Part shown: piece after piece, positions 1 through 64,000 of the stretch | Layout: every line of letters begins with the position of its first letter | Position numbering within the stretch: the stretch's first letter is position 1 | From: Lasiodiplodia sp. COLG20 | Lineage: Eukaryota > Ascomycota > Dothideomycetes > Botryosphaeriales > Botryosphaeriaceae | Length of the DNA stretch: 64,000 nucleotides | Reading direction: 5' to 3' | Assembly (NCBI GenBank): GCA_009801085.1 | Contig: VNWV01000007.1 | Location: forward strand, 1,240,001-1,304,000 | The notes under the pieces: generated by a model | Told to the model about the DNA's origin: nothing | Databases searched by the model: none | What the model saw: the letters and a program-made list of their open reading frames with translations, nothing else | Program-made: the position numbers and the translations under genes

Positions 1-886
1 AGGGCCCTTCTTCCAAACGAATGACAGAGCCCAGAGTGCCCACCGCTATGATTTCCTGGCCGGATTGAAAGGGATTGGGCGCACTCGTGAAGATTGTCGT
101 ATGGGCGTTTGGTCTCAGGTTGACGGTGGAGTCCATATATACGCGATCCAAGACAGACTCCTGGTTCCGCAGAGACGATATCTGGATATCTGCAGGAGAG
201 CTCGAACCTCGTGTAGTGACAACAACTCGGCGGCGTGGAGTGATATGTACCGAACTTATGGTGGAGCTTAAGACCTGGAAGTCTCGTTGGTGCCATTTTG
301 GTACAATCCGCCTGGAGCTTAGGTTCGGGTCGACGAAAGTGCTGAGTAGCATATGGTGCTTATCTTCGACCCCGGTGATGAGTGTCCTCGTTTCTGCATC
401 ATAGTCGAAACACCGGACTGCGATATCACGGGAGGTTTCGGCCGCCCACTGCACCCTCGGGTTCACAAACGTGCTTGTTTCAAAGCCGCTTGCCAAAGCT
501 TTTGCATGTGCGCTTGGATCGGCTTTCAGGCCGTAACTCTCAAGCTTCAAGTTCCATGCGCCTGCATGTGGCAAGATGAAGGAGCGTTTGACGGTTTGCG
601 TTCGCACCCGAGCCTCATGCTCTTCTTCGCGCTTACGTTTCTGGGTACGTTAGATGCTGGCCTGGAATGTATGTAGTAACTTTACGTACATTTGTCTCGG
701 CTTGCTCGCGCTTTACAGCGTCTGTAGAATATTTGGCACCAACCGGAAGCTTGTAGCCAGGCTGAATCTTGAAGTATCTCTTTCGCTCGCGATCTGAAAC
801 CCTGTAATGATCAATACCGAGGGAAAAGGCGAGGTTGGTGGATAAGTCTAACCGTAGTAAAATCCCGGAAGATCTGGAGGATCCAT
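1..886 (-). CDS. DCAF4-like WD-repeat protein, 5' part (cut by window edge)
   Basis: A minus-strand gene whose 3' part lies beyond the left edge. Exons read 886..853, 793..690 and 640..1, joined by GT-AG introns of 59 and 49 nt; the frame is then open for 640 nt to the edge. The start is the ATG at 886. The N-terminus reads MDPPDLPGFYYD, then RERKRYFKIQPGYKLP, then a basic KRKREEEHEARVR stretch. The signature 'LPGFYxDxExKRYF' is the conserved N-terminus of DCAF4/WDR21, substrate-receptor candidates of CUL4-DDB1 ubiquitin ligases. Beta-strand-rich sequence such as SGQEIIAVGTLGSVIRL near the edge is consistent with WD blades, but no complete repeat is visible. The exons are too short or interrupted to appear as one long frame. 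Family assignment rests mainly on the N-terminal motif. Confidence 0.72.
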
Positions 887-1729
887 GTTGACCACTGGAC
901 TTTAAGTGAGGATGGAAATCCTCTGGGGCGCGGAGAAAATGAACTCTGGGGTGAAGAGCGGGTCAGCGCACGAGTACAACCATTTCCCGCGTACCCCACA
1001 GTGAGAAGTGACAAAGTTGTAGAGGGAAGGTCCGGTCTCGGTGATGGCGCGGATCAGAGCCAATCGCTGTTCTGCCGCATTTCGCTCACCGCCTTTATCG
1101 TGACGACATCAGATAACGGTCGGGAAAACATTGCCGCACCCACGTAGGTGCCAAAAGAAATGGCCCCCTGCAATTATCTTCACGAGCAAGGGCACTCGAC
1201 TTACGTAGGTAGCTGAGGCTACTATCTGGACATACTTTTAATAATTCTGCGTTTGTGTTTGGATGATAGCTTCAGCTACATACGATAACGATAGAAATTA
1301 GTTACGATGGCTCCCCCACTGTGGCATCTCTTAAGAAGATCACTTGCTCGATAAGTAAATTTGGCGGATATGCAGAGCTTCAGACGCCTCATTCTGTCGA
1401 AATCCAGCATAAGTCCATTAAATTAGGCCATGCCCAGCAATTAGGCCTGCTCACAACAGCTGCGGGCCGACACACTTCCCCGCGCTGAGAAATCTCCTGG
1501 CCGGGATTAGTGGCCGCGGCAATGGCTTCGACCTTTCGGCTCGCCGCCTCGAACGTGCTGATGACGCAGCAATACGCCAAACATCAAATGGCGAATTTGT
1601 GCTCTCTCTCCTTTGCATGTCCACCAAATCGCGTCTCCCTTACGCATCCACCTTGAAGCACTCTCCACCGGCTCGATCTCCAACAAGCCTCCCCCCACAT
1701 CATCGCCACCAGGCCTTCCCCCGCCGTAT
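887..1729. other. intergenic spacer between divergent DCAF4-like and SelO genes
   Basis: I see no convincing coding sequence here. It must hold the promoters of both divergent genes. The only structure recognised is a degenerate inverted-repeat element at about 1203-1283. SelO reading in its frame is open upstream from about 1613, but without an ATG. Confidence 0.6.
1203..1283. repeat. degenerate copy of the dispersed inverted-repeat (MITE-like) family
   Basis: The left arm (1203-1235, with TAGGTAGCTGAGGCTACTAT) and right arm (1254-1283, with GGATGATAGCTTCAGCTAC) are imperfect reverse complements. They match the arms of better-preserved copies at 19235, 45700 and 49411. Several differences from those copies are C-to-T or G-to-A, as expected of decay by deamination or repeat-induced point mutation. 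Confidence 0.6.
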
Positions 1730-3711
1730 ATGCTCTCCCGCGCGCTCCGCGCCCGTCCTCAAGCAGTACGCCCGCGACTAGCGCAGATGGCGAACCACCT
1801 AAGCAACGGCGCCAACGGCGCGACAAGCAATTCGCAAACCTTCAAGAGCCTCCGCGACCTCCCCAAGTCCAACGTCTTCACTTCCAACCTGCCCTCCGAC
1901 CCGGCCTTCGAGACGCCCAAAGACTCGCACAATGCGCCGCGCGAGACCCTCGGTCCGCGCATGGTGAAAGGCGCGCTGTACACGTACGTGCGGCCGGAGC
2001 CGACGCTGGCGCCGGAGCTGCTCGCCGTCAGCGACGCGGCGATGCGGGACCTGGCGCTCGCCGACGGCGCGGAGAAGGAGGAAGAGTTCGTCCACGCTCT
2101 GGCGGGCAACGAGATAATCTCATGGGACGAGGACACCGGCGAAGGCGTGTACCCGTGGGCGCAATGCTACGGCGGGTTCCAGTTCGGGCAGTGGGCGGGC
2201 CAGCTGGGCGACGGCCGCGCCATCTCGCTGTTCGAGACGACCAATCCCACGACCGGCGTGCGGTACGAGCTCCAGCTCAAAGGCGCGGGTAAGACGCCCT
2301 ACTCGCGCTTCGCTGACGGCAAGGCGGTGCTGCGTTCGAGCATCCGCGAGTTCGTCGTCTCCGAGTACCTCAACGCTCTGAAGATCCCCACCACTCGCGC
2401 TCTGTCTCTCGTCCTTTGCCCTCGGGCGAAGGTCATGCGGGAGCGAATGGAACCCGGCGCCATCGTCGCCCGTTTCGCCCAGAGCTGGATCCGGCTGGGC
2501 ACCTTCGATCTGCTCCGCGCGCGTGGCGAGCGGAAGTTGCTGCGCCAGCTCTCCGAATACGTCGCCGAGCACGTCTACGGCGGCTGGGAGAACCTCCCCG
2601 CGAAGCTCCCGAAGCCCGACGAAGACCGCGTCACCGTCACGCGCGGCGTGGCCAAAGACGCCATCGAAGGCGGCGAAGGCAAGGAGGCCGAGAACCGCTT
2701 CGTGCGGCTGTACCGCGAGATCGCGCGGCGCAACGCGGTGACGGTGGCGGCGTGGCAGGCGTACGGCTTCATGAACGGCGTGCTGAACACGGACAACACG
2801 TCCATCCTCGGCCTGAGCATGGACTACGGGCCCTTCGCCTTCATGGACAACTTCGACCCCAGCTACACGCCCAACCACGACGACCACATGCTGCGCTACA
2901 GCTACCGCAACCAGCCCACCATCATCTGGTGGAACCTGGTGCGCCTGGGCGAGGCCCTGGGCGAGCTGCTCGGCGCCGGCGCCCGCTGCGACGAGGACGA
3001 GTTCGCCAACCAGGGCGTGCGCGAGAACTGGGCCAAGGAGCTGGTCGAGCGTGCAGAGCACGCTATCGACCAGACTGGTGAGGAGTACAAGGCCGTCTTC
3101 ATCGCCGAGTACAAGCGCCTGATGACTGCCCGCCTCGGCCTGCGCACTCAGAAGCAGAGCGATTTTGACGAGCTCTTCTCCGAATGGCTCGACCTTATGG
3201 AGGCCCACGAGCTCGACTTCAACCAGTCCTTCCGCCGCCTCTGCGACGTCAAGACTGCAGACCTCGAGACGGGCGAGCAGCGCGAGCAGCTCGCCTCCCG
3301 CTTCTTCCATGATGACGGTGTCGCTGGCGGCGAAGACACGGCACGCCAGCGTATCGGTAAGTGGCTGGAGAGTTGGCAGAAGCGTGTCCTTGAAGACTGG
3401 GGCGAGGGCAAGGACGAGGAGCGCAGCGCGGCTATGAAGAGCGTGAACCCGAAGGTAAGTTGATCACTCACGAACCCGAGCGCAAGCAACAATATCTAAC
3501 ATCATTTTAGTTCGTTCCCAAAGGCTGGGTCCTCGACGAGCTCATCGAGCGCGTAGAGCGCAAGCAAGAGCGTGATGTATTGAAGACCGTCATGAATATG
3601 TCATTGAACCCCTTCGAGGAGAAATGGGGACTGGACGAGAAGGATGAGGAGCGGTTCTGCGCCGATCCGCCCAAGTACAACAGGGCGATGCAGTGTAGCT
3701 GCAGCTCTTAA
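1730..3711 (+). CDS. FMP40: protein adenylyltransferase SelO, mitochondrial (Fmp40/YdiU family)
   Basis: Exons 1730..3454 and 3511..3711, separated by a 56-nt intron (GTAAGT, CTAAC, TAG), give 641 residues. SelO is a pseudokinase-fold enzyme that transfers AMP from ATP to protein hydroxyls in mitochondria and is linked to redox control. The family core is clear: LKGAGKTPYSR near residue 180 (ATP-binding lysine region) and GVLNTDNTSILG near 350 (metal-binding Asn/Asp). The first in-frame ATG is at 1730 and opens an Arg-rich, acid-free presequence (MLSRALRARPQAVRPRL), consistent with mitochondrial import. MANHLSN at 1787 is an alternative start. The protein ends CSCSS; vertebrate SelO ends CSUSS, so cysteine occupies the selenocysteine site. 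Confidence 0.93.
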
Positions 3712-4059
3712 TGCCTGGAGTGGCTTTCGTATGCATCGCGTAAGGAGTGGGTGAGGTGTGCTTGGTATAGAGTTGTCATAGCATGGAAAGGTATGGTATT
3801 ACGGAGAGGCAACTGGATGAGATACCCGGTAATAGGCATTGTCGCGAGGGTCTCCTATGTAGCGCACATAATGAATAGTTGAGTAGGTCCGCTGCAGCAC
3901 TATGGCAAGTAATGAAGGAATGAATGCTCATCCAGTTTAGAAAATATACGACTGTGAAAGGTCTTCATCTATTCTAGTCATTGTTGTTCAGTGCGCTTCT
4001 ATGTACCAAATGAGGTGATATTCAACGCCCTCTCCAAGACCTGTAGATGTAGATGCTCT
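3712..4059. other. intergenic region between convergent SelO and TAD3
   Basis: This 348-bp tail-to-tail spacer holds the two 3' untranslated regions. No gene, repeat or RNA was recognised. Confidence 0.6.
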
Positions 4060-5623
4060 TCAAGCATTTATGCCATCATCTACAATGAGCTTGCTGTCTT
4101 CATCGTCATCTTCCGCACCCTCCCCGTCCTCCACAAACTCCCAGCAGAGAAACTTCCAATTCAACTCCGCCGGCCGCCAGAACAGTCCATGGCCCACGCC
4201 GTGTTCATCCGCCGTCATACCACCAGAGCGAGGCATGCGGCGGTTGAAAACGACCCTGTTGAAGCGGGAGTGCAGGATGGCCATCGAGCACATAACGCAA
4301 GGCTCATGCGTGAGGTAAATCTCCAGATCCACGCAAAGATATCCGTTCGGCGAGAGGTTATCGTCGCGCTCAAACAGCGCCTTCTCGACCTCCGTGCGCG
4401 GCTGGACGGCAAAGACGGGCTCGATAGGATCGCAACAGGCGCGCGAAGGCTTCTGCTCCTTCTCTTCCTCGTCGCCCTGCCCTTCAGAATCCCCAGCTTG
4501 CGTGCTGCTGCTGCCACCCTCCTTCTTCCCAGCCGCCGCCGCCGCCTCCTCCAGCCTCAACCGCTTCAGCGCCACCATCCCAATCGCCCGCATCACCGCA
4601 TGCGCCATGACATTCCCAGCGCCGACCCCACACCCCTCGCTCTCCCCAGCACCATCGCCCTCATCACCACCACCACCACCCCCCAGCACCATCCCACACC
4701 TCCTCGCATCCCCCGCCACAGCAACGCACCGCCCCTCCTGCACCGCGCGCCCATTCCCATCCAGCCTTCTCTCCACGACCACCGCGCCGACCGCTGCGCC
4801 TTTGGCCGTCATCCCCGCGTCCACAGCCTGCCGCGCGCCGCGCTCCGCCAGCGCCAGCCACGTCCCTGCATGGGGACTGACTTCAGCCGCGGCGCGGGAC
4901 ACGAGCGACGGGTGCGGGCCGTAGGGGTTGGTGTGTTTGTAGGCGACGGGCCAGTACGTCGCGGTCCAGCCGTCGGCCTGGGGCGCGGAGGTGGGCGCGA
5001 GGGCTGGGACGGGGAGGGTGTGGATGGCGAGGGGGAAGGAGGAGGGCGAGGTGGCGCTTTCGGCGGGTTTGGTGTCGTCGTCGTCGTTGTCTGCGGCAGC
5101 GGCAGCGGGAGTGGCTGGGGTAGGCTCGGTGGGTTTGAAGGGTGGATGCGCGGATAGCAGGGTGGAGAGGTCGGACGGGGCGATTTGCGCTGTGGGGCAG
5201 ACGAGGAGGAAGCGCGTCTCGCCGAAGGAAGCGGGGACGTTTACGCGGTTGGGGGTGAGGAGGTCGAGGGCGGGCGCAGGGAGGAAGGACGGTTTGATGA
5301 CGCGGCGGAGGTGTTGGATGTCGACTGCGGACGTCGTGGTGTCGGCGGGAAGGGCGCTGCGGAGGATGCTGATGACGGCATTGGCGGAGCGGGCTGGAAG
5401 CTCCACGACGTATACATTGACTGTGTTTTCAAAGAGAGCCTATGGTCAGCGGTGGACGTTCGTAAAGGGTGTACGATGTACGAAATGACGTACTCAGCTC
5501 GTTGCTCGCGCGGATTTCGCCTTTGGTCTTCAGCGGTACTAGATGGCCTTTGAGAGGAGTGATGCCGAGGCCCTCCACGACATGGTCGTGAGGGTGACCG
5601 CCGGCGCTTTGCTTTGTGCTCAT
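4060..5623 (-). CDS. TAD3: tRNA-specific adenosine deaminase subunit Tad3 (ADAT3)
   Basis: Exons 5623..5494 and 5420..4060, with a 73-nt intron (GTACGT...CACAG), give 496 residues. Tad3 is the non-catalytic partner of Tad2; the heterodimer converts A34 to inosine in tRNA anticodons. The C-terminal half is a cytidine-deaminase-like zinc domain. Its first motif reads HAVMRAIG, with Val where active deaminases have the proton-shuttling Glu, which is the hallmark of Tad3. The second motif is THEPCVMCSMAILHSRF with both zinc cysteines, followed by GGMTADEHGVGHGLFWR near the C-terminus. A low-complexity acidic or Ala/Gly-rich insert separates the two zinc motifs. The splice joins NEL to INVYVVELPARS in frame. 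The start at ATG 5623 (MSTKQSAGG) is the first in-frame ATG of exon 1. Confidence 0.9.
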
Positions 5624-6436
5624 GACATATTGTTGGAGAGAAGAAAGAAGCGCGGACAAGATTGGTGGGGGAAGGATGTGGGTTCAGCCCTACAGCAAAA
5701 ATTCGGCCGGTCCGTCACCAAATTTTGGCCGGGATCTGCCTCGGTGGAGACGCGGCTCGACTCGTGCGACCATCTTCTTCATCTTCGCGCATTCAGTCTA
5801 TTTGATGCATCATACTCAGCTATTGCAGATTATAGATCCCGAACCTTTATAACGACTAATAAGCTTATATCAGGCTTCCAGCCGCAAAGTAGCTTCAGCA
5901 TATGACGGCTGCATCACTCAACGTGCCATTTCTACCTCCTCATTTGATCACTTCCTCGGCAATTGCCCGTTATCAGCATGTTTGATGATTGCTCAGCAGA
6001 AGTAATCATTCGTCCATCTTTGCATCTTCTTGGCGTGGCGGAGAATGCCTTCATGCATCCGACCGGCATACTTCAATCCTCAATTGCCGAAAGCATGGGG
6101 ATGCAGGACGGCTCCCTTGCGATAGCCGCACCTTTCCATTCATGGCAAATGATATGCGTCGAGTCAGTCATCTCCCCTGCTGGTCTAGCTCTTTCGCGGG
6201 GTAAAAGACCTGGGGAAGTCACAGCGCACCCGACGACCCTTGTCACAGCTGTAACTGTGGGGTAGCTCCGTGCCTCTGGCGCTTGCCGCCCCTTATAAAG
6301 CGTTCTAGCTCCCAGCCTCTAGCTTCTCGGCATGTAATGTATAAAACTGACCTGTGCTCTGTCACTTGAATGCGGAACTATCGCTCCGATTCTGCATCTG
6401 TTCCATTCGCGCAGACGACACGAGGATCTGCCCCCC
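5624..6436. other. divergent promoter region, TAD3 / MFS transporter
   Basis: About 810 bp with no supported gene. Its right end carries two TATA-like motifs (listed separately) and then a pyrimidine-rich leader before the transporter ATG. Confidence 0.6.
6294..6346 (+). promoter_or_regulatory. TATA-like elements of the MFS transporter gene
   Basis: TATAAAG at 6294-6300 and TATAAAA at 6340-6346 lie 143 and about 95 bp upstream of the start codon. Either could place transcription initiation. TATA boxes are uncommon upstream of the other genes here, and regulated efflux genes often have them. Confidence 0.4.
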
Positions 6437-8510
6437 ATGGAAACGGCAGAGAAGACAGAGAATGTTCGCATCGAGTCCATGAACCAGCACGAAGATAATT
6501 CACGGCATCATCATGAGCTACACGTAAAGACTATCCAAGAGGAAGCTGCTGAAGAGGCATCGCCTCTGGATTTGGGATGGAGGACCTGGCTGGTGGTATT
6601 CCTCTCATCATTCACGTAAGGGTAATCTGAAAGAGGCGGTGAACATCTACTGACAGTAGTTAGCATCATGGCTCAAGTGTATACAACTGTATCAGCTGCA
6701 TCTGTGGTTGCTTTCATCGCCATGGACTTTGAAGGCTCATCCTTGTCTGGTTGGATAATTCAGGTATGCGTATGAGCTATGGCTTGTGAGAATATTTCCT
6801 GACGTGGTTAGGGCCCTCTGCTCATGCAAGCCGCGCTGTCTCCAATCATTGGCCGCCTGTCGGATATCCTTGATCGTAAATACCTCGCCTCGATTCCACC
6901 ACTGATAGCCTTCGTCGGTTCCATCATCTGCGCGAAAGCCACGTCGATGAACATGTTGATTGGAGGCAGTATTCTGGTTGGGGTCACACTCTCGACTATA
7001 GCCATCGTCCAGTCTATCCCATCTGAGATTCTTCCCTTGAAATACCGTGCTGTGGCAAACGGAATTGCTTTCTTGGGAGGTGCATCTGCGGGAATGTAAG
7101 TTGTCCTCCTCTTCTCTTACGTCCCTATACAAGAGAGCCCAATGAGTCCTTTAAGGAATCACATACCTTCGCTAGCTATACTGCACTAATTATCCACTAA
7201 CATTCACCAGTATCGGCCAACTCAGCGCAGGAGCATACAGTAATATGAGCTCCAGCGGCTGGCGCTACATCTTCTGGACGCAAGGCGCATTCCACCTGAC
7301 ATCCGCCCTCGGCTTCCTCCTCTTCTACTGGCCACCCCGCCACAGCGACTTCCCACGCATGAAGCTGTCAGAGTACATCTGGGCGTGCGACCCTATCGGC
7401 TCAGTCCTCTTCATCGGAAGCTCCACCACGATCCTCCTCGCCCTCGACTGGGCAGCTGGCACATACCCCTGGTCCGACGCGCACGTCATAGCTCCCCTAG
7501 TCATCGGCTGCGTCCTTCTCATCATCTTCTGCATCTACGGTGCGTGACTCTCTCCCATCCACCCTGCCACCCGCTCGCTCTCCCGCCCGCCCAAAGCCGA
7601 CTAACCCCCACGAACAGAATGGCGCGCCCGCACCGACGGCCTCTGCGCCCACGTCTTCTTCCGCTCGGGGCGCAACTTCCCCCTCTCCGTCACCGCCTTC
7701 ACGGTAGAAGGCTACCTCTTCTACTCCGCCGTGACGGCCATAACGCCGCAACTAATCCTCCACCTCGCCTGGTCCACCACCCCCTGGACCATCGCGGTGC
7801 GGCAACTCAGCTACCTCCTCCCCGTCTTCTTCGCCAGCATCCCCATCACGTGGTACAGCACGCGGTACCGCGACATCCGGTCCCCCCTCGTGCTCTGCTT
7901 CGCGCTGTTCCTAGCCGTCACCATCGCCTACGCGTGCGTCGCGCCGCGCTGGAGCGACGCGCAGTACGGCCTCAACGTGCTGTGCGCGGTGGGGCAGGCG
8001 GGCCCGCTGACGCTGCTCGTCGCGGCGGTGCAGTTTAGCGCGCCGCACCAGTTCTTGTCGACGGCGACAGGGCTGGCGTTTTCGGCGAGGGCGATAGGGG
8101 GCGCGGTGGGCTCGGCGGTGCTGGATGCGATTGTTAAGGGGTACATGGCTGCGCATTATGATGGCGCTGTGACGCGGGCGGCGGAGGAGGCCGGGATGGA
8201 GGCGGAGTTGGTGGAGAGGGTTGTGGCGGCGATGGGGGAGGGCGAGGGCGCGACGAGCGTGGAGGCGCTGGCGGAGGTTGTGGCGGGCCAGGTGGGAAGG
8301 CGGGCGTTGGAGAGCGTGGTGGCGGAGGGGCGGTGGGTGTGGGCTAGGGCGTATCGGCTGGCGTGGGCGAGTGTGATACCGTTCACTGTGATTGCGTTGG
8401 TGTGTGTGATGTTTTTGAGGGGGGTTGGAGAGCTGATGACTGAGCATGTGGAGGCGACGGTGGAGAGGGTGCGAGCGGTGGATGAAGAGAAGAAGGTTGA
8501 GAGGGAGTGA
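6437..8510 (+). CDS. MFS transporter, TRI12 (trichothecene efflux/siderophore) type
   Basis: Five exons: 6437..6615, 6664..6763, 6812..7095, 7211..7539 and 7618..8510 (594 residues), all with GT-AG introns of 48, 48, 115 and 78 nt. An N-terminal hydrophilic, His-rich tail is followed by hydrophobic segments typical of a 14-helix major facilitator. GRLSDILDRK after the second segment is the MFS motif A. DPIGSVLFIG followed by TYPWSDAHVIAPLVIG matches the TRI12 subfamily, plasma-membrane proton antiporters that export toxins or carry siderophores. The substrate cannot be read from sequence. No biosynthetic genes are adjacent, so a cluster role is not supported. The C-terminal part (about 8150-8330) is an Ala/Glu/Val-rich loop before the last helix. 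Confidence 0.85.
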
Positions 8511-9072
8511 AGTAGAAGAGGAAGGTATGGCTGTGGGGAAGTGAGGACGGCATCTATACATAGAGTCAGCATCACTAGATCATATTGTCATCACAGTCAC
8601 GGTGCACAAGAGCTATCAATGTAGAGAAGAGTGACCCAACCTTACTTACTCTGATCCGCTTAGACTGTTTATTTGCCAGCCGGTCACGGAGTCAGAGCAC
8701 AGGGCGGTCCTATATTACTATATAACCCAATCCAACACCAAACACCAATAGCGATCCAACTCCAGTAGCAGATCCAAACCAATAACCAAAACTCCATAAT
8801 CCATCGGGTATCTCAATGTCTTCCCAATCCGGGGTATCCCAAAACTCCATAATCCATCGGGGTATCTGAAACTCTTTCCAAAACTCCATCGTAAAGGGTA
8901 TCTTTCCAAAACTTCATCATAAAGGGTATCTTTCAAAAACTCCATCGCACGGGGTATCTTTGAATCTTCCAGTGTGCTGCTGGGGGTACAATGCTGAAAG
9001 TCGTGACACATTTCCAATGAAACTCCAAATCAAAATGACTGCAAGAACGAGAAAAGAGAAAGAGCCCAAGAC
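8511..9072. other. intergenic spacer between convergent genes
   Basis: About 560 bp, mostly AT-rich, containing the tandem repeat at 8787-8965. A 99-codon minus-strand frame crosses the repeat, but it simply reads the repeat unit and has no other support. Confidence 0.55.
8787..8965. repeat. imperfect tandem repeat (about 28-53 bp units)
   Basis: At least five units begin AAAACTCCAT or AAAACTTCAT and end GGGTATCT (unit starts near 8787, 8840, 8879, 8907 and 8935). The two leftmost carry an extra ATAATCCATCGG block, and the later three are about 28 bp with CGTAAAGGGTATCTTTCC-type endings. It lies just downstream of the H2C2-domain gene. Confidence 0.75.
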
Positions 9073-10380
9073 TCAAGCCGTATATCCCTCCCAATTGACC
9101 AAGTCCTCCCAATTGAGCATGCCGGTGTCTTCAAGATTGAAACAGTTCAACTCTTCATTAAAAGAGTTGGCATCTTGAAGACCGAACATGTTCAACTCTC
9201 CATTATTGGAAGAGTTGGCATCTCCTTGAGGGCCGGCAAAGCCGAGGACCCGATCGCCGACGTCGCCCAAAATGGCATTGCCGACCTCAATGCCCAACTC
9301 CTCGTCCGAGAGCGGGAGGAACTGGGCGGGAGCAGAGTCGAGAGTCGGGCGGACCGGCTGGAGGGACTCTGCGACCTCCGGCTGCTCGATCGAGGAGGTA
9401 GGGCCGAGCCCCAGCAGGGCCGGGTCGATGGGGAGGCCATGGTGGGTGCCGCCACGCTGCTCCAGGGGAAGGCCTCCAACTGGAGCCAGACCGAGACCGG
9501 GAGCGGGAGCGAGGGCGGGGGCGCAGGCGACGACGTTATCCAGGCCGTAAGAGAAGTTCCCTTGACCTGGGAACCTCTCTTCGGCCGGGAATGGGAGACC
9601 CCAGTCATCCCACTCAAGGCCAGCGGCGTCAGCGGGGGCATCCAGGACACCCAGGGGATCCTGGGCATCCTGGGCGGTGGTGGTGGTGGTGGTGGCGGCG
9701 GCGGCGGCGGCGGTAGCAAGAGCAACAGAGACTGTGCGTCCTGTCGCCCTCTTCTTACGCGGACGACGAGGAGCGGCGTTCTGCTGGTTGTTGTTGTTGT
9801 TGTCGTCGTCGTCGGTGGGGGAAGAGGTGCCCTTCCGCTTCTTGCTGCTGTTGCCACTGCCGCATTTGCTCTTGCAGACAGGGCAACCGCTAATGAAGGC
9901 CATGACGACCTCCTTCATCGGCGCCTTGTAGAACACCGTGCCGGCAGGGGCATCCTGAGGCTTCTTGCAGCCGCCGACGGGGTCACGCAGCCAGTCGTAC
10001 GTCGCATCGCGGCCGCGATGCACGCCCTCTTTAGTGATGTGGGCGTCGAGGATGCGGAAAGCCCAGTCCTCCACGCAGAGCACCTTCGCGTCGGGCACTC
10101 CGAGCTTGCCCGAGCTCCTCCAGATGACGTCCTCGCCCTCCAGCCTGAGGTATGCCTTCGCCCAGTGCCGCGGTTGGCCCGAAGCGAACTGGGTCTCCGT
10201 CCCCTCCTTCAGCGCGTCCACCCACTCGGCCAGCTGGGCACGCGAGGGCAAGTGCTTGTGCGTGTTTTTCTTGCCCTCTGGGTCGTTCTTGTTGTGGGGC
10301 GTTCTTTCGTCTTGGTGGGCCCAAAACGCCGCCTGGAAGCGGGCAGCGGCTTCTTCACGCGTCTCGTTTTGTTGGATCAT
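9073..10380 (-). CDS. integrase-type H2C2 zinc-binding domain protein, disordered tail
   Basis: A single exon of 435 residues from ATG 10380; an in-frame extension upstream lacks an ATG. Residues 70-175 resemble the N-terminal zinc domain of retroelement integrases: H114-x6-H121 (AHITKEGVH, then RGRDATYDWL), then C166-x2-C169 in FISGCPVCKSKC. The 44-residue H-to-C spacing is longer than usual. There is no reverse transcriptase, RNase H or DDE core in the gene or its flanks. Residues 176-240 are basic, then poly-Asp/Asn, Arg/Lys-rich (nuclear-signal-like), then poly-Ala/Thr. The rest is acidic and Leu/Phe-rich with repeats around LNMFGLQDANSF and LNCFNLEDTG. This looks like a domesticated or free-standing H2C2 protein, perhaps DNA- or chromatin-associated; the function is unknown. 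Confidence 0.65.
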   Translation of the reverse strand: MIQQNETREEAAARFQAAFWAHQDERTPHNKNDPEGKKNTHKHLPSRAQLAEWVDALKEGTETQFASGQPRHWAKAYLRLEGEDVIWRSSGKLGVPDAKVLCVEDWAFRILDAHITKEGVHRGRDATYDWLRDPVGGCKKPQDAPAGTVFYKAPMKEVVMAFISGCPVCKSKCGSGNSSKKRKGTSSPTDDDDNNNNNQQNAAPRRPRKKRATGRTVSVALATAAAAAATTTTTTAQDAQDPLGVLDAPADAAGLEWDDWGLPFPAEERFPGQGNFSYGLDNVVACAPALAPAPGLGLAPVGGLPLEQRGGTHHGLPIDPALLGLGPTSSIEQPEVAESLQPVRPTLDSAPAQFLPLSDEELGIEVGNAILGDVGDRVLGFAGPQGDANSSNNGELNMFGLQDANSFNEELNCFNLEDTGMLNWEDLVNWEGYTA

Positions 10381-12695
10381 TTGGAAAATGTATGAAAGAG
10401 AGTTTTTGAAAGAGAAGTTTTGAAAGGTTGTGGTTGACTTGGAATAAGAGTCCAAGTACAAAGAGGCAAGAGATGTTGAAGTGGGCTGGACTTGTGGATG
10501 TCTTAGCCTGCAAAGCTTTTGCCTCGTAGAGTTGAGGAGAGAGTTCGAAGGAGAAAAGGGAGGTCCAGGAATCACGCAGTATATGAAGGCGAATCGTGCA
10601 AGCTAGATTTGGGTCGCCTATTTGGTTCTGTCACTGTCCCGATATACGTATCGTGGATCCCTAAAGGAATTCACTCAATGGACCAGGGAAAGGCAGATGG
10701 CCGCAATGGATATTATACATGATATACATCATGCCGTTGCACCTTCTACATCGTAAAATTGAACCCATAGTATACCCTATGCAGGGGAATTCGCAGCAAA
10801 GTCGACGAAGCGTAGACCATGCTCGTTGAGCCCATCTTCATAGCTCAAGTAGGCACTGAACGCCAACTCAATGCTCCTCACAATGCCGCCCGGAACTGCC
10901 ATCATTGACAAATCCTTACGGAGGCTCTCTCGTCAGGGGAAAGCTGGAAAGACCCTTCCAATGGCACTCATCACGGTCTACCAATGGTCCCCAGGGTGGC
11001 CTCGCATGCCAGAGCCAGAAAACAGCCACAGAGCCGGAACACAGCCACACCGCCGTATGCTGCCAGCTGCTCCTGTAGCTACTACGGGCCAGGCACATGA
11101 CTGGATGAAAAACTCTGGGACGCAGAGCCTGAACGTCAAGCTCCTAGCGCAGCACACGTTTGCGTTAATTCCTAGTCATAGCGTATGGCGTCAGAGAAAA
11201 TCCCGCAATAAGCGACTCTGCCGGCAACGATAATTTGAACAGCGGTACTTGAGAAGAGGCACGGGCTAACCAGGAAAGGGCCAGCCAGCGGCACAGCGAC
11301 GAATTCGGCGAGGCAGCAAGGCGATTCCTGCTCGACTCCAGCGGCTGCTCGTCGGGCCTATCGGTGGGCAATTGTTCCGCAAAAACTCCTTTTCGAGGCC
11401 ATCAGCACTGCTGAATCCAAGGCCATCGAGTTCGGAAATCATAGCAGACTTGAGGAGTCCACTACTCCTGAATACGACGGTGGGTTCTGGTCGTGGTGCT
11501 GACGCAGCGACGGAAACGGCGCCTTGCTTCCTTCCTGCTCTGGCTCGGGCGAGTAGCTACGTTGCCCTCCGACGGATTGCACTCCAGCGAGATCCACGAG
11601 TCGAATGCAGAGAGAACAGGATGGCTGGGAGCACGCGGCAGCATGAATGTAAGACGACCACGCCCCATGCACCGCAACGCATAAGCTCCCTAACATTTCA
11701 TCTCAGCATCCGGGCTAATTATTCGTCAACTTGGAGCGTCCTGACAATAGCTGCCGGCGACGAGCCGAATATGCATGGCGAGGTAGGGAGCCCCGAGCTC
11801 CAGTACAGCAGCAGCCAGGACGGATGAATCTTGCAGAAGGAAACGGAGACCAGAAGCGACCAGAGCTATTTTGCGTCGACATCAGAGAGGAAGGGCGACA
11901 AGGTGGCTGATCTCAGCAGTATGTGCGGCCATCACATCTTCAAGGCGTAGGATAAGATGCGATAACGGCCACCAGCCGATAAACACCAGCCGCCAGCGTC
12001 GACCTGACTTGCAGCGACGACAACATCGACAACCCCGTATGTACAGAAGCCATCGTCGTGGCAGCCGCAGCAAAAGGAGCGCAGCGCAGCGCAACGCAAC
12101 GCCAAACAGACCTCAACACCAGATCGTCGACGTCTAGACAAAGTTTCCGGGTCAGACGTTTGTCGGACAGGACATGCGCCACCAAACCCTGTCTAATTTG
12201 GCCGATATTGGTTTGGCGTCAGGTACAGAAAATGTTGCGCCACCGGAAATTGCTGGATGTGGGGTAATAAGAAAACCACATCACTCAGGGTACAACGGGC
12301 AGTTGTCGCCTCGGCAAAGGGTATGCCAGAACTCCATCCTTCCGGTTTTACGGCGGTCGTCGGGGATACGGCGAGACAATGTTTTCAAAGGAAAGCTCAT
12401 GATGGTGGTGGGTAGGATGGTGCTCCGACGGACTCCCTTGACCAGACGAACATATTGGCCTAATTTTTTTTTTCCTTCCCTCTATTCCATTCCTGCTCTC
12501 TCCCTCCCCTCTCGGTTGTTCAAAGAAGTGGAGGTCGTTTTCCAAGCTCTTTCTGATCATGTCCTCCTGGCCTCCTCTTCTCTGGGTTTCTCTTTTTTCG
12601 CTTTTCGCGGCAGTCGCCTTACGTACTGGGTCGCCTCATATGCCACTGTTTTGAATGAGTAGCTGTCTCGGTCGATTTTATCGTTACGCAAATAA

Positions 12696-12734
12696 GCCCC
12701 CAAGGCTGCTCGAAAGTGGAGCGACCTTGGGGGC
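12696..12734. other. GC-rich hairpin in the spacer
   Basis: GCCCCCAAGG (12696-12705) and CCTTGGGGGC (12725-12734) form a perfect 10-bp stem. An inner GCTC/GAGC pairing extends it around a small loop. It may be part of a structured non-coding RNA or a terminator-like element; no flanking gene explains it. Confidence 0.45.
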
Positions 12735-13122
12735 AAGAGAGATCACGTACAACAAACTATGTCTGGTTCAAAACCCGTGGATTTCTCTACGTATCTAATC
12801 GAAGTCGCTCCCGATTGCTCTCATTCTACCTTCACTCCAACCCGACCAATAAAGGAACGGCCATCAAGCGCCCCCATGTTCCTGCTCGAAACGAGATCAC
12901 ACGCTCAAACAACGAAGAAGCAGGGGACTCTCCTCTTTATGTAAGTTTTTCCATTGCCATGCTCGAAAAAAAAAAAAGAGGTAAAAGTACAAACTTGGCG
13001 AAATGTCGAAAACGCGCGGTTCATACTTACTATGCCCACGGCAACCCCCCCAATCCCCAGGTCGCGGCCAGACCTGTCATAAGATAGGTATGTGTTCTAG
13101 GAAGTGCTTCTATGAAGACCGT

Positions 13123-13152
13123 CACGTCCGGACGATAGCTTCATCTACCCAT
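13123..13152. repeat. solitary right arm of the dispersed inverted-repeat family
   Basis: CACGTCCGGACGATAGCTTC followed by ATCTACCCAT matches the right arm of the complete copies. No clear left arm is present upstream, so this is a truncated copy. Confidence 0.6.
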
Positions 13153-13472
13153 ATGCTAGTTTTTTGGTCATGAAGGCAATCGATGCGAGGGTCAACGTAC
13201 GGGCAAAATTATAGCTCCCACGAAGTGCCATTTGAAAGACGTCTGCTCATCCCATTTCAACCAGGAAATCGATTCCATAACGCACGATGGAGCCTGGCTC
13301 ATTTCGTCTGGAAGGTAAAAGTTATGTGGTTTCCTTCTCCAATCGTCCTATGGTATCCTTGAGATCCCCTTATCTCGCCTCAACTCATATACTACGCTTC
13401 CCATCAGGAGAGATGAGAAAGAAAAAAGAACAATGCTCATCAACAAGAGCCAGATAATTATTTCCGAAAATT

Positions 13473-16400
13473 CTACGCCTCTTCTTCTTCATCCTCCGGG
13501 CCATCATCCTCCATCTCTTCTTCATCATCAACCTCATCCACATCCATATCTTCCTCCTTCGGCATCTGTTCAACCGGCGGCAGCACACCGCCGTTCGCCT
13601 TCAGCGCTGCCACCTTCGCCTGCGTCATCTCGAACACATACTGGCCCAAGTGCTCGACACCCTCCATCTCCGTTGCCTCTGGTTCGGCATCTAGCGCACG
13701 AGTCGTTGGAAACATCTCGTTCGTAACGAGAGCGAGTTTGTCCGGACGTTGGAGCAGGATGTCGAAGGCGGGCTTGAGCTCGTAGCTGGCCTCGAAAACC
13801 TCGCGGCGACCGAGCACGTAGAGGCCGAGGCGGGCGCGAGAAAGCGCCACAGTAAGGCGGCGGATGTCGCGGAGGTAACCAACGCGAGCCGTACGGACGA
13901 GGGATAGGATGACATCTGAGTCTTGTTAGGAGAGATTGCTTACTTTGATGCTGAAGAGGATGTGATAGGAAAACTTACAGTCGTTCTGCTCGCCTTGGTA
14001 CTTGTCAACCGTTGTCACGATCCTGGGCATACCGAAAAGCCTGTTCTTGGCGCAGCGATGGGACAGGACATCCCGGATGAGTGCCTTCTGGCCGGCGTAC
14101 GTTGTCAGGATGGAGATCTTTGATGGCGGGTAACCGAGCAGGCGCATGTACATGTAAAGAGCTACCGCATATTCCGCCTCGCCCAAGTTTTGAATAAAAT
14201 GCGGCGTTGGCTCCATCTCACCACGGCCCTTGTAGTCTGGCACATTGATGAACTGGTAGTCAAAGCGGAAACCGGCGTTGGCAGTCTGGAATTCCGGGCT
14301 CAACTCGACAGTAGGTAGGTTCTCCAGTTTCGGATACCGCCATTTGTAGAGTTCTGCTAGACTGGGCCTCGCACGACCTTGCTGGTCAAGCATGATCGTG
14401 GGTACGCCGAGCCTGACCAGTCTGAGGAAAAGCGACTGCTCGAGGTTGGCGTATTGCCTGAAGGCAAGGTTTTGGACAACCGGCGAGTTTTGAAGATGAT
14501 CGCCACACAAGACAACTCTTTGCAACGGCAACTCACCCTCCTTCGGGCTCTGCAATGCAAGAGGGATGAAGTTTTCAATCTCGGTGATTTGTGCAGCTTC
14601 CTCCATAACTACATTGTCATAGTGGAATCCGAGGTTTGCAATTTCTTGCCGTCTCATGGCTGCGTGGGTAGACGTCATGGCAATAATCCTGGCCTCCTTC
14701 ACCAAGAGGTAGTTTGCGCTGTCTCTGGGGCTTCGCAGAATCTCGAATGGTCGAATGTCTTCGAGCTCCGAGAAAATCTTCTCAACGTGGCGGTAGCATC
14801 CAGCAGCGATGTCCATGAGAGCATCCCGGGAGGCCCCTTGAGGAAAGAGAGGTTGCGGGGCATTTGAGAAATAGTGATGGAAAGGAAACTCGGCGACTAG
14901 ATCCTCGTCGCTCAACTCGCCAGATTCGACTGCGTTCCAGTACTTCGTCCATGCAGGCTGGACATAGACCGAGTTGAAGTAGCCGGCTGTCTCGCATGAT
15001 TGGCCGTGTGCACCGGGAGCATTGAAGTTGGCAGCCAGCCGATCCACCTCCGCTAGATACCGCGTGCCAATCTCGCGGAAAGATTCCACACGGCCATGTT
15101 TACTGTAACTGGCCTCTGTCTCCAATTCCTCCTCACCGTGACCGAGACGAAGCAGATGCCTCTCGTCGATGTCGAGGGCGACAATCTTTTGGAATAGTTG
15201 GTTCAGTGCTTGATTGCTGTGTGCGATGAGCAATGTCCGCTGGTTGGGGAAGTTGTGATAAATGTTGTTGATAATCTGAGTTGCAACGTCGGTCTTACCA
15301 GTGCCTGGAGGACCAACTATGACAGTCAACCCTGGCTGGGTACCGGATGTGATTGCCTCGGTCTGCGCAGGAGTGAATGGTACAGTGTTGAGCTTGGGCG
15401 CATCTGTGGGATAGGGGCCCATGTTAGGTGGCTTGTACGTTGAGACACGGACAGCTTCGGGCGCGTTCTGAGCAGGCTCCTGCAACCCGGCCTTGGTTCG
15501 TCTCCGCTTCTTCGAATGCCGAGCAGGGATTTCTTGCGGTTCTTCCTCTGGAAACTCCAGGACATACGGTGGTCCAAAACTTCCCTTTGTATCGTCGGCA
15601 GGTTCGACGGCCTTGCCTTCGAGGCTAGAGACAAGGTGACCCCAGTTAAGGAAAGTATCGCGGAAGTCGATCCTCCTCAGTCGGTTCGCCAAGCGTTTGT
15701 ACGTAGCACCGGCGGGATCCCCGTAGCCCAAAAAGACCTCCTGGAGCCACGAAGGGGCAGGAAGGTCAGAAAGCGTCAAGCGTCTGATGGACTCCAGAAT
15801 GGGTTTGAAGTTATTCTCCCGACCCCGGCGACGCACAATCAAGTTGATGGAATCGTAGATGTTAGGCTGCCCTCTGGCAACACGGTCCATGTCCTCTTTG
15901 TATGCCAGATTATCGAGCTTGAGAAGAATCCGACGTTGGCGAGCCCTGCGCCCCTGACCTTCCTGGGCGTTCTTCTTTTCGCGCAGCTGGCGTCCGTTCT
16001 CATCTAGAACTTGCACGACTTCAGCGCATCGCAGGTGACGCAACCCAATCCTTTCAGCACCGCTTGGGGGACCACCACCATTCTTAATAGCGCGTGAATC
16101 CTCTGGGGGGTCGACGGAGAGAAGGTAGACAACGTCATCAGGGCGCAGAGACTCCCATTCCTTAAGAACATTGAAGTTCAAGCGGCCCACATCAAGAATA
16201 ACCTCCGCTTGCACCCGGGATGGACAAGTCTCTCCAACTTTGGCAGGGGCAACATCGGTAATGGCCGGTTTTGATATGGGTAATGCCATCCTAGAGTTTC
16301 CGCCGAACTGCACTGTCCCCCGGACATTCTTTCGCTGTAAACGCTTGATGACGTCTTCCATGTCTTTCCTGATCTCGTAAAAGGCCTCGCAGCGGTGCAA

Positions 16401-17873
16401 AATGAACGACCTCCAAAGAAAATCTCCAAGAGTCAAGTACTGAAGGTTCAGCTTGGGGATTGCCAATGGCCGTGATCCATCATATGTCTCGTTGCGGATG
16501 AAGGTAGATTCATAGAGCGTGCTCTCCGTAGGAAGGATCGCCATTTCCCTAACAGAATCCTGGAATGTCGGCTTGCTCTCGTGAGCAGACACGATAAGCT
16601 CGGTGAAGAAGGATCGGTCGAGAGTTACAAGCGAGGATTTAGGGTATTCCGTCCTGAACCCCAGCAACTTGCAGAGCGCAATCAGCTCCTCCTCCGTCAA
16701 CGCTTCTAGGTGGGCCTCAAGATCCTCTCTTTGATCTAAAGACCTGTAATTGGAAAGAGCCAGAATCGTGAGTTTTGCGGGGAAGTGCTTGATCGCGGTT
16801 CGTTGTAGCCTGGCTAGTTTCGCGCAATGGGCCTGGTGGTACTCTGCGGGAGTTTGCTGCTGGCCAACCTGGTCGTCGATTGGGAAGAAGGTAAAGTGCC
16901 TGAGAAGAACGCACAAGTCGCGGAAAAGCCCGTTTTCCTCGTCGGCGAACAGCGGAGACAGTTGGATGGCAGGGAGCAGGTTGAGGTCGTGAAGGAGGGT
17001 GTTGACGTAGCGGCGAGTGGGCAGTTGGCTCTCTAAATCGATTAGCAACTCGAGGAATCGCTCGCAGTAGCGCAGGTTCTCTCGAGCAGGGCTGTAGATC
17101 TTGTTCAAGAAGTCCAGAAGAAGCGTATAAAGCCATGCGCGCTCGAAGCGCAGTTTCGTCTTGACCTCCTCATCGCCAGAGTCATATTTCTTCCCAGCAG
17201 ACCTCCATGCCTTCCTCAGCATGACATTTTTCTCCAGCTTGTCCTCCCGCACAGCTTCGCTATGCAGGTTTTGCCAAATGGCAATCGAAACCAACGGTGC
17301 GCATTCCTTGCGTACCAGGCCACTATCCAGGGATTGAAAGGCGCCGATGACGAAGGAAATCAGATAGGTGCGGAGCTGAGAGGAGAGAGAGGGGTCGATG
17401 GTCATGGAGAGGATGCGGCGGAAGAAGGACGAAAACTCGGACGGCCTGGTTGCGAAATGCTCTTTGTCACGGTTAGCAGAAAGCAGCAGAGAGCTGACGG
17501 CGGTAGACTCACCCCAGGAGGCCAGGTTCTCCCTGCGCTTGACATTGACGAGCAAGGCCAACAGCAGAACATGGTGATTGGACGCGTCGTCTGTGTAGCC
17601 CGGCCACAGGTACTTCTCGAGCAGCTGCAGATTCTCCAGAATCAGCAGCGAGGCATACGGGAAGTCGTCCTTTTCCAAGGCGTCCCAAAGCTCGTCCTTG
17701 ACAACCTGCGGGCGGACCCTGGGCGGCTTGGAGCTGTCCAGCCAGTGCTTGCGCGCAACCTGAGCATAGTGGTTCTCGCCGTTGAGGTCGGCAACGGTGG
17801 GGCGCGCGTGCGTGACAGGGACGATGGAGCCGTTGCGCGAGCGGCTCTGGGTGTCGAGCTCCATGGTGGCCAT
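13473..17873 (-). CDS. Aquarius / Cwf11 intron-binding spliceosomal helicase
   Basis: Exons 17873..17513, 17461..13979 and 13921..13473 give 1430 residues, near human AQR (about 1485). Aquarius is an SF1 RNA helicase that binds the intron upstream of the branch site inside the spliceosome. An N-terminal armadillo-like half (KRRENLASW, SEFSSFFRRIL) leads to two RecA domains. Walker A is VGPPGTGKTD near residue 830; motif II is VVMEEAAQI; motif III is LCGDHLQNSP; motifs V/VI include DKYQGEQNDY and RLTVALSRARLGLYVLGR. The tail is highly acidic. The first intron (17512-17462, 51 nt) keeps the frame open if retained, but removing it restores the conserved SWEHF junction. The second (13978-13922) is a normal GTAAGT intron. 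Start MATMELDTQ at 17873. Confidence 0.93.
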
Positions 17874-18107
17874 GGTTTTGGCGTGTTTAGCGCAGCAGGG
17901 TGGGCGCGGCGGGCATAATTGTCGGCGCGCTGAGGGAGCTGTCAGAGACGCGCGCGGGTCAAGGAAAGCAGCGGCGTCACCTTTTCGCGGCCGCAGCTCG
18001 CGCCCGCCGCCTTGGCGTGCCGATCCTCGAACTTCACCCGACATCCACCTCTGCCCTTGCCCAGCTGCGACGCCAGAACAGCTGCCTCAATCCCTCCCCA
18101 GACTACA
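17874..18107. promoter_or_regulatory. shared divergent promoter, Aquarius / complex I 21 kDa subunit
   Basis: Only 234 bp separate the two start codons on opposite strands, so both 5' leaders and core promoters must lie here. The sequence is GC-rich with no TATA box. Confidence 0.55.
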
Positions 18108-18890
18108 ATGGCGAACCCCGAAGTGCGGACACGGCCCTCCGTGCCGACCAAGCAGCTCAACGGCGACTACCCGGTGCGTGCACCATCCCTCGACACCACC
18201 AGTCCAATGGGCCAATAGCGACTGACATATTATCCAGCTCATTGACAGCGATCCGTATGCCCGCCTACCGCCCTGCACCCCTCCCAATTGCCGCTGCTGA
18301 CAGCAGCAGTCACTTCAAGAGAGTCGTCGGATATGCGCGCCCCTCCGACTACGCCGCCGGTGCTGCCACTGCTGCCGCCGGCCCCGCCCTGCTCAGCCTG
18401 TGGGAGCGCGTCGCTCCCTCGTACGTTGGCCGCGGCGGCTTCCCTCCCATCATGCGCGTGACAGTCGGTATCGGCGCCGTCGCTGGCTTCCTGACTGTGT
18501 ACAACCGCTCCATCTGTACCGCCCCCCGGCCTTCCTCGCCAAGAGCCCGTGCTGATAATACCTTGCAGACCGCTTCTACGGTGTCACCGAGAACAGGAGG
18601 GAGATTGAGATGGACATGAGAGAGATGGTTGACAAGGTCAAGGCCGGCGAGCCTCTTTACGGTGTGTCGAGCATGTCGGAGCATCACCAGGGCGTTGCTT
18701 CGAGGAACTCGAGATACAGCGCCATCTTCAACCATTTGCTCCCGTGGTTCAACTTCGCCAACCACAACCAGGTCAGATACTGAGAATTTCTTCTCTATAG
18801 TCGTGCACAGCTGACAATATTTAGCATGGTGTTGACACCGCCAAGTACTACCAGCAGGCGGAGCGTGAGTTGGCTGCTGAGGGCAAATAG
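18108..18890 (+). CDS. NADH:ubiquinone oxidoreductase (complex I) 21 kDa subunit
   Basis: Five exons: 18108..18173, 18238..18254, 18310..18515, 18569..18771 and 18825..18890, giving 185 residues. The second exon is a 17-nt micro-exon encoding LIDSDP. The spliced sequence NGDYPLIDSDPHFKRVVGYARPSDY, the Ala/Gly-rich membrane segment AAGAATAAAGPALLSLWERV, NRSIYRFYGVTENRREIEMDM and the end HGVDTAKYYQQAERELAAEGK match the fungal accessory subunit known as the 21 kDa protein (NUXM in Yarrowia). It is a membrane-arm protein of the mitochondrial inner membrane. All four introns are GT-AG (64, 55, 53 and 53 nt) and the phases close. There is no cleavable presequence, as is usual for this family. Confidence 0.88.
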
Positions 18891-19234
18891 ACGGAGTACG
18901 CATTGAGTCGAAAGAAGACCAAACGGAAGGAGCAATATTAAAGCAGTTTAAAGAGATCCATCGTCTCTCTCAGCAGTGTATGCTGTATATAGGTTCAGGG
19001 GCGTTTGAATTCATTCTCAAAGAAAAAACAAATACGTCTTCGAAGAATTATCACAATACCCAACGCCTCCCGCACTGAAGAGGTGTATGGTACTTATTAC
19101 ACTTTTTCTACCACTACCAATGTCACAAGATGGACACCATAATGCCTCTGCCGCCTCCGCTAGAGTTGAATTATTAAGCTACATGGTAGGCGAGGAGAAA
19201 CGACTGCTCAATAATACTTGACTTGTTTGAGGAC

Positions 19235-19303
19235 TTGAAGCTATTGTCCGGGCGTAGATGTATATTTAATAAATATACATCTACGCCCGGACAATAGCTT
19301 CAA
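19235..19303. repeat. perfect 34-bp palindrome, best-preserved copy of the dispersed family
   Basis: Two exactly complementary 34-bp arms flank a single central base (19269). The outer arm reads TTGAAGCTATTGTCCGGGCG and the inner part is AT-rich (TAGATGTATATTTA). The right side continues as CTACCCAT, as in other copies. Confidence 0.85.
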
Positions 19304-19603
19304 CTACCCATGGAATGTTTTTAAACAGGTGTCTCATACTAAGAAAATAAATCACTCTGTATTATCTTTCTGTTTGTAACAAACACGGCCGTCTACCGGA
19401 CTATCACACTTTCTGATCCACTCGTCGTACGCTAAAAGTAGATAAGACAAAAAGAAATACTTCGTAGACGGATTGTGCCAGTGGCTATCTAGCAAACATA
19501 AGTGGACGAGAATATAATATATAGAATCCCCAGATACTCCGCCAACTGTGCTATTCATTTCCTCCAAAAAAAAAAAAAAAAAAAAAATAAAAATTTCACA
19601 ATT

Positions 19604-19774
19604 ACGTCCGGACGATATCTTCAACCGCCCATTATATGTAGAATTATTTATTATACATTCACGTCCGGACGATAGCCTTAACTACCTATTAAATGTAAAA
19701 TTGTTAATTCTACATTCGGATCCGGATGATAGCTTTAACTGCCTGTAAAATGTAAAGTATTTATTAAATACTCG
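19604..19774. repeat. three tandem 57-bp units derived from the dispersed repeat arm
   Basis: Units begin ACGTCCGGACGAT (19604), ACGTCCGGACGAT (19661) and GGATCCGGATGAT (19718), spaced exactly 57 bp. Each contains one arm followed by an AT-rich ATGTARAATT-type segment like the interior of the 49.4-kb copy. The array starts just after a poly(A) run. Confidence 0.75.
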
Positions 19775-20610
19775 CATATACGACAGCTGTAGCTAGCTAG
19801 CTACTGTGTAAGTAAAAGTTAAAAAGAAAATCACGCCAACATTTACCTGTAACACCCCGTGCCTCAGATGGAGCCAAATCCTTCTCGGTCAAGATCATCA
19901 ATAGAGAAAGCAAAAAAGAAACGCTGTAGACGAATTGTGGACGAATTGGGGATCGCTGATGAGAGTGTTAATATCATGTAACCGGATGTTTATGGTGTGG
20001 ATCAAACTTACAACCCAAGACCTCTCGCATTCGAGAAGATTCTGCAAAGCGAGACATCAAAACATTGAACCACTAGCTTCCTAGCGTCATCTCTGCTATC
20101 ACGACGCCTGCGAGATGGAACGCGAACGTAGTACTCTTCGAGGAGGATGCGATTGGTGAACAGCAGGCACTTTTAAACAAATTTGTAAAAGAGGTAGATC
20201 TTTCTTTCCTTTTTCCTTTGCTCTCCCTCGCCGCCTTTACCCAAAGCGATAGTCTGAAAAGAGGCGAGGTTGTTTCTTGCAAGGCTGTTGTTGCGTAAGT
20301 ATCGATAACTTCCTACCCATCATGAAAAATCGCACTATTACTCAACTGCATTACCCCTCAGTAGACCACTCTAACTGAATGCATTGTATCGGTATCGACA
20401 TGCTACAATTAGTAGCTGGCAGTCGTATGTAGTTTTATACCGTTTTGATTGCTTGTCATCTTAGAAGAAATACAACCTAGGACGGTTCCCGTTATCCAGC
20501 AAACGCCACGGTGGAAAAGCAATCAAGCCTAGCATCCAGATACGAAAGATAAAGAAGAACAGTGAAATTCATCGATCAACACGACTCTCGCGCTCGAATA
20601 CCTAGCATGC

Positions 20611-22656
20611 CTACCACCCAAACTTCTCGACGTGTACCTCGACCGCCCTTCCCTCCCCAACCAAGCCCGCACACGCATTCCTCACGTCCCTGTTCAACGC
20701 ATCCGGGCCGCTCACCACGGCCCCCGTCCTGCCCGCTCCGTCCTCGCCTCCAGCCTCCCTCACCCATCCGGCCACGATGGCGCCGACGTCCGGCCTGCCT
20801 GTGGTCTCCGTCGGCCCCTCGATCCTCACGTCGGCACCCCACTGCCTCAGCTCCTCGATCCGCTGCTCGGGCAGCCACTCCCTGTGCGTGCGCTGTCGAA
20901 CGACCCACACGAACAAGACCTTCTTCGGCGCTCCCGCCGCGGCAGCACCCGCGGGGTCGTAGTGGCGCGTCTGCCGCTCCAGGTCGGGGCGGGCGGCGGG
21001 ATTGAGCAGGGTCCAGAGCAGAGGGAAGGCGACAGCGACGCCGGAGCCACCGGCGACGACGACGGCGCGGTCGGAGGCGCGCAGCAGGCGCAGGGAGCGC
21101 GTGGAGCCGTAGGGCCCGTCGAGGCGGACGAGGGTGGACGAATTGGTCTGGGCGTGGCGCAGGAGGTCGCGGCTGAAGCCGGACTGGGCGCGAACGAGCA
21201 GCGAGAGCCAGGCGTGGCGCTCCGAGTCGTCGTCGTGGTGCCGGTGGGGGAGGACGTGCGGCTTGGACGGGGCGGGCGTGGCGATGGTGAAGGGGTGGGC
21301 CTGCAGGGCGTGGAGCCCGCCCAGCGCGGGGATGCTGACGAAGACGTGATCGGGAGCATTCCAGCCGTGCACGACGGTGCGGCGCCAGAGCGACGTCGCC
21401 CAGGTGCTCGAGGGGATGGACCAGTTGGAGGAGAGGCGGACCGTCTGGCCGTCGGGTAGGATGGTCAGGTCGGCGCGGAAGTAGGTCGATTTAATGCTGA
21501 GGCGGTAGATAAGGCGGTCGGTAATAAAGATGAGGAGAGCGATGCCGACCCAGACGCGAGAGCGGCTGTGGTGGATGAAGAGGAAGACGAGCCCGAAGGT
21601 TTGGAGGACAATGTGCAGGGCTAGGAAAAGCTCATAGAAGGCGGCACGGAAGCTCCGAAGAGATGTCAGGTAGAGAAGCTCGTAGCAAACGAAGGTCAAG
21701 AGTCCGAAGGAGACTACGCGGGTGAAGATGAAGCGGGACAGGGAAAAGCCAAGAGGACGCAGCAGGCCGTACCACACAGTAAACATGCCTAAGCCGTGCA
21801 GCAGTGCGAGCAGACACAGCAGCTCTCCCAACCGACGGTGGAAGATATTGAGCGATGCGTAAGAATAGCCCGTCAGCCATGTAATGGGCTGGTTCTTCGC
21901 AGCGAACAGATAAAACAGAGGCAGGTTTACGGCAATCAGCAGCCCACATCGGTCTGCGAAGACGAAGATGTTCACGGCAGTGAACTCCAGCCGGAAGAGC
22001 AGGTAGAAGACATTCAGGCCCAGGATGGCCAGGATGGCCAGGCTCTGTCCATTCGACGGCAGCTGCTTGTGGACGACGGGGATGGGGCGCGGCTGAGACA
22101 CGAGCCAAGCTTTGATGCGGTGCAACATGAGAGACAACACCCCCGGCTTCTGCGGCTTCACACCATCCCGCGGCAGCAGTGGTTGACGCTCATCCGGAAC
22201 CTTGCCACGGCCGTATTTGCTGGCGTCTGGCGGCGTAGCTGTACCCTCCAGCGTGCTGCTCGACGACGACGACGCGCCGCTTTCTCCGGCGCCCACTATT
22301 ATGCGAGGTGTCATTCCGTTCTCTTTCTTAGCTTTTCTGGCAACCGCCCGTCGCCGGTATGCCTGCTGCATAACGCCACCCCATTGCGCAATGGCGAAGC
22401 CGAGCAGGACGAGAAGCAACACGGCGTTGTACGTGCTCAGCAGCCTTCGTGAGAACAAGACGGCCTCGACCAGCTTCCTGAACCTGGGGTCCTGTCCCGG
22501 ATTGTTCCCGGGGTCGAAGTCCTCGTTTATCGATATGGTGTCGTCATCGTTGGCAAGCTGCGCCGCGGCGGAGAATGGAAATGCAGCGTCCGGAGCAGTG
22601 GCGGAGTATGCGTACTGGATCGCGGCCCTGAGCCAGGCACTCGCGGCGTCGTCCAT
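20611..22656 (-). CDS. ferric-reductase-like transmembrane NADPH oxidoreductase (FRE family)
   Basis: A single exon of 681 residues from ATG 22656. FRE proteins move electrons from cytosolic NADPH through FAD and two haems to reduce Fe(III)/Cu(II) outside the cell. Visible: a first helix near residues 75-95; a ferric-reductase core with NIFHRRLGELLCLLALLHGLGM (paired haem histidines) and LALHIVLQTFGLVFLFIHH (second pair); the FAD motif HPFTIATP; the NADPH motif VVAGGSGVAVAFPLLW; and a C-terminal SGPDALNRDVRNACAGL. The catalytic set is complete, so it is probably active. A hydrophilic loop near residues 120-170 carries charged low-complexity sequence. The lumenal N-terminus is short. The metal substrate cannot be inferred. 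Confidence 0.9.
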   Translation of the reverse strand: MDDAASAWLRAAIQYAYSATAPDAAFPFSAAAQLANDDDTISINEDFDPGNNPGQDPRFRKLVEAVLFSRRLLSTYNAVLLLVLLGFAIAQWGGVMQQAYRRRAVARKAKKENGMTPRIIVGAGESGASSSSSSTLEGTATPPDASKYGRGKVPDERQPLLPRDGVKPQKPGVLSLMLHRIKAWLVSQPRPIPVVHKQLPSNGQSLAILAILGLNVFYLLFRLEFTAVNIFVFADRCGLLIAVNLPLFYLFAAKNQPITWLTGYSYASLNIFHRRLGELLCLLALLHGLGMFTVWYGLLRPLGFSLSRFIFTRVVSFGLLTFVCYELLYLTSLRSFRAAFYELFLALHIVLQTFGLVFLFIHHSRSRVWVGIALLIFITDRLIYRLSIKSTYFRADLTILPDGQTVRLSSNWSIPSSTWATSLWRRTVVHGWNAPDHVFVSIPALGGLHALQAHPFTIATPAPSKPHVLPHRHHDDDSERHAWLSLLVRAQSGFSRDLLRHAQTNSSTLVRLDGPYGSTRSLRLLRASDRAVVVAGGSGVAVAFPLLWTLLNPAARPDLERQTRHYDPAGAAAAGAPKKVLFVWVVRQRTHREWLPEQRIEELRQWGADVRIEGPTETTGRPDVGAIVAGWVREAGGEDGAGRTGAVVSGPDALNRDVRNACAGLVGEGRAVEVHVEKFGW

Positions 22657-23399
22657 AGCGCCGAGCGGGACGAACAAGTGGCGCCGGACGGGAGAAGGGG
22701 CGTAGATAGGAGCGGATCTGCGGAGAAGGCGTGGTTGCGCTTGAAGGTATCAACCTCAGCGATCTACACGAGCCGAGTCATGTCGCCTACGAATGTCCGT
22801 CTGATGTCATCCAGGCTGAACGACAAACTGTTGCAAGGTCTTCTCACGAAATGACTAGCGTAATGAAAAGGGACGTCGCTCGTTCGCTGGCCAGCTCTCC
22901 TCGGCGCCGAAAAGCATAACGGCCGGCCGAAGATTTTGGCTTTCCTACCGGAACCCTGCTCATATCTGGACGTATTTATGCAGTTACATCCGGCAGCATT
23001 GTTTGCTCCCCAAATCTTCTGCCACCCATCGTGTCACCCGCTACAACTAGATTAATATCTCACCATAAAGAGGCACCGTCACATGAGCCGAACCATATTA
23101 AGTCTCCTCAGGAATGAAATAAATCCGCTCACATGGCGGAATGTTTCTCCGAACCAACCAGCCATCAAACATTGCCGCTATGAAGATATAAATGTTGCCA
23201 ACCCACGCGCAACAGCGCTAATCACGCTGAGCAAATGCTAACTAGTGCTACTCGTACTAAGCGCTGAGGAGAATGGATACCGTGCCCCCACCATAGGCTC
23301 GTTGCCATCTCACTTTCGCATCCGTAGCCATCCGGCGGAGAGCATGACCGTCAAACAACTCGTCTGTTGTTGACTGGGTGCTGCACGTGTCTATACCCG
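22657..23399. other. intergenic spacer
   Basis: About 740 bp containing the promoter of the FRE-like gene and the 3' flank of the USP gene. No gene, tRNA or repeat was recognised. Confidence 0.55.
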
Positions 23400-25077
23400 T
23401 TAGCTCTTTTCCTTCGGCTCTTCAGAAGAAGCAGGCTCTACAGCTTGTCCCTGATCCGACACTGATAGATTTTCCACAGCAGGCGTCAACGTTCCAGGAC
23501 TCACGTCTGCACGCGAGTCATCGTCCTGTATCGTGTTGCTTCTACTCTCATCTACCAGTGTCGTGTTCGGGGACAAACTTGGAGAGTCCTGCGAGGCGGC
23601 TTCTTGGAGAGCCGGAGGGAACATCTGCACTCCGCCGCCGTCGTCATCGCTATCTTCATCGCTGCTGACAGCCGGAGTATCGAGGTTCTGGAGCTCCGGG
23701 CTCTTCATCAACGCACCCACGTCGTCACGGGCGTCATTCGGAGAATTCTCGCCGCTCATCAGGGGATCGTTTGTAGTACTATCAGGCGTCTGAGGTCCCA
23801 GCTGCCCGTCATCCCGTCCGAGAGGACTGGGTTCCGGTGGCGGATTGTATCCCACCGCCTTTGCAACGGCCGCAGCTTCCTCGTCTGTGGCCGCCTGCTG
23901 GAGCTCGTCGAGCATGAGGCTGTGCCTGTGGCCTGTGTCGAGCAGGTGTCCGCCTGCCGGTCCGCTCTTGTCGAGCAGGTCTCGGTAGCCCGTCCTCGTA
24001 GGATCTTGCAGACGCTTCCGCTTGGTCTTGGCCCTTTTGCTGGTGGGCCTAACCACGATAACGGGCACGGGCGAATGTTGAAGGCAGTACTTGGAGACGG
24101 ATCCGGGAAGCAGCCCTTGAAAGCCACCGAGACTTCGACCACGCGTTCCCACAATGAGAATTGCTGGTTCGTGTAGGTTGATCTGCAATGCTGTAAGCGT
24201 ATGGCCAAGCTAGAGCCAAGTAGAGTGCCAGACATACCATTTCATCAATGACCTTGTGGACCGTGCCGACCGAGAACTCTAGGATGATGTTGACAGCCTT
24301 GTTCTCAGTGTTCTTCATTTGGATCCTGTCCATCAACTTTTCCGCCTCCGCTCGGTATCGCCCATGGTCGATACTGCTCTCTCCGGCAACCTTGTCGCCC
24401 TTTTCGACGACCTGCAAACACACGATTTCGTCTCCGTCGTCGACGAGCTCGTCAATGAGCCACTCAAGCGCATATTCCGAGTAGTCGTTCGAGTCCAGGC
24501 CGCAGAGAAAGGTCCGCGACCGCTTTGTGTATTCATAGTCCTTGTGTTTCCTGATCAATGTGAACGAGTTCTCTTCGATGAAGTCGGCGGGCTTGTCAAA
24601 CGTGTCGAAGGATACGCGAGGCTGGAAAACACTAAGTAGATGTTAGCAAGAGGAATCCCCCAATCACGGGGCGTCGGGCACGTGGGACAGGAACAAATTG
24701 TGTTGAGACACTTTCGTGATCAACGCACTTTGGAGCTAGTGAATGCGCTGCAGCTCCGCGCGCGGGCAGTGGGACCAGAGTGGGGCTAGCTGCAGTGGCT
24801 TTGGGGCGTAAAGGGAACATAGCGGAACGATGGCGGGAGCAAGGGCGGACACTCACGGTGGAGGCGGAGGAGAGGACAGACGGCGCTGTCTGATTTTCGG
24901 GCTGCCACTTCGTTTAGGTAGACCCTGATTCGCGAGGAACTGGATGGACGGGCGGCGCTCGACGTCCTGGTTTCGGACGGCTGCGAGAGGATCCAGCTTT
25001 GCGGCAGCGGCAGCGGGGGTGCCTGCCGGGGATGTTGGCGATGGCGCGCCGTCGCGGCCCGGCGTGGGGTGCGGCAT
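23400..25077 (-). CDS. universal stress protein (UspA) family protein with disordered tails
   Basis: Exons 25077..24857, 24631..24238 and 24182..23400 give 465 residues. Exon 1 encodes a Pro/Ala/Ser-rich N-terminus ending SSPPPPP; splicing joins it to VFQPRVSFDTFDKPADF. The Usp domain follows: RSRTFLCGLDSNDYSEYALEWLIDELV, then VGTRGRSLGGFQGLLPGSVS, a full nucleotide-binding signature (G-x2-G-x9-G-S), then PVPVIVVRP. The remaining 200 residues are acidic and Ser/Pro-rich. Intron 1 is 225 nt, long for this genome; intron 2 is 55 nt. Fungal proteins of this layout are poorly characterised and are presumed ATP-binding stress regulators. Confidence 0.85.
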
Positions 25078-26039
25078 GATAGGCAGTTGCTGATTGGTAT
25101 GTCGAAGGGGCACGAGGACAGAGCAGCCGCGGAGCCGCTGGTGCAGAGCCTGTGAAATGGGGAGACGTCGCAGCGGACGTGGGCCTCAGCGCGCTTCGAC
25201 TGCCTCTTGTGCGCTGTCGCGGCTGCTGACAAGGCCGGGGGGTGCGAGGGGGCGGTTCCCTTTGCGAGCGAATCGATGGCGGCGCAGAGCGAGCGGAGAC
25301 GGCGCGGCGCGCGGGGACCTGGGCGACAGTTCTAGAAAGGACGGGGAGCTACGGCGGAGGAGGAGCGGTTTGAGTGCGTTGGAGTGAGGCTTGGCTGCCA
25401 CGCTCGGCATGATGCAAGGCCACTCTAGAGAGCGCGGGGAGACCCTGGACCGCCGCCCGCTCGCCGTCGGCCACAAGCGAAGCGCGCCGCTGCCGTCACT
25501 CTACCATGAACAGCCCAAAAACAACCGCATACAGTTTGCTCGCGATGGTGGCCCAAGCAGCCACGTCCCCAGCCCTACGTCACGCTAGATCCGCCTGTTC
25601 CCCTGTCTCCAATCTGTCCTGCCCTAAACGGCCTAATTCAAGCCGACATCAAACCACTTCTCCACTCCAAGGAGCCGCATGTCATGGCTGGAACACCACC
25701 CCTACCAAGCGGCGCCCCCGGGTGTTGTCTTTGGTGGATTTGCACAAGAGCTCACCGATCTGCTTGCTACAGCGCGATATTGATGAAGGAATTGGTAGCT
25801 TCGGCGCGCGTGTGACCAGGAACAAAACTATTGCCTAATGCAGAATCAAGCATTTTGAGGCGTTGCTCTTGGCATTGGCACTTGTACTTTTTCAAACTCT
25901 GTCATGAATATCCACAACTCCAACCCCCAATCTATTTTTGAGCTCTGAACTAACGCGTATTCGGAAAATAAGTCTAGAGTGTCCCTCTGCTAAATCGTCT
26001 GAGGTCCATTCCTGCACCGTCGTCAAAGTCGTAAACACT
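25078..26039. other. spacer between USP gene and zuotin
   Basis: About 960 bp. The left two thirds are GC-rich (5' leader and promoter of the USP gene); the right end is the zuotin 3' flank. No gene was recognised. Confidence 0.55.
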
Positions 26040-27428
26040 CTAGGCCAGCGCCTTGAAATCGTCCTCCTTGGCCTTGCCCGCGCCAACCAGGCGCTGCACC
26101 TCCTCGGCGTAGACCTGCTTAATCTCAGCAGCATCCTTCTTGCCGTTCAGCTTGGCAACCATGGCGGCAAGGTCGTCGGCATCCAGCTTGGTAATCAGAG
26201 AATCAGTCTGGTTGAGCACAGCGTCGATCTGCGAGGCAGGAGCGTCGCCGCCGGTAGCGAAGTAGTTAGCATCCTTGACCGCGTTACGGATGACACGCTT
26301 GTTCTTCTTCGCGGCGTTCTTCGCAGCCTCCTTGGCCTTCTTGGCCGCCTCCTTGTCAGCCTTCGCCGCAGCCTCCTTCTCGGCGGCCTGGCGAGCCTCA
26401 TCTTCCTTCTTCTTCTGGGCCTCCTCTGCCTGGCGCTTGGCCTCGGCCTCCTTCTCGAGACGCTTCTTGTGCTTCTGAGCGTACTCCTCCTGGCGGAACT
26501 TCTTGATACGCTCGTCGGTGGCCAAGCAGTCGTCAACGAGATGCCTCAGGCGAGCAGTGTCCTCGGTCTTCTTCTTCTTGCGGGCATTGAGGTTCTTCTT
26601 TTCGATGTGACGCTTCTGGTCACGGCTCTCGTTGTCGTCGGGAACATCCTCGTCCTGGTACTCGAAGGACCTCCAGCTGTCAAAGTTGTACCAGAAGTTG
26701 TAGAAGTTCTCGACCTCCTCCTTGGTGCTCTTCTCGTCGCCCAGCATGGGGACGGGCTGGATCTTGGAGAAGCGGGCCTCGGACTCGAAAACCTTGCCCC
26801 ACAGCTTGTAGAAGTTGCCCTTCTGAGCCTCCTTCTTGGTCGGGGGCTCAACATCGGCGGCCTCATCGACAGAGTCAAACTGGCGACGCTTGGTGGGGTC
26901 AAGCAGGACCTCAGTGGCCTTCTGGATGCACTTGAAGAAGTTGTCGTCTTGCGCCTTGCCAGCGGCGGCCTTCTTGTCAGGGTGGTGCTTGAGAACCTTC
27001 TTGCGGTGGGCGCGCTTGATCTGCTCCTCAGTGGCTCTCCAGCGGTACCTGGAGATACCAAGGACAGCGTAGTGATCTTGGGCCTGTTGTTCGTGCGTTA
27101 GCGAGGACTGTAAAAGCGGTGCACTCGGGATCCTTACCTTCCAGTCCTTGGCCTCGCGCTGGAACATCAGCGGGTCCTCGGGCTCAGAAATCTCGCCATC
27201 GTCCTCGTCCTCGACCTTCTTGGCGGTCTTCTCAGCCTGGATGCGGTCGTCCTCGGAGAAGGTGCGCTGGTGGCGCTTTCTACGGGCGTGGGCGAGGAAG
27301 TGAGGGCCGACGGGCTCGACGTTGCGCTGCGTCGGGGCAGAGAGGGTGCCGGTGGCCTTGAAGTCCTTGTCAGCAGCCCAGCCCGCGGGCAGGACAGGCA
27401 GCGGGAAGTTGATATGCACGGCGGACAT
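26040..27428 (-). CDS. ZUO1: zuotin, J-domain subunit of the ribosome-associated complex
   Basis: Exons 27428..27138 and 27083..26040 give 444 residues (yeast Zuo1 has 433). Zuotin pairs with Ssz1 and stimulates Ssb Hsp70s on nascent chains at the ribosome exit. Features in order: FPLPVLPAGW start; DHYAVLGISRYRWRATEEQI with the J-domain HPD in VLKHHPDKKAAAG; the zuotin-homology region (FFKCIQKATEVLLDPTKRRQFDSVDE, FYNFWYNFDSWRSFEY); a long charged Lys/Glu/Ala helix that contacts rRNA; and a C-terminal helical bundle (VKDANYFATGG). The 54-nt intron (27137-27084; GTAAGG, CTAAC, CAG) is a multiple of three without stops. Retention would insert 18 residues just before the J domain. Confidence 0.95.
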   Translation of the reverse strand: MSAVHINFPLPVLPAGWAADKDFKATGTLSAPTQRNVEPVGPHFLAHARRKRHQRTFSEDDRIQAEKTAKKVEDEDDGEISEPEDPLMFQREAKDWKVRIPSAPLLQSSLTHEQQAQDHYAVLGISRYRWRATEEQIKRAHRKKVLKHHPDKKAAAGKAQDDNFFKCIQKATEVLLDPTKRRQFDSVDEAADVEPPTKKEAQKGNFYKLWGKVFESEARFSKIQPVPMLGDEKSTKEEVENFYNFWYNFDSWRSFEYQDEDVPDDNESRDQKRHIEKKNLNARKKKKTEDTARLRHLVDDCLATDERIKKFRQEEYAQKHKKRLEKEAEAKRQAEEAQKKKEDEARQAAEKEAAAKADKEAAKKAKEAAKNAAKKNKRVIRNAVKDANYFATGGDAPASQIDAVLNQTDSLITKLDADDLAAMVAKLNGKKDAAEIKQVYAEEVQRLVGAGKAKEDDFKALA

Positions 27429-27682
27429 GGTGCTTGGGAGAGGTGTTGTGTGCTTGATGTGCGGCAGTCGAGACTGGAGATTTTCTGAAAGGAAAGCAAA
27501 CTGCAGCCCGAGGTGTCGCCGAGCGGACGGATCTCTCTTCCGTCAAAGCCCGGGGGACCAGCTGGCAGCAGCTCACGCCGCGTAATTCGGCCCTGCCCCA
27601 GTCCCAGCTCTACAGAATCGGCGGCGTCGCAAGAGAATGTCCTCGCGCGCAATTCCCTTGCGAGCATAGTCCAACCGTCACC
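27429..27682. promoter_or_regulatory. shared divergent promoter, zuotin / GRIP golgin
   Basis: The two start codons face away from each other across 254 bp, which must contain both core promoters and leaders. No TATA box is seen. Confidence 0.5.
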
Positions 27683-30600
27683 ATGTTTCAGGTACACTCT
27701 CCGCATTCCGCATTTTGTTCATTGTGCTGAATCAAGAGTCCAGCGTCTCAAAGGCGCCATAGACTCGCGCATCGCCGAGGAGCAGGCCCGCCAGCGTCAG
27801 GCTGCGCAACAGAGTCAGGGCCAGCATCCCGCTCGCTCGAGCTCCCTTCGCCGCTCCAACTCGAATGCGCTGTCCCCCGCAGGCCGCCGCCCACGCACTC
27901 CCGACATAAGCGGTGACAAGCCGCCGGTCAGAGGCCCCGATCCCGCCGAGTTCGACCCCGATGTCGTCGTAGGCGAAGACGAGCTCAGTCGCAGCACCAC
28001 TCCGCGCCCGCCAAACGACAAGGATGATTCCGCTCAGCAGCAATCCACTGAGAATGGCGATGCAGCCAAGGGAGACAAGGAGGGCACAGAAGCGGCAAGG
28101 GATGCCAAGTCTGCTGCCTCGACTGCCTCGAATGAGCTGCCCACAGAGGTGCGCGTAAGGCTACGTAAGCTGGAAAAGCTGGAGCCCAAATATTCTGGTA
28201 ATTCCCTTCTTCCCGCCGTGCAGGTGGAGAGCCTGACCAGGTCGCAGAACTGCTACGCTCATACCGCATCGCCCACGCCCGCGTCACCGCTATTGAGCCC
28301 TTCGAAGCTTCTCTGAGAGAACACACTCCTCTAACCTCGATCAACGACTCCGGTGCCCTGGTCGAGTACCTGCAACAGCTTCAGCTGAAGGGAGATATGG
28401 TCATGGAAGAGCTCAAGCGCGTATCGGGTGAACGTGATTCTCTGCAGAAGAAGTTGGGCGAGGCAGAGAAACGTGCGACTGAGGCGCAGGAAGAGGCGGA
28501 GAAGCTACGCGCGGTCCGGGACTCAACAGACAAATCCGGAACGGACACCGATACCGGAGAGAAGGATACCAAGCAGACGAACGGGGACAAGGATGTGGTT
28601 GAGGAGTCGGAAGAGTTCTTCTCCTATGACAGTGAGCTCCCGCGCGTTCAGAAAGAGCTTCAAGAGAGGGAAGAACAGGTCGCCAAGCTCGAAGAAGAGA
28701 ACAAGGCTCTCAAGAACGACTTGACTTCGGCCAAAGAGTCCGCTGAGCAGCTGGTCAAGGATTTGGAGGCCTCTACGCGGGACTTGCAAGCGATCAAGGA
28801 TACCAAGAATCGGGCCGAGAAGGACGCTGCAGAGCAGGCGAAGAAGCTCCAAGCGACGGCCGACGAGCTGAATGAAAAGTTAGCGAAGGCTCAGAAGGAT
28901 CTCGAGAGTCAAGCGAAAGCCCGCGGTGAACAGGACAATGTGAACAAGGACCTGCAGTCCAAGATCGACGAGGTCAACAAGGAGCTTGAGGATTCGCGCA
29001 AGTCCAAGTCCAACGATTCCGCTGCCGATGAAGAGAAGAAACGTCTCGAGAGCCAAGTGCAGCAACTTAAGGCCGAAATGTCCGAACTTCGTTCCACGCA
29101 GTCCAAGGCCGAGCAGCGCGGTGAAACTCTGAACGGACTTGTCCAGACACTAAAGGGCCAGCTGAAGGATGCCGAAAACGAAAAGGGCCGGCTTCAAAAA
29201 GAGATCGAAACCAGCACGGCGAAGTCTCAGCAAGAGCCCGAAAAGCCCGCCCAGGAGCCGGAGAAACCTGCTGCTGTAGAAACGACCACAACTACCGGAG
29301 CAGCAAAGAAGAAGAATAACAAGAAGAAGAAGAAAGGCGGCAAAGGTGGGGCGGGTGGCGCAGCCACCAGTGCCACACCGGAGAGGGCCAGTACGCCTGC
29401 ACCATCAGAGACGGCCACTTTGGTTCCTGAGAAGGAGAATGAAGACTGGGAAGCGCCCATGCGGGCACAACTGGATGAACTCAAGACTACCTTGGAGCAA
29501 AGAGATGCCACTATCGATCGCCTTGCCAGCAAGATCAAGGATCAGGAGGCTCTGCAGGAGGAACTTGATGATTTGAGACATGAGCTCGTGGAAGTTGGCG
29601 GAGATCATGTCGAAGCAAAGGACAAGATCAAGGAACTCACGGCAGAGAAGACGGCCTTGCAAGGAAGCATCGACAAGTTAGAAAAGGAGATCGCCGAGCT
29701 GCGCACTAAACAAGCCACGAGCGCGGAATCAGAAAAGGAACGTCAAAGTTTGGCGACTGATTTTGCGGAGCTCAAGGCTAAGGCGGACTCATTGGAGACG
29801 GACTTGGAGGCAGCCAACCAGTTGGCTGCTCAGCGGTTTAAGGATCTTACGGAACTAAGGGAGGTGCTGCAGAAAGCGCAGCCTGAGCTTACTTCCCTAC
29901 GGAAAGAAGTTGCCGAGCTGAAGACCGTCAAGGATGAGGCAACGAGCAAAGCCGCTGAAGTACGGAAACTCGAGGCTAGAGAACGGGACCTGCGGGCCGA
30001 GATCGCCACCTTCAAGTCGCAGGTCTCTGCAAAGGATGTCGAGATCAGGTCGCTCAACGATAAGCTGAAGCAAGAGATCAGTAAGAACATCGCACTAGAC
30101 CAAACGTGTAGCAAGGCCCAGCGGGATCTCGAGAGATCCGAAGGCGAGCGCTCCGAAGCAGTCGAAGCGCGTGATCGACTGCAGAAGGACCTCGAGAAAG
30201 CTCGAGAGGAACTGAAGATGGCCCGGGGAAACATCAGGGGCTTGGAGCAGCAGGCTGAGAAACTCAACCGGGACGCATCAACGCTCAGGGATGAGATCGA
30301 GCTGAAGAGCGCTCAATATGCCAGCGCACAAAGCCTGATGAACAGTATGCAAGACCAGACTCAGGAGATGGGGACGCAGATGAAGGAGGTGCGGGAGAAA
30401 TGCGAGAGTCTCGAGGAGGAGCTCGCAGATGCGCACAGACTCCTGAGCGAACGCAGTCGCGAGGGTGAAACGATGAGGAGGCTCCTTGCTGACGTGGAGA
30501 GTCGAGCGGAGGCGCGCGTGAAGGAGATGCGGGAACGCATGGACCTTGCCATCGAGGAGAGAGATCGTGCGGAGGATCAAGCAAACACCATCGGACGACG

Positions 30601-31293
30601 TCGGGCAAGAGAGTTGGAGGACCTGAAGCAAAAGGTCAGGGATGCTGAGCGGACTCTGAGTCGGGTCCAAGAAGAGAAAGAACAGCAATCGACAGCCGAG
30701 AAGGAACTGCGCAAACAGAAGGAGGATCTAGAGCGCAAAGCAGCCCAGGCTACGGAGGAGGTCGCGGAGGTCAGGTCAGCCATGAACCAGCTCCGTGATG
30801 CCTTGGATGAGGGCGAGAAGCAGACCCGCGAACTAGAAAGGGAGAAGGGCGAGCTGCGCCGCTCTCTGGAGGAGACGCAGTCGAAAGTGGAGAAGCTGCA
30901 GAAATCGAGCAAGGTATGTGTAGACGAGCAAGCGTTGGGGAAGCCATATCTAACAGGCAGCAGTCGTTGGCAGACGAGCTTCGAGGGCTGCAGCCCAAGA
31001 CGAAGTCTCCTACGCAGTCCGGGATGCAATCTTCACGGTCATCTATGGAATCAGCACGTGGGCGGGTTGCGTCCCCTCCGCTGTCCAAGGGCAGATCGCC
31101 ATCTATTGCTACGGAAGTCGGGCAGGGGGCAGGAAACAACATGGACGTCGTGTACCTGAAGAACGTGCTGCTGCAGTTTCTGGAGCAGAAGGACAAGAAG
31201 CACCAGATGCAGCTCGTGCCAGTGCTGGGGATGCTGCTGCACTTCGACAAGAAGGACGAGCAGAAGTGGATGTCTGCGATCACCACGCGATGA
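27683..31293 (+). CDS. GRIP-domain golgin (Imh1-type coiled-coil protein)
   Basis: Exons 27683..27691, 27744..28197, 28248..30913 and 30964..31293 give 1152 residues. The first coding exon is only 9 nt (MFQ); splicing yields MFQRLKGAIDSRIAEEQARQR, the usual start of fungal golgins. The intron at 28198-28247 restores KYSELLRSYRIAHARV. Long Glu/Lys/Gln-rich heptads from about 230 to 1030 form an extended coiled coil, interrupted near residue 510 by KKKNNKKKKKGGKGG and a Thr/Ala/Pro-rich segment. The C-terminus MDVVYLKNVLLQFLEQKDKKHQMQLVPVLGMLL is a GRIP domain with the tyrosine that binds Arl1 at the trans-Golgi. The protein is expected to tether vesicles. The last intron has a tandem CAGCAG acceptor, so two isoforms differing by one Gln are possible. 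Confidence 0.9.
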
Positions 31294-32094
31294 TTTTGAT
31301 TTCTAGACAGCGTGATGTTTAGCTGAGGTCAGCACGCGCGGCCGGATGTCCGCAGGGTTGGAGGGTATGCCGCGGGAGTCTGGGACGGGCAGCGTCATAG
31401 GCGGCACAATGTAGCAGAGGGATAGTGTAGACGCAATCGGCATTGCATTGATTCGCGCAGCGCAGCGGAAGAGCGGCAGGGCGGTTGCGGTGGGTGCCGC
31501 GGGGTGGCTGGTTGCGGTTTGGCAGGGCAGGGCAGGGCTTGGGCTGATGGGCGGAGGTTGCGGGCGCGTGGAGATCTGCTTTGCAAACCTGCTGCCGCCG
31601 CTGCGCAGCGCGCTTGCATCATCTCGCCTTCGCAGCGAGCAGAGGCTGCCCTGCGCTCCCCTCAGCGCTACCCGACCCCAATGCGCAGCCGCCGGCACCA
31701 CCAGCTGTTGAGCACGCCGCCCACCTGTTGCGCCTGAACGCCGCCCCTCTCCCGCCCGTGACTTGTGTCGCACACCCTGCAGTGCGGCCAGTGACCGTTC
31801 GCCCCGCCGCCAATCGCACGGCCCACCGTCCTTCCCGGCCTACTGTCTTCCCGGCCGTCACGACTGCAGCCCGCCGGGCAGCACTTGGTCTGAAAGCGCC
31901 GTCTCCACAACCACCGCGCCCGCCAACACGCTCAACCTCGCCGCCAGCAGCGCCTGCTCCGACCCCCACGCGCCCGTCTTCCGCCGTTCGATGAGCCGCG
32001 GCCGCGCCGCCTCTCCGATCTCCCGATCGCCGGTCGCACCCTCACACCAAGAAACCAGTCTGACCGCACCGCGACCCAGCGCGCCCTCGCCTGT
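31294..32094. other. GC-rich spacer and SRPK leader
   Basis: About 800 bp upstream of the SR-protein kinase. It is pyrimidine- and GC-rich over its right half, consistent with a long 5' leader. Overlapping frames on both strands reflect the base composition; no gene is supported. Confidence 0.5.
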
Positions 32095-34157
<2,063 letters not shown>

Positions 34158-35969
34158 ATGACGACAAGGGTTCTCGTCTTTCCCACGGAAGCCCCCAACG
34201 ACTAGTCTTTTTCTGTTTCTTGCGTTTAACGGAAATAGACGAGCAAACTGGGTGTTTATGGTTTGGTTGATCATATGATAACTTCCTCTTTCCTTCCCTT
34301 TCTCTTTCCTCGTCATGCTCCCCGCGCACATTTTCCCCTTGGAAAAGGTTCATTGGATTGGTGATGGTATCTCCCCAACCCTCACGTACAACCCTGATCC
34401 CTGCCCCGAAGGGTTTAATAGAATCTTACCTTTCTTGATAGGAAGATTCGCCCGAGGGTGTCAATAAGGGAACAGTCAAAAAGAAAAGCAATCACGGATA
34501 ACGAAATGTAACATCGGTGGGCTACTGGTCGGTCATACAAGATTATGGAATGTGTGTGTGTGTTTGAGGGGAGTAAGAAAGCTCTCTACACTGGATTTTG
34601 CCCGACACGGTAAATACATGGCGGAGAGAAATCTGCACTCATCTACGCCGTCGTCCCCTTTTTCCAAGCGTCCTTACTCCGTGGTTTGTGGGCGCAGACA
34701 GACCTTGGTCTCACTAAAACAGCACGGCTTCTACAGGCTCTGGTTCTAGACCACATATTCTCGACCATGGCAATCGGTACCGCTTGAGGTGGATTTGCAC
34801 AAACATAAGCCCAGCCACGGCACCTACATCTAGAGACTTCTTTCCGCGGCACACTACTGGATCTCCTTCGTACAACTGGTGATTCTGCGAATATCATCTG
34901 GTCCCCTTATTTTCTCAGTGGGGGTGGATTTCTTGGCTTATGCGGCGAACTGTGACTAGGTCCTTGCGATTCAATTTGTTTGCTTTTCTTCCCGCGCGCT
35001 TTTTTCGTGTGCTTCCAGTGTAGCCAGCTCTGAAACTGCCATAGACAGTGAGATGTTGATTTAGGTGTGCGTCATTTGTATGTACTTACGATCATACCTT
35101 TGCCTTGCTATCACGGATGAGGAAGAAAGTTATGTGTTGGTTTACACTGAATGCGTGGTATGTCGAACCCCTAAAGCAAGCCTCAGGAATAAGTCTACTG
35201 AGCGCGGTGCGGGACTTGAAATCGAAGATTAATGGTAACCACCACACAGTGAACCACTGCAATCCAAGGATTTCTGTGGGCTGGCTGCACGACCCGTGGT
35301 TGGCTTTCGGCGGCTTCGCTCAAGCTCGGGGAGGATTGAGACTCGAGCACTAAGACATCGACCGTCGATTACAAGCTCTGTTTCACTTGAATCGTCGTAC
35401 CCTGTCGAGGCTGTTCCCGGCCGTTGTCTCGCCACGTTGGTGGAGGGGAAGTGAAACGGAACAAGCCTACCGACTTGGGTTATCCGGAAATGTAGCTGAC
35501 TAGTTGTCTCGGTTTGTCGACTTCTGTTCCGACCGAATAAAGCCAAAGTGACGGTCTGGAGGGTGAGACTTGCACAACCACGCGTCCCCTTAATTATTCC
35601 ACGAATGTCAAATCGATGACGAAAATAGGCAAGTGGGAGAGCAGAAGTACAGATACGAGTACTTGATCAAAATTATAACCATCTGTTGCAATAGATGCCG
35701 CATTGTAATAAGCGGCATGAGGACTGGGAGGGAGCAACCAGATAAGTTACTTTACACTCTGCTCGCAGTGTACACTATAGTGAGGTCGAAAAACGATTAC
35801 TAGATGGCAAGGTACTATTACTTTAAGATCCGAAGCACGATTCAATAATAGCATTAAAGGTACAAGCATAAGCGAGGACAACAAATAGAACGCCGGTTCA
35901 ATTTATTGCTAGTAGTTGTCCTCCACATGTAGAACTGATCTCTCCACTGAGAGACTCCCGGCAGCCATT
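34158..35969. other. 1.8-kb spacer between convergent genes
   Basis: 3' flanks of the SRPK and BYS1-like genes plus about 1 kb of sequence in which I see no gene, tRNA or repeat. Confidence 0.5.
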
Positions 35970-36984
35970 CTAAGCCTGGAAAACGTAGCCGATGGGCGAA
36001 CCGTAGCCACCGGAAGAACCGTAGCCATCGGGAGAAGCGTAGCCATCGGGAGAACCGTAACCGTCGGACGGACCATAGGCATCGGGAGAGCCGTAGCCAT
36101 CGTAGCCGTCGGGCGAGCCATAGCCATCGGGCGACCCGTACTGGCTTTCGGGGTTGGTAGGGACAGAATCGCCGTCCCAGGAGGGCAACGGGGGTGAGCC
36201 AGGTCCGGGAACGATGACAGGGACGTGGACAGATCCCGTAGGTCCCGTAGGTCCCAATCCGGCACCGCCTAAGCCAGGGCACGAGTTGATGCCCTCCATG
36301 CCGGTGGTGCGGCTCTCATCAATTGGCAGGCCTGGGCCCTTGGCCATCTGGCAGGCGCCCGAGTTGGGGTCCTTCTCGCAGGGACACAGGTGCAGCCTGA
36401 TGTTCTGCGTGGGATCCAACATGTTGACAACGGGGCCGCCGGCAATGGTGGAAACACCGGGTCCGTGGTCATCGTAGGGGCACCTGTAGACGTAGTTGCA
36501 CGACTTGCCGGTCGGGCAGGGGATGTTGGGCTGGCCACCAGGACTCTCGACGACGAAAGAGTCGTTCCAGAAGGGGCAGCGGTCGCCCGAGTGGGTTGCC
36601 TGGTTCCAGCAGTCGACGTCTGTTTGTGCTGGTCAGCAACATGTCGTGCTGGATTCGGGGAGACGACTTACAGCTGAGGTTGTACCAAACCAGGTCCCAG
36701 AAGGCCGAGTATTCGAACTGGATGATGGCGGTACCCTCGGTCCTGATCTTGAGCGATGGTCCTCCACCGCCATTCTTTTGCTTGTACCGCTCACTCCAGG
36801 ACCGTCCCGGGCGGATGACATGCTCTGGGCCATCCGAGTCGCCAACCGAGTGGAGGTAGACGGTTTTCTGGCAGTTGTTGATGATCTCGGCGGAGCCAGT
36901 TGCACCTTCGATGGCGTGGTCAGCCCGAGCAACCGAGCCGAGGCCAACCACCGTGACTGCGGCGAGTTTGATGGCGTATTTCAT
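35970..36984 (-). CDS. secreted BYS1/thaumatin-like protein with Gly-Tyr-Ser-Pro repeat tail
   Basis: Exons 36984..36672 and 36619..35970 (52-nt GTAAGT intron) give 320 residues. Residues 1-21 are a signal peptide (MKYAIKLAAVTVVGLGSVARA). The next region, GSAEIINNCQKTVYLHSVGDSDGP followed by KIRTEGTAIIQFEYS, matches the BYS1 domain of 'antigenic thaumatin-like' proteins of fungi. About ten cysteines after the signal peptide suggest a disulfide-bonded fold. After residue 215 comes a Pro/Gly linker, then at least seven copies of an 8-residue motif, consensus YGSPDGYG/YASPDGYG, ending GYVFQA. No GPI site is seen. A cell-wall or extracellular role is likely; the biochemical activity is unknown. 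Confidence 0.8.
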
Positions 36985-37043
36985 CGTGGGCAATGAGGAT
37001 GGGGAAGCGTTGCAGAGAGAACTGAGGAAAGAGGCTGCCCGCG

Positions 37044-37050
37044 CTTTATA
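37044..37050 (-). promoter_or_regulatory. TATA box of the BYS1-like gene
   Basis: On the minus strand TATAAAG lies 60 bp upstream of the start codon, a spacing consistent with a short leader and a strongly regulated secreted-protein gene. Confidence 0.45.
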
Positions 37051-37941
37051 CCTCACCCTTCGTATCAGACCCCCTCTACCTTGGTCAGGTTGTTGGCCCA
37101 TTTTCCGTACTATTTTTCCTTCTTCAACAGGGTCCTATGGCTTGTTCGGTAGCTTTGGGCCCTGTTGCTGATCCCGGAGACACGGTACCCATTCTGGGAA
37201 TAGTTGAAGACCAAGCATTTCTACCATGTGGAGGCTTCTCCAACATCAACAAAAGCACTTTTGGTTCAAGAAAAGAAGTATTTCTCCACATCTTTCGAAA
37301 TAATAGCGGTACTACGATCTTTCATGAGTACACTACTGATTTTTAGGGTGACCCGCTTGTCCGTGGTACGAGGAACGAAGATCGCTTCTTTTTAATCACC
37401 TTAACTTCACTTGGCCTTACATATTCAACATTTCAAGTATAGGGTAAACAAGAGAAACGCCGGTAAGAACGTAGAAAAGGGTAATGGTATGCATCAGTTA
37501 GCCCACTCTTTGCTGTATGACTGTGTGTACACCCAGCTTCATGAGCTAGGAAGTTCTCTAAATGTCAACAAAATAATTTACGTTATAATGTGGAAACTAG
37601 CCGCACTGCGCTACTGTCCCATTTACGCGGCGGAAGTCAGACTTCCCTCGTCTACTACCACGGTTCTCAACCCTTCTTAAGCTTCTCTAAATTTTCTTAC
37701 GCCACGCTTGTGGCTCGGCCCTAAAGTCTGTGGTCAACCATCTCTCTACAAGCCCCTCCTCTCAGCCCTACCGTTAGGTACGAGATGAGCATTTCAGTCT
37801 CGGACTCCGTACAGCATAAAGACCCTAGAAAATCAACGAACAAGCTTTCTTCGATCAGATTTCTCAACTTTCTATAGAATATTTGCATACATATTTCAAT
37901 CTATCCGACCTGATTTCACCAATTCAGCCAATGAAACGACT

Positions 37942-38029
37942 GGGCACTTGGTCTAGGGGTATGATTTTCGCTTCGCATCGTCTCAATCGTGCTTGTGAAA
38001 GGTCGTGGGTTCAATTCCCACAGTGTCCA
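37942..38029 (+). tRNA. tRNA-Ala(CGC) with 16-nt intron
   Basis: The acceptor stem GGGCACT pairs with AGTGTCC (38022-38028), giving G3-U70, the alanine identity pair; the discriminator is A (38029). The D arm is GTCTAGGGGTATGAT. The anticodon stem TTCGC/GTGAA encloses TT-CGC-A, then a 16-nt intron (37978-37993) at the canonical site after position 37, then T. The T arm is GTGGG-TTCAATT-CCCAC. A TTTT Pol III terminator follows at 38033. Confidence 0.9.
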
Positions 38030-39399
38030 TCCTTTTGCTCTTTGCGAGTTCTCCAGGGTATCATTTTGCTGTCTGTGCTGCAGTGGGAAAATCTACTGGA
38101 GCTTGCTGAACTTTTGAGCCAGCTGAGAAGCCGTTGTGTTGAGTTATAAACTTGAAAATTTTAAAGTGATGTCATGAGTCTTCTAGAAATACGAAGTTAA
38201 GCCTTTTTTACATTTAGACTAGGCGCTGTCACTTTCATTGGATTTTGACAGTTGAAATATGGAGTGTACGTAGCCCTGTCGCTTATGCCCGGTTGGTGAT
38301 GAGCTGATCATTTATCGTGATGCACATCCTCATCCTTACAAATGCTACACTATGAGTTCTGGTTCTCGATTAGTGCATCTGTCACTTGGCCTTTCTCCTG
38401 CAATCCAACTCTATGGCAGCTATGGTTGTCAGGCCGGGGTAGCGGTCGCGTATAACAGAGAGTAGAGAAAGTGTGCCGGACGGGTAGAGCTCAAAGAGTT
38501 ACTTACTACTTGGCCGTCTTTCTATTTCGTATACGGCTGCGTGACCATTTACTATAATCGTACAAGCTACCTCCAGGGGGACATAATCTTTTTTTTTTCC
38601 GTTGTACCAAACGAAGGACGTAGGAATACACTCCGAAGAGGTAGATCATATCCCAACTGCATCTTTCCCATGCTTCCCCGACCGATCCTCCGCAAAATTC
38701 CGATCTCCTCCCAGGACGGCTCTGCTATCCACTATTTCCCGCAATAAACCCCCAGACCCACTATGATGCATACCTAGAACGTTCTCCGACCACAGAAGCA
38801 TGGCGTTTTTGGGGCGTTGTGAACCCCCCGCACGCATAGCCGCGCACCCGGGTCTCTCCGTATGTTCCCGGGGAAGGCGCTCCTTCCCCGCTTCTCTCCG
38901 CGACCAAGGTGTCAATGATACCCCGAACGACTTGGCGAGAACATGCCGTTGTCGGAGAGCTATCATGGTTTGTCCGGCAACAGAAAGGACGGGTCAGAGG
39001 AGGTACATATCCGAGGGTTTGTTGGCCGAGGATGCGCGGAAAATCGAGCTTGGGCGCGGATTATCCGAAACACATGACGTTGACCAAGAAGGAGGAATGG
39101 GATACTGAAGTGAGCAATTGATGAGCAATAGCGACGATCGAACGATGCTTAATTGCTGCTAAGGGATTGGTCGAAGCGAAGCGGCCCATGTGACTTCGGT
39201 TTGGCGGGGCTTCGTTCCTGAGTCACTCCTCACTCAATTCCAACGCAAATTCCAATCAGGTTTGGATGAGTTTCATGCATTCATTTATACATCACAATTC
39301 AATCTCCTACTCCAATGATGCCGTCTCCTTTTCCATCCGGGAACGTCGTCACCCATTAAACACACAAAAAGAGCTTGGTTGCGGTCTTAGGCAACAAGC

Positions 39400-40581
39400 T
39401 TACAGCTGGCCAGCAGTGTTGAAGTCGACAAGAGCCTCCTGGACGCGGACCGTCATGGTCTTCTCGCCCTCGCGGACCCAGACACGGGGGTCGTAGAACT
39501 TCTTGTTGGGCTTGTCGGCACCCTCGGGGTTGCCGACCTGCGACATGATGTAGTCCTTCTTGTTGAGGACGTAGTCGCGGATACCGATGAGGTAGGCCCT
39601 GCGTATTCGTTAGTGTTTGTAGGAATTGAGTTTGGGGCGTGCACATACCACTGCAGATCGGTGTCGAGGTTGACCTTGACGACACCGTAGCTGATGGCCT
39701 GCTGGAACTCCTCCTTGGAGGAGCCGGAGCCACCGTGGAAGACGAGGAAGACGGGCTTGTCGTCAGAGCCGCCAATGGCCTGCTTGACGTGGGCCTGGTG
39801 CTTGGACAGGAGCTCGGGGTGGAGCTTGACGTTGCCGGGCTTGTAGACACCGTGCACGTTACCGAAACCAGCGGCAATGGAGAAGTAGGGAGAGATGGCC
39901 GAGAGGCGCTGGTAGATCATCAGGATGTCCTCGGGCTGGGTGTAGAGGGAGTTGTTGTCAACGTCCTCGTTGTTGACACCGTCCTCCTCACCACCGGTGA
40001 TGCCGATCTCCATCTCGAGGAGCTGCTTCATGGGGGCCATGCGCTGGAGGTACTTGGCCGTGGTGGAGACGTTGAACTCGACCTCCTCCTCGGACAGGTC
40101 GATCATGTGCGAGGACCAGAGGGGCTCGCCGGTAGCCTTGAACCACTTCTCGTCGGCATCGAGCATGCCGTCCAACCAGGGCAGAAGCTTCTTAGCGCAG
40201 TGGTCGGTGTGGAGGATGACGGGGATGCCATAGGCGGGAGCAATGGCGCGGATGTAGTGAGCCGCGGCAATGGCACCCTGGATGGAAGCCTCCTGGTTCT
40301 TGTTGTCGACGCCCTTGCCGGCGAAGTAGGCGGCACCACCCTGCGAGGTCTGCAGGATGATGGGCGACTTCTTGTCGCGGGCAGCCTCGAGCGCGGCAAC
40401 GACTGTCGACGAGCTGGTGACGTTCTGGGCAGGGTGAGCCAATTGCAAGAACGAGGGGCGGGCGATGACTTACGATGGCGGGGATGGCGAACTTGTGCTG
40501 CTGAGCGTACTTGAAGAGCTTGAGGACGTCATCGCCGTAGATGACGCCGGACTTGCGGCTGAGAACGTCCTGGGCACCCAT
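39400..40581 (-). CDS. FBA1: class II fructose-1,6-bisphosphate aldolase
   Basis: Exons 40581..40474, 40424..39649 and 39598..39400 give 360 residues, the usual length of fungal Fba1. This zinc enzyme cleaves fructose-1,6-bisphosphate into dihydroxyacetone phosphate and glyceraldehyde-3-phosphate in glycolysis. Visible: MGAQDVLSRKSGVIYGDDV start; FAIPAINVTSSSTVVAALEAA; the zinc/active-site stretch ILHTDHCAKKLLPW; EIGITGGEEDGVNNEDVDNN; AAGFGNVHGVYKPGNVKL; FHGGSGSSKEEF (phosphate-binding); VKVNLDTDLQWAYLIGIRDY; and the conserved end WVREGEKTMTVRVQEALVDFNTAGQL. Introns of 49 and 50 nt are GT-AG. Confidence 0.97.
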
Positions 40582-41413
40582 TTTGGCAGAAGTGATGGCA
40601 GTGGTATGTGAGGCTGGAAAAACGTGAGTTGGGGGCGAAGCGCAGGGGAGGCAACGGGGTATCACAAAGAAGACGCAGAAGAGAAGAGGGTGGAGGGGGA
40701 GGGGCAGTTTTTGAAGCTGCCGGCGCAGTGGAGCGGTTGCATCAGCGGGGCCATGGCTGGCGGCGGGCTGGGCGCACGGGCACTAGGGAGAAGCGAACTC
40801 ACCAGATCAAGGCGTGCAGCGGCGATGAGAGTGCGATGATTTCAGTGGGCTCGAGTCGGTGGGAGGAAGAAGCTGCGTGTGTTGAGGGGCAGGTGGGGAT
40901 TTCATCATAACACTGCGGCCGATTGTGTCATGGTCGGCGGGGCCACGGCTCTGCATCGGCGCAGCACTGCTCAAATCGTCCCGAGGATCCTCGTCGCCGG
41001 CAAGCGCAGGCACGCCAGGCGTGCGCCCTCACTGGCCGCCCAGCCCGCAGGATCAGCGACCTGCCGGCGCTGTCCGTCAGATGAATCCGCCCTCCCAAGG
41101 GTCCCGTCCCGCTGCCACGAGCTGCCACAACACTCCAATCTCCCGTCTTGCATTGGACACGCTAATCGCCTTGGGCCGTTCGTTCGCTTCGACGGCCGGC
41201 GGCGGCCAGCCCGCCAGAGTCTTGACCCGGCCTGCTTATCTCGCAGCATGCCGCACGCCTTTCCTATCTCGCATTCTCGATTTTTTCTCTCGTGCATTTT
41301 TTTTATCGCGCAGCCCGTGACATGATCCTGATATCCCCTCGGGGCCGAAGAACCTCAGAGTTAGTGTATACAAAGTTATTTGCCTCCGCCGACCCAAAAC
41401 AGAGGTCGGCCGA
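40582..41413. other. aldolase promoter and bL9m 3' flank
   Basis: About 830 bp, GC-rich, with both neighbours on the minus strand. It should contain the promoter of a highly expressed glycolytic gene. No gene was recognised. Confidence 0.5.
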
Positions 41414-42394
41414 TCATGATTCCACCTCATGCACCACCTCACTCGAGCGCTCCACGGCGTAAACGCGCAATTTTCGCCTTACGCCTCCCTCCGAGCCCTT
41501 CACCTTAATCTCGACCTCATATTCGCCCAGATGTCTCACTTTTGTCTCGTCGTTTGGCTCCGTGCCGTCCAGGAAGTACACATCACGCTCTGACACCACC
41601 ACGCGCGCTGCCTCCTCGTTGACAGCAAGCTGCTGAGTGATGAACGCAGCCACGTCCTTGGTAGACACCGAGCCGTGGATCGGAATGCGCGAATCCGCGG
41701 GCTTCGGCGGCGCTGCAGATGCCGCAGCCAGCAAGTCCGCTGCAGACACACCCCGGGGCTGCGGCTGCTCCCTGGGCTTCTCCTTGGGCTTCCCTGTGTC
41801 TCTCGGTGTCCCGGCGATGTCGATGCGCGAGGGAACGAAGATGTCAATCAGCTCCATGGATCGTTGGGGCTGTGCAGCAGTCAGCAATTTGAAGTAGATA
41901 GAGGCTGCCATGTGAAGCACGCACGCTGATTCCCTCGACCTCAATCGGCTTGGGCGTCGCGATCTCCAACACCTCAGCGCGCGTTTCCTCCTGCTTCACT
42001 TCGGCCTCTTCCATGCCAAACGTGTAGTCGCGCTCAATGGTGACATCGTTGGCCTTGAGCTGGCGCAGTTCGGCGGGCGTGATGTACTCGGCGGTATAGC
42101 GAGGGAACCACTCGTTCCTCATCAGACCAGCCGGGACGGGGACGAACGAGCCTGCCGGGATCCAGTGAGCTGGAGCTGTGCAATTGGCAGCTTTCCAGGC
42201 GTACCTTTGCGGCCGTAGGCCTTGACGTCTTTGAGCAGGCGGACGGAAAGCGTCTGCGGGAGGTTGTTGGCCTTCTTCTTTGCGCCGCGGACCTGCTGCT
42301 GGAACCGCGGCCAGGCGCCCAGGCCGGAATTGGTGAAGCGGCGCGCACACGAGGTGCATTGAGGCAGCAGCGAGGGCCGCAGCGGAGCGGACAT
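41414..42394 (-). CDS. mitochondrial ribosomal protein bL9m (MRPL50-type)
   Basis: Exons 42394..42205, 42151..41925 and 41869..41414 give 290 residues. It is a structural protein of the mitochondrial large ribosomal subunit. The spliced sequence RGAKKKANNLPQTLSVRLLKDVKAYGRKGSFVPVPAGLMRNEWFPRYTAEY is the bL9 N-terminal domain (bacterial pattern: LLxDVxxLGxKGxVVxVxxGYaRNyLiP). An Arg-rich presequence (MSAPLRPSLLPQCTSCARRF) fits mitochondrial import. The C-terminal extension, about 150 residues, has a Pro/Lys-rich linker then a beta-rich C-domain (VRHLGEYEVEIKVKGSEGGVRRKLRVYAV). Introns are 53 and 55 nt; the second uses a GTGCGT donor. Confidence 0.85.
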
Positions 42395-42695
42395 GGTGAT
42401 GGCACTTTTGCAGGTAAGGTCGACGGCGCACAGCGCGTCTTGGGTTGGACTTCTTGGCGCGCGCAGCCTCGGCCTTTTTTCTCTCCGATCCTCTCTCACG
42501 GACGGCGGCGGCCATCGCGGCCTGCGCTGCCGGTCGAGCTGCGCAATAAGAGCAATCGATCTGCTGCCAGCCAGATGACTGATTCGCCCGCCGCGCTCAC
42601 GCCCCTCAGCCTGCTCCGGCGTTAGCCGCAAAGCACTCCTCTGCACACCTTCATGCCCGCCCAAGCCTCCGCCGCCAACTCCTCCACTCTCTAGG
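42395..42695. promoter_or_regulatory. shared divergent promoter, bL9m / deubiquitinase
   Basis: 301 bp separate the two start codons on opposite strands. Both promoters must lie here; no TATA box is visible. Confidence 0.5.
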
Positions 42696-44549
42696 ATGCC
42701 GGAAAAGCCGTTGACCATTGCGACCTACGCCGCCGGTGCCTCTCTGGCGGCCATCACTCTCGTTTACGTCTTTGGTCCGACCTTCTTCCTCGACGACGAT
42801 GCCGCCAACTCCGCGCGCAAGAAGGGCGTTGTCGGCCTCAGCAATCCCGCAAATGACTGCTTTATCAATTCTGTTCTGCAGACGCTCGCCGGCCTCCCGC
42901 ACCTGCGTCTGTACCTGATCCGGGAGATCCATCGCCGCGCGCTCGACGGCCCCGAAGTCTACAAGGTCCCGGAGAATGGCAAGGACGTCGAGGGCGGCCA
43001 AAAGGACCTTGACGCGGTAAAGCTTGACGGGCTACAGCAGGGCATTGTGACCCATGCCTTGAAGGATGTTTTGGATAGGTTGAATGAGCGCCCTATATAC
43101 CGGAAGACTATCTCGGCGCAAACTTTTGTCGGCGCGCTTGAGCGCGCATTCATGTCGCGCATCAGCAGACAACAGCAGGACGCCCAGGAGTTCCTCCAGC
43201 TCGTTACCGAACGCGTCTCCGAGGAGTATCATGCCGGCCACATAGCGCGGAGGCGGGCAAGGAGGCAGCAGGCGGCCATATTGAGAGTCGATGCGCCGGA
43301 AAAGGAGAGCGCCGATCTCAGAAAGGAGCTCCTGAAGCAAAAAACGGGTTCTGCCGCGGACGCGGACGTGGATTCGGATACCGAGGAACAAGATGACGAG
43401 GAAGGCTTCCCTTTCGAAGGCCAATTGGAGTCGCAGATCGAGTGCCTCACTTGCCACTTCAAGCCGGCGCCATCGGTTTCCAGTTTCGTCACCTTGACTT
43501 TGAACGTGCCCCACCAGTCCTCAACCACGCTGAACCAATGCTTCGACGGCATGCTCAAAATTGAGCATATCGATGATTTCAAATGCGAGTATTGCCGCTT
43601 ACAACATGCTGTGGAACTTAAAGAGAAGGAATTGGCGAAGGCTGTGGAGGATGGTGCACGGGAGCGGCTGGAGACAGACATAGCAAAATTGCGCAAGGCT
43701 CTGGAGGAAAATCCGGAGAAACCGCCAGCAGACGTCGAACTGCCAGATAGCACTTTGGCGCCTAAAAGGAGGATCGCGCGGCACATGCGCATCTCCACTT
43801 TCCCCAAGGTTCTCGCTGTTCATCTTTCGAGGTCACTTTTCATGGCCGGAAACTACGGGACCTATTCCTCGAAGAATATGGCAAAGGTTTCTTTCCCCGA
43901 AACCTTGCCGCTTGGCGGAATTCTGGATCAGAGGAAGTACCATTTATTAGGTGTCGTTACCCACAAGGGAGGCCACAACAGTGGCCACTATGAGAGCTTC
44001 CGGCGCCAGATTCAAATTCCCCCCTACTCTACACCACATTCCTTTGGTACTGAGGGTGTATATAGTCTCAGCGGCAGCCCAAATCCCAGCGCGTTGCCTA
44101 GCACGGTGCCCAGCACAGTCCAAAGCCCTCGCCCTTCGGCGTACAGGGAACCCCTCGAACCCGCAGAGATCCCCGAGTCTGCTCATTTACCCTCCCCTGC
44201 TTTTCCCACCGCATCATCGTTATCACTGTCATCCAAATCCTCGCGCTCCTCGATGCGCCAACGTGTAATGCCGACGTCTGCGCCTCGGGATGACAATTCG
44301 TCGCTCAAGCAGACGCCGTCCCCCGGGCACTCCCCATCGAAGTTGCACTCGATGGGCGAAAGAGCAGCAACAAAGGCAGAGTCGATTGCCAAGTCGGTGA
44401 AGCGGAAGTCGAAGAAGCGCGATAACAGGTGGTGGCGCATCAGTGACGACAAGGTCAAAGAGAGCAAGACCAGCGACGTTCTGGGAATGCAGAAGGAGGT
44501 TTACCTTTTGTTCTACGAGATCGCAAGACCTGAGGAGGAGGACGTATGA
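42696..44549 (+). CDS. membrane-anchored ubiquitin carboxyl-terminal hydrolase (Ubp16/USP30-like)
   Basis: A single exon of 617 residues from ATG 42696. A single hydrophobic segment (about residues 7-27, TIATYAAGASLAAITLVYVF) precedes the USP domain, as in yeast Ubp16 and human USP30 of the mitochondrial outer membrane. The Cys box GLSNPANDCFINSVLQTL places the nucleophile at Cys55. The QQQDAQEFLQLV motif follows. A zinc ribbon is formed by CLTCHF and CEYCRLQH. The His box is YHLLGVVTHKGGHNSGHYESF. The catalytic domain is therefore complete. A Ser/Pro-rich, probably disordered region lies between residues 455 and 570, and the end reads EVYLLFYEIARPEEEDV, part of the USP fold. Location is inferred from the anchor. 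Confidence 0.9.
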   Translation: MPEKPLTIATYAAGASLAAITLVYVFGPTFFLDDDAANSARKKGVVGLSNPANDCFINSVLQTLAGLPHLRLYLIREIHRRALDGPEVYKVPENGKDVEGGQKDLDAVKLDGLQQGIVTHALKDVLDRLNERPIYRKTISAQTFVGALERAFMSRISRQQQDAQEFLQLVTERVSEEYHAGHIARRRARRQQAAILRVDAPEKESADLRKELLKQKTGSAADADVDSDTEEQDDEEGFPFEGQLESQIECLTCHFKPAPSVSSFVTLTLNVPHQSSTTLNQCFDGMLKIEHIDDFKCEYCRLQHAVELKEKELAKAVEDGARERLETDIAKLRKALEENPEKPPADVELPDSTLAPKRRIARHMRISTFPKVLAVHLSRSLFMAGNYGTYSSKNMAKVSFPETLPLGGILDQRKYHLLGVVTHKGGHNSGHYESFRRQIQIPPYSTPHSFGTEGVYSLSGSPNPSALPSTVPSTVQSPRPSAYREPLEPAEIPESAHLPSPAFPTASSLSLSSKSSRSSMRQRVMPTSAPRDDNSSLKQTPSPGHSPSKLHSMGERAATKAESIAKSVKRKSKKRDNRWWRISDDKVKESKTSDVLGMQKEVYLLFYEIARPEEEDV

Positions 44550-45554
44550 ATCCAAACACTTTCCGTCGCGTCTGTACAGCCATAGGAGAAGATCGTGGCG
44601 TTTCGGTGCATTTCAAAACATTCTCGACATTTATGCATTTTGGCATGTCAGCCAGCTTCTTGGGTGGCAGGTGTCATTTACCGGCGGTTGGTCTTCACTT
44701 AGAGCGTGTTAGATGGGTGGTTGGCATTCCTTTCCCTTTCCTTTTATTCAGCATCAGCGTGGGTGCCACCTCTCGCTTTATTCTATTGTTTCTTCTCTCT
44801 TGTTCCGAGACCTTCACATGAGTAGGCCGCATGCCTACTGCTCGAACATGTCCATTCCCTGAGAATTCAGATATGCTCTGAATCGTTCACAATTTATCTC
44901 CTTTTGTCTCGCACAGTTGATGACCTGCTTGTCACTGCTTTATTTCCTGTGATACTCTCTGGGCGTAAGATCAACTTCCCCATTAAGTAGGGATAGTCGA
45001 ATGCTTGAAACATCATCAGGGATTGTGAGGCCCAGGAAGCTTCAATTTGAAAGGTCCCAGTAAACAGAAGCAAAAGCCCGTATTCCGTACACCGTACACA
45101 ATGAAGGTCGATATGGGCAATATATTTCCACAAAGCTGCGAATTCACGTCTAATGTCCCAGCCGGGTCTGAGCATTGGATAGAGCTTACGACAATGGCAA
45201 CCTTGACCTGCGGAGTATGTCGTGCCTTGCAAAGTAAGATAGATTGCTTCTTGCAAAAAGACCAAACAAAATGCTTAAAACTGTTAAGTCGCATTGCCGC
45301 CATCGTTTTGCTCGTCCAAGGCATAACCGATATTGTATCCTTTTCTATTTTCAACAATCCATAAATTTCATTCATTACTCTGCAAAGACAGTTATCGATG
45401 GTTGTAAATAGATATCGTGGCCGAAGGCTAACGCGAAGAGGGACAGTGAGGCCGTAGAATAAGAGGCAACACCTCTGCAGTTGTCAGGGAGCCGGCAAGG
45501 TGAGCTGAACAATCTCAATTTGGGACTATGAAAGAAGGTGCTACGAGGAGGGTA

Positions 45555-45619
45555 AAGAGGCTCGAGAGATCGAGCCTCTTAACCACCTAGGTCTTGGCGT
45601 GGGTGCCTGAGGCACCCAT
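45555..45619. other. two adjacent perfect hairpins
   Basis: AAGAGGCTCGA and TCGAGCCTCTT (45555-45565, 45570-45580) form an 11-bp stem closed by a GAGA tetraloop. Twenty bases on, TGGGTGCC and GGCACCCA (45600-45607, 45611-45618) form an 8-bp stem with a TGA loop. This could be a small structured RNA or the end of a mobile element. CTAG follows the first stem by 6 nt, recalling a Helitron 3' end, but the other Helitron features were not found. Confidence 0.45.
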
Positions 45620-45699
45620 CCAGGAACCCTGACAGCAGTTTTCCTTCGAGTAACAAAACGCCACCTCGATTATTTTAGTTAGTATTTAACTTGTTCATA

Positions 45700-45809
45700 T
45701 AGATAGTAGAAGCTATCATCTAGACAGACGTAAATGTATATATAACGCGATTCATTATTAATATAATTCACATTTATGTCCGTCTAGATGATTGCTTTAA
45801 CTACCTACC
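45700..45809. repeat. inverted-repeat (MITE-like) element copy
   Basis: The left arm 45700-45736 (GATAGTAGAAGCTATCATCT...) and right arm 45770-45809 (ACATTTATGTCCGTCTAGAT...) are near-complementary around an AT-rich centre. They match the family arms with several C-to-T type changes. Confidence 0.7.
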
Positions 45810-46160
45810 CACGCCACGAGCGAGTACTAGCCTTCGACGACTGTAATATCTCTCGATGTATCATCTACTTACTTATCATACACGCTAAAAAAGAGCTAAG
45901 AGTGAGTGTACTTGTCAGTTCATTCACTCACTTCAACATCTCGGTTGAAAGCGATATTGCAGCGGCCACAAGTAGTAGCAAAGAAAACAGACGTCCGCTG
46001 CTGCTTGTTAAGCAGCCAATGAGCAAGTAGCGGGCAGGACAAGCTTGTCAGGGTTTCACTGCGTGCCAAGGGTCAAAGTGGACCAACCACCCCCTTTTTG
46101 CATCCCTCTCCAACAACCAACAACCCCAGAAGCCAAAAGAGAAGGCCTGAGCAAAAGAGA

Positions 46161-46247
46161 AGCGCCAACCCGGGATCGAACCGGGGACCTCGGGATGATT
46201 GCTGAGTTTAACTGCAATCCTACGCTCTACCGCTGAGCTATTGACGC
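46161..46247 (-). tRNA. tRNA-Cys(GCA) with 15-nt intron
   Basis: On the minus strand, GCGTCAA pairs with TTGGCGC, and the discriminator is U (46161), the cysteine identity base. The D arm is GCTC-AGCGGTA-GAGC. The anticodon stem TAGGA/TCCCG has one A-C mismatch. The loop is TT-GCA-G, followed by a 15-nt intron at the canonical site (after position 37). The T arm is CCCGG-TTCGATC-CCGGG. A TTTT run follows downstream on the minus strand. The stem mismatch slightly lowers certainty that the gene is functional. Confidence 0.85.
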
Positions 46248-46382
46248 TTGCTTTGATTTGCTGGATGATGATATTCGGCCTCAGGTTTGCAATATAAAGT
46301 TCATTTCTTTCTTCTCGGTGATGATAATGACTCGAAAAGAGCAATACAAATGAGCAATACGTGCAAGACTACTGGTGGCTGG

Positions 46383-46464
46383 CTCAGCAATCATCCCGAT
46401 GTGCCCAGTTCGATCCCGGGTTGGCGCTTCTCTTTTGCTCAGGCCTTCTCTTTTGGCTTCTGGG
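46383..46464 (+). repeat. inverted partial copy of tRNA-Cys 3' half plus flank
   Basis: Sequence 46383-46464 repeats, in opposite orientation and with only about four mismatches, the segment 46124-46206. That segment holds part of the tRNA-Cys intron, the 3' exon and about 35 bp of 3' flank. The copy lacks the 5' half and its box B is altered (GCCCAGTTCGATCCC), so it is a tRNA fragment, not a gene. Confidence 0.8.
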
Positions 46465-47254
46465 ACGGCAGCACGAGGCGCTGCTTGCGCAGCGCCTCCA
46501 GACGCGGGGACTGTTCCATAGGTGTCTCAGAAGTGAAGAGCGGATTGGCGGGTACAGTATAGCAGAGTAGATATTGACCTTCCGCTGCTCCGGTACTGTG
46601 TTTGCCCCTGGGATGTAACGACGGAGCAACGGCAGTGTAGTGAGATGGCTTTCTCATTTCAAAATTAGGGAGACTAGTCTACAAAGGCCTAAAGTGAAGA
46701 GTACAGGGCGGGCCCACTTAATCCTAAAATAAGGGCCCACCGCGAAGGATAGCAGAGGCGCAGATCCAGATGATAAGAGCGATTAGTAAAGAGCGCAGAT
46801 CCAGAGGCTCTTGTGGTGCGCTGGCGACGGTCCCACGGTTTGGGGCCGGGCTGAGGCCTGAGGCAGCACAACCCACGATGCAAGCGGATGGGCGGGTCGA
46901 AATACGGCGGCCTCGTCAGCGTTTTCAGAGGGCAAAGTGGCGTTTGCGCATCGCAATCGGGGTCATTTCGCACAACCCTTGCAGTTTTGGCCGGGGGTGG
47001 GCCGTGTGGCTGGGGCTCAACGATGGTTGCGCGTCCGGAGACTCCGCCTCTGACGGTGATGCAAGGCGCATCCATGAGCTGCGACAGCCGCCCTTCGACG
47101 CCGATCCCTAAGGTTGGAATTTGCATGTTAATGGTCTGCACCCGCTCTTCGACACTCGCCGTCGACCGACTCCTTCGCCTCCCGCTAAACGCCGTTGCAC
47201 CGTCGCCGCCGCTCGTTCCAACTCCCACACCTCGCTCACTCCGCGCGCCGCCCC

Positions 47255-48926
47255 ATGCTGCCCTCCGCCGACGACTGCGATGACTGCGTTCCCGACTACA
47301 TGCGCCACTCGGCGTCGAGCACCCTGTTCTCGTGCCTGCCCTTCGTCGCCACCTTCCTCGTAGTCGCCCTCATCGTGCACCACCGCCTGTTCCCGCTGCT
47401 CTCGGGCTCGCAATCGCCCGCCTCGCCGCCGCATGAGTCGCACTCGCCCACGACAGCCGTCGCCTTCCGCGATCCGTGGAGGCGGAGGTTTGGCGCCCCG
47501 TCGGCCCAGCGCGTCGCCGGGCTCGTCTTCTCGACCAACGTGGCCCTGAGCACCGTGCTGGTCGAGCTCATTCTCTGCGAAATCTCAAACTCGCTCAACC
47601 AGGCCGCCCGCGCCCTCGCCCTGCGCACCACCCTCTCGCTGCTGCTGGTCCTGATGATACTGGTCACGCCCGCCCTGGAAATCCACTCAGTCATCTCTGC
47701 CGGAGGATGGAGCTTCACCGATTCGGCCAAGGGGGGGAGGATCAAGATTGCGTGGTTGCTGGAGGGCGTTGGAATGTCGCTTTGGTTGCTGGGTTTCTGG
47801 TGGTTGGGCGAGGGGCTGCTGGGCAGCTACCTGCACGAAAAGAGCTATGTCAACAAGCACAGCTTCAGCGAAGGATGTCTCGAGCGGATCGGCGTCATTG
47901 GCGTCAGCCTGATGGCCAGTCTTGCAGGCTTTGCCGCCGTCAGTTCCCTGTGGCAGAACTTTGGCGTCAAGCAGAAGACGGTGAGTGCTGCTCTGCTTGT
48001 GGACACAAATCCTTGACTAACAGCCGCAGATCACAGAGGCAGACATTGCTCGCAAGCAGGCTGGCCTGGACGCAACGAATGACATGCTGCAGGCCAAGCA
48101 AAGCCGGCTGCGCGCCGTGCAGCGCCGCCTGTCCGAGAACCAGCAAGAAGGCTTCATGACCCGCGTCATCGGAAGCATCCGCGGCAACGCCGAGCAGCAG
48201 GAGCGCCAGAGCCTGGAGCTCGAGATCTCCGGCCTGGAGACCATGGCAGCCGGCCTCTCCAACTCGCTGCTGGCCATGCAGAACAGACGCCAGGCCCAGC
48301 TGCGATCCAAGACGGCCCTGGGCAAGCTGCTCAACCTCTTCTCGTACATTTTCTCCATTTACTGCTTGTACCGCATCGGTGCAACCACACTGACGACTTT
48401 CCGCCGCCTGCACTCGCCCAGCACCAACTTCTCCAACAGCGACCCCATCAACAACATCCTCGCCCTGCTGGCCAAGCACTGGGACCCGTCGCTGGACCGC
48501 GCCGCCTGGTCGCGCCAGATTTCCTTCTTGCTGGCCGGCGTCATGCTGCTGGCCTCGTTCAACAGCGTGCTGCAGACGTTCCTGCTGCTCTCGCGCCTGG
48601 CCGGCCCCGCCCTGGCCCTGCTGCAGCACGCCCGCTCCAACCTCGCCCTCATCGTCTCGCAGATCTCGGCCGCCTACGTCATCAGCTCCGCCCTGCTGCT
48701 GCGCTCCAACCTGCCGCCCGAGTACCGCGGTGTCATCAGCGAGGCCCTCGGCGCCCCGCTCGAGCCCGGCTTCGTCGAGCGCTGGTTCGAGGGCTGGTTC
48801 CTGGCCGCCTGCGTCGCCTCGGCCCTCGGCGTGTGGTTGGGCAAGAAGGTGAGGATGGGCGAGTGGGGAGGCGACTTGGACGACGATTACGCCGAGGCCG
48901 ACGTCGAGATGGGGAAGATGAGCTGA
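47255..48926 (+). CDS. Golgi pH regulator (GPHR/GPR89) homologue
   Basis: Exons 47255..47980 and 48030..48926 (49-nt intron) give 540 residues. GPHR proteins are multi-pass Golgi/ER membrane proteins proposed to act as anion channels that set lumenal pH. The order fits the family: N-terminal helices (LFSCLPFVATFLVVALIVHH); the conserved FSTNVALSTVLVELILCEISN; WLLEGVGMSLWLLGFWWLG; HSFSEGCLERIGVIGVSLMASLAGFAAVS; a cytosolic coiled loop (KQAGLDATNDMLQAKQSRLRAVQRRL); and C-terminal helices ending LPPEYRGVISEALGAPLEPGFVERWFEGWF, a strongly conserved block. The start is the first in-frame ATG after the Pol II leader. An alternative acceptor 6 nt upstream (CAG at 48021-48023) would add two residues. 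Confidence 0.9.
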
Positions 48927-49410
48927 GAAAGGCGTCCTCCTCGATCCTTTTTCTCCTTTGTTGTTGATTTGACATTATGAACCTTGTAATCACACCCTAG
49001 AGGAAAAAACGACCTGCCTCACGACTGTGGATGGGCATCATGCGGATTGCATAAGCGATGGCTGGACCTTCGCACCACGCACTGCATTTACATGTATTCG
49101 CACCCAAGAATCAATAGAGCAATCTGATGTTATAATGAGCTTTCACTTGGCTGTGTTGAGGCTCGGCAGCTTCTAAAATGTGACGTCCAGGCCTCAGCCA
49201 TGGCACTTGCAGACAACCTTCACGGATCATTGATCGGGCCTCCACTTTACCATGGAGATATAGATCATGTCTCCGCCGTTGCGGGTGATGCCGTCAGCCT
49301 GTCGAGGGCGTACGGTGGATGATTATGGTGACGTCACCCTTCGTCCGATACAGTCCCCTCTTGCAGCCGATGGCTAGCGTGGATAATTTTTTTTTTTTTT
49401 TGCTCATATC

Positions 49411-49494
49411 ATGGGTAGTTGAAGCTATCGTCCGTACGTGTATGTAGAATTAAAAATTCGACGTTCTCGTCCGGACGATAGCTTCAGCTACCCA
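49411..49494. repeat. inverted-repeat (MITE-like) element, complete copy
   Basis: ATGGGTAGTTGAAGCTATCG at the left and CGATAGCTTCAGCTACCCAC at the right are inverted arms around an AT-rich centre (GTATGTAGAATTAAAAATTC). CATAT occurs just outside the left end and again at the right end, a possible target-site duplication. A poly(T) run precedes it. It lies about 170 bp upstream of the possible small gene at 49660. Confidence 0.8.
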
Positions 49495-49659
49495 CATATG
49501 TTATTTTTATAAGGCAGTGCTGGGGCATATGTTCTTGCCATTCTTCGCGCTAGCCATCGGCTGCGAGAGGGGGGCTGTATATTCATACCGAGCGAGGTAG
49601 CAGAATTGAAAGACAGAGAGCACTCACTCAAACAACTCATCCTACTCCAATCCATCAAA

Positions 49660-49972
49660 ATGCCTCACTCCCAAGGTGCCCAGTGGCCAGAACCCCCTGC
49701 GAGAAATTTCTGAAGAAGGAGGCGTAGTTGCCCCCTGCCACCCGTTAGTTTGTAGTCAATCACGCCAACAACACGATACTCTCTCCAGTCCACGGTCTCG
49801 ACGCTGACAACGCGCCGACGCACAAGGAGACACTTCCGGCGCTCCGGACGACACGCCTGTTGCCGGCGATTCGTACACGTCCAACGTCGGCGTCGGCTCG
49901 CATGCTATCAACGTGCCTGGTGGCGAGCAGGACAACGTCGGCCAGAAGATTGATGAGAGACCTGCTCAATAA
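49660..49972 (+). CDS. possible small fungal protein gene (structure unresolved)
   Basis: An ATG at 49660 in a good context (ATCAAAATGCC) follows a CT-rich leader typical of expressed fungal genes. The downstream frame to the TAA at 49970-49972 encodes a hydrophilic C-terminus including SGAPDDTPVAGDSYTSNVGV and then VPGGEQDNVGQKIDERPAQ. The two parts are not in one frame. A splice from 49675/49676 to about 49833/49834 (acceptor CACAAG) would join MPHSQG to DTSGAPDD, but its donor (GTGCCC) is weak. It could be a multi-exon gene or a decayed one; I do not recognise the family. Confidence 0.35.
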
Positions 49973-50657
49973 ACAAGCATGGTTGGATCAATGAGGGATT
50001 CTTGATTGTGTATTAGAAGGGGCAATTCCTGGGTTACGAGTAATGGAACAATTAGATTAAGCTTAATGATTAAGCCTTCGATATTGAAGTTTGCCGTACC
50101 GGACAAGACATGTGCTGCCGCTACTTAAGGTTACACGAGAATCAAGCTTTCCAACTTCTGACTCCTTGAGAGACTGCATCCCGTTCACCCAGATGTGAAT
50201 GTGCGTTCCAAAACTACACAATGTCAGCCATTCACTTCAATTAAGGACGTACAGACGGATATTAAAGCCGAAGGTGAATGCCAGCGTGGACAAAGGCAGT
50301 ATTCATCAATTCAATTTCTCTGTCCAGACAATTTCTTCAGCCCATAGTTCAAGCGTTTGATACACAGAAACAAACTCGCACTAGCCTTTGGTTGCAGGAC
50401 CTTTATATCATCTCGAAGAATCAGACTCATCCAATTGATTTTCAAAACAATTCCACGTATCGTTTAGGAGTTTTCACATAAAAGTTTTGTATGTTGTCAA
50501 AATATTTACATTGAAGTTCAAATATTTGTTCAGCGACTGCGCATTATCGCATGAGTTGCTTTATTTCCACCCAGTACATCATTCCCATTTCTATTTCTAG
50601 ACACATTCCCGTACCGCCATGCCATCAAAAATCAAAAAGCGTACTCAAACCGGCCAT

Positions 50658-51536
50658 TTAAGGGCAGTTGAGGTCGAAGAGGGCGCCGAAGTTGTCGTCG
50701 ACGACGCCGAAGTCCTGGGCCTCGGTCGAGGTGTCGTGAAGAGTGTACCACCAGATGGAGTAGCTGGAGGCGTACTTGCACAGCACGGCGTCCCAGAAGG
50801 TCTTGGCGTTCGCACTGTTGGCGATGCTGTTGCCGAAGTTGGGGCCACCAGTGGGCCAGCCGGTCTCGGTGATCCACAGGTGGGCGGCCGGGTTGTACTG
50901 GTTGATGAAGCTCTGAGTCTCGTCCAGGGCCTTCTGGAAAGTCTCCTGGGCCTGGTCGGGCGTCACGCCCTGCCAGTAGGGGTAGGCGTCAACGCCGAGG
51001 AAGTCGACGGCCTGGATAAGATCGGCCGACGAGGCGTTCCACGCGTTGTACGTGTCGACGTGGCCGACCCAGATGCCCTTGCCACCGTACTTGTCCTGCG
51101 AGATCATGCCGCGGACATCGTAGACCTGCTCAGCCAGGCGCCACGAGTGCGTGTCGCCACGGTACAGGTCCTCACTGCCGACCGACACGGCCGAGATCCA
51201 GTCGACGCCGTACTTGGAGATGGCCGCCTCGAGAGCCGCCTTCTCGGCGCTGTAGTGGGCGTCATCCTCGGTCCAGATGCCGACCAGGAGCTGAACGCCG
51301 GCGTCCTTGGCAGCGGGGACGGCCAGCTCAAGCGTGTTGCAGTCGGAGGCGGCGTAGACACGGACGTCCTTGAAGTTGCCGGGCAGGTTCTTCATGCCCT
51401 TGAAGTCTTGGGCCCACTGAGCCTGGGTCTTGCAGCTGCCATCGGCGTTGGTGGCGCCAATGTTGAAGCCCTTGCGGAAAGCGCTGGCCAGCGGGGCGGC
51501 ACCGGCGAGGAGGACGGCGGCGTTGGTGAGTCTCAT
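50658..51536 (-). CDS. secreted GH17 beta-1,3-glucanase / glucanosyltransferase
   Basis: A single exon of 292 residues from ATG 51536. Residues 1-19 are a signal peptide (MRLTNAAVLLAGAAPLASA). The mature chain is one GH17 TIM barrel: FRKGFNIGATNADGSCKTQAQW; VRVYAASDCNTLELAVPAAK; the acid/base Glu122 in SVGSEDLYRG; YPYWQGVTPDQAQETF; the nucleophile Glu224 in WITETGWPTGGPNFGNS; and the end ALFDLNCP. GH17 enzymes hydrolyse or transfer beta-1,3-glucan and remodel the fungal cell wall. There is no Ser/Thr-rich tail or GPI signal, so the protein should be freely secreted, like yeast Bgl2/Scw-type enzymes. Confidence 0.95.
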   Translation of the reverse strand: MRLTNAAVLLAGAAPLASAFRKGFNIGATNADGSCKTQAQWAQDFKGMKNLPGNFKDVRVYAASDCNTLELAVPAAKDAGVQLLVGIWTEDDAHYSAEKAALEAAISKYGVDWISAVSVGSEDLYRGDTHSWRLAEQVYDVRGMISQDKYGGKGIWVGHVDTYNAWNASSADLIQAVDFLGVDAYPYWQGVTPDQAQETFQKALDETQSFINQYNPAAHLWITETGWPTGGPNFGNSIANSANAKTFWDAVLCKYASSYSIWWYTLHDTSTEAQDFGVVDDNFGALFDLNCP

Positions 51537-52540
51537 TGTGAAATTATTAAGCTATTAACGATTGTGGTGGTTGTAAAAACGAAGGACTACGGCACCAATT
51601 GACCGTGGAGGGAGAATGAGTGAGAGAGAGGAAGGGTGGAGGATGGAAGAAGAGCGGGAGGGAGCCGTGTGAATAAATAGAAACGTCGGCATGGGTGGAT
51701 GTGGTGTGGACGGGCTCCACGTCGATGATCAGCTGCAGGGGTGTGCGGCCTTGATCCCAGCGGGCCATCGGGCTAATCTCGTAAAGGTCGAGCGATTTAA
51801 TGGGCCAGAGCAGGGTAAGGGGCGGAATGAGACAGGAGAAACAGTATTTCCTTTGCCGGGGCCATTGGCTGGCCTGCGGCAGACGGGGGGTACGGGAATG
51901 AGGCGCGTTTTCCGGTGGTGGTCGGGAGAGGCACGGCGGCTTGCAGTCGGCACAGCCTCTCCCGGAGCGCCACCCATCCCCACCAACCACGAGCGAGATT
52001 GTTCGCTGCAAGGCCAGCCAAGGGCTAGACCGCCGCCATGTGACGTACGTCATGCGATCCGTGGTCAACGGCTTGCTTCTTGTTTCCTCTTGTGCGGCGC
52101 CAAGAGCGAGCGCTGCGTAAGCGATGCGGCTGAAAGGTTGATGTGCACTCCGTCATAGCTGCATTGTTCTGGAACCGTCTGCTGCTGGGGGATTGACGGT
52201 AGCCCTACGTACCGGTCAGGCGGCAGTTGCGGAGAGGGCGTTGATGCTCGGAAATGAAAGGAGCTTGTGTGGCTGCGAACGGACCCAGCCACTCCACCAA
52301 ACCAAGGGGCATGAATTGCATGGACCATGTGCTCCCGCGCCGTTCCTCTGCCGTCCAGCTCTACTTCTATTCATATCTACTCTGTCTTGATCTCACATCC
52401 GTTGATCGTCGAAGGATTTTCTAATTTTGCTCCCCGCTGACAGCAGACGCTGTGGTCTGTACGACCTCGCTTCGATACGAGGTGGTATGCTTTGGACAGG
52501 AGAGGTTTGCTCAGGCCGTTCTTGGCGTCCCGAAACGGCT
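51537..52540. other. GH17 promoter and PAQR 3' flank
   Basis: About 1 kb. The first 150 bp upstream of the GH17 start on the minus strand are C/T-rich (leader-like). No gene, RNA or repeat was recognised. Confidence 0.5.
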
Positions 52541-53548
52541 TCACAACCAGGGCAGGCCTAGAAGATGCAGACGGTGCACCGTGACATAGGGCTGCGAGTG
52601 CTGGAAGTCGAAAGCTTTGATCAGGCCGGCCAAGTGCGTGGCTGCAGCACACAGCACCAGCACATGGAATATCTGGTGCGAGCTTCCCCAGATGTCAAAG
52701 CGGCCCGGCCAAATGCGTTCGGGAAATCGGATCTAGGAGCATCGTCAAGACACAGCATCGGCGACACGAGCATTGGGGAAAATCTTACGGCATATATGGC
52801 AGCACCAGCGATGTACATGAGCCCATGCGCAACTAGCCAATCGAGGGCGATCCTTTCCCTTAAGGCCTGGAGCCCGTACAGCTTGAGGCCGCTCACGACG
52901 GGGAAGATGGCGGAGAGGCCGAGCCCGACGAACATGGCAGCTCGGACGGGGCGGAAGGCGGGCGTGCGGAATTTGTCCAGGACGGCGGCTATGGCACAGG
53001 CGATGCTGTTGGTCGTGATCTGGGCCGTGTCAGCTCGTCTCTTTTGGGCCATGTGCGAGACGGACCATGATCCAATAGAAGCGCACGTAGGACGGATGTT
53101 CTAGAAGGCCGTAGTACACGCTCGGGATGAAGCTCCCCCAAATCAGGAAAACGATGCCCATGTAGTCCAGCTTGTTGCCAAAGCGCGAGACGTGCGGCGA
53201 GTGGTTGCTGATCAGGTGGTAGGTGCCGCTCATGCCAAGGCAGATGGTAGCACCCAGGAAGAAGCAGCCAAACATGACCACGTCCTCGTGCGTGGCCGTG
53301 TCGTAGCGCGGCCTGAGGGCGCCGTACAGCGCACATCCTCCGGAAACGGCGGCAACGGCACCCAGCAGGTGCGAGTAGACGTTGACCGTCTCATTGTGCA
53401 GGTAGAACAGGCTCTTTGCAGACTTGCGGAAGGAATTCGAGGCCGGGCGGTAGCCGCTCTGGATGTAGTGGTTGTCCTGCTGCCAAGGGTGGATTTCGTG
53501 CCAGAGGAGGGTCAGGCGCGTTTCAGCGCGCTCTTTTGCTGAAGCCAT
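52541..53548 (-). CDS. PAQR / haemolysin-III family membrane protein (Izh/AdipoR-like)
   Basis: Exons 53548..53066, 53019..52789 and 52732..52541 give 301 residues. PAQR proteins have seven helices and a zinc-bound ceramidase-like site; fungal Izh proteins affect lipid and zinc homeostasis. Signature pieces: DNHYIQSGYRPASNSFRKSAKSLFYLHNETVNVYSHLLGA; CLGMSGTYHLISNHS (first zinc His); FGNKLDYMGI (Asp); KFRTPAFRPVRAAMFVGLGLSAIFPV; and RFPERIWPGRFDIWGSSHQIFHVLVL (H-x3-H). Both introns restore conserved junctions (FYWIM-ITTNS and AAIYA-IRFPERIW). The first intron is only 46 nt with an unusual GTCCGT donor; the second is 56 nt. Confidence 0.9.
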
Positions 53549-53696
53549 GGCTATGGCGGAGAAAGAGTTTGTGGGTGAGCAGATGTTGGGAATGAGCAGA
53601 CCACGGCCTGACTCGTGCGGTGGTGTCAATCGCGCCTGCCTCGCCAACACAACCCCGCCATAGCTCCGACACCGCCCTCACCCGCTGTCACCGACA
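53549..53696. promoter_or_regulatory. shared divergent promoter, PAQR / CSN8-type gene
   Basis: Only 148 bp separate the two start codons, so the promoters and 5' leaders overlap. No TATA box. Confidence 0.5.
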
Positions 53697-54762
53697 ATGA
53701 ACGCCCCCCAGCGGCCTGTTGGCCGTCGAGGCCCGTCGATGCAATGGAGCAGGCTCAAGCCAGGCCCTTCAGACCCGCTCGAGGCCTACGGCCTGCCTTC
53801 CAAGGGCGAGACAAGGAAAGCCTAGCTTTGGCCCTCGCTGCTCTTCTCTCCTAACGCCCACTAGGCTCAATGACGCCCGCGCCCAAGAGTCCTTCTATAA
53901 CAAAATCGTAGACCGCTACATGAAGTTCTGCGCAGCTTCCGGCGGCGGTGACAAGCTGGCCGAGCAGTTCGCCGCCATGTCCGTCTCTCAGACCAACCCA
54001 GCCCCGGCCCCGAAAGTATCACAGTCCCCGTCTCCTCCGGGCGCGCGTCCTTCTCTGGCCTCGCCGAAGACCGTGCCGCTGACTCCCTCGACCGTCCGTT
54101 CAACTAAGCGCGAAGCTTCGCAGACGCTCGATTCGCCGCCCGTCTCCTCACCCAACACGACTGCCGAGCTCGGCACCATCCTGTCCGCCATGCGCAAGCT
54201 CCGCGAAGCCATCGTAGCTTCCCACCGCACCGACCACTTCGCTCAGCGCGCCTACATCTTCATCATACACGCCGCAATCCTGACCAAGTCCTGGGAGTCG
54301 TATCTGCCCGCCCTGCGCTATCTCCTCAACCACATCCACGCCCACACCCCCATGACCAGCTCCGAGTTCAACGAGTTTGCCGGCTACTACGTGCTCGACC
54401 TGGCCTGCCGCCAAGGAGACCTTGCCTCCGCCTTTGCGCACAGGTCCCGGCTAGGCCTCGCCTATTCAGACCCGACGGGCCGTGTCGATCGCCTGCTCCG
54501 AGCGCTGGTCATGGATGACTGGATCAGCTTTTGGCAGCTGCATAAGCTGGTCGACGGCTACCAGAAGCGCATTCTCGAGTTCAAGGAGGACGACATCCGC
54601 CTCCACGCTCTCAAGTGCCTTGGTAGGAGCTACTTCGGCGCTGAAAAGGGGTACATCGAGAAGTGCACTGGCCGCGATTGGGATCAGCTCGTAAAGAGCG
54701 GGGTCGGGTGGGAACTTCACGAGGGGGATAAGGTCGTTATCCGCCGTCCAAAAGCAAGGTGA
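53697..54762 (+). CDS. CSN8/PSMD8/EIF3K-type domain protein
   Basis: Two exons, 53697..53815 and 53865..54762, would give 338 residues, beginning MNAPQRPVGRRGPSMQWSRL and continuing EAYGLPSKGETRLNDARAQESFYNKIVDRYMKFC. The frame requires removal of 53816-53864, which has a good branch site (CTAAC) and TAG acceptor but starts GAAAGC instead of GT. The long second exon is helical: FIIHAAILTKSWESYLPALRYLLNHI, FNEFAGYYVLDLACRQGDLASAFAHR, VDRLLRALVMDDWISFWQLHKLVDGYQKRIL. This resembles the TPR/PCI-like repeat of COP9-signalosome subunit 8, Rpn12 and eIF3k, followed by a winged-helix-like end (WELHEGDKVVIRRPKAR). It is a scaffold rather than an enzyme. The precise complex is uncertain. Confidence 0.75.
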
Positions 54763-57526
54763 GCTTATCGGTCAGTACGCGCTTCGTCATGTTTATTGCT
54801 GTCTGTGCATGCATTCTTGTGGAGTCATTGGTCAGGTTAGTATACCCCTGAGCTCCTTTCTGTCGTATATCAAAAGGCGCTGTTAGAACTACAGTGCCGA
54901 AAACATGAGTCACGTTAACAGCAAACAAGAGTGGTGTTCTCCAATCGTGGCTGCGTGACTTTGATGCACATGGCAAAAACATTCGTATTGCTGCGTCCGA
55001 TGGCTCTAGAATTTGGAGTGTGCGGCAAGAGACATGTTAAATTCGTCATGACACTTTTCACAAGCTTGGGAACCTCGAGAGATACTGAAAGCTTGCCCAA
55101 CGCATTGCCAGGTCTTCAGCAAACTCCCGCTAAACATCTTAACAAAGTACTACAATGTACTTTTCCGTAATCCTTCACTGTAAACGAAGATATTTGCATG
55201 TTTACGCCGTGAATTTATACATTGAAATGAACTATATTTTCCCCTCGAAGTTTTGAGTATCTTGCTTGGGCTTGGGTCCTCATTTGTGTCTCACCCATCA
55301 CTGCTGAACACCATGAACACCGGACATCACGAGGACAGAATCATCCCATTATCAAAGAAACCTCCCTTCCTCTTTCTTGAAAGCGTTGCTGAAATGATCT
55401 TGGAATGCTGCCCTACACACAATTAGCTTTATCGACATCAATTTTCTGGCCGAAACACACCTGACCCAACATCTCTACCTCCACCCATCGCCCCAGCGAA
55501 AATCCCACAAGCTCCTCCACTCGACAGCACAGTGAGGATCCCGTCCCCTTAACTCCACTTCCTCGCCTGCGTACTCATCCGTATCCTCTATGATCTTCAT
55601 ATTCCCCACCGGCACTCTCATCCTCCTCCCCCATCCCTTCTCTCTTTTGCCTTCCCCATCCATTTCCTCCACAACCTTGCCAGTTCCTTTATCTCCAAAA
55701 TGTGCTTACCTGAGCACTACTTGACTACTGAACTGGTATTGGATGCGTGATGAGCGGCAGCACATTGTGAAGGGAAAAAAAGAAAAAAAACACTCGTGCG
55801 TAACCATATGGGTGGCGGGGTACAGTAGTGTTGGTTTTGTGATAAAGGTTGATAATTACGAGCTAAACGGGGGGCGCAGTGGGTACATGATCGGCGGTGT
55901 ATGATCACGGCGCTGGAGGCTACGGACATTATGCAGCCAGGTCCAAGGTGGATCTATCGGCAAAAAATGGCAATATGGCTGGTCAATGGGGTCGAGGAGT
56001 TAAAGATGTTGGTGGGGGTGCTGTGAAATAAAAGAGGGGGGGTTTCTGAGCAGGGTCGAGGATGGTCAGGATGAGGAGCGGTATTGTTCGACTGTCAGAA
56101 GAAGTTCAGGAAAAAGATATCCAGAAAATAGCGTGAAGGGAAAGGGGAAGAGGAGTGGTTTTGGTAATGTTTGTATCGTGCGGGTAGTCGTTCCTTTTCT
56201 TTACTGGTAGAAGTGGTGGGAGGTGGGGCAGTGAGAAAATGAGAGAGTGTGTGTAATTGAATTTTGCGCTGATGATCCAGAATGAATTGGAAACTTCTGC
56301 CGCTCACTTTGTCGGTCAGTCTCTGACCGTATATATATATGCATTGGTAAAATGAAATTATTCTCGTAAGGGAGTTGCCGTTGGAGTAAGGAATGCAATA
56401 CTGATTATCGGCAAAACAAAAGAATGAAAGCCGCGATGGCACGAAGAAAATGGCAAGCACAGACTTGAGTGTCACAGCAGGCATAGTGAACTGGGGATTG
56501 ACCTGCTCACGAAACTCCTTTCTAAACGAGTGCTTGAACTCCAGTAAGAACTACGCGCTTTGAAAAATTTTCTGAAGAGCACAATCTGCTTGTGTAGGTA
56601 CAAGAATGGAGTGAATTGCCACATATTTCTCGTTTATTTCTTGGTAAGTTCTAATGGAATGTCAACAATAGTAGACCAAATAGCGCGTTTCACATACGGA
56701 TAATCAGGTGTAGATATGTGCAAAAGCAAGTAGCACTGCTGTTAACAAAGCGAACTACATGATGTGTTCGGCATCTGAAGGTACACTCCAGTACTACGGC
56801 TCAGGCATTCGTTAACAAGATCAGAATTTCATACCAACAAGACTTAATAAATGCAGACAAAGTCATTCTTAACCGTGTGTGATCACCCTGTGCATTCAAT
56901 TCATAGTGCCCAAATCTGTCAAAGCCGATCCACCCCTTGCAGCTGATAAAAATCTGACAGCTTACCTCTGTAGTAAATGGTGCGGTACGCTAGTGCATAG
57001 ATCTTTCCCTGTTGCCATCATCCCTGGGAGTAGAAGATTTAGAAATACATTCTACATCAGTAAACTTGTTAATTATGTCCGAAATTTATTTTACGAGAGA
57101 GAATGAAGTCCATTATCGAGGACGCTACCACTCTAGCTTAGAGACAGAATACAAGAAGAGGAGCATTAGACAAGGCAATCAAGGGAACCAGACACTACGG
57201 AGACTAAATAAGGAGCGACATACGAAGGGGCTAGAATCATATTAAAAGATAATTCAGTCGCTAAAAAAGAAATCCCGGTCCAAAAGAATTTACTAGAAAG
57301 AAACCCAGGAAGCATCGCTTATCGAAATGAGCCGAGACCACAGTATAAAAGTGCAGAAGCCCGAAAAATCGCCTCGCAAAACTTCGATTTTGGATTTGTG
57401 TTACACACGATATCATAGCAAGCAGTTGTTTGCACTCATGCTTGTGAAACTGTACTCGGCATTTTCTCGGTGAAGCAGGATGTTGTGTAGTGTTAAGTAT
57501 TGCGGGCTGGGCCATAATCATCCAAA

Positions 57527-57671
57527 GGCGCGGTGGCCTAATGGTAAGGCGGTAAGTCATCACAACATCATGCCTCAACATCAACATCATACTAATTGAA
57601 ATCTAGTTGCTTTCCGGCTTCCAAGCATTGGAACATGGCAAAGATTGTGGGTTCGAGTCCCATCCGCGTCG
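57527..57671 (+). tRNA. tRNA-Arg(CCG) interrupted by a canonical intron and a second, spliceosome-like insert
   Basis: GGCGCGG (57527-57533) pairs with CCGCGTC (57664-57670), discriminator G. The D arm GCCT-AATGGTA-AGGC ends at 57550; base 26 is G (57551). Then come 55 nt (57552-57606) that are not tRNA: GTAAGT start, TACTAAT near the 3' end, TAG end. The tRNA resumes with TTGCT (57607-57611), pairing with GGCAA (57637-57641). The loop is TT-CCG-G, a normal 18-nt intron (57618-57635) containing TTCCA/TGGAA, then T. The variable loop AGATT and T arm GTGGG-TTCGAGT-CCCAT follow. Box A (TGGCCTAATGG) and box B (GGTTCGAGTCC) are intact. Without the 55-nt insert every stem forms, so either the insert is removed from the RNA or the gene is disrupted. 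Confidence 0.8.
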
Positions 57672-57679
57672 AGCGTATC

Positions 57680-57686
57680 TTTTTTT
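57680..57686 (+). terminator. Pol III terminator of tRNA-Arg
   Basis: A run of seven T residues begins 9 nt after the discriminator base, the expected position for RNA polymerase III termination. Confidence 0.75.
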
Positions 57687-58381
57687 GCTTCTCCTGGGGC
57701 CGTCGGCGAGGGGTTGATGTTTTGTGCCCCACCGGGTGGGCACAGCGGGCGGCAGAGCTGCATCGGAGCAAACTCCTCCCGCGGAAACCGCCATGGCGGT
57801 GACGGGCGGGGTAGCATTGCATCCAGCATGGCGGTGGGTGGGAATGCAGGGACTGAACCCTTGGAGTGGACCCCGGCGTCGAGAGGCAAGAGCTTTCTGT
57901 ACCCAATGAATCTTTTTCCCAGCCAACGCATGCGGTGGGTCAAACTTCAGCCTTACTTTTACCATGAGGAGCGATTGGTCGAAGGAGGGCATTTCGTGCT
58001 GCATGTCGCATTGGATAAAAAGCGAAGAAGGATCGGGCAAGGGTGCAGCTCGACTGGCATTCGCTCGATGGTCAGGGAAAGCCCTATGCCGCCATGACCC
58101 CACATCGGATACAACGTTCATACTACCCTCCTTTCGCCTGTGCTGAGCACGACACCGGCTGCCATCGGCTTTTGACGCCTATCATTTCCGCTCAATCTGC
58201 GCCGATGGATCATGGTGCGGCGTTCAGGGGGGTGGAGAAGTCTGTGAAGAAGGAAGAAAAAGACGGACGGACATGCATGTGTCGATCGCCGGGATGTTGC
58301 TCCTGCTGCTCAGAGCACGCAGACGGCGCAACGAGCGGGAAGCAACCGTCTTCTGACTACTGGCGTGCAAGGCGTAAAAAA

Positions 58382-58431
58382 GATCCCCCGGTCCATATTC
58401 AAGGACAGACGACTGCCACTTGAACTAAGGA
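58382..58431 (-). pseudogene. truncated tRNA-like sequence ending in a T run
   Basis: The minus strand reads TCCTTAGTTCAAGTGGCAGT, with a box-A-like segment, then GTCC-TTGAATAT-GGAC as an anticodon-like hairpin, then GGGGGATC and directly six Ts (58381-58376). The T arm and 3' acceptor strand are missing. It is best read as a tRNA fragment; the identity cannot be assigned. Confidence 0.3.
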
Positions 58432-59401
58432 AATGCTCCTTTGTTGACTGTGATCTTCTCCGATCCAACATAAGAGCGTAAATTTCTGCGTGAAAATGAT
58501 GCTATTAGCTTCTTCTGTCTCAGCCACTAAGGAACTTATCTCCGGCGGAAGATGCCCGGTCAGACACGCGACACCAGCGTGGCTCTGCACGCCGTTTGCT
58601 TCATTCAGTAAAAGACCGTGTGGCTTGGCGAAAACCGCGGATGCCCAACGTGCATCGGAAGGCGAGGCGCCGGCGCAGCGAATGAAGAACAGAAAGCGAG
58701 ATCATCCCCAGTGTCGACAGCTATTTTAGCATGCATCCAAGGAGGCGAGCTGCATGCATGAAGCCCGAGTGTCAACAAGAATATCCCATTACGCGTCGCG
58801 CACATCGGCTTTTTAGATGCCCAACAGGTTCCGAGGCAAAAAATAGTCAGGCAGCAGCAGTGTTGTTGAGGGGTCGGAAGGAGCGACACAGGAGAAGCGA
58901 GCTGCTCCGCCGATCCGCTGTGTCGGAATGCTGGGACAAAAGGAGAAGCGGAGTGTGGGTAGGAGCTATCCGTGCTTCCGATTCTAAGACACGCTGCCTG
59001 GACGTCTTGCATGCACCCTGCATCGGCACTAACGTCCTTATCAGGATGGAGCGGCGGTGCTTTCTCTACTTTTTCTGCGAAGCAATTTGGGATTCGCTTT
59101 CGGATTCGGCCAAAGCGAATCTCTATCTATGTACTAACTCACGTGTAAAATGCATTACGATACAACTCGATCCATATTGTAACTCGTGCCTATCTCTGAT
59201 CCGTAACAAGTGATCCGAGAAAGCATTCCACCCTCCGGCGTCCCCAAGCATCAAAACCACTTCATAAAATGCAATGTGTGAATTCGGGTATGCAGTGTGA
59301 ATATAATGCTCCGTACGCCCCAATGTGCCCTCTCGTCAGTGCCCATGGTCCCCTGTAATGCCAGTGCAGAATGCAAATGCAAGAGAATGCTAATGTCAAC
59401 C

Positions 59402-64000
<4,599 letters not shown>

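Follow-up and report, generated by a model that had tools for sequence, protein, structure and literature searches.

Ascomycete rRNA genes contain spliceosomal introns, and a study reportedly dealt, by its title, with an mRNA intron in the 18S rDNA of deuteromycetes. Like the inserts described below, these introns are of the mRNA type and lie in a fungal structural RNA gene, but their hosts are transcribed by Pol I and belong to another gene class. The transcript of the fission-yeast U6 snRNA gene is not known to carry a second intron of the endonuclease type. According to the sections of PMC10484740 on this gene, it likewise harbors an mRNA-type intron within a Pol III transcript, which is spliced during maturation, but the host gene encodes an snRNA and not a tRNA. 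Among tRNA genes, those of Cyanidioschyzon merolae and of nucleomorphs may also present more than one intron per gene, D arm included (PMC4090602). In the passages of that article dealing with these introns, the ectopic introns of C. merolae are ascribed to the splicing endonuclease acting through bulge-helix-bulge motifs, the tRNA inserts of Guillardia theta measure 3–24 nt and are spliced in a way that is not understood, and a GT-AG signature goes unmentioned. The relevant part of a 2026 review presents tRNA splicing as spliceosome-independent, and no account of a nuclear tRNA gene with a spliceosomal intron turned up in the open-licence literature, a scope outside which most subscription papers fall. 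The locus analyzed here lies in a 64-kb window (the whole stretch of DNA that was analyzed, C67:1240001-1304000 in an assembly that totals 43.5 Mb and 88 contigs) and is read from its sequence, with a probability of about 0.83, as a working nuclear tRNA-Arg(CCG) gene (57527-57671) whose primary transcript would contain two introns of different classes (Table 1).

It was observed that the Rfam model RF00005 matched 57527-57671 on the forward strand with 38.7 bits, against a gathering score of 29, and that ARAGORN run on the whole window did not list this tRNA-Arg(CCG). The first-pass annotation had claimed that the cloverleaf forms only if two segments are removed, a standard 18-nt intron after position 37 and a 55-nt insert at 26/27 carrying GTAAGT, TACTAAT and TAG, and both segments were recovered as described. 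When they were cut out together, a cloverleaf with 21/21 stem pairs was obtained, which ARAGORN named tRNA-Arg(ccg). When the 55-mer alone was excised, one ARAGORN run reported an unnamed tRNA and another an Arg(ccg) whose intron measured 18 nt; excision of the 18-mer alone gave Thr, and the uncut precursor was called Gly. Among 441 cut combinations around the 55-mer, two reached all 21 stem pairs, both giving the same RNA and one of them being GT..AG, and a search free of any splice-site assumption likewise returned two cuts, one GT..AG; the cut at GT..AG is fixed by the cloverleaf alone. The TACTAAT motif had been placed 12 nt before the TAG; the motif is present, but its first letter lies 14 nt ahead of that TAG, with the presumed branch A standing 11 nt from the intron end. 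Box B and the T-run were intact, as previously proposed. Shuffling the mononucleotides of the 55-mer 500,000 times produced only one sequence that combined a GTRNGT start, an AG end and CTRAY 6–20 nt before the end, and the pattern GTAAGT N18-48 CTAAY N3-12 TAG was matched twice in the window versus 0.02 matches expected. The other match, at 3455-3510 (+), comprises 56 nt in the form GTAAGT..CTAAC..TAG, begins inside the end of a 616-aa ORF, and is probably an ordinary mRNA intron. The antisense frame that crosses the Arg(CCG) insert, used as a query against proteins, returned no match.

Table 1. Features of the tRNA-Arg(CCG) locus (window coordinates) and the tRNA genes bearing putative mRNA-type introns (5′ ends, contig coordinates).
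Feature	Position	Strand	Basis or description
tRNA-Arg(CCG) 5′ exon, positions 1-26 (acceptor 5′ strand, D arm, position 26)	57527..57551	+	Rfam match, cloverleaf
Putative 55-nt mRNA-type (U2-like) intron, tRNA position 26/27	57552..57606	+	GT..AG cut from cloverleaf; shuffles; window expectation
Putative 5′ splice site GTAAGT	57552..57557	+	Sequence
Branch-point motif TACTAAT; presumed branch A 57595, 11 nt from intron end	57590..57596	+	Sequence
Putative 3′ splice site TAG; first AG past the branch point	57604..57606	+	
Exon, positions 27-37, anticodon CCG at 57614-57616	57607..57617	+	ARAGORN on joined exons: tRNA-Arg(ccg)
18-nt canonical 37/38 tRNA intron (endonuclease type, by position)	57618..57635	+	
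3′ exon, positions 38-73, T arm and acceptor 3′ strand	57636..57671	+	Rfam match; joined exons
Pol III box B, GGTTCGAGTCC	57650..57660	+	Sequence
T-run, presumed Pol III terminator	57680..57686	+	Sequence
tRNA-Arg(CCG)	C67:1297527		Insert 26/27, GTAAGT...TACTAAT...TAG; 18-nt 37/38 intron
tRNA-Phe(GAA), six genes	C1:8349247, C34:2667319, C34:2701393, C56:488124, C56:519644 (minus), C67:2536205		Insert 30/31
tRNA-Arg(TCT)	C1:529424	minus	Insert 13/14, GTAAGT...CTAAC...TAG; 22-nt 37/38 intron
tRNA-Arg(TCT)	C34:2417067		Insert 11/12, GTATGT...CTGAC...TAG; without 37/38 intron
tRNA-Met	C4:387330		Insert 24/25, GTAAGC...CACTAAC...TAG

A baseline for mRNA introns was available in the same window, in which an intron verified by protein alignment was found at 59612-59668 (57 nt, GTAAGT...TACTGAC...CAG) in a Prp4 kinase gene. 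The ORF of this gene, at 59624-61981 (−), shares 95% identity with a protein of Lasiodiplodia hormozganensis, and on this one protein the organism is placed in or near the genus Lasiodiplodia. In 301 kb of the genome, 71 intron-like segments were counted versus 48 in the reversed control, 3 of the 71 being tRNA inserts, and the excess was seen at lengths of 48–59 nt (44 versus 12 reversed) and at branch distances of 9–13 (41 versus 15), which, together with the Prp4 intron, bears out the view that 55 nt is a typical mRNA intron length here. The forward/reversed counts of 5′ hexamers in this sample were 11/2 for GTAAGT, 4/2 for GTATGT, 3/0 for GTGAGT, 7/3 for GTACGT, 2/0 for GTAGGT, 5/0 for GTTAGT, 2/0 for GTTAGC and 2/0 for GTAAGC. 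Since all five GTTAGT segments were inserts of tRNA-Phe genes, as was one of the two GTTAGC segments, the 301-kb sample offered no mRNA precedent for GTTAGT. The gene adjoining tRNA-Arg(CCG), at 59402-61981 (−), encodes a Prp4-type kinase, a spliceosome-associated kinase, and this neighborhood is probably a coincidence.

The need for this tRNA was approached through codon usage and through the search for other Arg genes. In a set of ten long ORFs from the window, not all of them necessarily genes, CGG accounted for 84 of the 536 Arg codons. With up to 3 mismatches, the 5′ exon (57527-57551) was found in the genome only at its own place. A second tRNA-Arg(CCG), which the first-pass annotation had considered possible, was not found among the 9 and 5 matches of two genome patterns; these 14 matches comprised 13 loci checked by ARAGORN and Rfam and the target once again, and only the target and one other locus, the latter Gln(TTG) by a home-made scan, were scored by Rfam. 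With a D-arm pattern aimed at Arg genes, 28 places were picked up, none of which the home-made scan named as a further Arg(CCG). Patterns for tRNA-Arg(TCG) gave 7 and 6 matches, two places being shared, and no such gene was found among them; the six places of the second pattern were submitted to Rfam, with none over the cut-off, although the home-made scan identified one of them as a Glu(CTC) gene, the other five went through the home-made scan only, and both patterns miss genes with a longer 37/38 intron or a different box B. Elsewhere in the genome, a tRNA-Glu(CTC) gene (L071/L066, C45:467067) presented a 28-nt 37/38 intron by scan, L071 lying below the Rfam gathering score, and the 56.5-kb contig C52 (L031, L032, L034) contained several long-intron tRNA genes, identified by scan as His, Ala and Gly.

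The proposal that an mRNA-type intron resides in a Pol III-type tRNA gene alongside the normal 37/38 intron was supported by the finding that at least 10 nuclear tRNA genes, of four tRNA species, carry such an insert, namely one Arg(CCG), six Phe(GAA), two Arg(TCT) and one initiator-type Met; this number is a lower bound because the genome search patterns looked upstream of box B. The Met gene on contig C4 displays an A1-U72 pair and an ATCGAAA T loop, which are initiator features. In all ten genes the insert measured 52–60 nt, started with GTNNGY (GT..AG, with G at +5) and ended with YAG, and CTRAY lay 11 nt from the insert end in nine and 12 nt in one, with no other AG between. The 5′ hexamer matched GTRNGT in three inserts (GTAAGT in two, GTATGT in one) and departed from it as GTTAGT in five, GTTAGC in one and GTAAGC in one. 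The inserts occupied 11/12, 13/14, 24/25, 26/27 or 30/31 and never 37/38, a place at which Arg(CCG), the six Phe genes and one Arg(TCT) also carry a canonical intron, from which the inserts differ in both site and mRNA splice signals. Upon GT..AG excision, 21/21 stem pairs formed in 10/10 genes, and ARAGORN named the products Arg ccg, Phe gaa (six), Arg tct (two) and Met cat. Pairing alone fixed the cut only in Arg(CCG); in Phe, Arg(TCT) and Met further cuts also reached 21 pairs, and the cut was set at GT..AG because it carries the splice signals. T-runs were found 3′ of the tRNAs.

The Arg(TCT) gene on C1 came from a general genome pattern whose 8 matches included two tRNA genes, as judged by eye (Arg(CCG) and this one), the C34 Arg(TCT) gave only a partial Rfam match before its insert was recognized, and the Met gene was found by splice-then-scan of about 311 kb of this genome. 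A mobile or introner-like origin had also been suggested for the Arg(CCG) insert, and this received no support. A 191-base genome search, with common words skipped, detected no near-identical copy of the 55-nt segment besides the gene itself, and the inner parts of the inserts showed no clear similarity between tRNA species, the lowest of 15 pairwise comparisons being reached by 17 of 500 shuffles.

tRNA-Arg(CCG) is single-copy, and the conservation of an insert was measured in the tRNA-Phe family. These genes were first noticed in a home-made tRNA scan as three tRNA-like loci with other tRNAs nearby, in which GTTAGT...CACTAAC...CAG interrupted the anticodon stem and was followed by an ACTGAAG loop. 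Searching the genome with the Phe 5′ half and up to 3 mismatches retrieved six places, and all six contained the insert; the joined exons constitute tRNA-Phe(GAA), and each gene also presents a 30–35-nt intron at 37/38. The exons were 99–100% identical and the 37/38 introns 92% identical, while the middles of the inserts reached about 47%, the spacers from branch to end 48%, and the upstream flanks had little similarity. Within the inserts, CACTAAC was 100% identical and GTTAG and AG were invariant. Exons that stay constant amid such diverged surroundings indicate either gene conversion or selection that acts on the mature tRNA, and the conserved islands of the inserts are those that a spliceosome reads. 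It was also noticed that GTTAGT is exactly complementary to ACTAAC in five of the six Phe inserts (L103-L107), and that the equivalent pairing comprises 5/6 pairs in the sixth (L102), in Arg(CCG) and in one Arg(TCT) (L108), and 4/6 in the other Arg(TCT) (L044) and, by reading of the sequence, in Met. Part of the GTTAGT/ACTAAC conservation in Phe could thus reflect a hairpin. Such a hairpin in L103-L107 could bring the 5′ splice site and the branch-point motif together.

These Phe genes are poorly recognized by standard tools. Their box B, GTTCGATCCA, was not matched by the general genome pattern, which returned 0/6 of them, the Rfam tRNA model reported 0/6 at its gathering score, and ARAGORN called the uncut precursors Ala(agc), Arg(gcg) or Thr(agt) despite near-identical exons. 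Insert-free Phe(GAA) genes, searched with a pattern containing the matching box, did not appear among 14 matches, which corresponded to two known Phe genes, serving as positive controls, and 12 places that did not look like tRNAs on inspection; this search missed the four remaining Phe genes, whose 37/38 introns exceed the pattern gap. An exact scan with the Phe 5′ half followed by GT matched four loci in viral contigs and 18 loci in prokaryote contigs, with no fungal DNA among them, judging by titles and collection. The Phe trailers (L102-L107) showed two conserved hairpins before the T-run, about 50 nt past each 3′ end, in which 11 pairs were kept in 66/66 cells and compensatory changes occurred in three pairs. 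None of 500 shuffles reached their covariation score, 30 of the 500 reached the count of pairs in which both sides had changed, and no Rfam family matched these trailers above the cut-off.

The extent of the class was delimited by several scans. Relaxed GT-branch-AG segments from sampled DNA of this genome, 4,432 in all and each with a T-loop-like motif downstream, were put through a strict cloverleaf scan that considered only cuts in the 32 nt nearest the tRNA 5′ end; a full cloverleaf was obtained in ten locus rows, which correspond to the ten genes (some loci bear duplicate labels: L104 is L025, L106 is L026 and L107 is L020). A scan without splice-site assumption, insensitive in that only 5 intact tRNAs passed among 75 T arms, identical T arms were collapsed and Phe was incompletely listed, pointed to 11 places needing one cut of 38–95 nt. 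Eight of these had one cut, and no more than one, that carried the complete mRNA-type signature, two were Gly(GCC) with long 37/38 introns, and one was a spurious pairing. By ARAGORN splice-then-scan, 13 of 231 segments gave a tRNA across the join (the ten genes, three seen twice), and displaced cuts still gave 10 to 12 tRNAs at the same loci, so that ARAGORN does not fix the register and strict pairing was used instead. Among the 23 other intron-bearing tRNA-like matches, the mRNA-type signature was absent from the anticodon-arm segment in all 17 considered, six near-copies being left out, and a loose signature over the whole gene was seen in two of the 23 (L028, L032), in neither of which the cut completes the cloverleaf.

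The inserts are best read as U2-type spliceosomal introns in Pol III tRNA genes, and other explanations have to be weighed against this one. The first-pass annotation had left it between unusual splicing and silencing, and in the second case a recent mRNA-type insertion would have broken tRNA-Arg(CCG), turning it into a silenced pseudogene that makes no tRNA. The single copy of this gene is compatible with such a loss, and eukaryotic tRNA genes with short D- or T-arm inserts are supposed to be pseudogenes in the corresponding passage of PMC4090602. However, the 21 stem pairs, box B and the T-run are all intact in Arg(CCG), the same anatomy recurs in nine sister genes, including 6/6 Phe genes whose exons are near-identical despite diverged inserts and flanks and whose splice signals are conserved, no second tRNA-Arg(CCG) was found by the patterns tried, and CGG codons are in use at the frequency given above. 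Silencing is thus disfavored for Phe and, by analogy, for Arg(CCG), for which we regard it as improbable, and splicing is the favored branch of that alternative.

It could also be supposed that the insert is an ectopic tRNA intron cut by the tRNA endonuclease at a bulge-helix-bulge, as in Cyanidioschyzon, its likeness to splice sites having arisen by chance. Introns at unusual positions are known in a red alga and in nucleomorphs, as covered in parts of PMC4090602 and PMC3978253, the 5′ site of the Phe inserts departs from the mRNA consensus, and the GTTAGT-ACTAAC pairing is complete in five Phe inserts and nearly so (5/6 pairs) in L102, Arg(CCG) and L108; but it falls to 4/6 in L044 and Met, no fold is predicted for the Arg(CCG) insert, and GT, CTRAY and YAG stand in register in 10/10 inserts. 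A strict bulge-helix-bulge was found at 0/10 sites and a relaxed one at 3/10, all Phe, but either form also recovered 0/8 canonical introns, so that this test weighs neither way, and a loose test, with shifts allowed and without a null, gave a 4-pair central helix at 8/9 sites. An endonuclease-cut ectopic intron is rated as very improbable. Introns occur in lncRNAs too, and the insert could then belong to an overlapping Pol II transcript, lncRNA or UTR, the tRNA match being incidental. Against this, the cut completes the tRNA exactly at ten loci and at five tRNA positions, and T-runs lie downstream of the tRNAs, which leaves an incidental match with hardly any likelihood.

Under the spliceosomal reading, Pol III would transcribe tRNA-Arg(CCG) from its internal boxes, and a U2 spliceosome would read GTAAGT, TACTAAT and TAG and take out 57552-57606, whose removal would rebuild the junction between the D arm and the anticodon arm. 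The tRNA endonuclease and ligase would then remove 57618-57635, as its 37/38 position suggests. The order of events would be more constrained in the Phe genes, because their insert splits the anticodon stem and because, in PMC4090602, the tRNA endonuclease is considered to find the splice sites by their distance from the tRNA body, so that the spliceosome should act first and the endonuclease after. The presumed first exons of the ten genes are very short, 11–30 nt plus a leader.

An mRNA-type intron in a non-coding Pol III gene has a precedent in U6, but a spliceosome-dependent tRNA supply would be new. tRNA and mRNA splicing are treated as separate machineries, and a single tRNA precursor would go through both if these genes are functional. 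Questions that could then be tested are how U1 is recruited to an uncapped Pol III transcript whose first exon measures 11–30 nt, in which order splicing and endonuclease cleavage occur, whether cells treated with splicing inhibitors run short of phenylalanyl-tRNA, and by which route mRNA-type introns enter structural RNA genes. Annotation is also affected, considering that Rfam and ARAGORN miss or misname these genes and that the tRNA tables of such genomes may lack tRNA-Phe. Since at least ten tRNA genes, including every Phe gene found, carry mRNA-type introns, this fungus probably needs the mRNA-splicing machine for some of its tRNAs. For the lineage, it appears somewhat likely that the spliceosome is obligatory for tRNA-Phe and probably for Arg(CCG), some Arg(TCT) and the initiator Met, in which case translation capacity would hang on splicing capacity, and a spliceosome-spliced class of tRNA introns, located at several sites of the 5′ half, would exist beside the endonuclease class.
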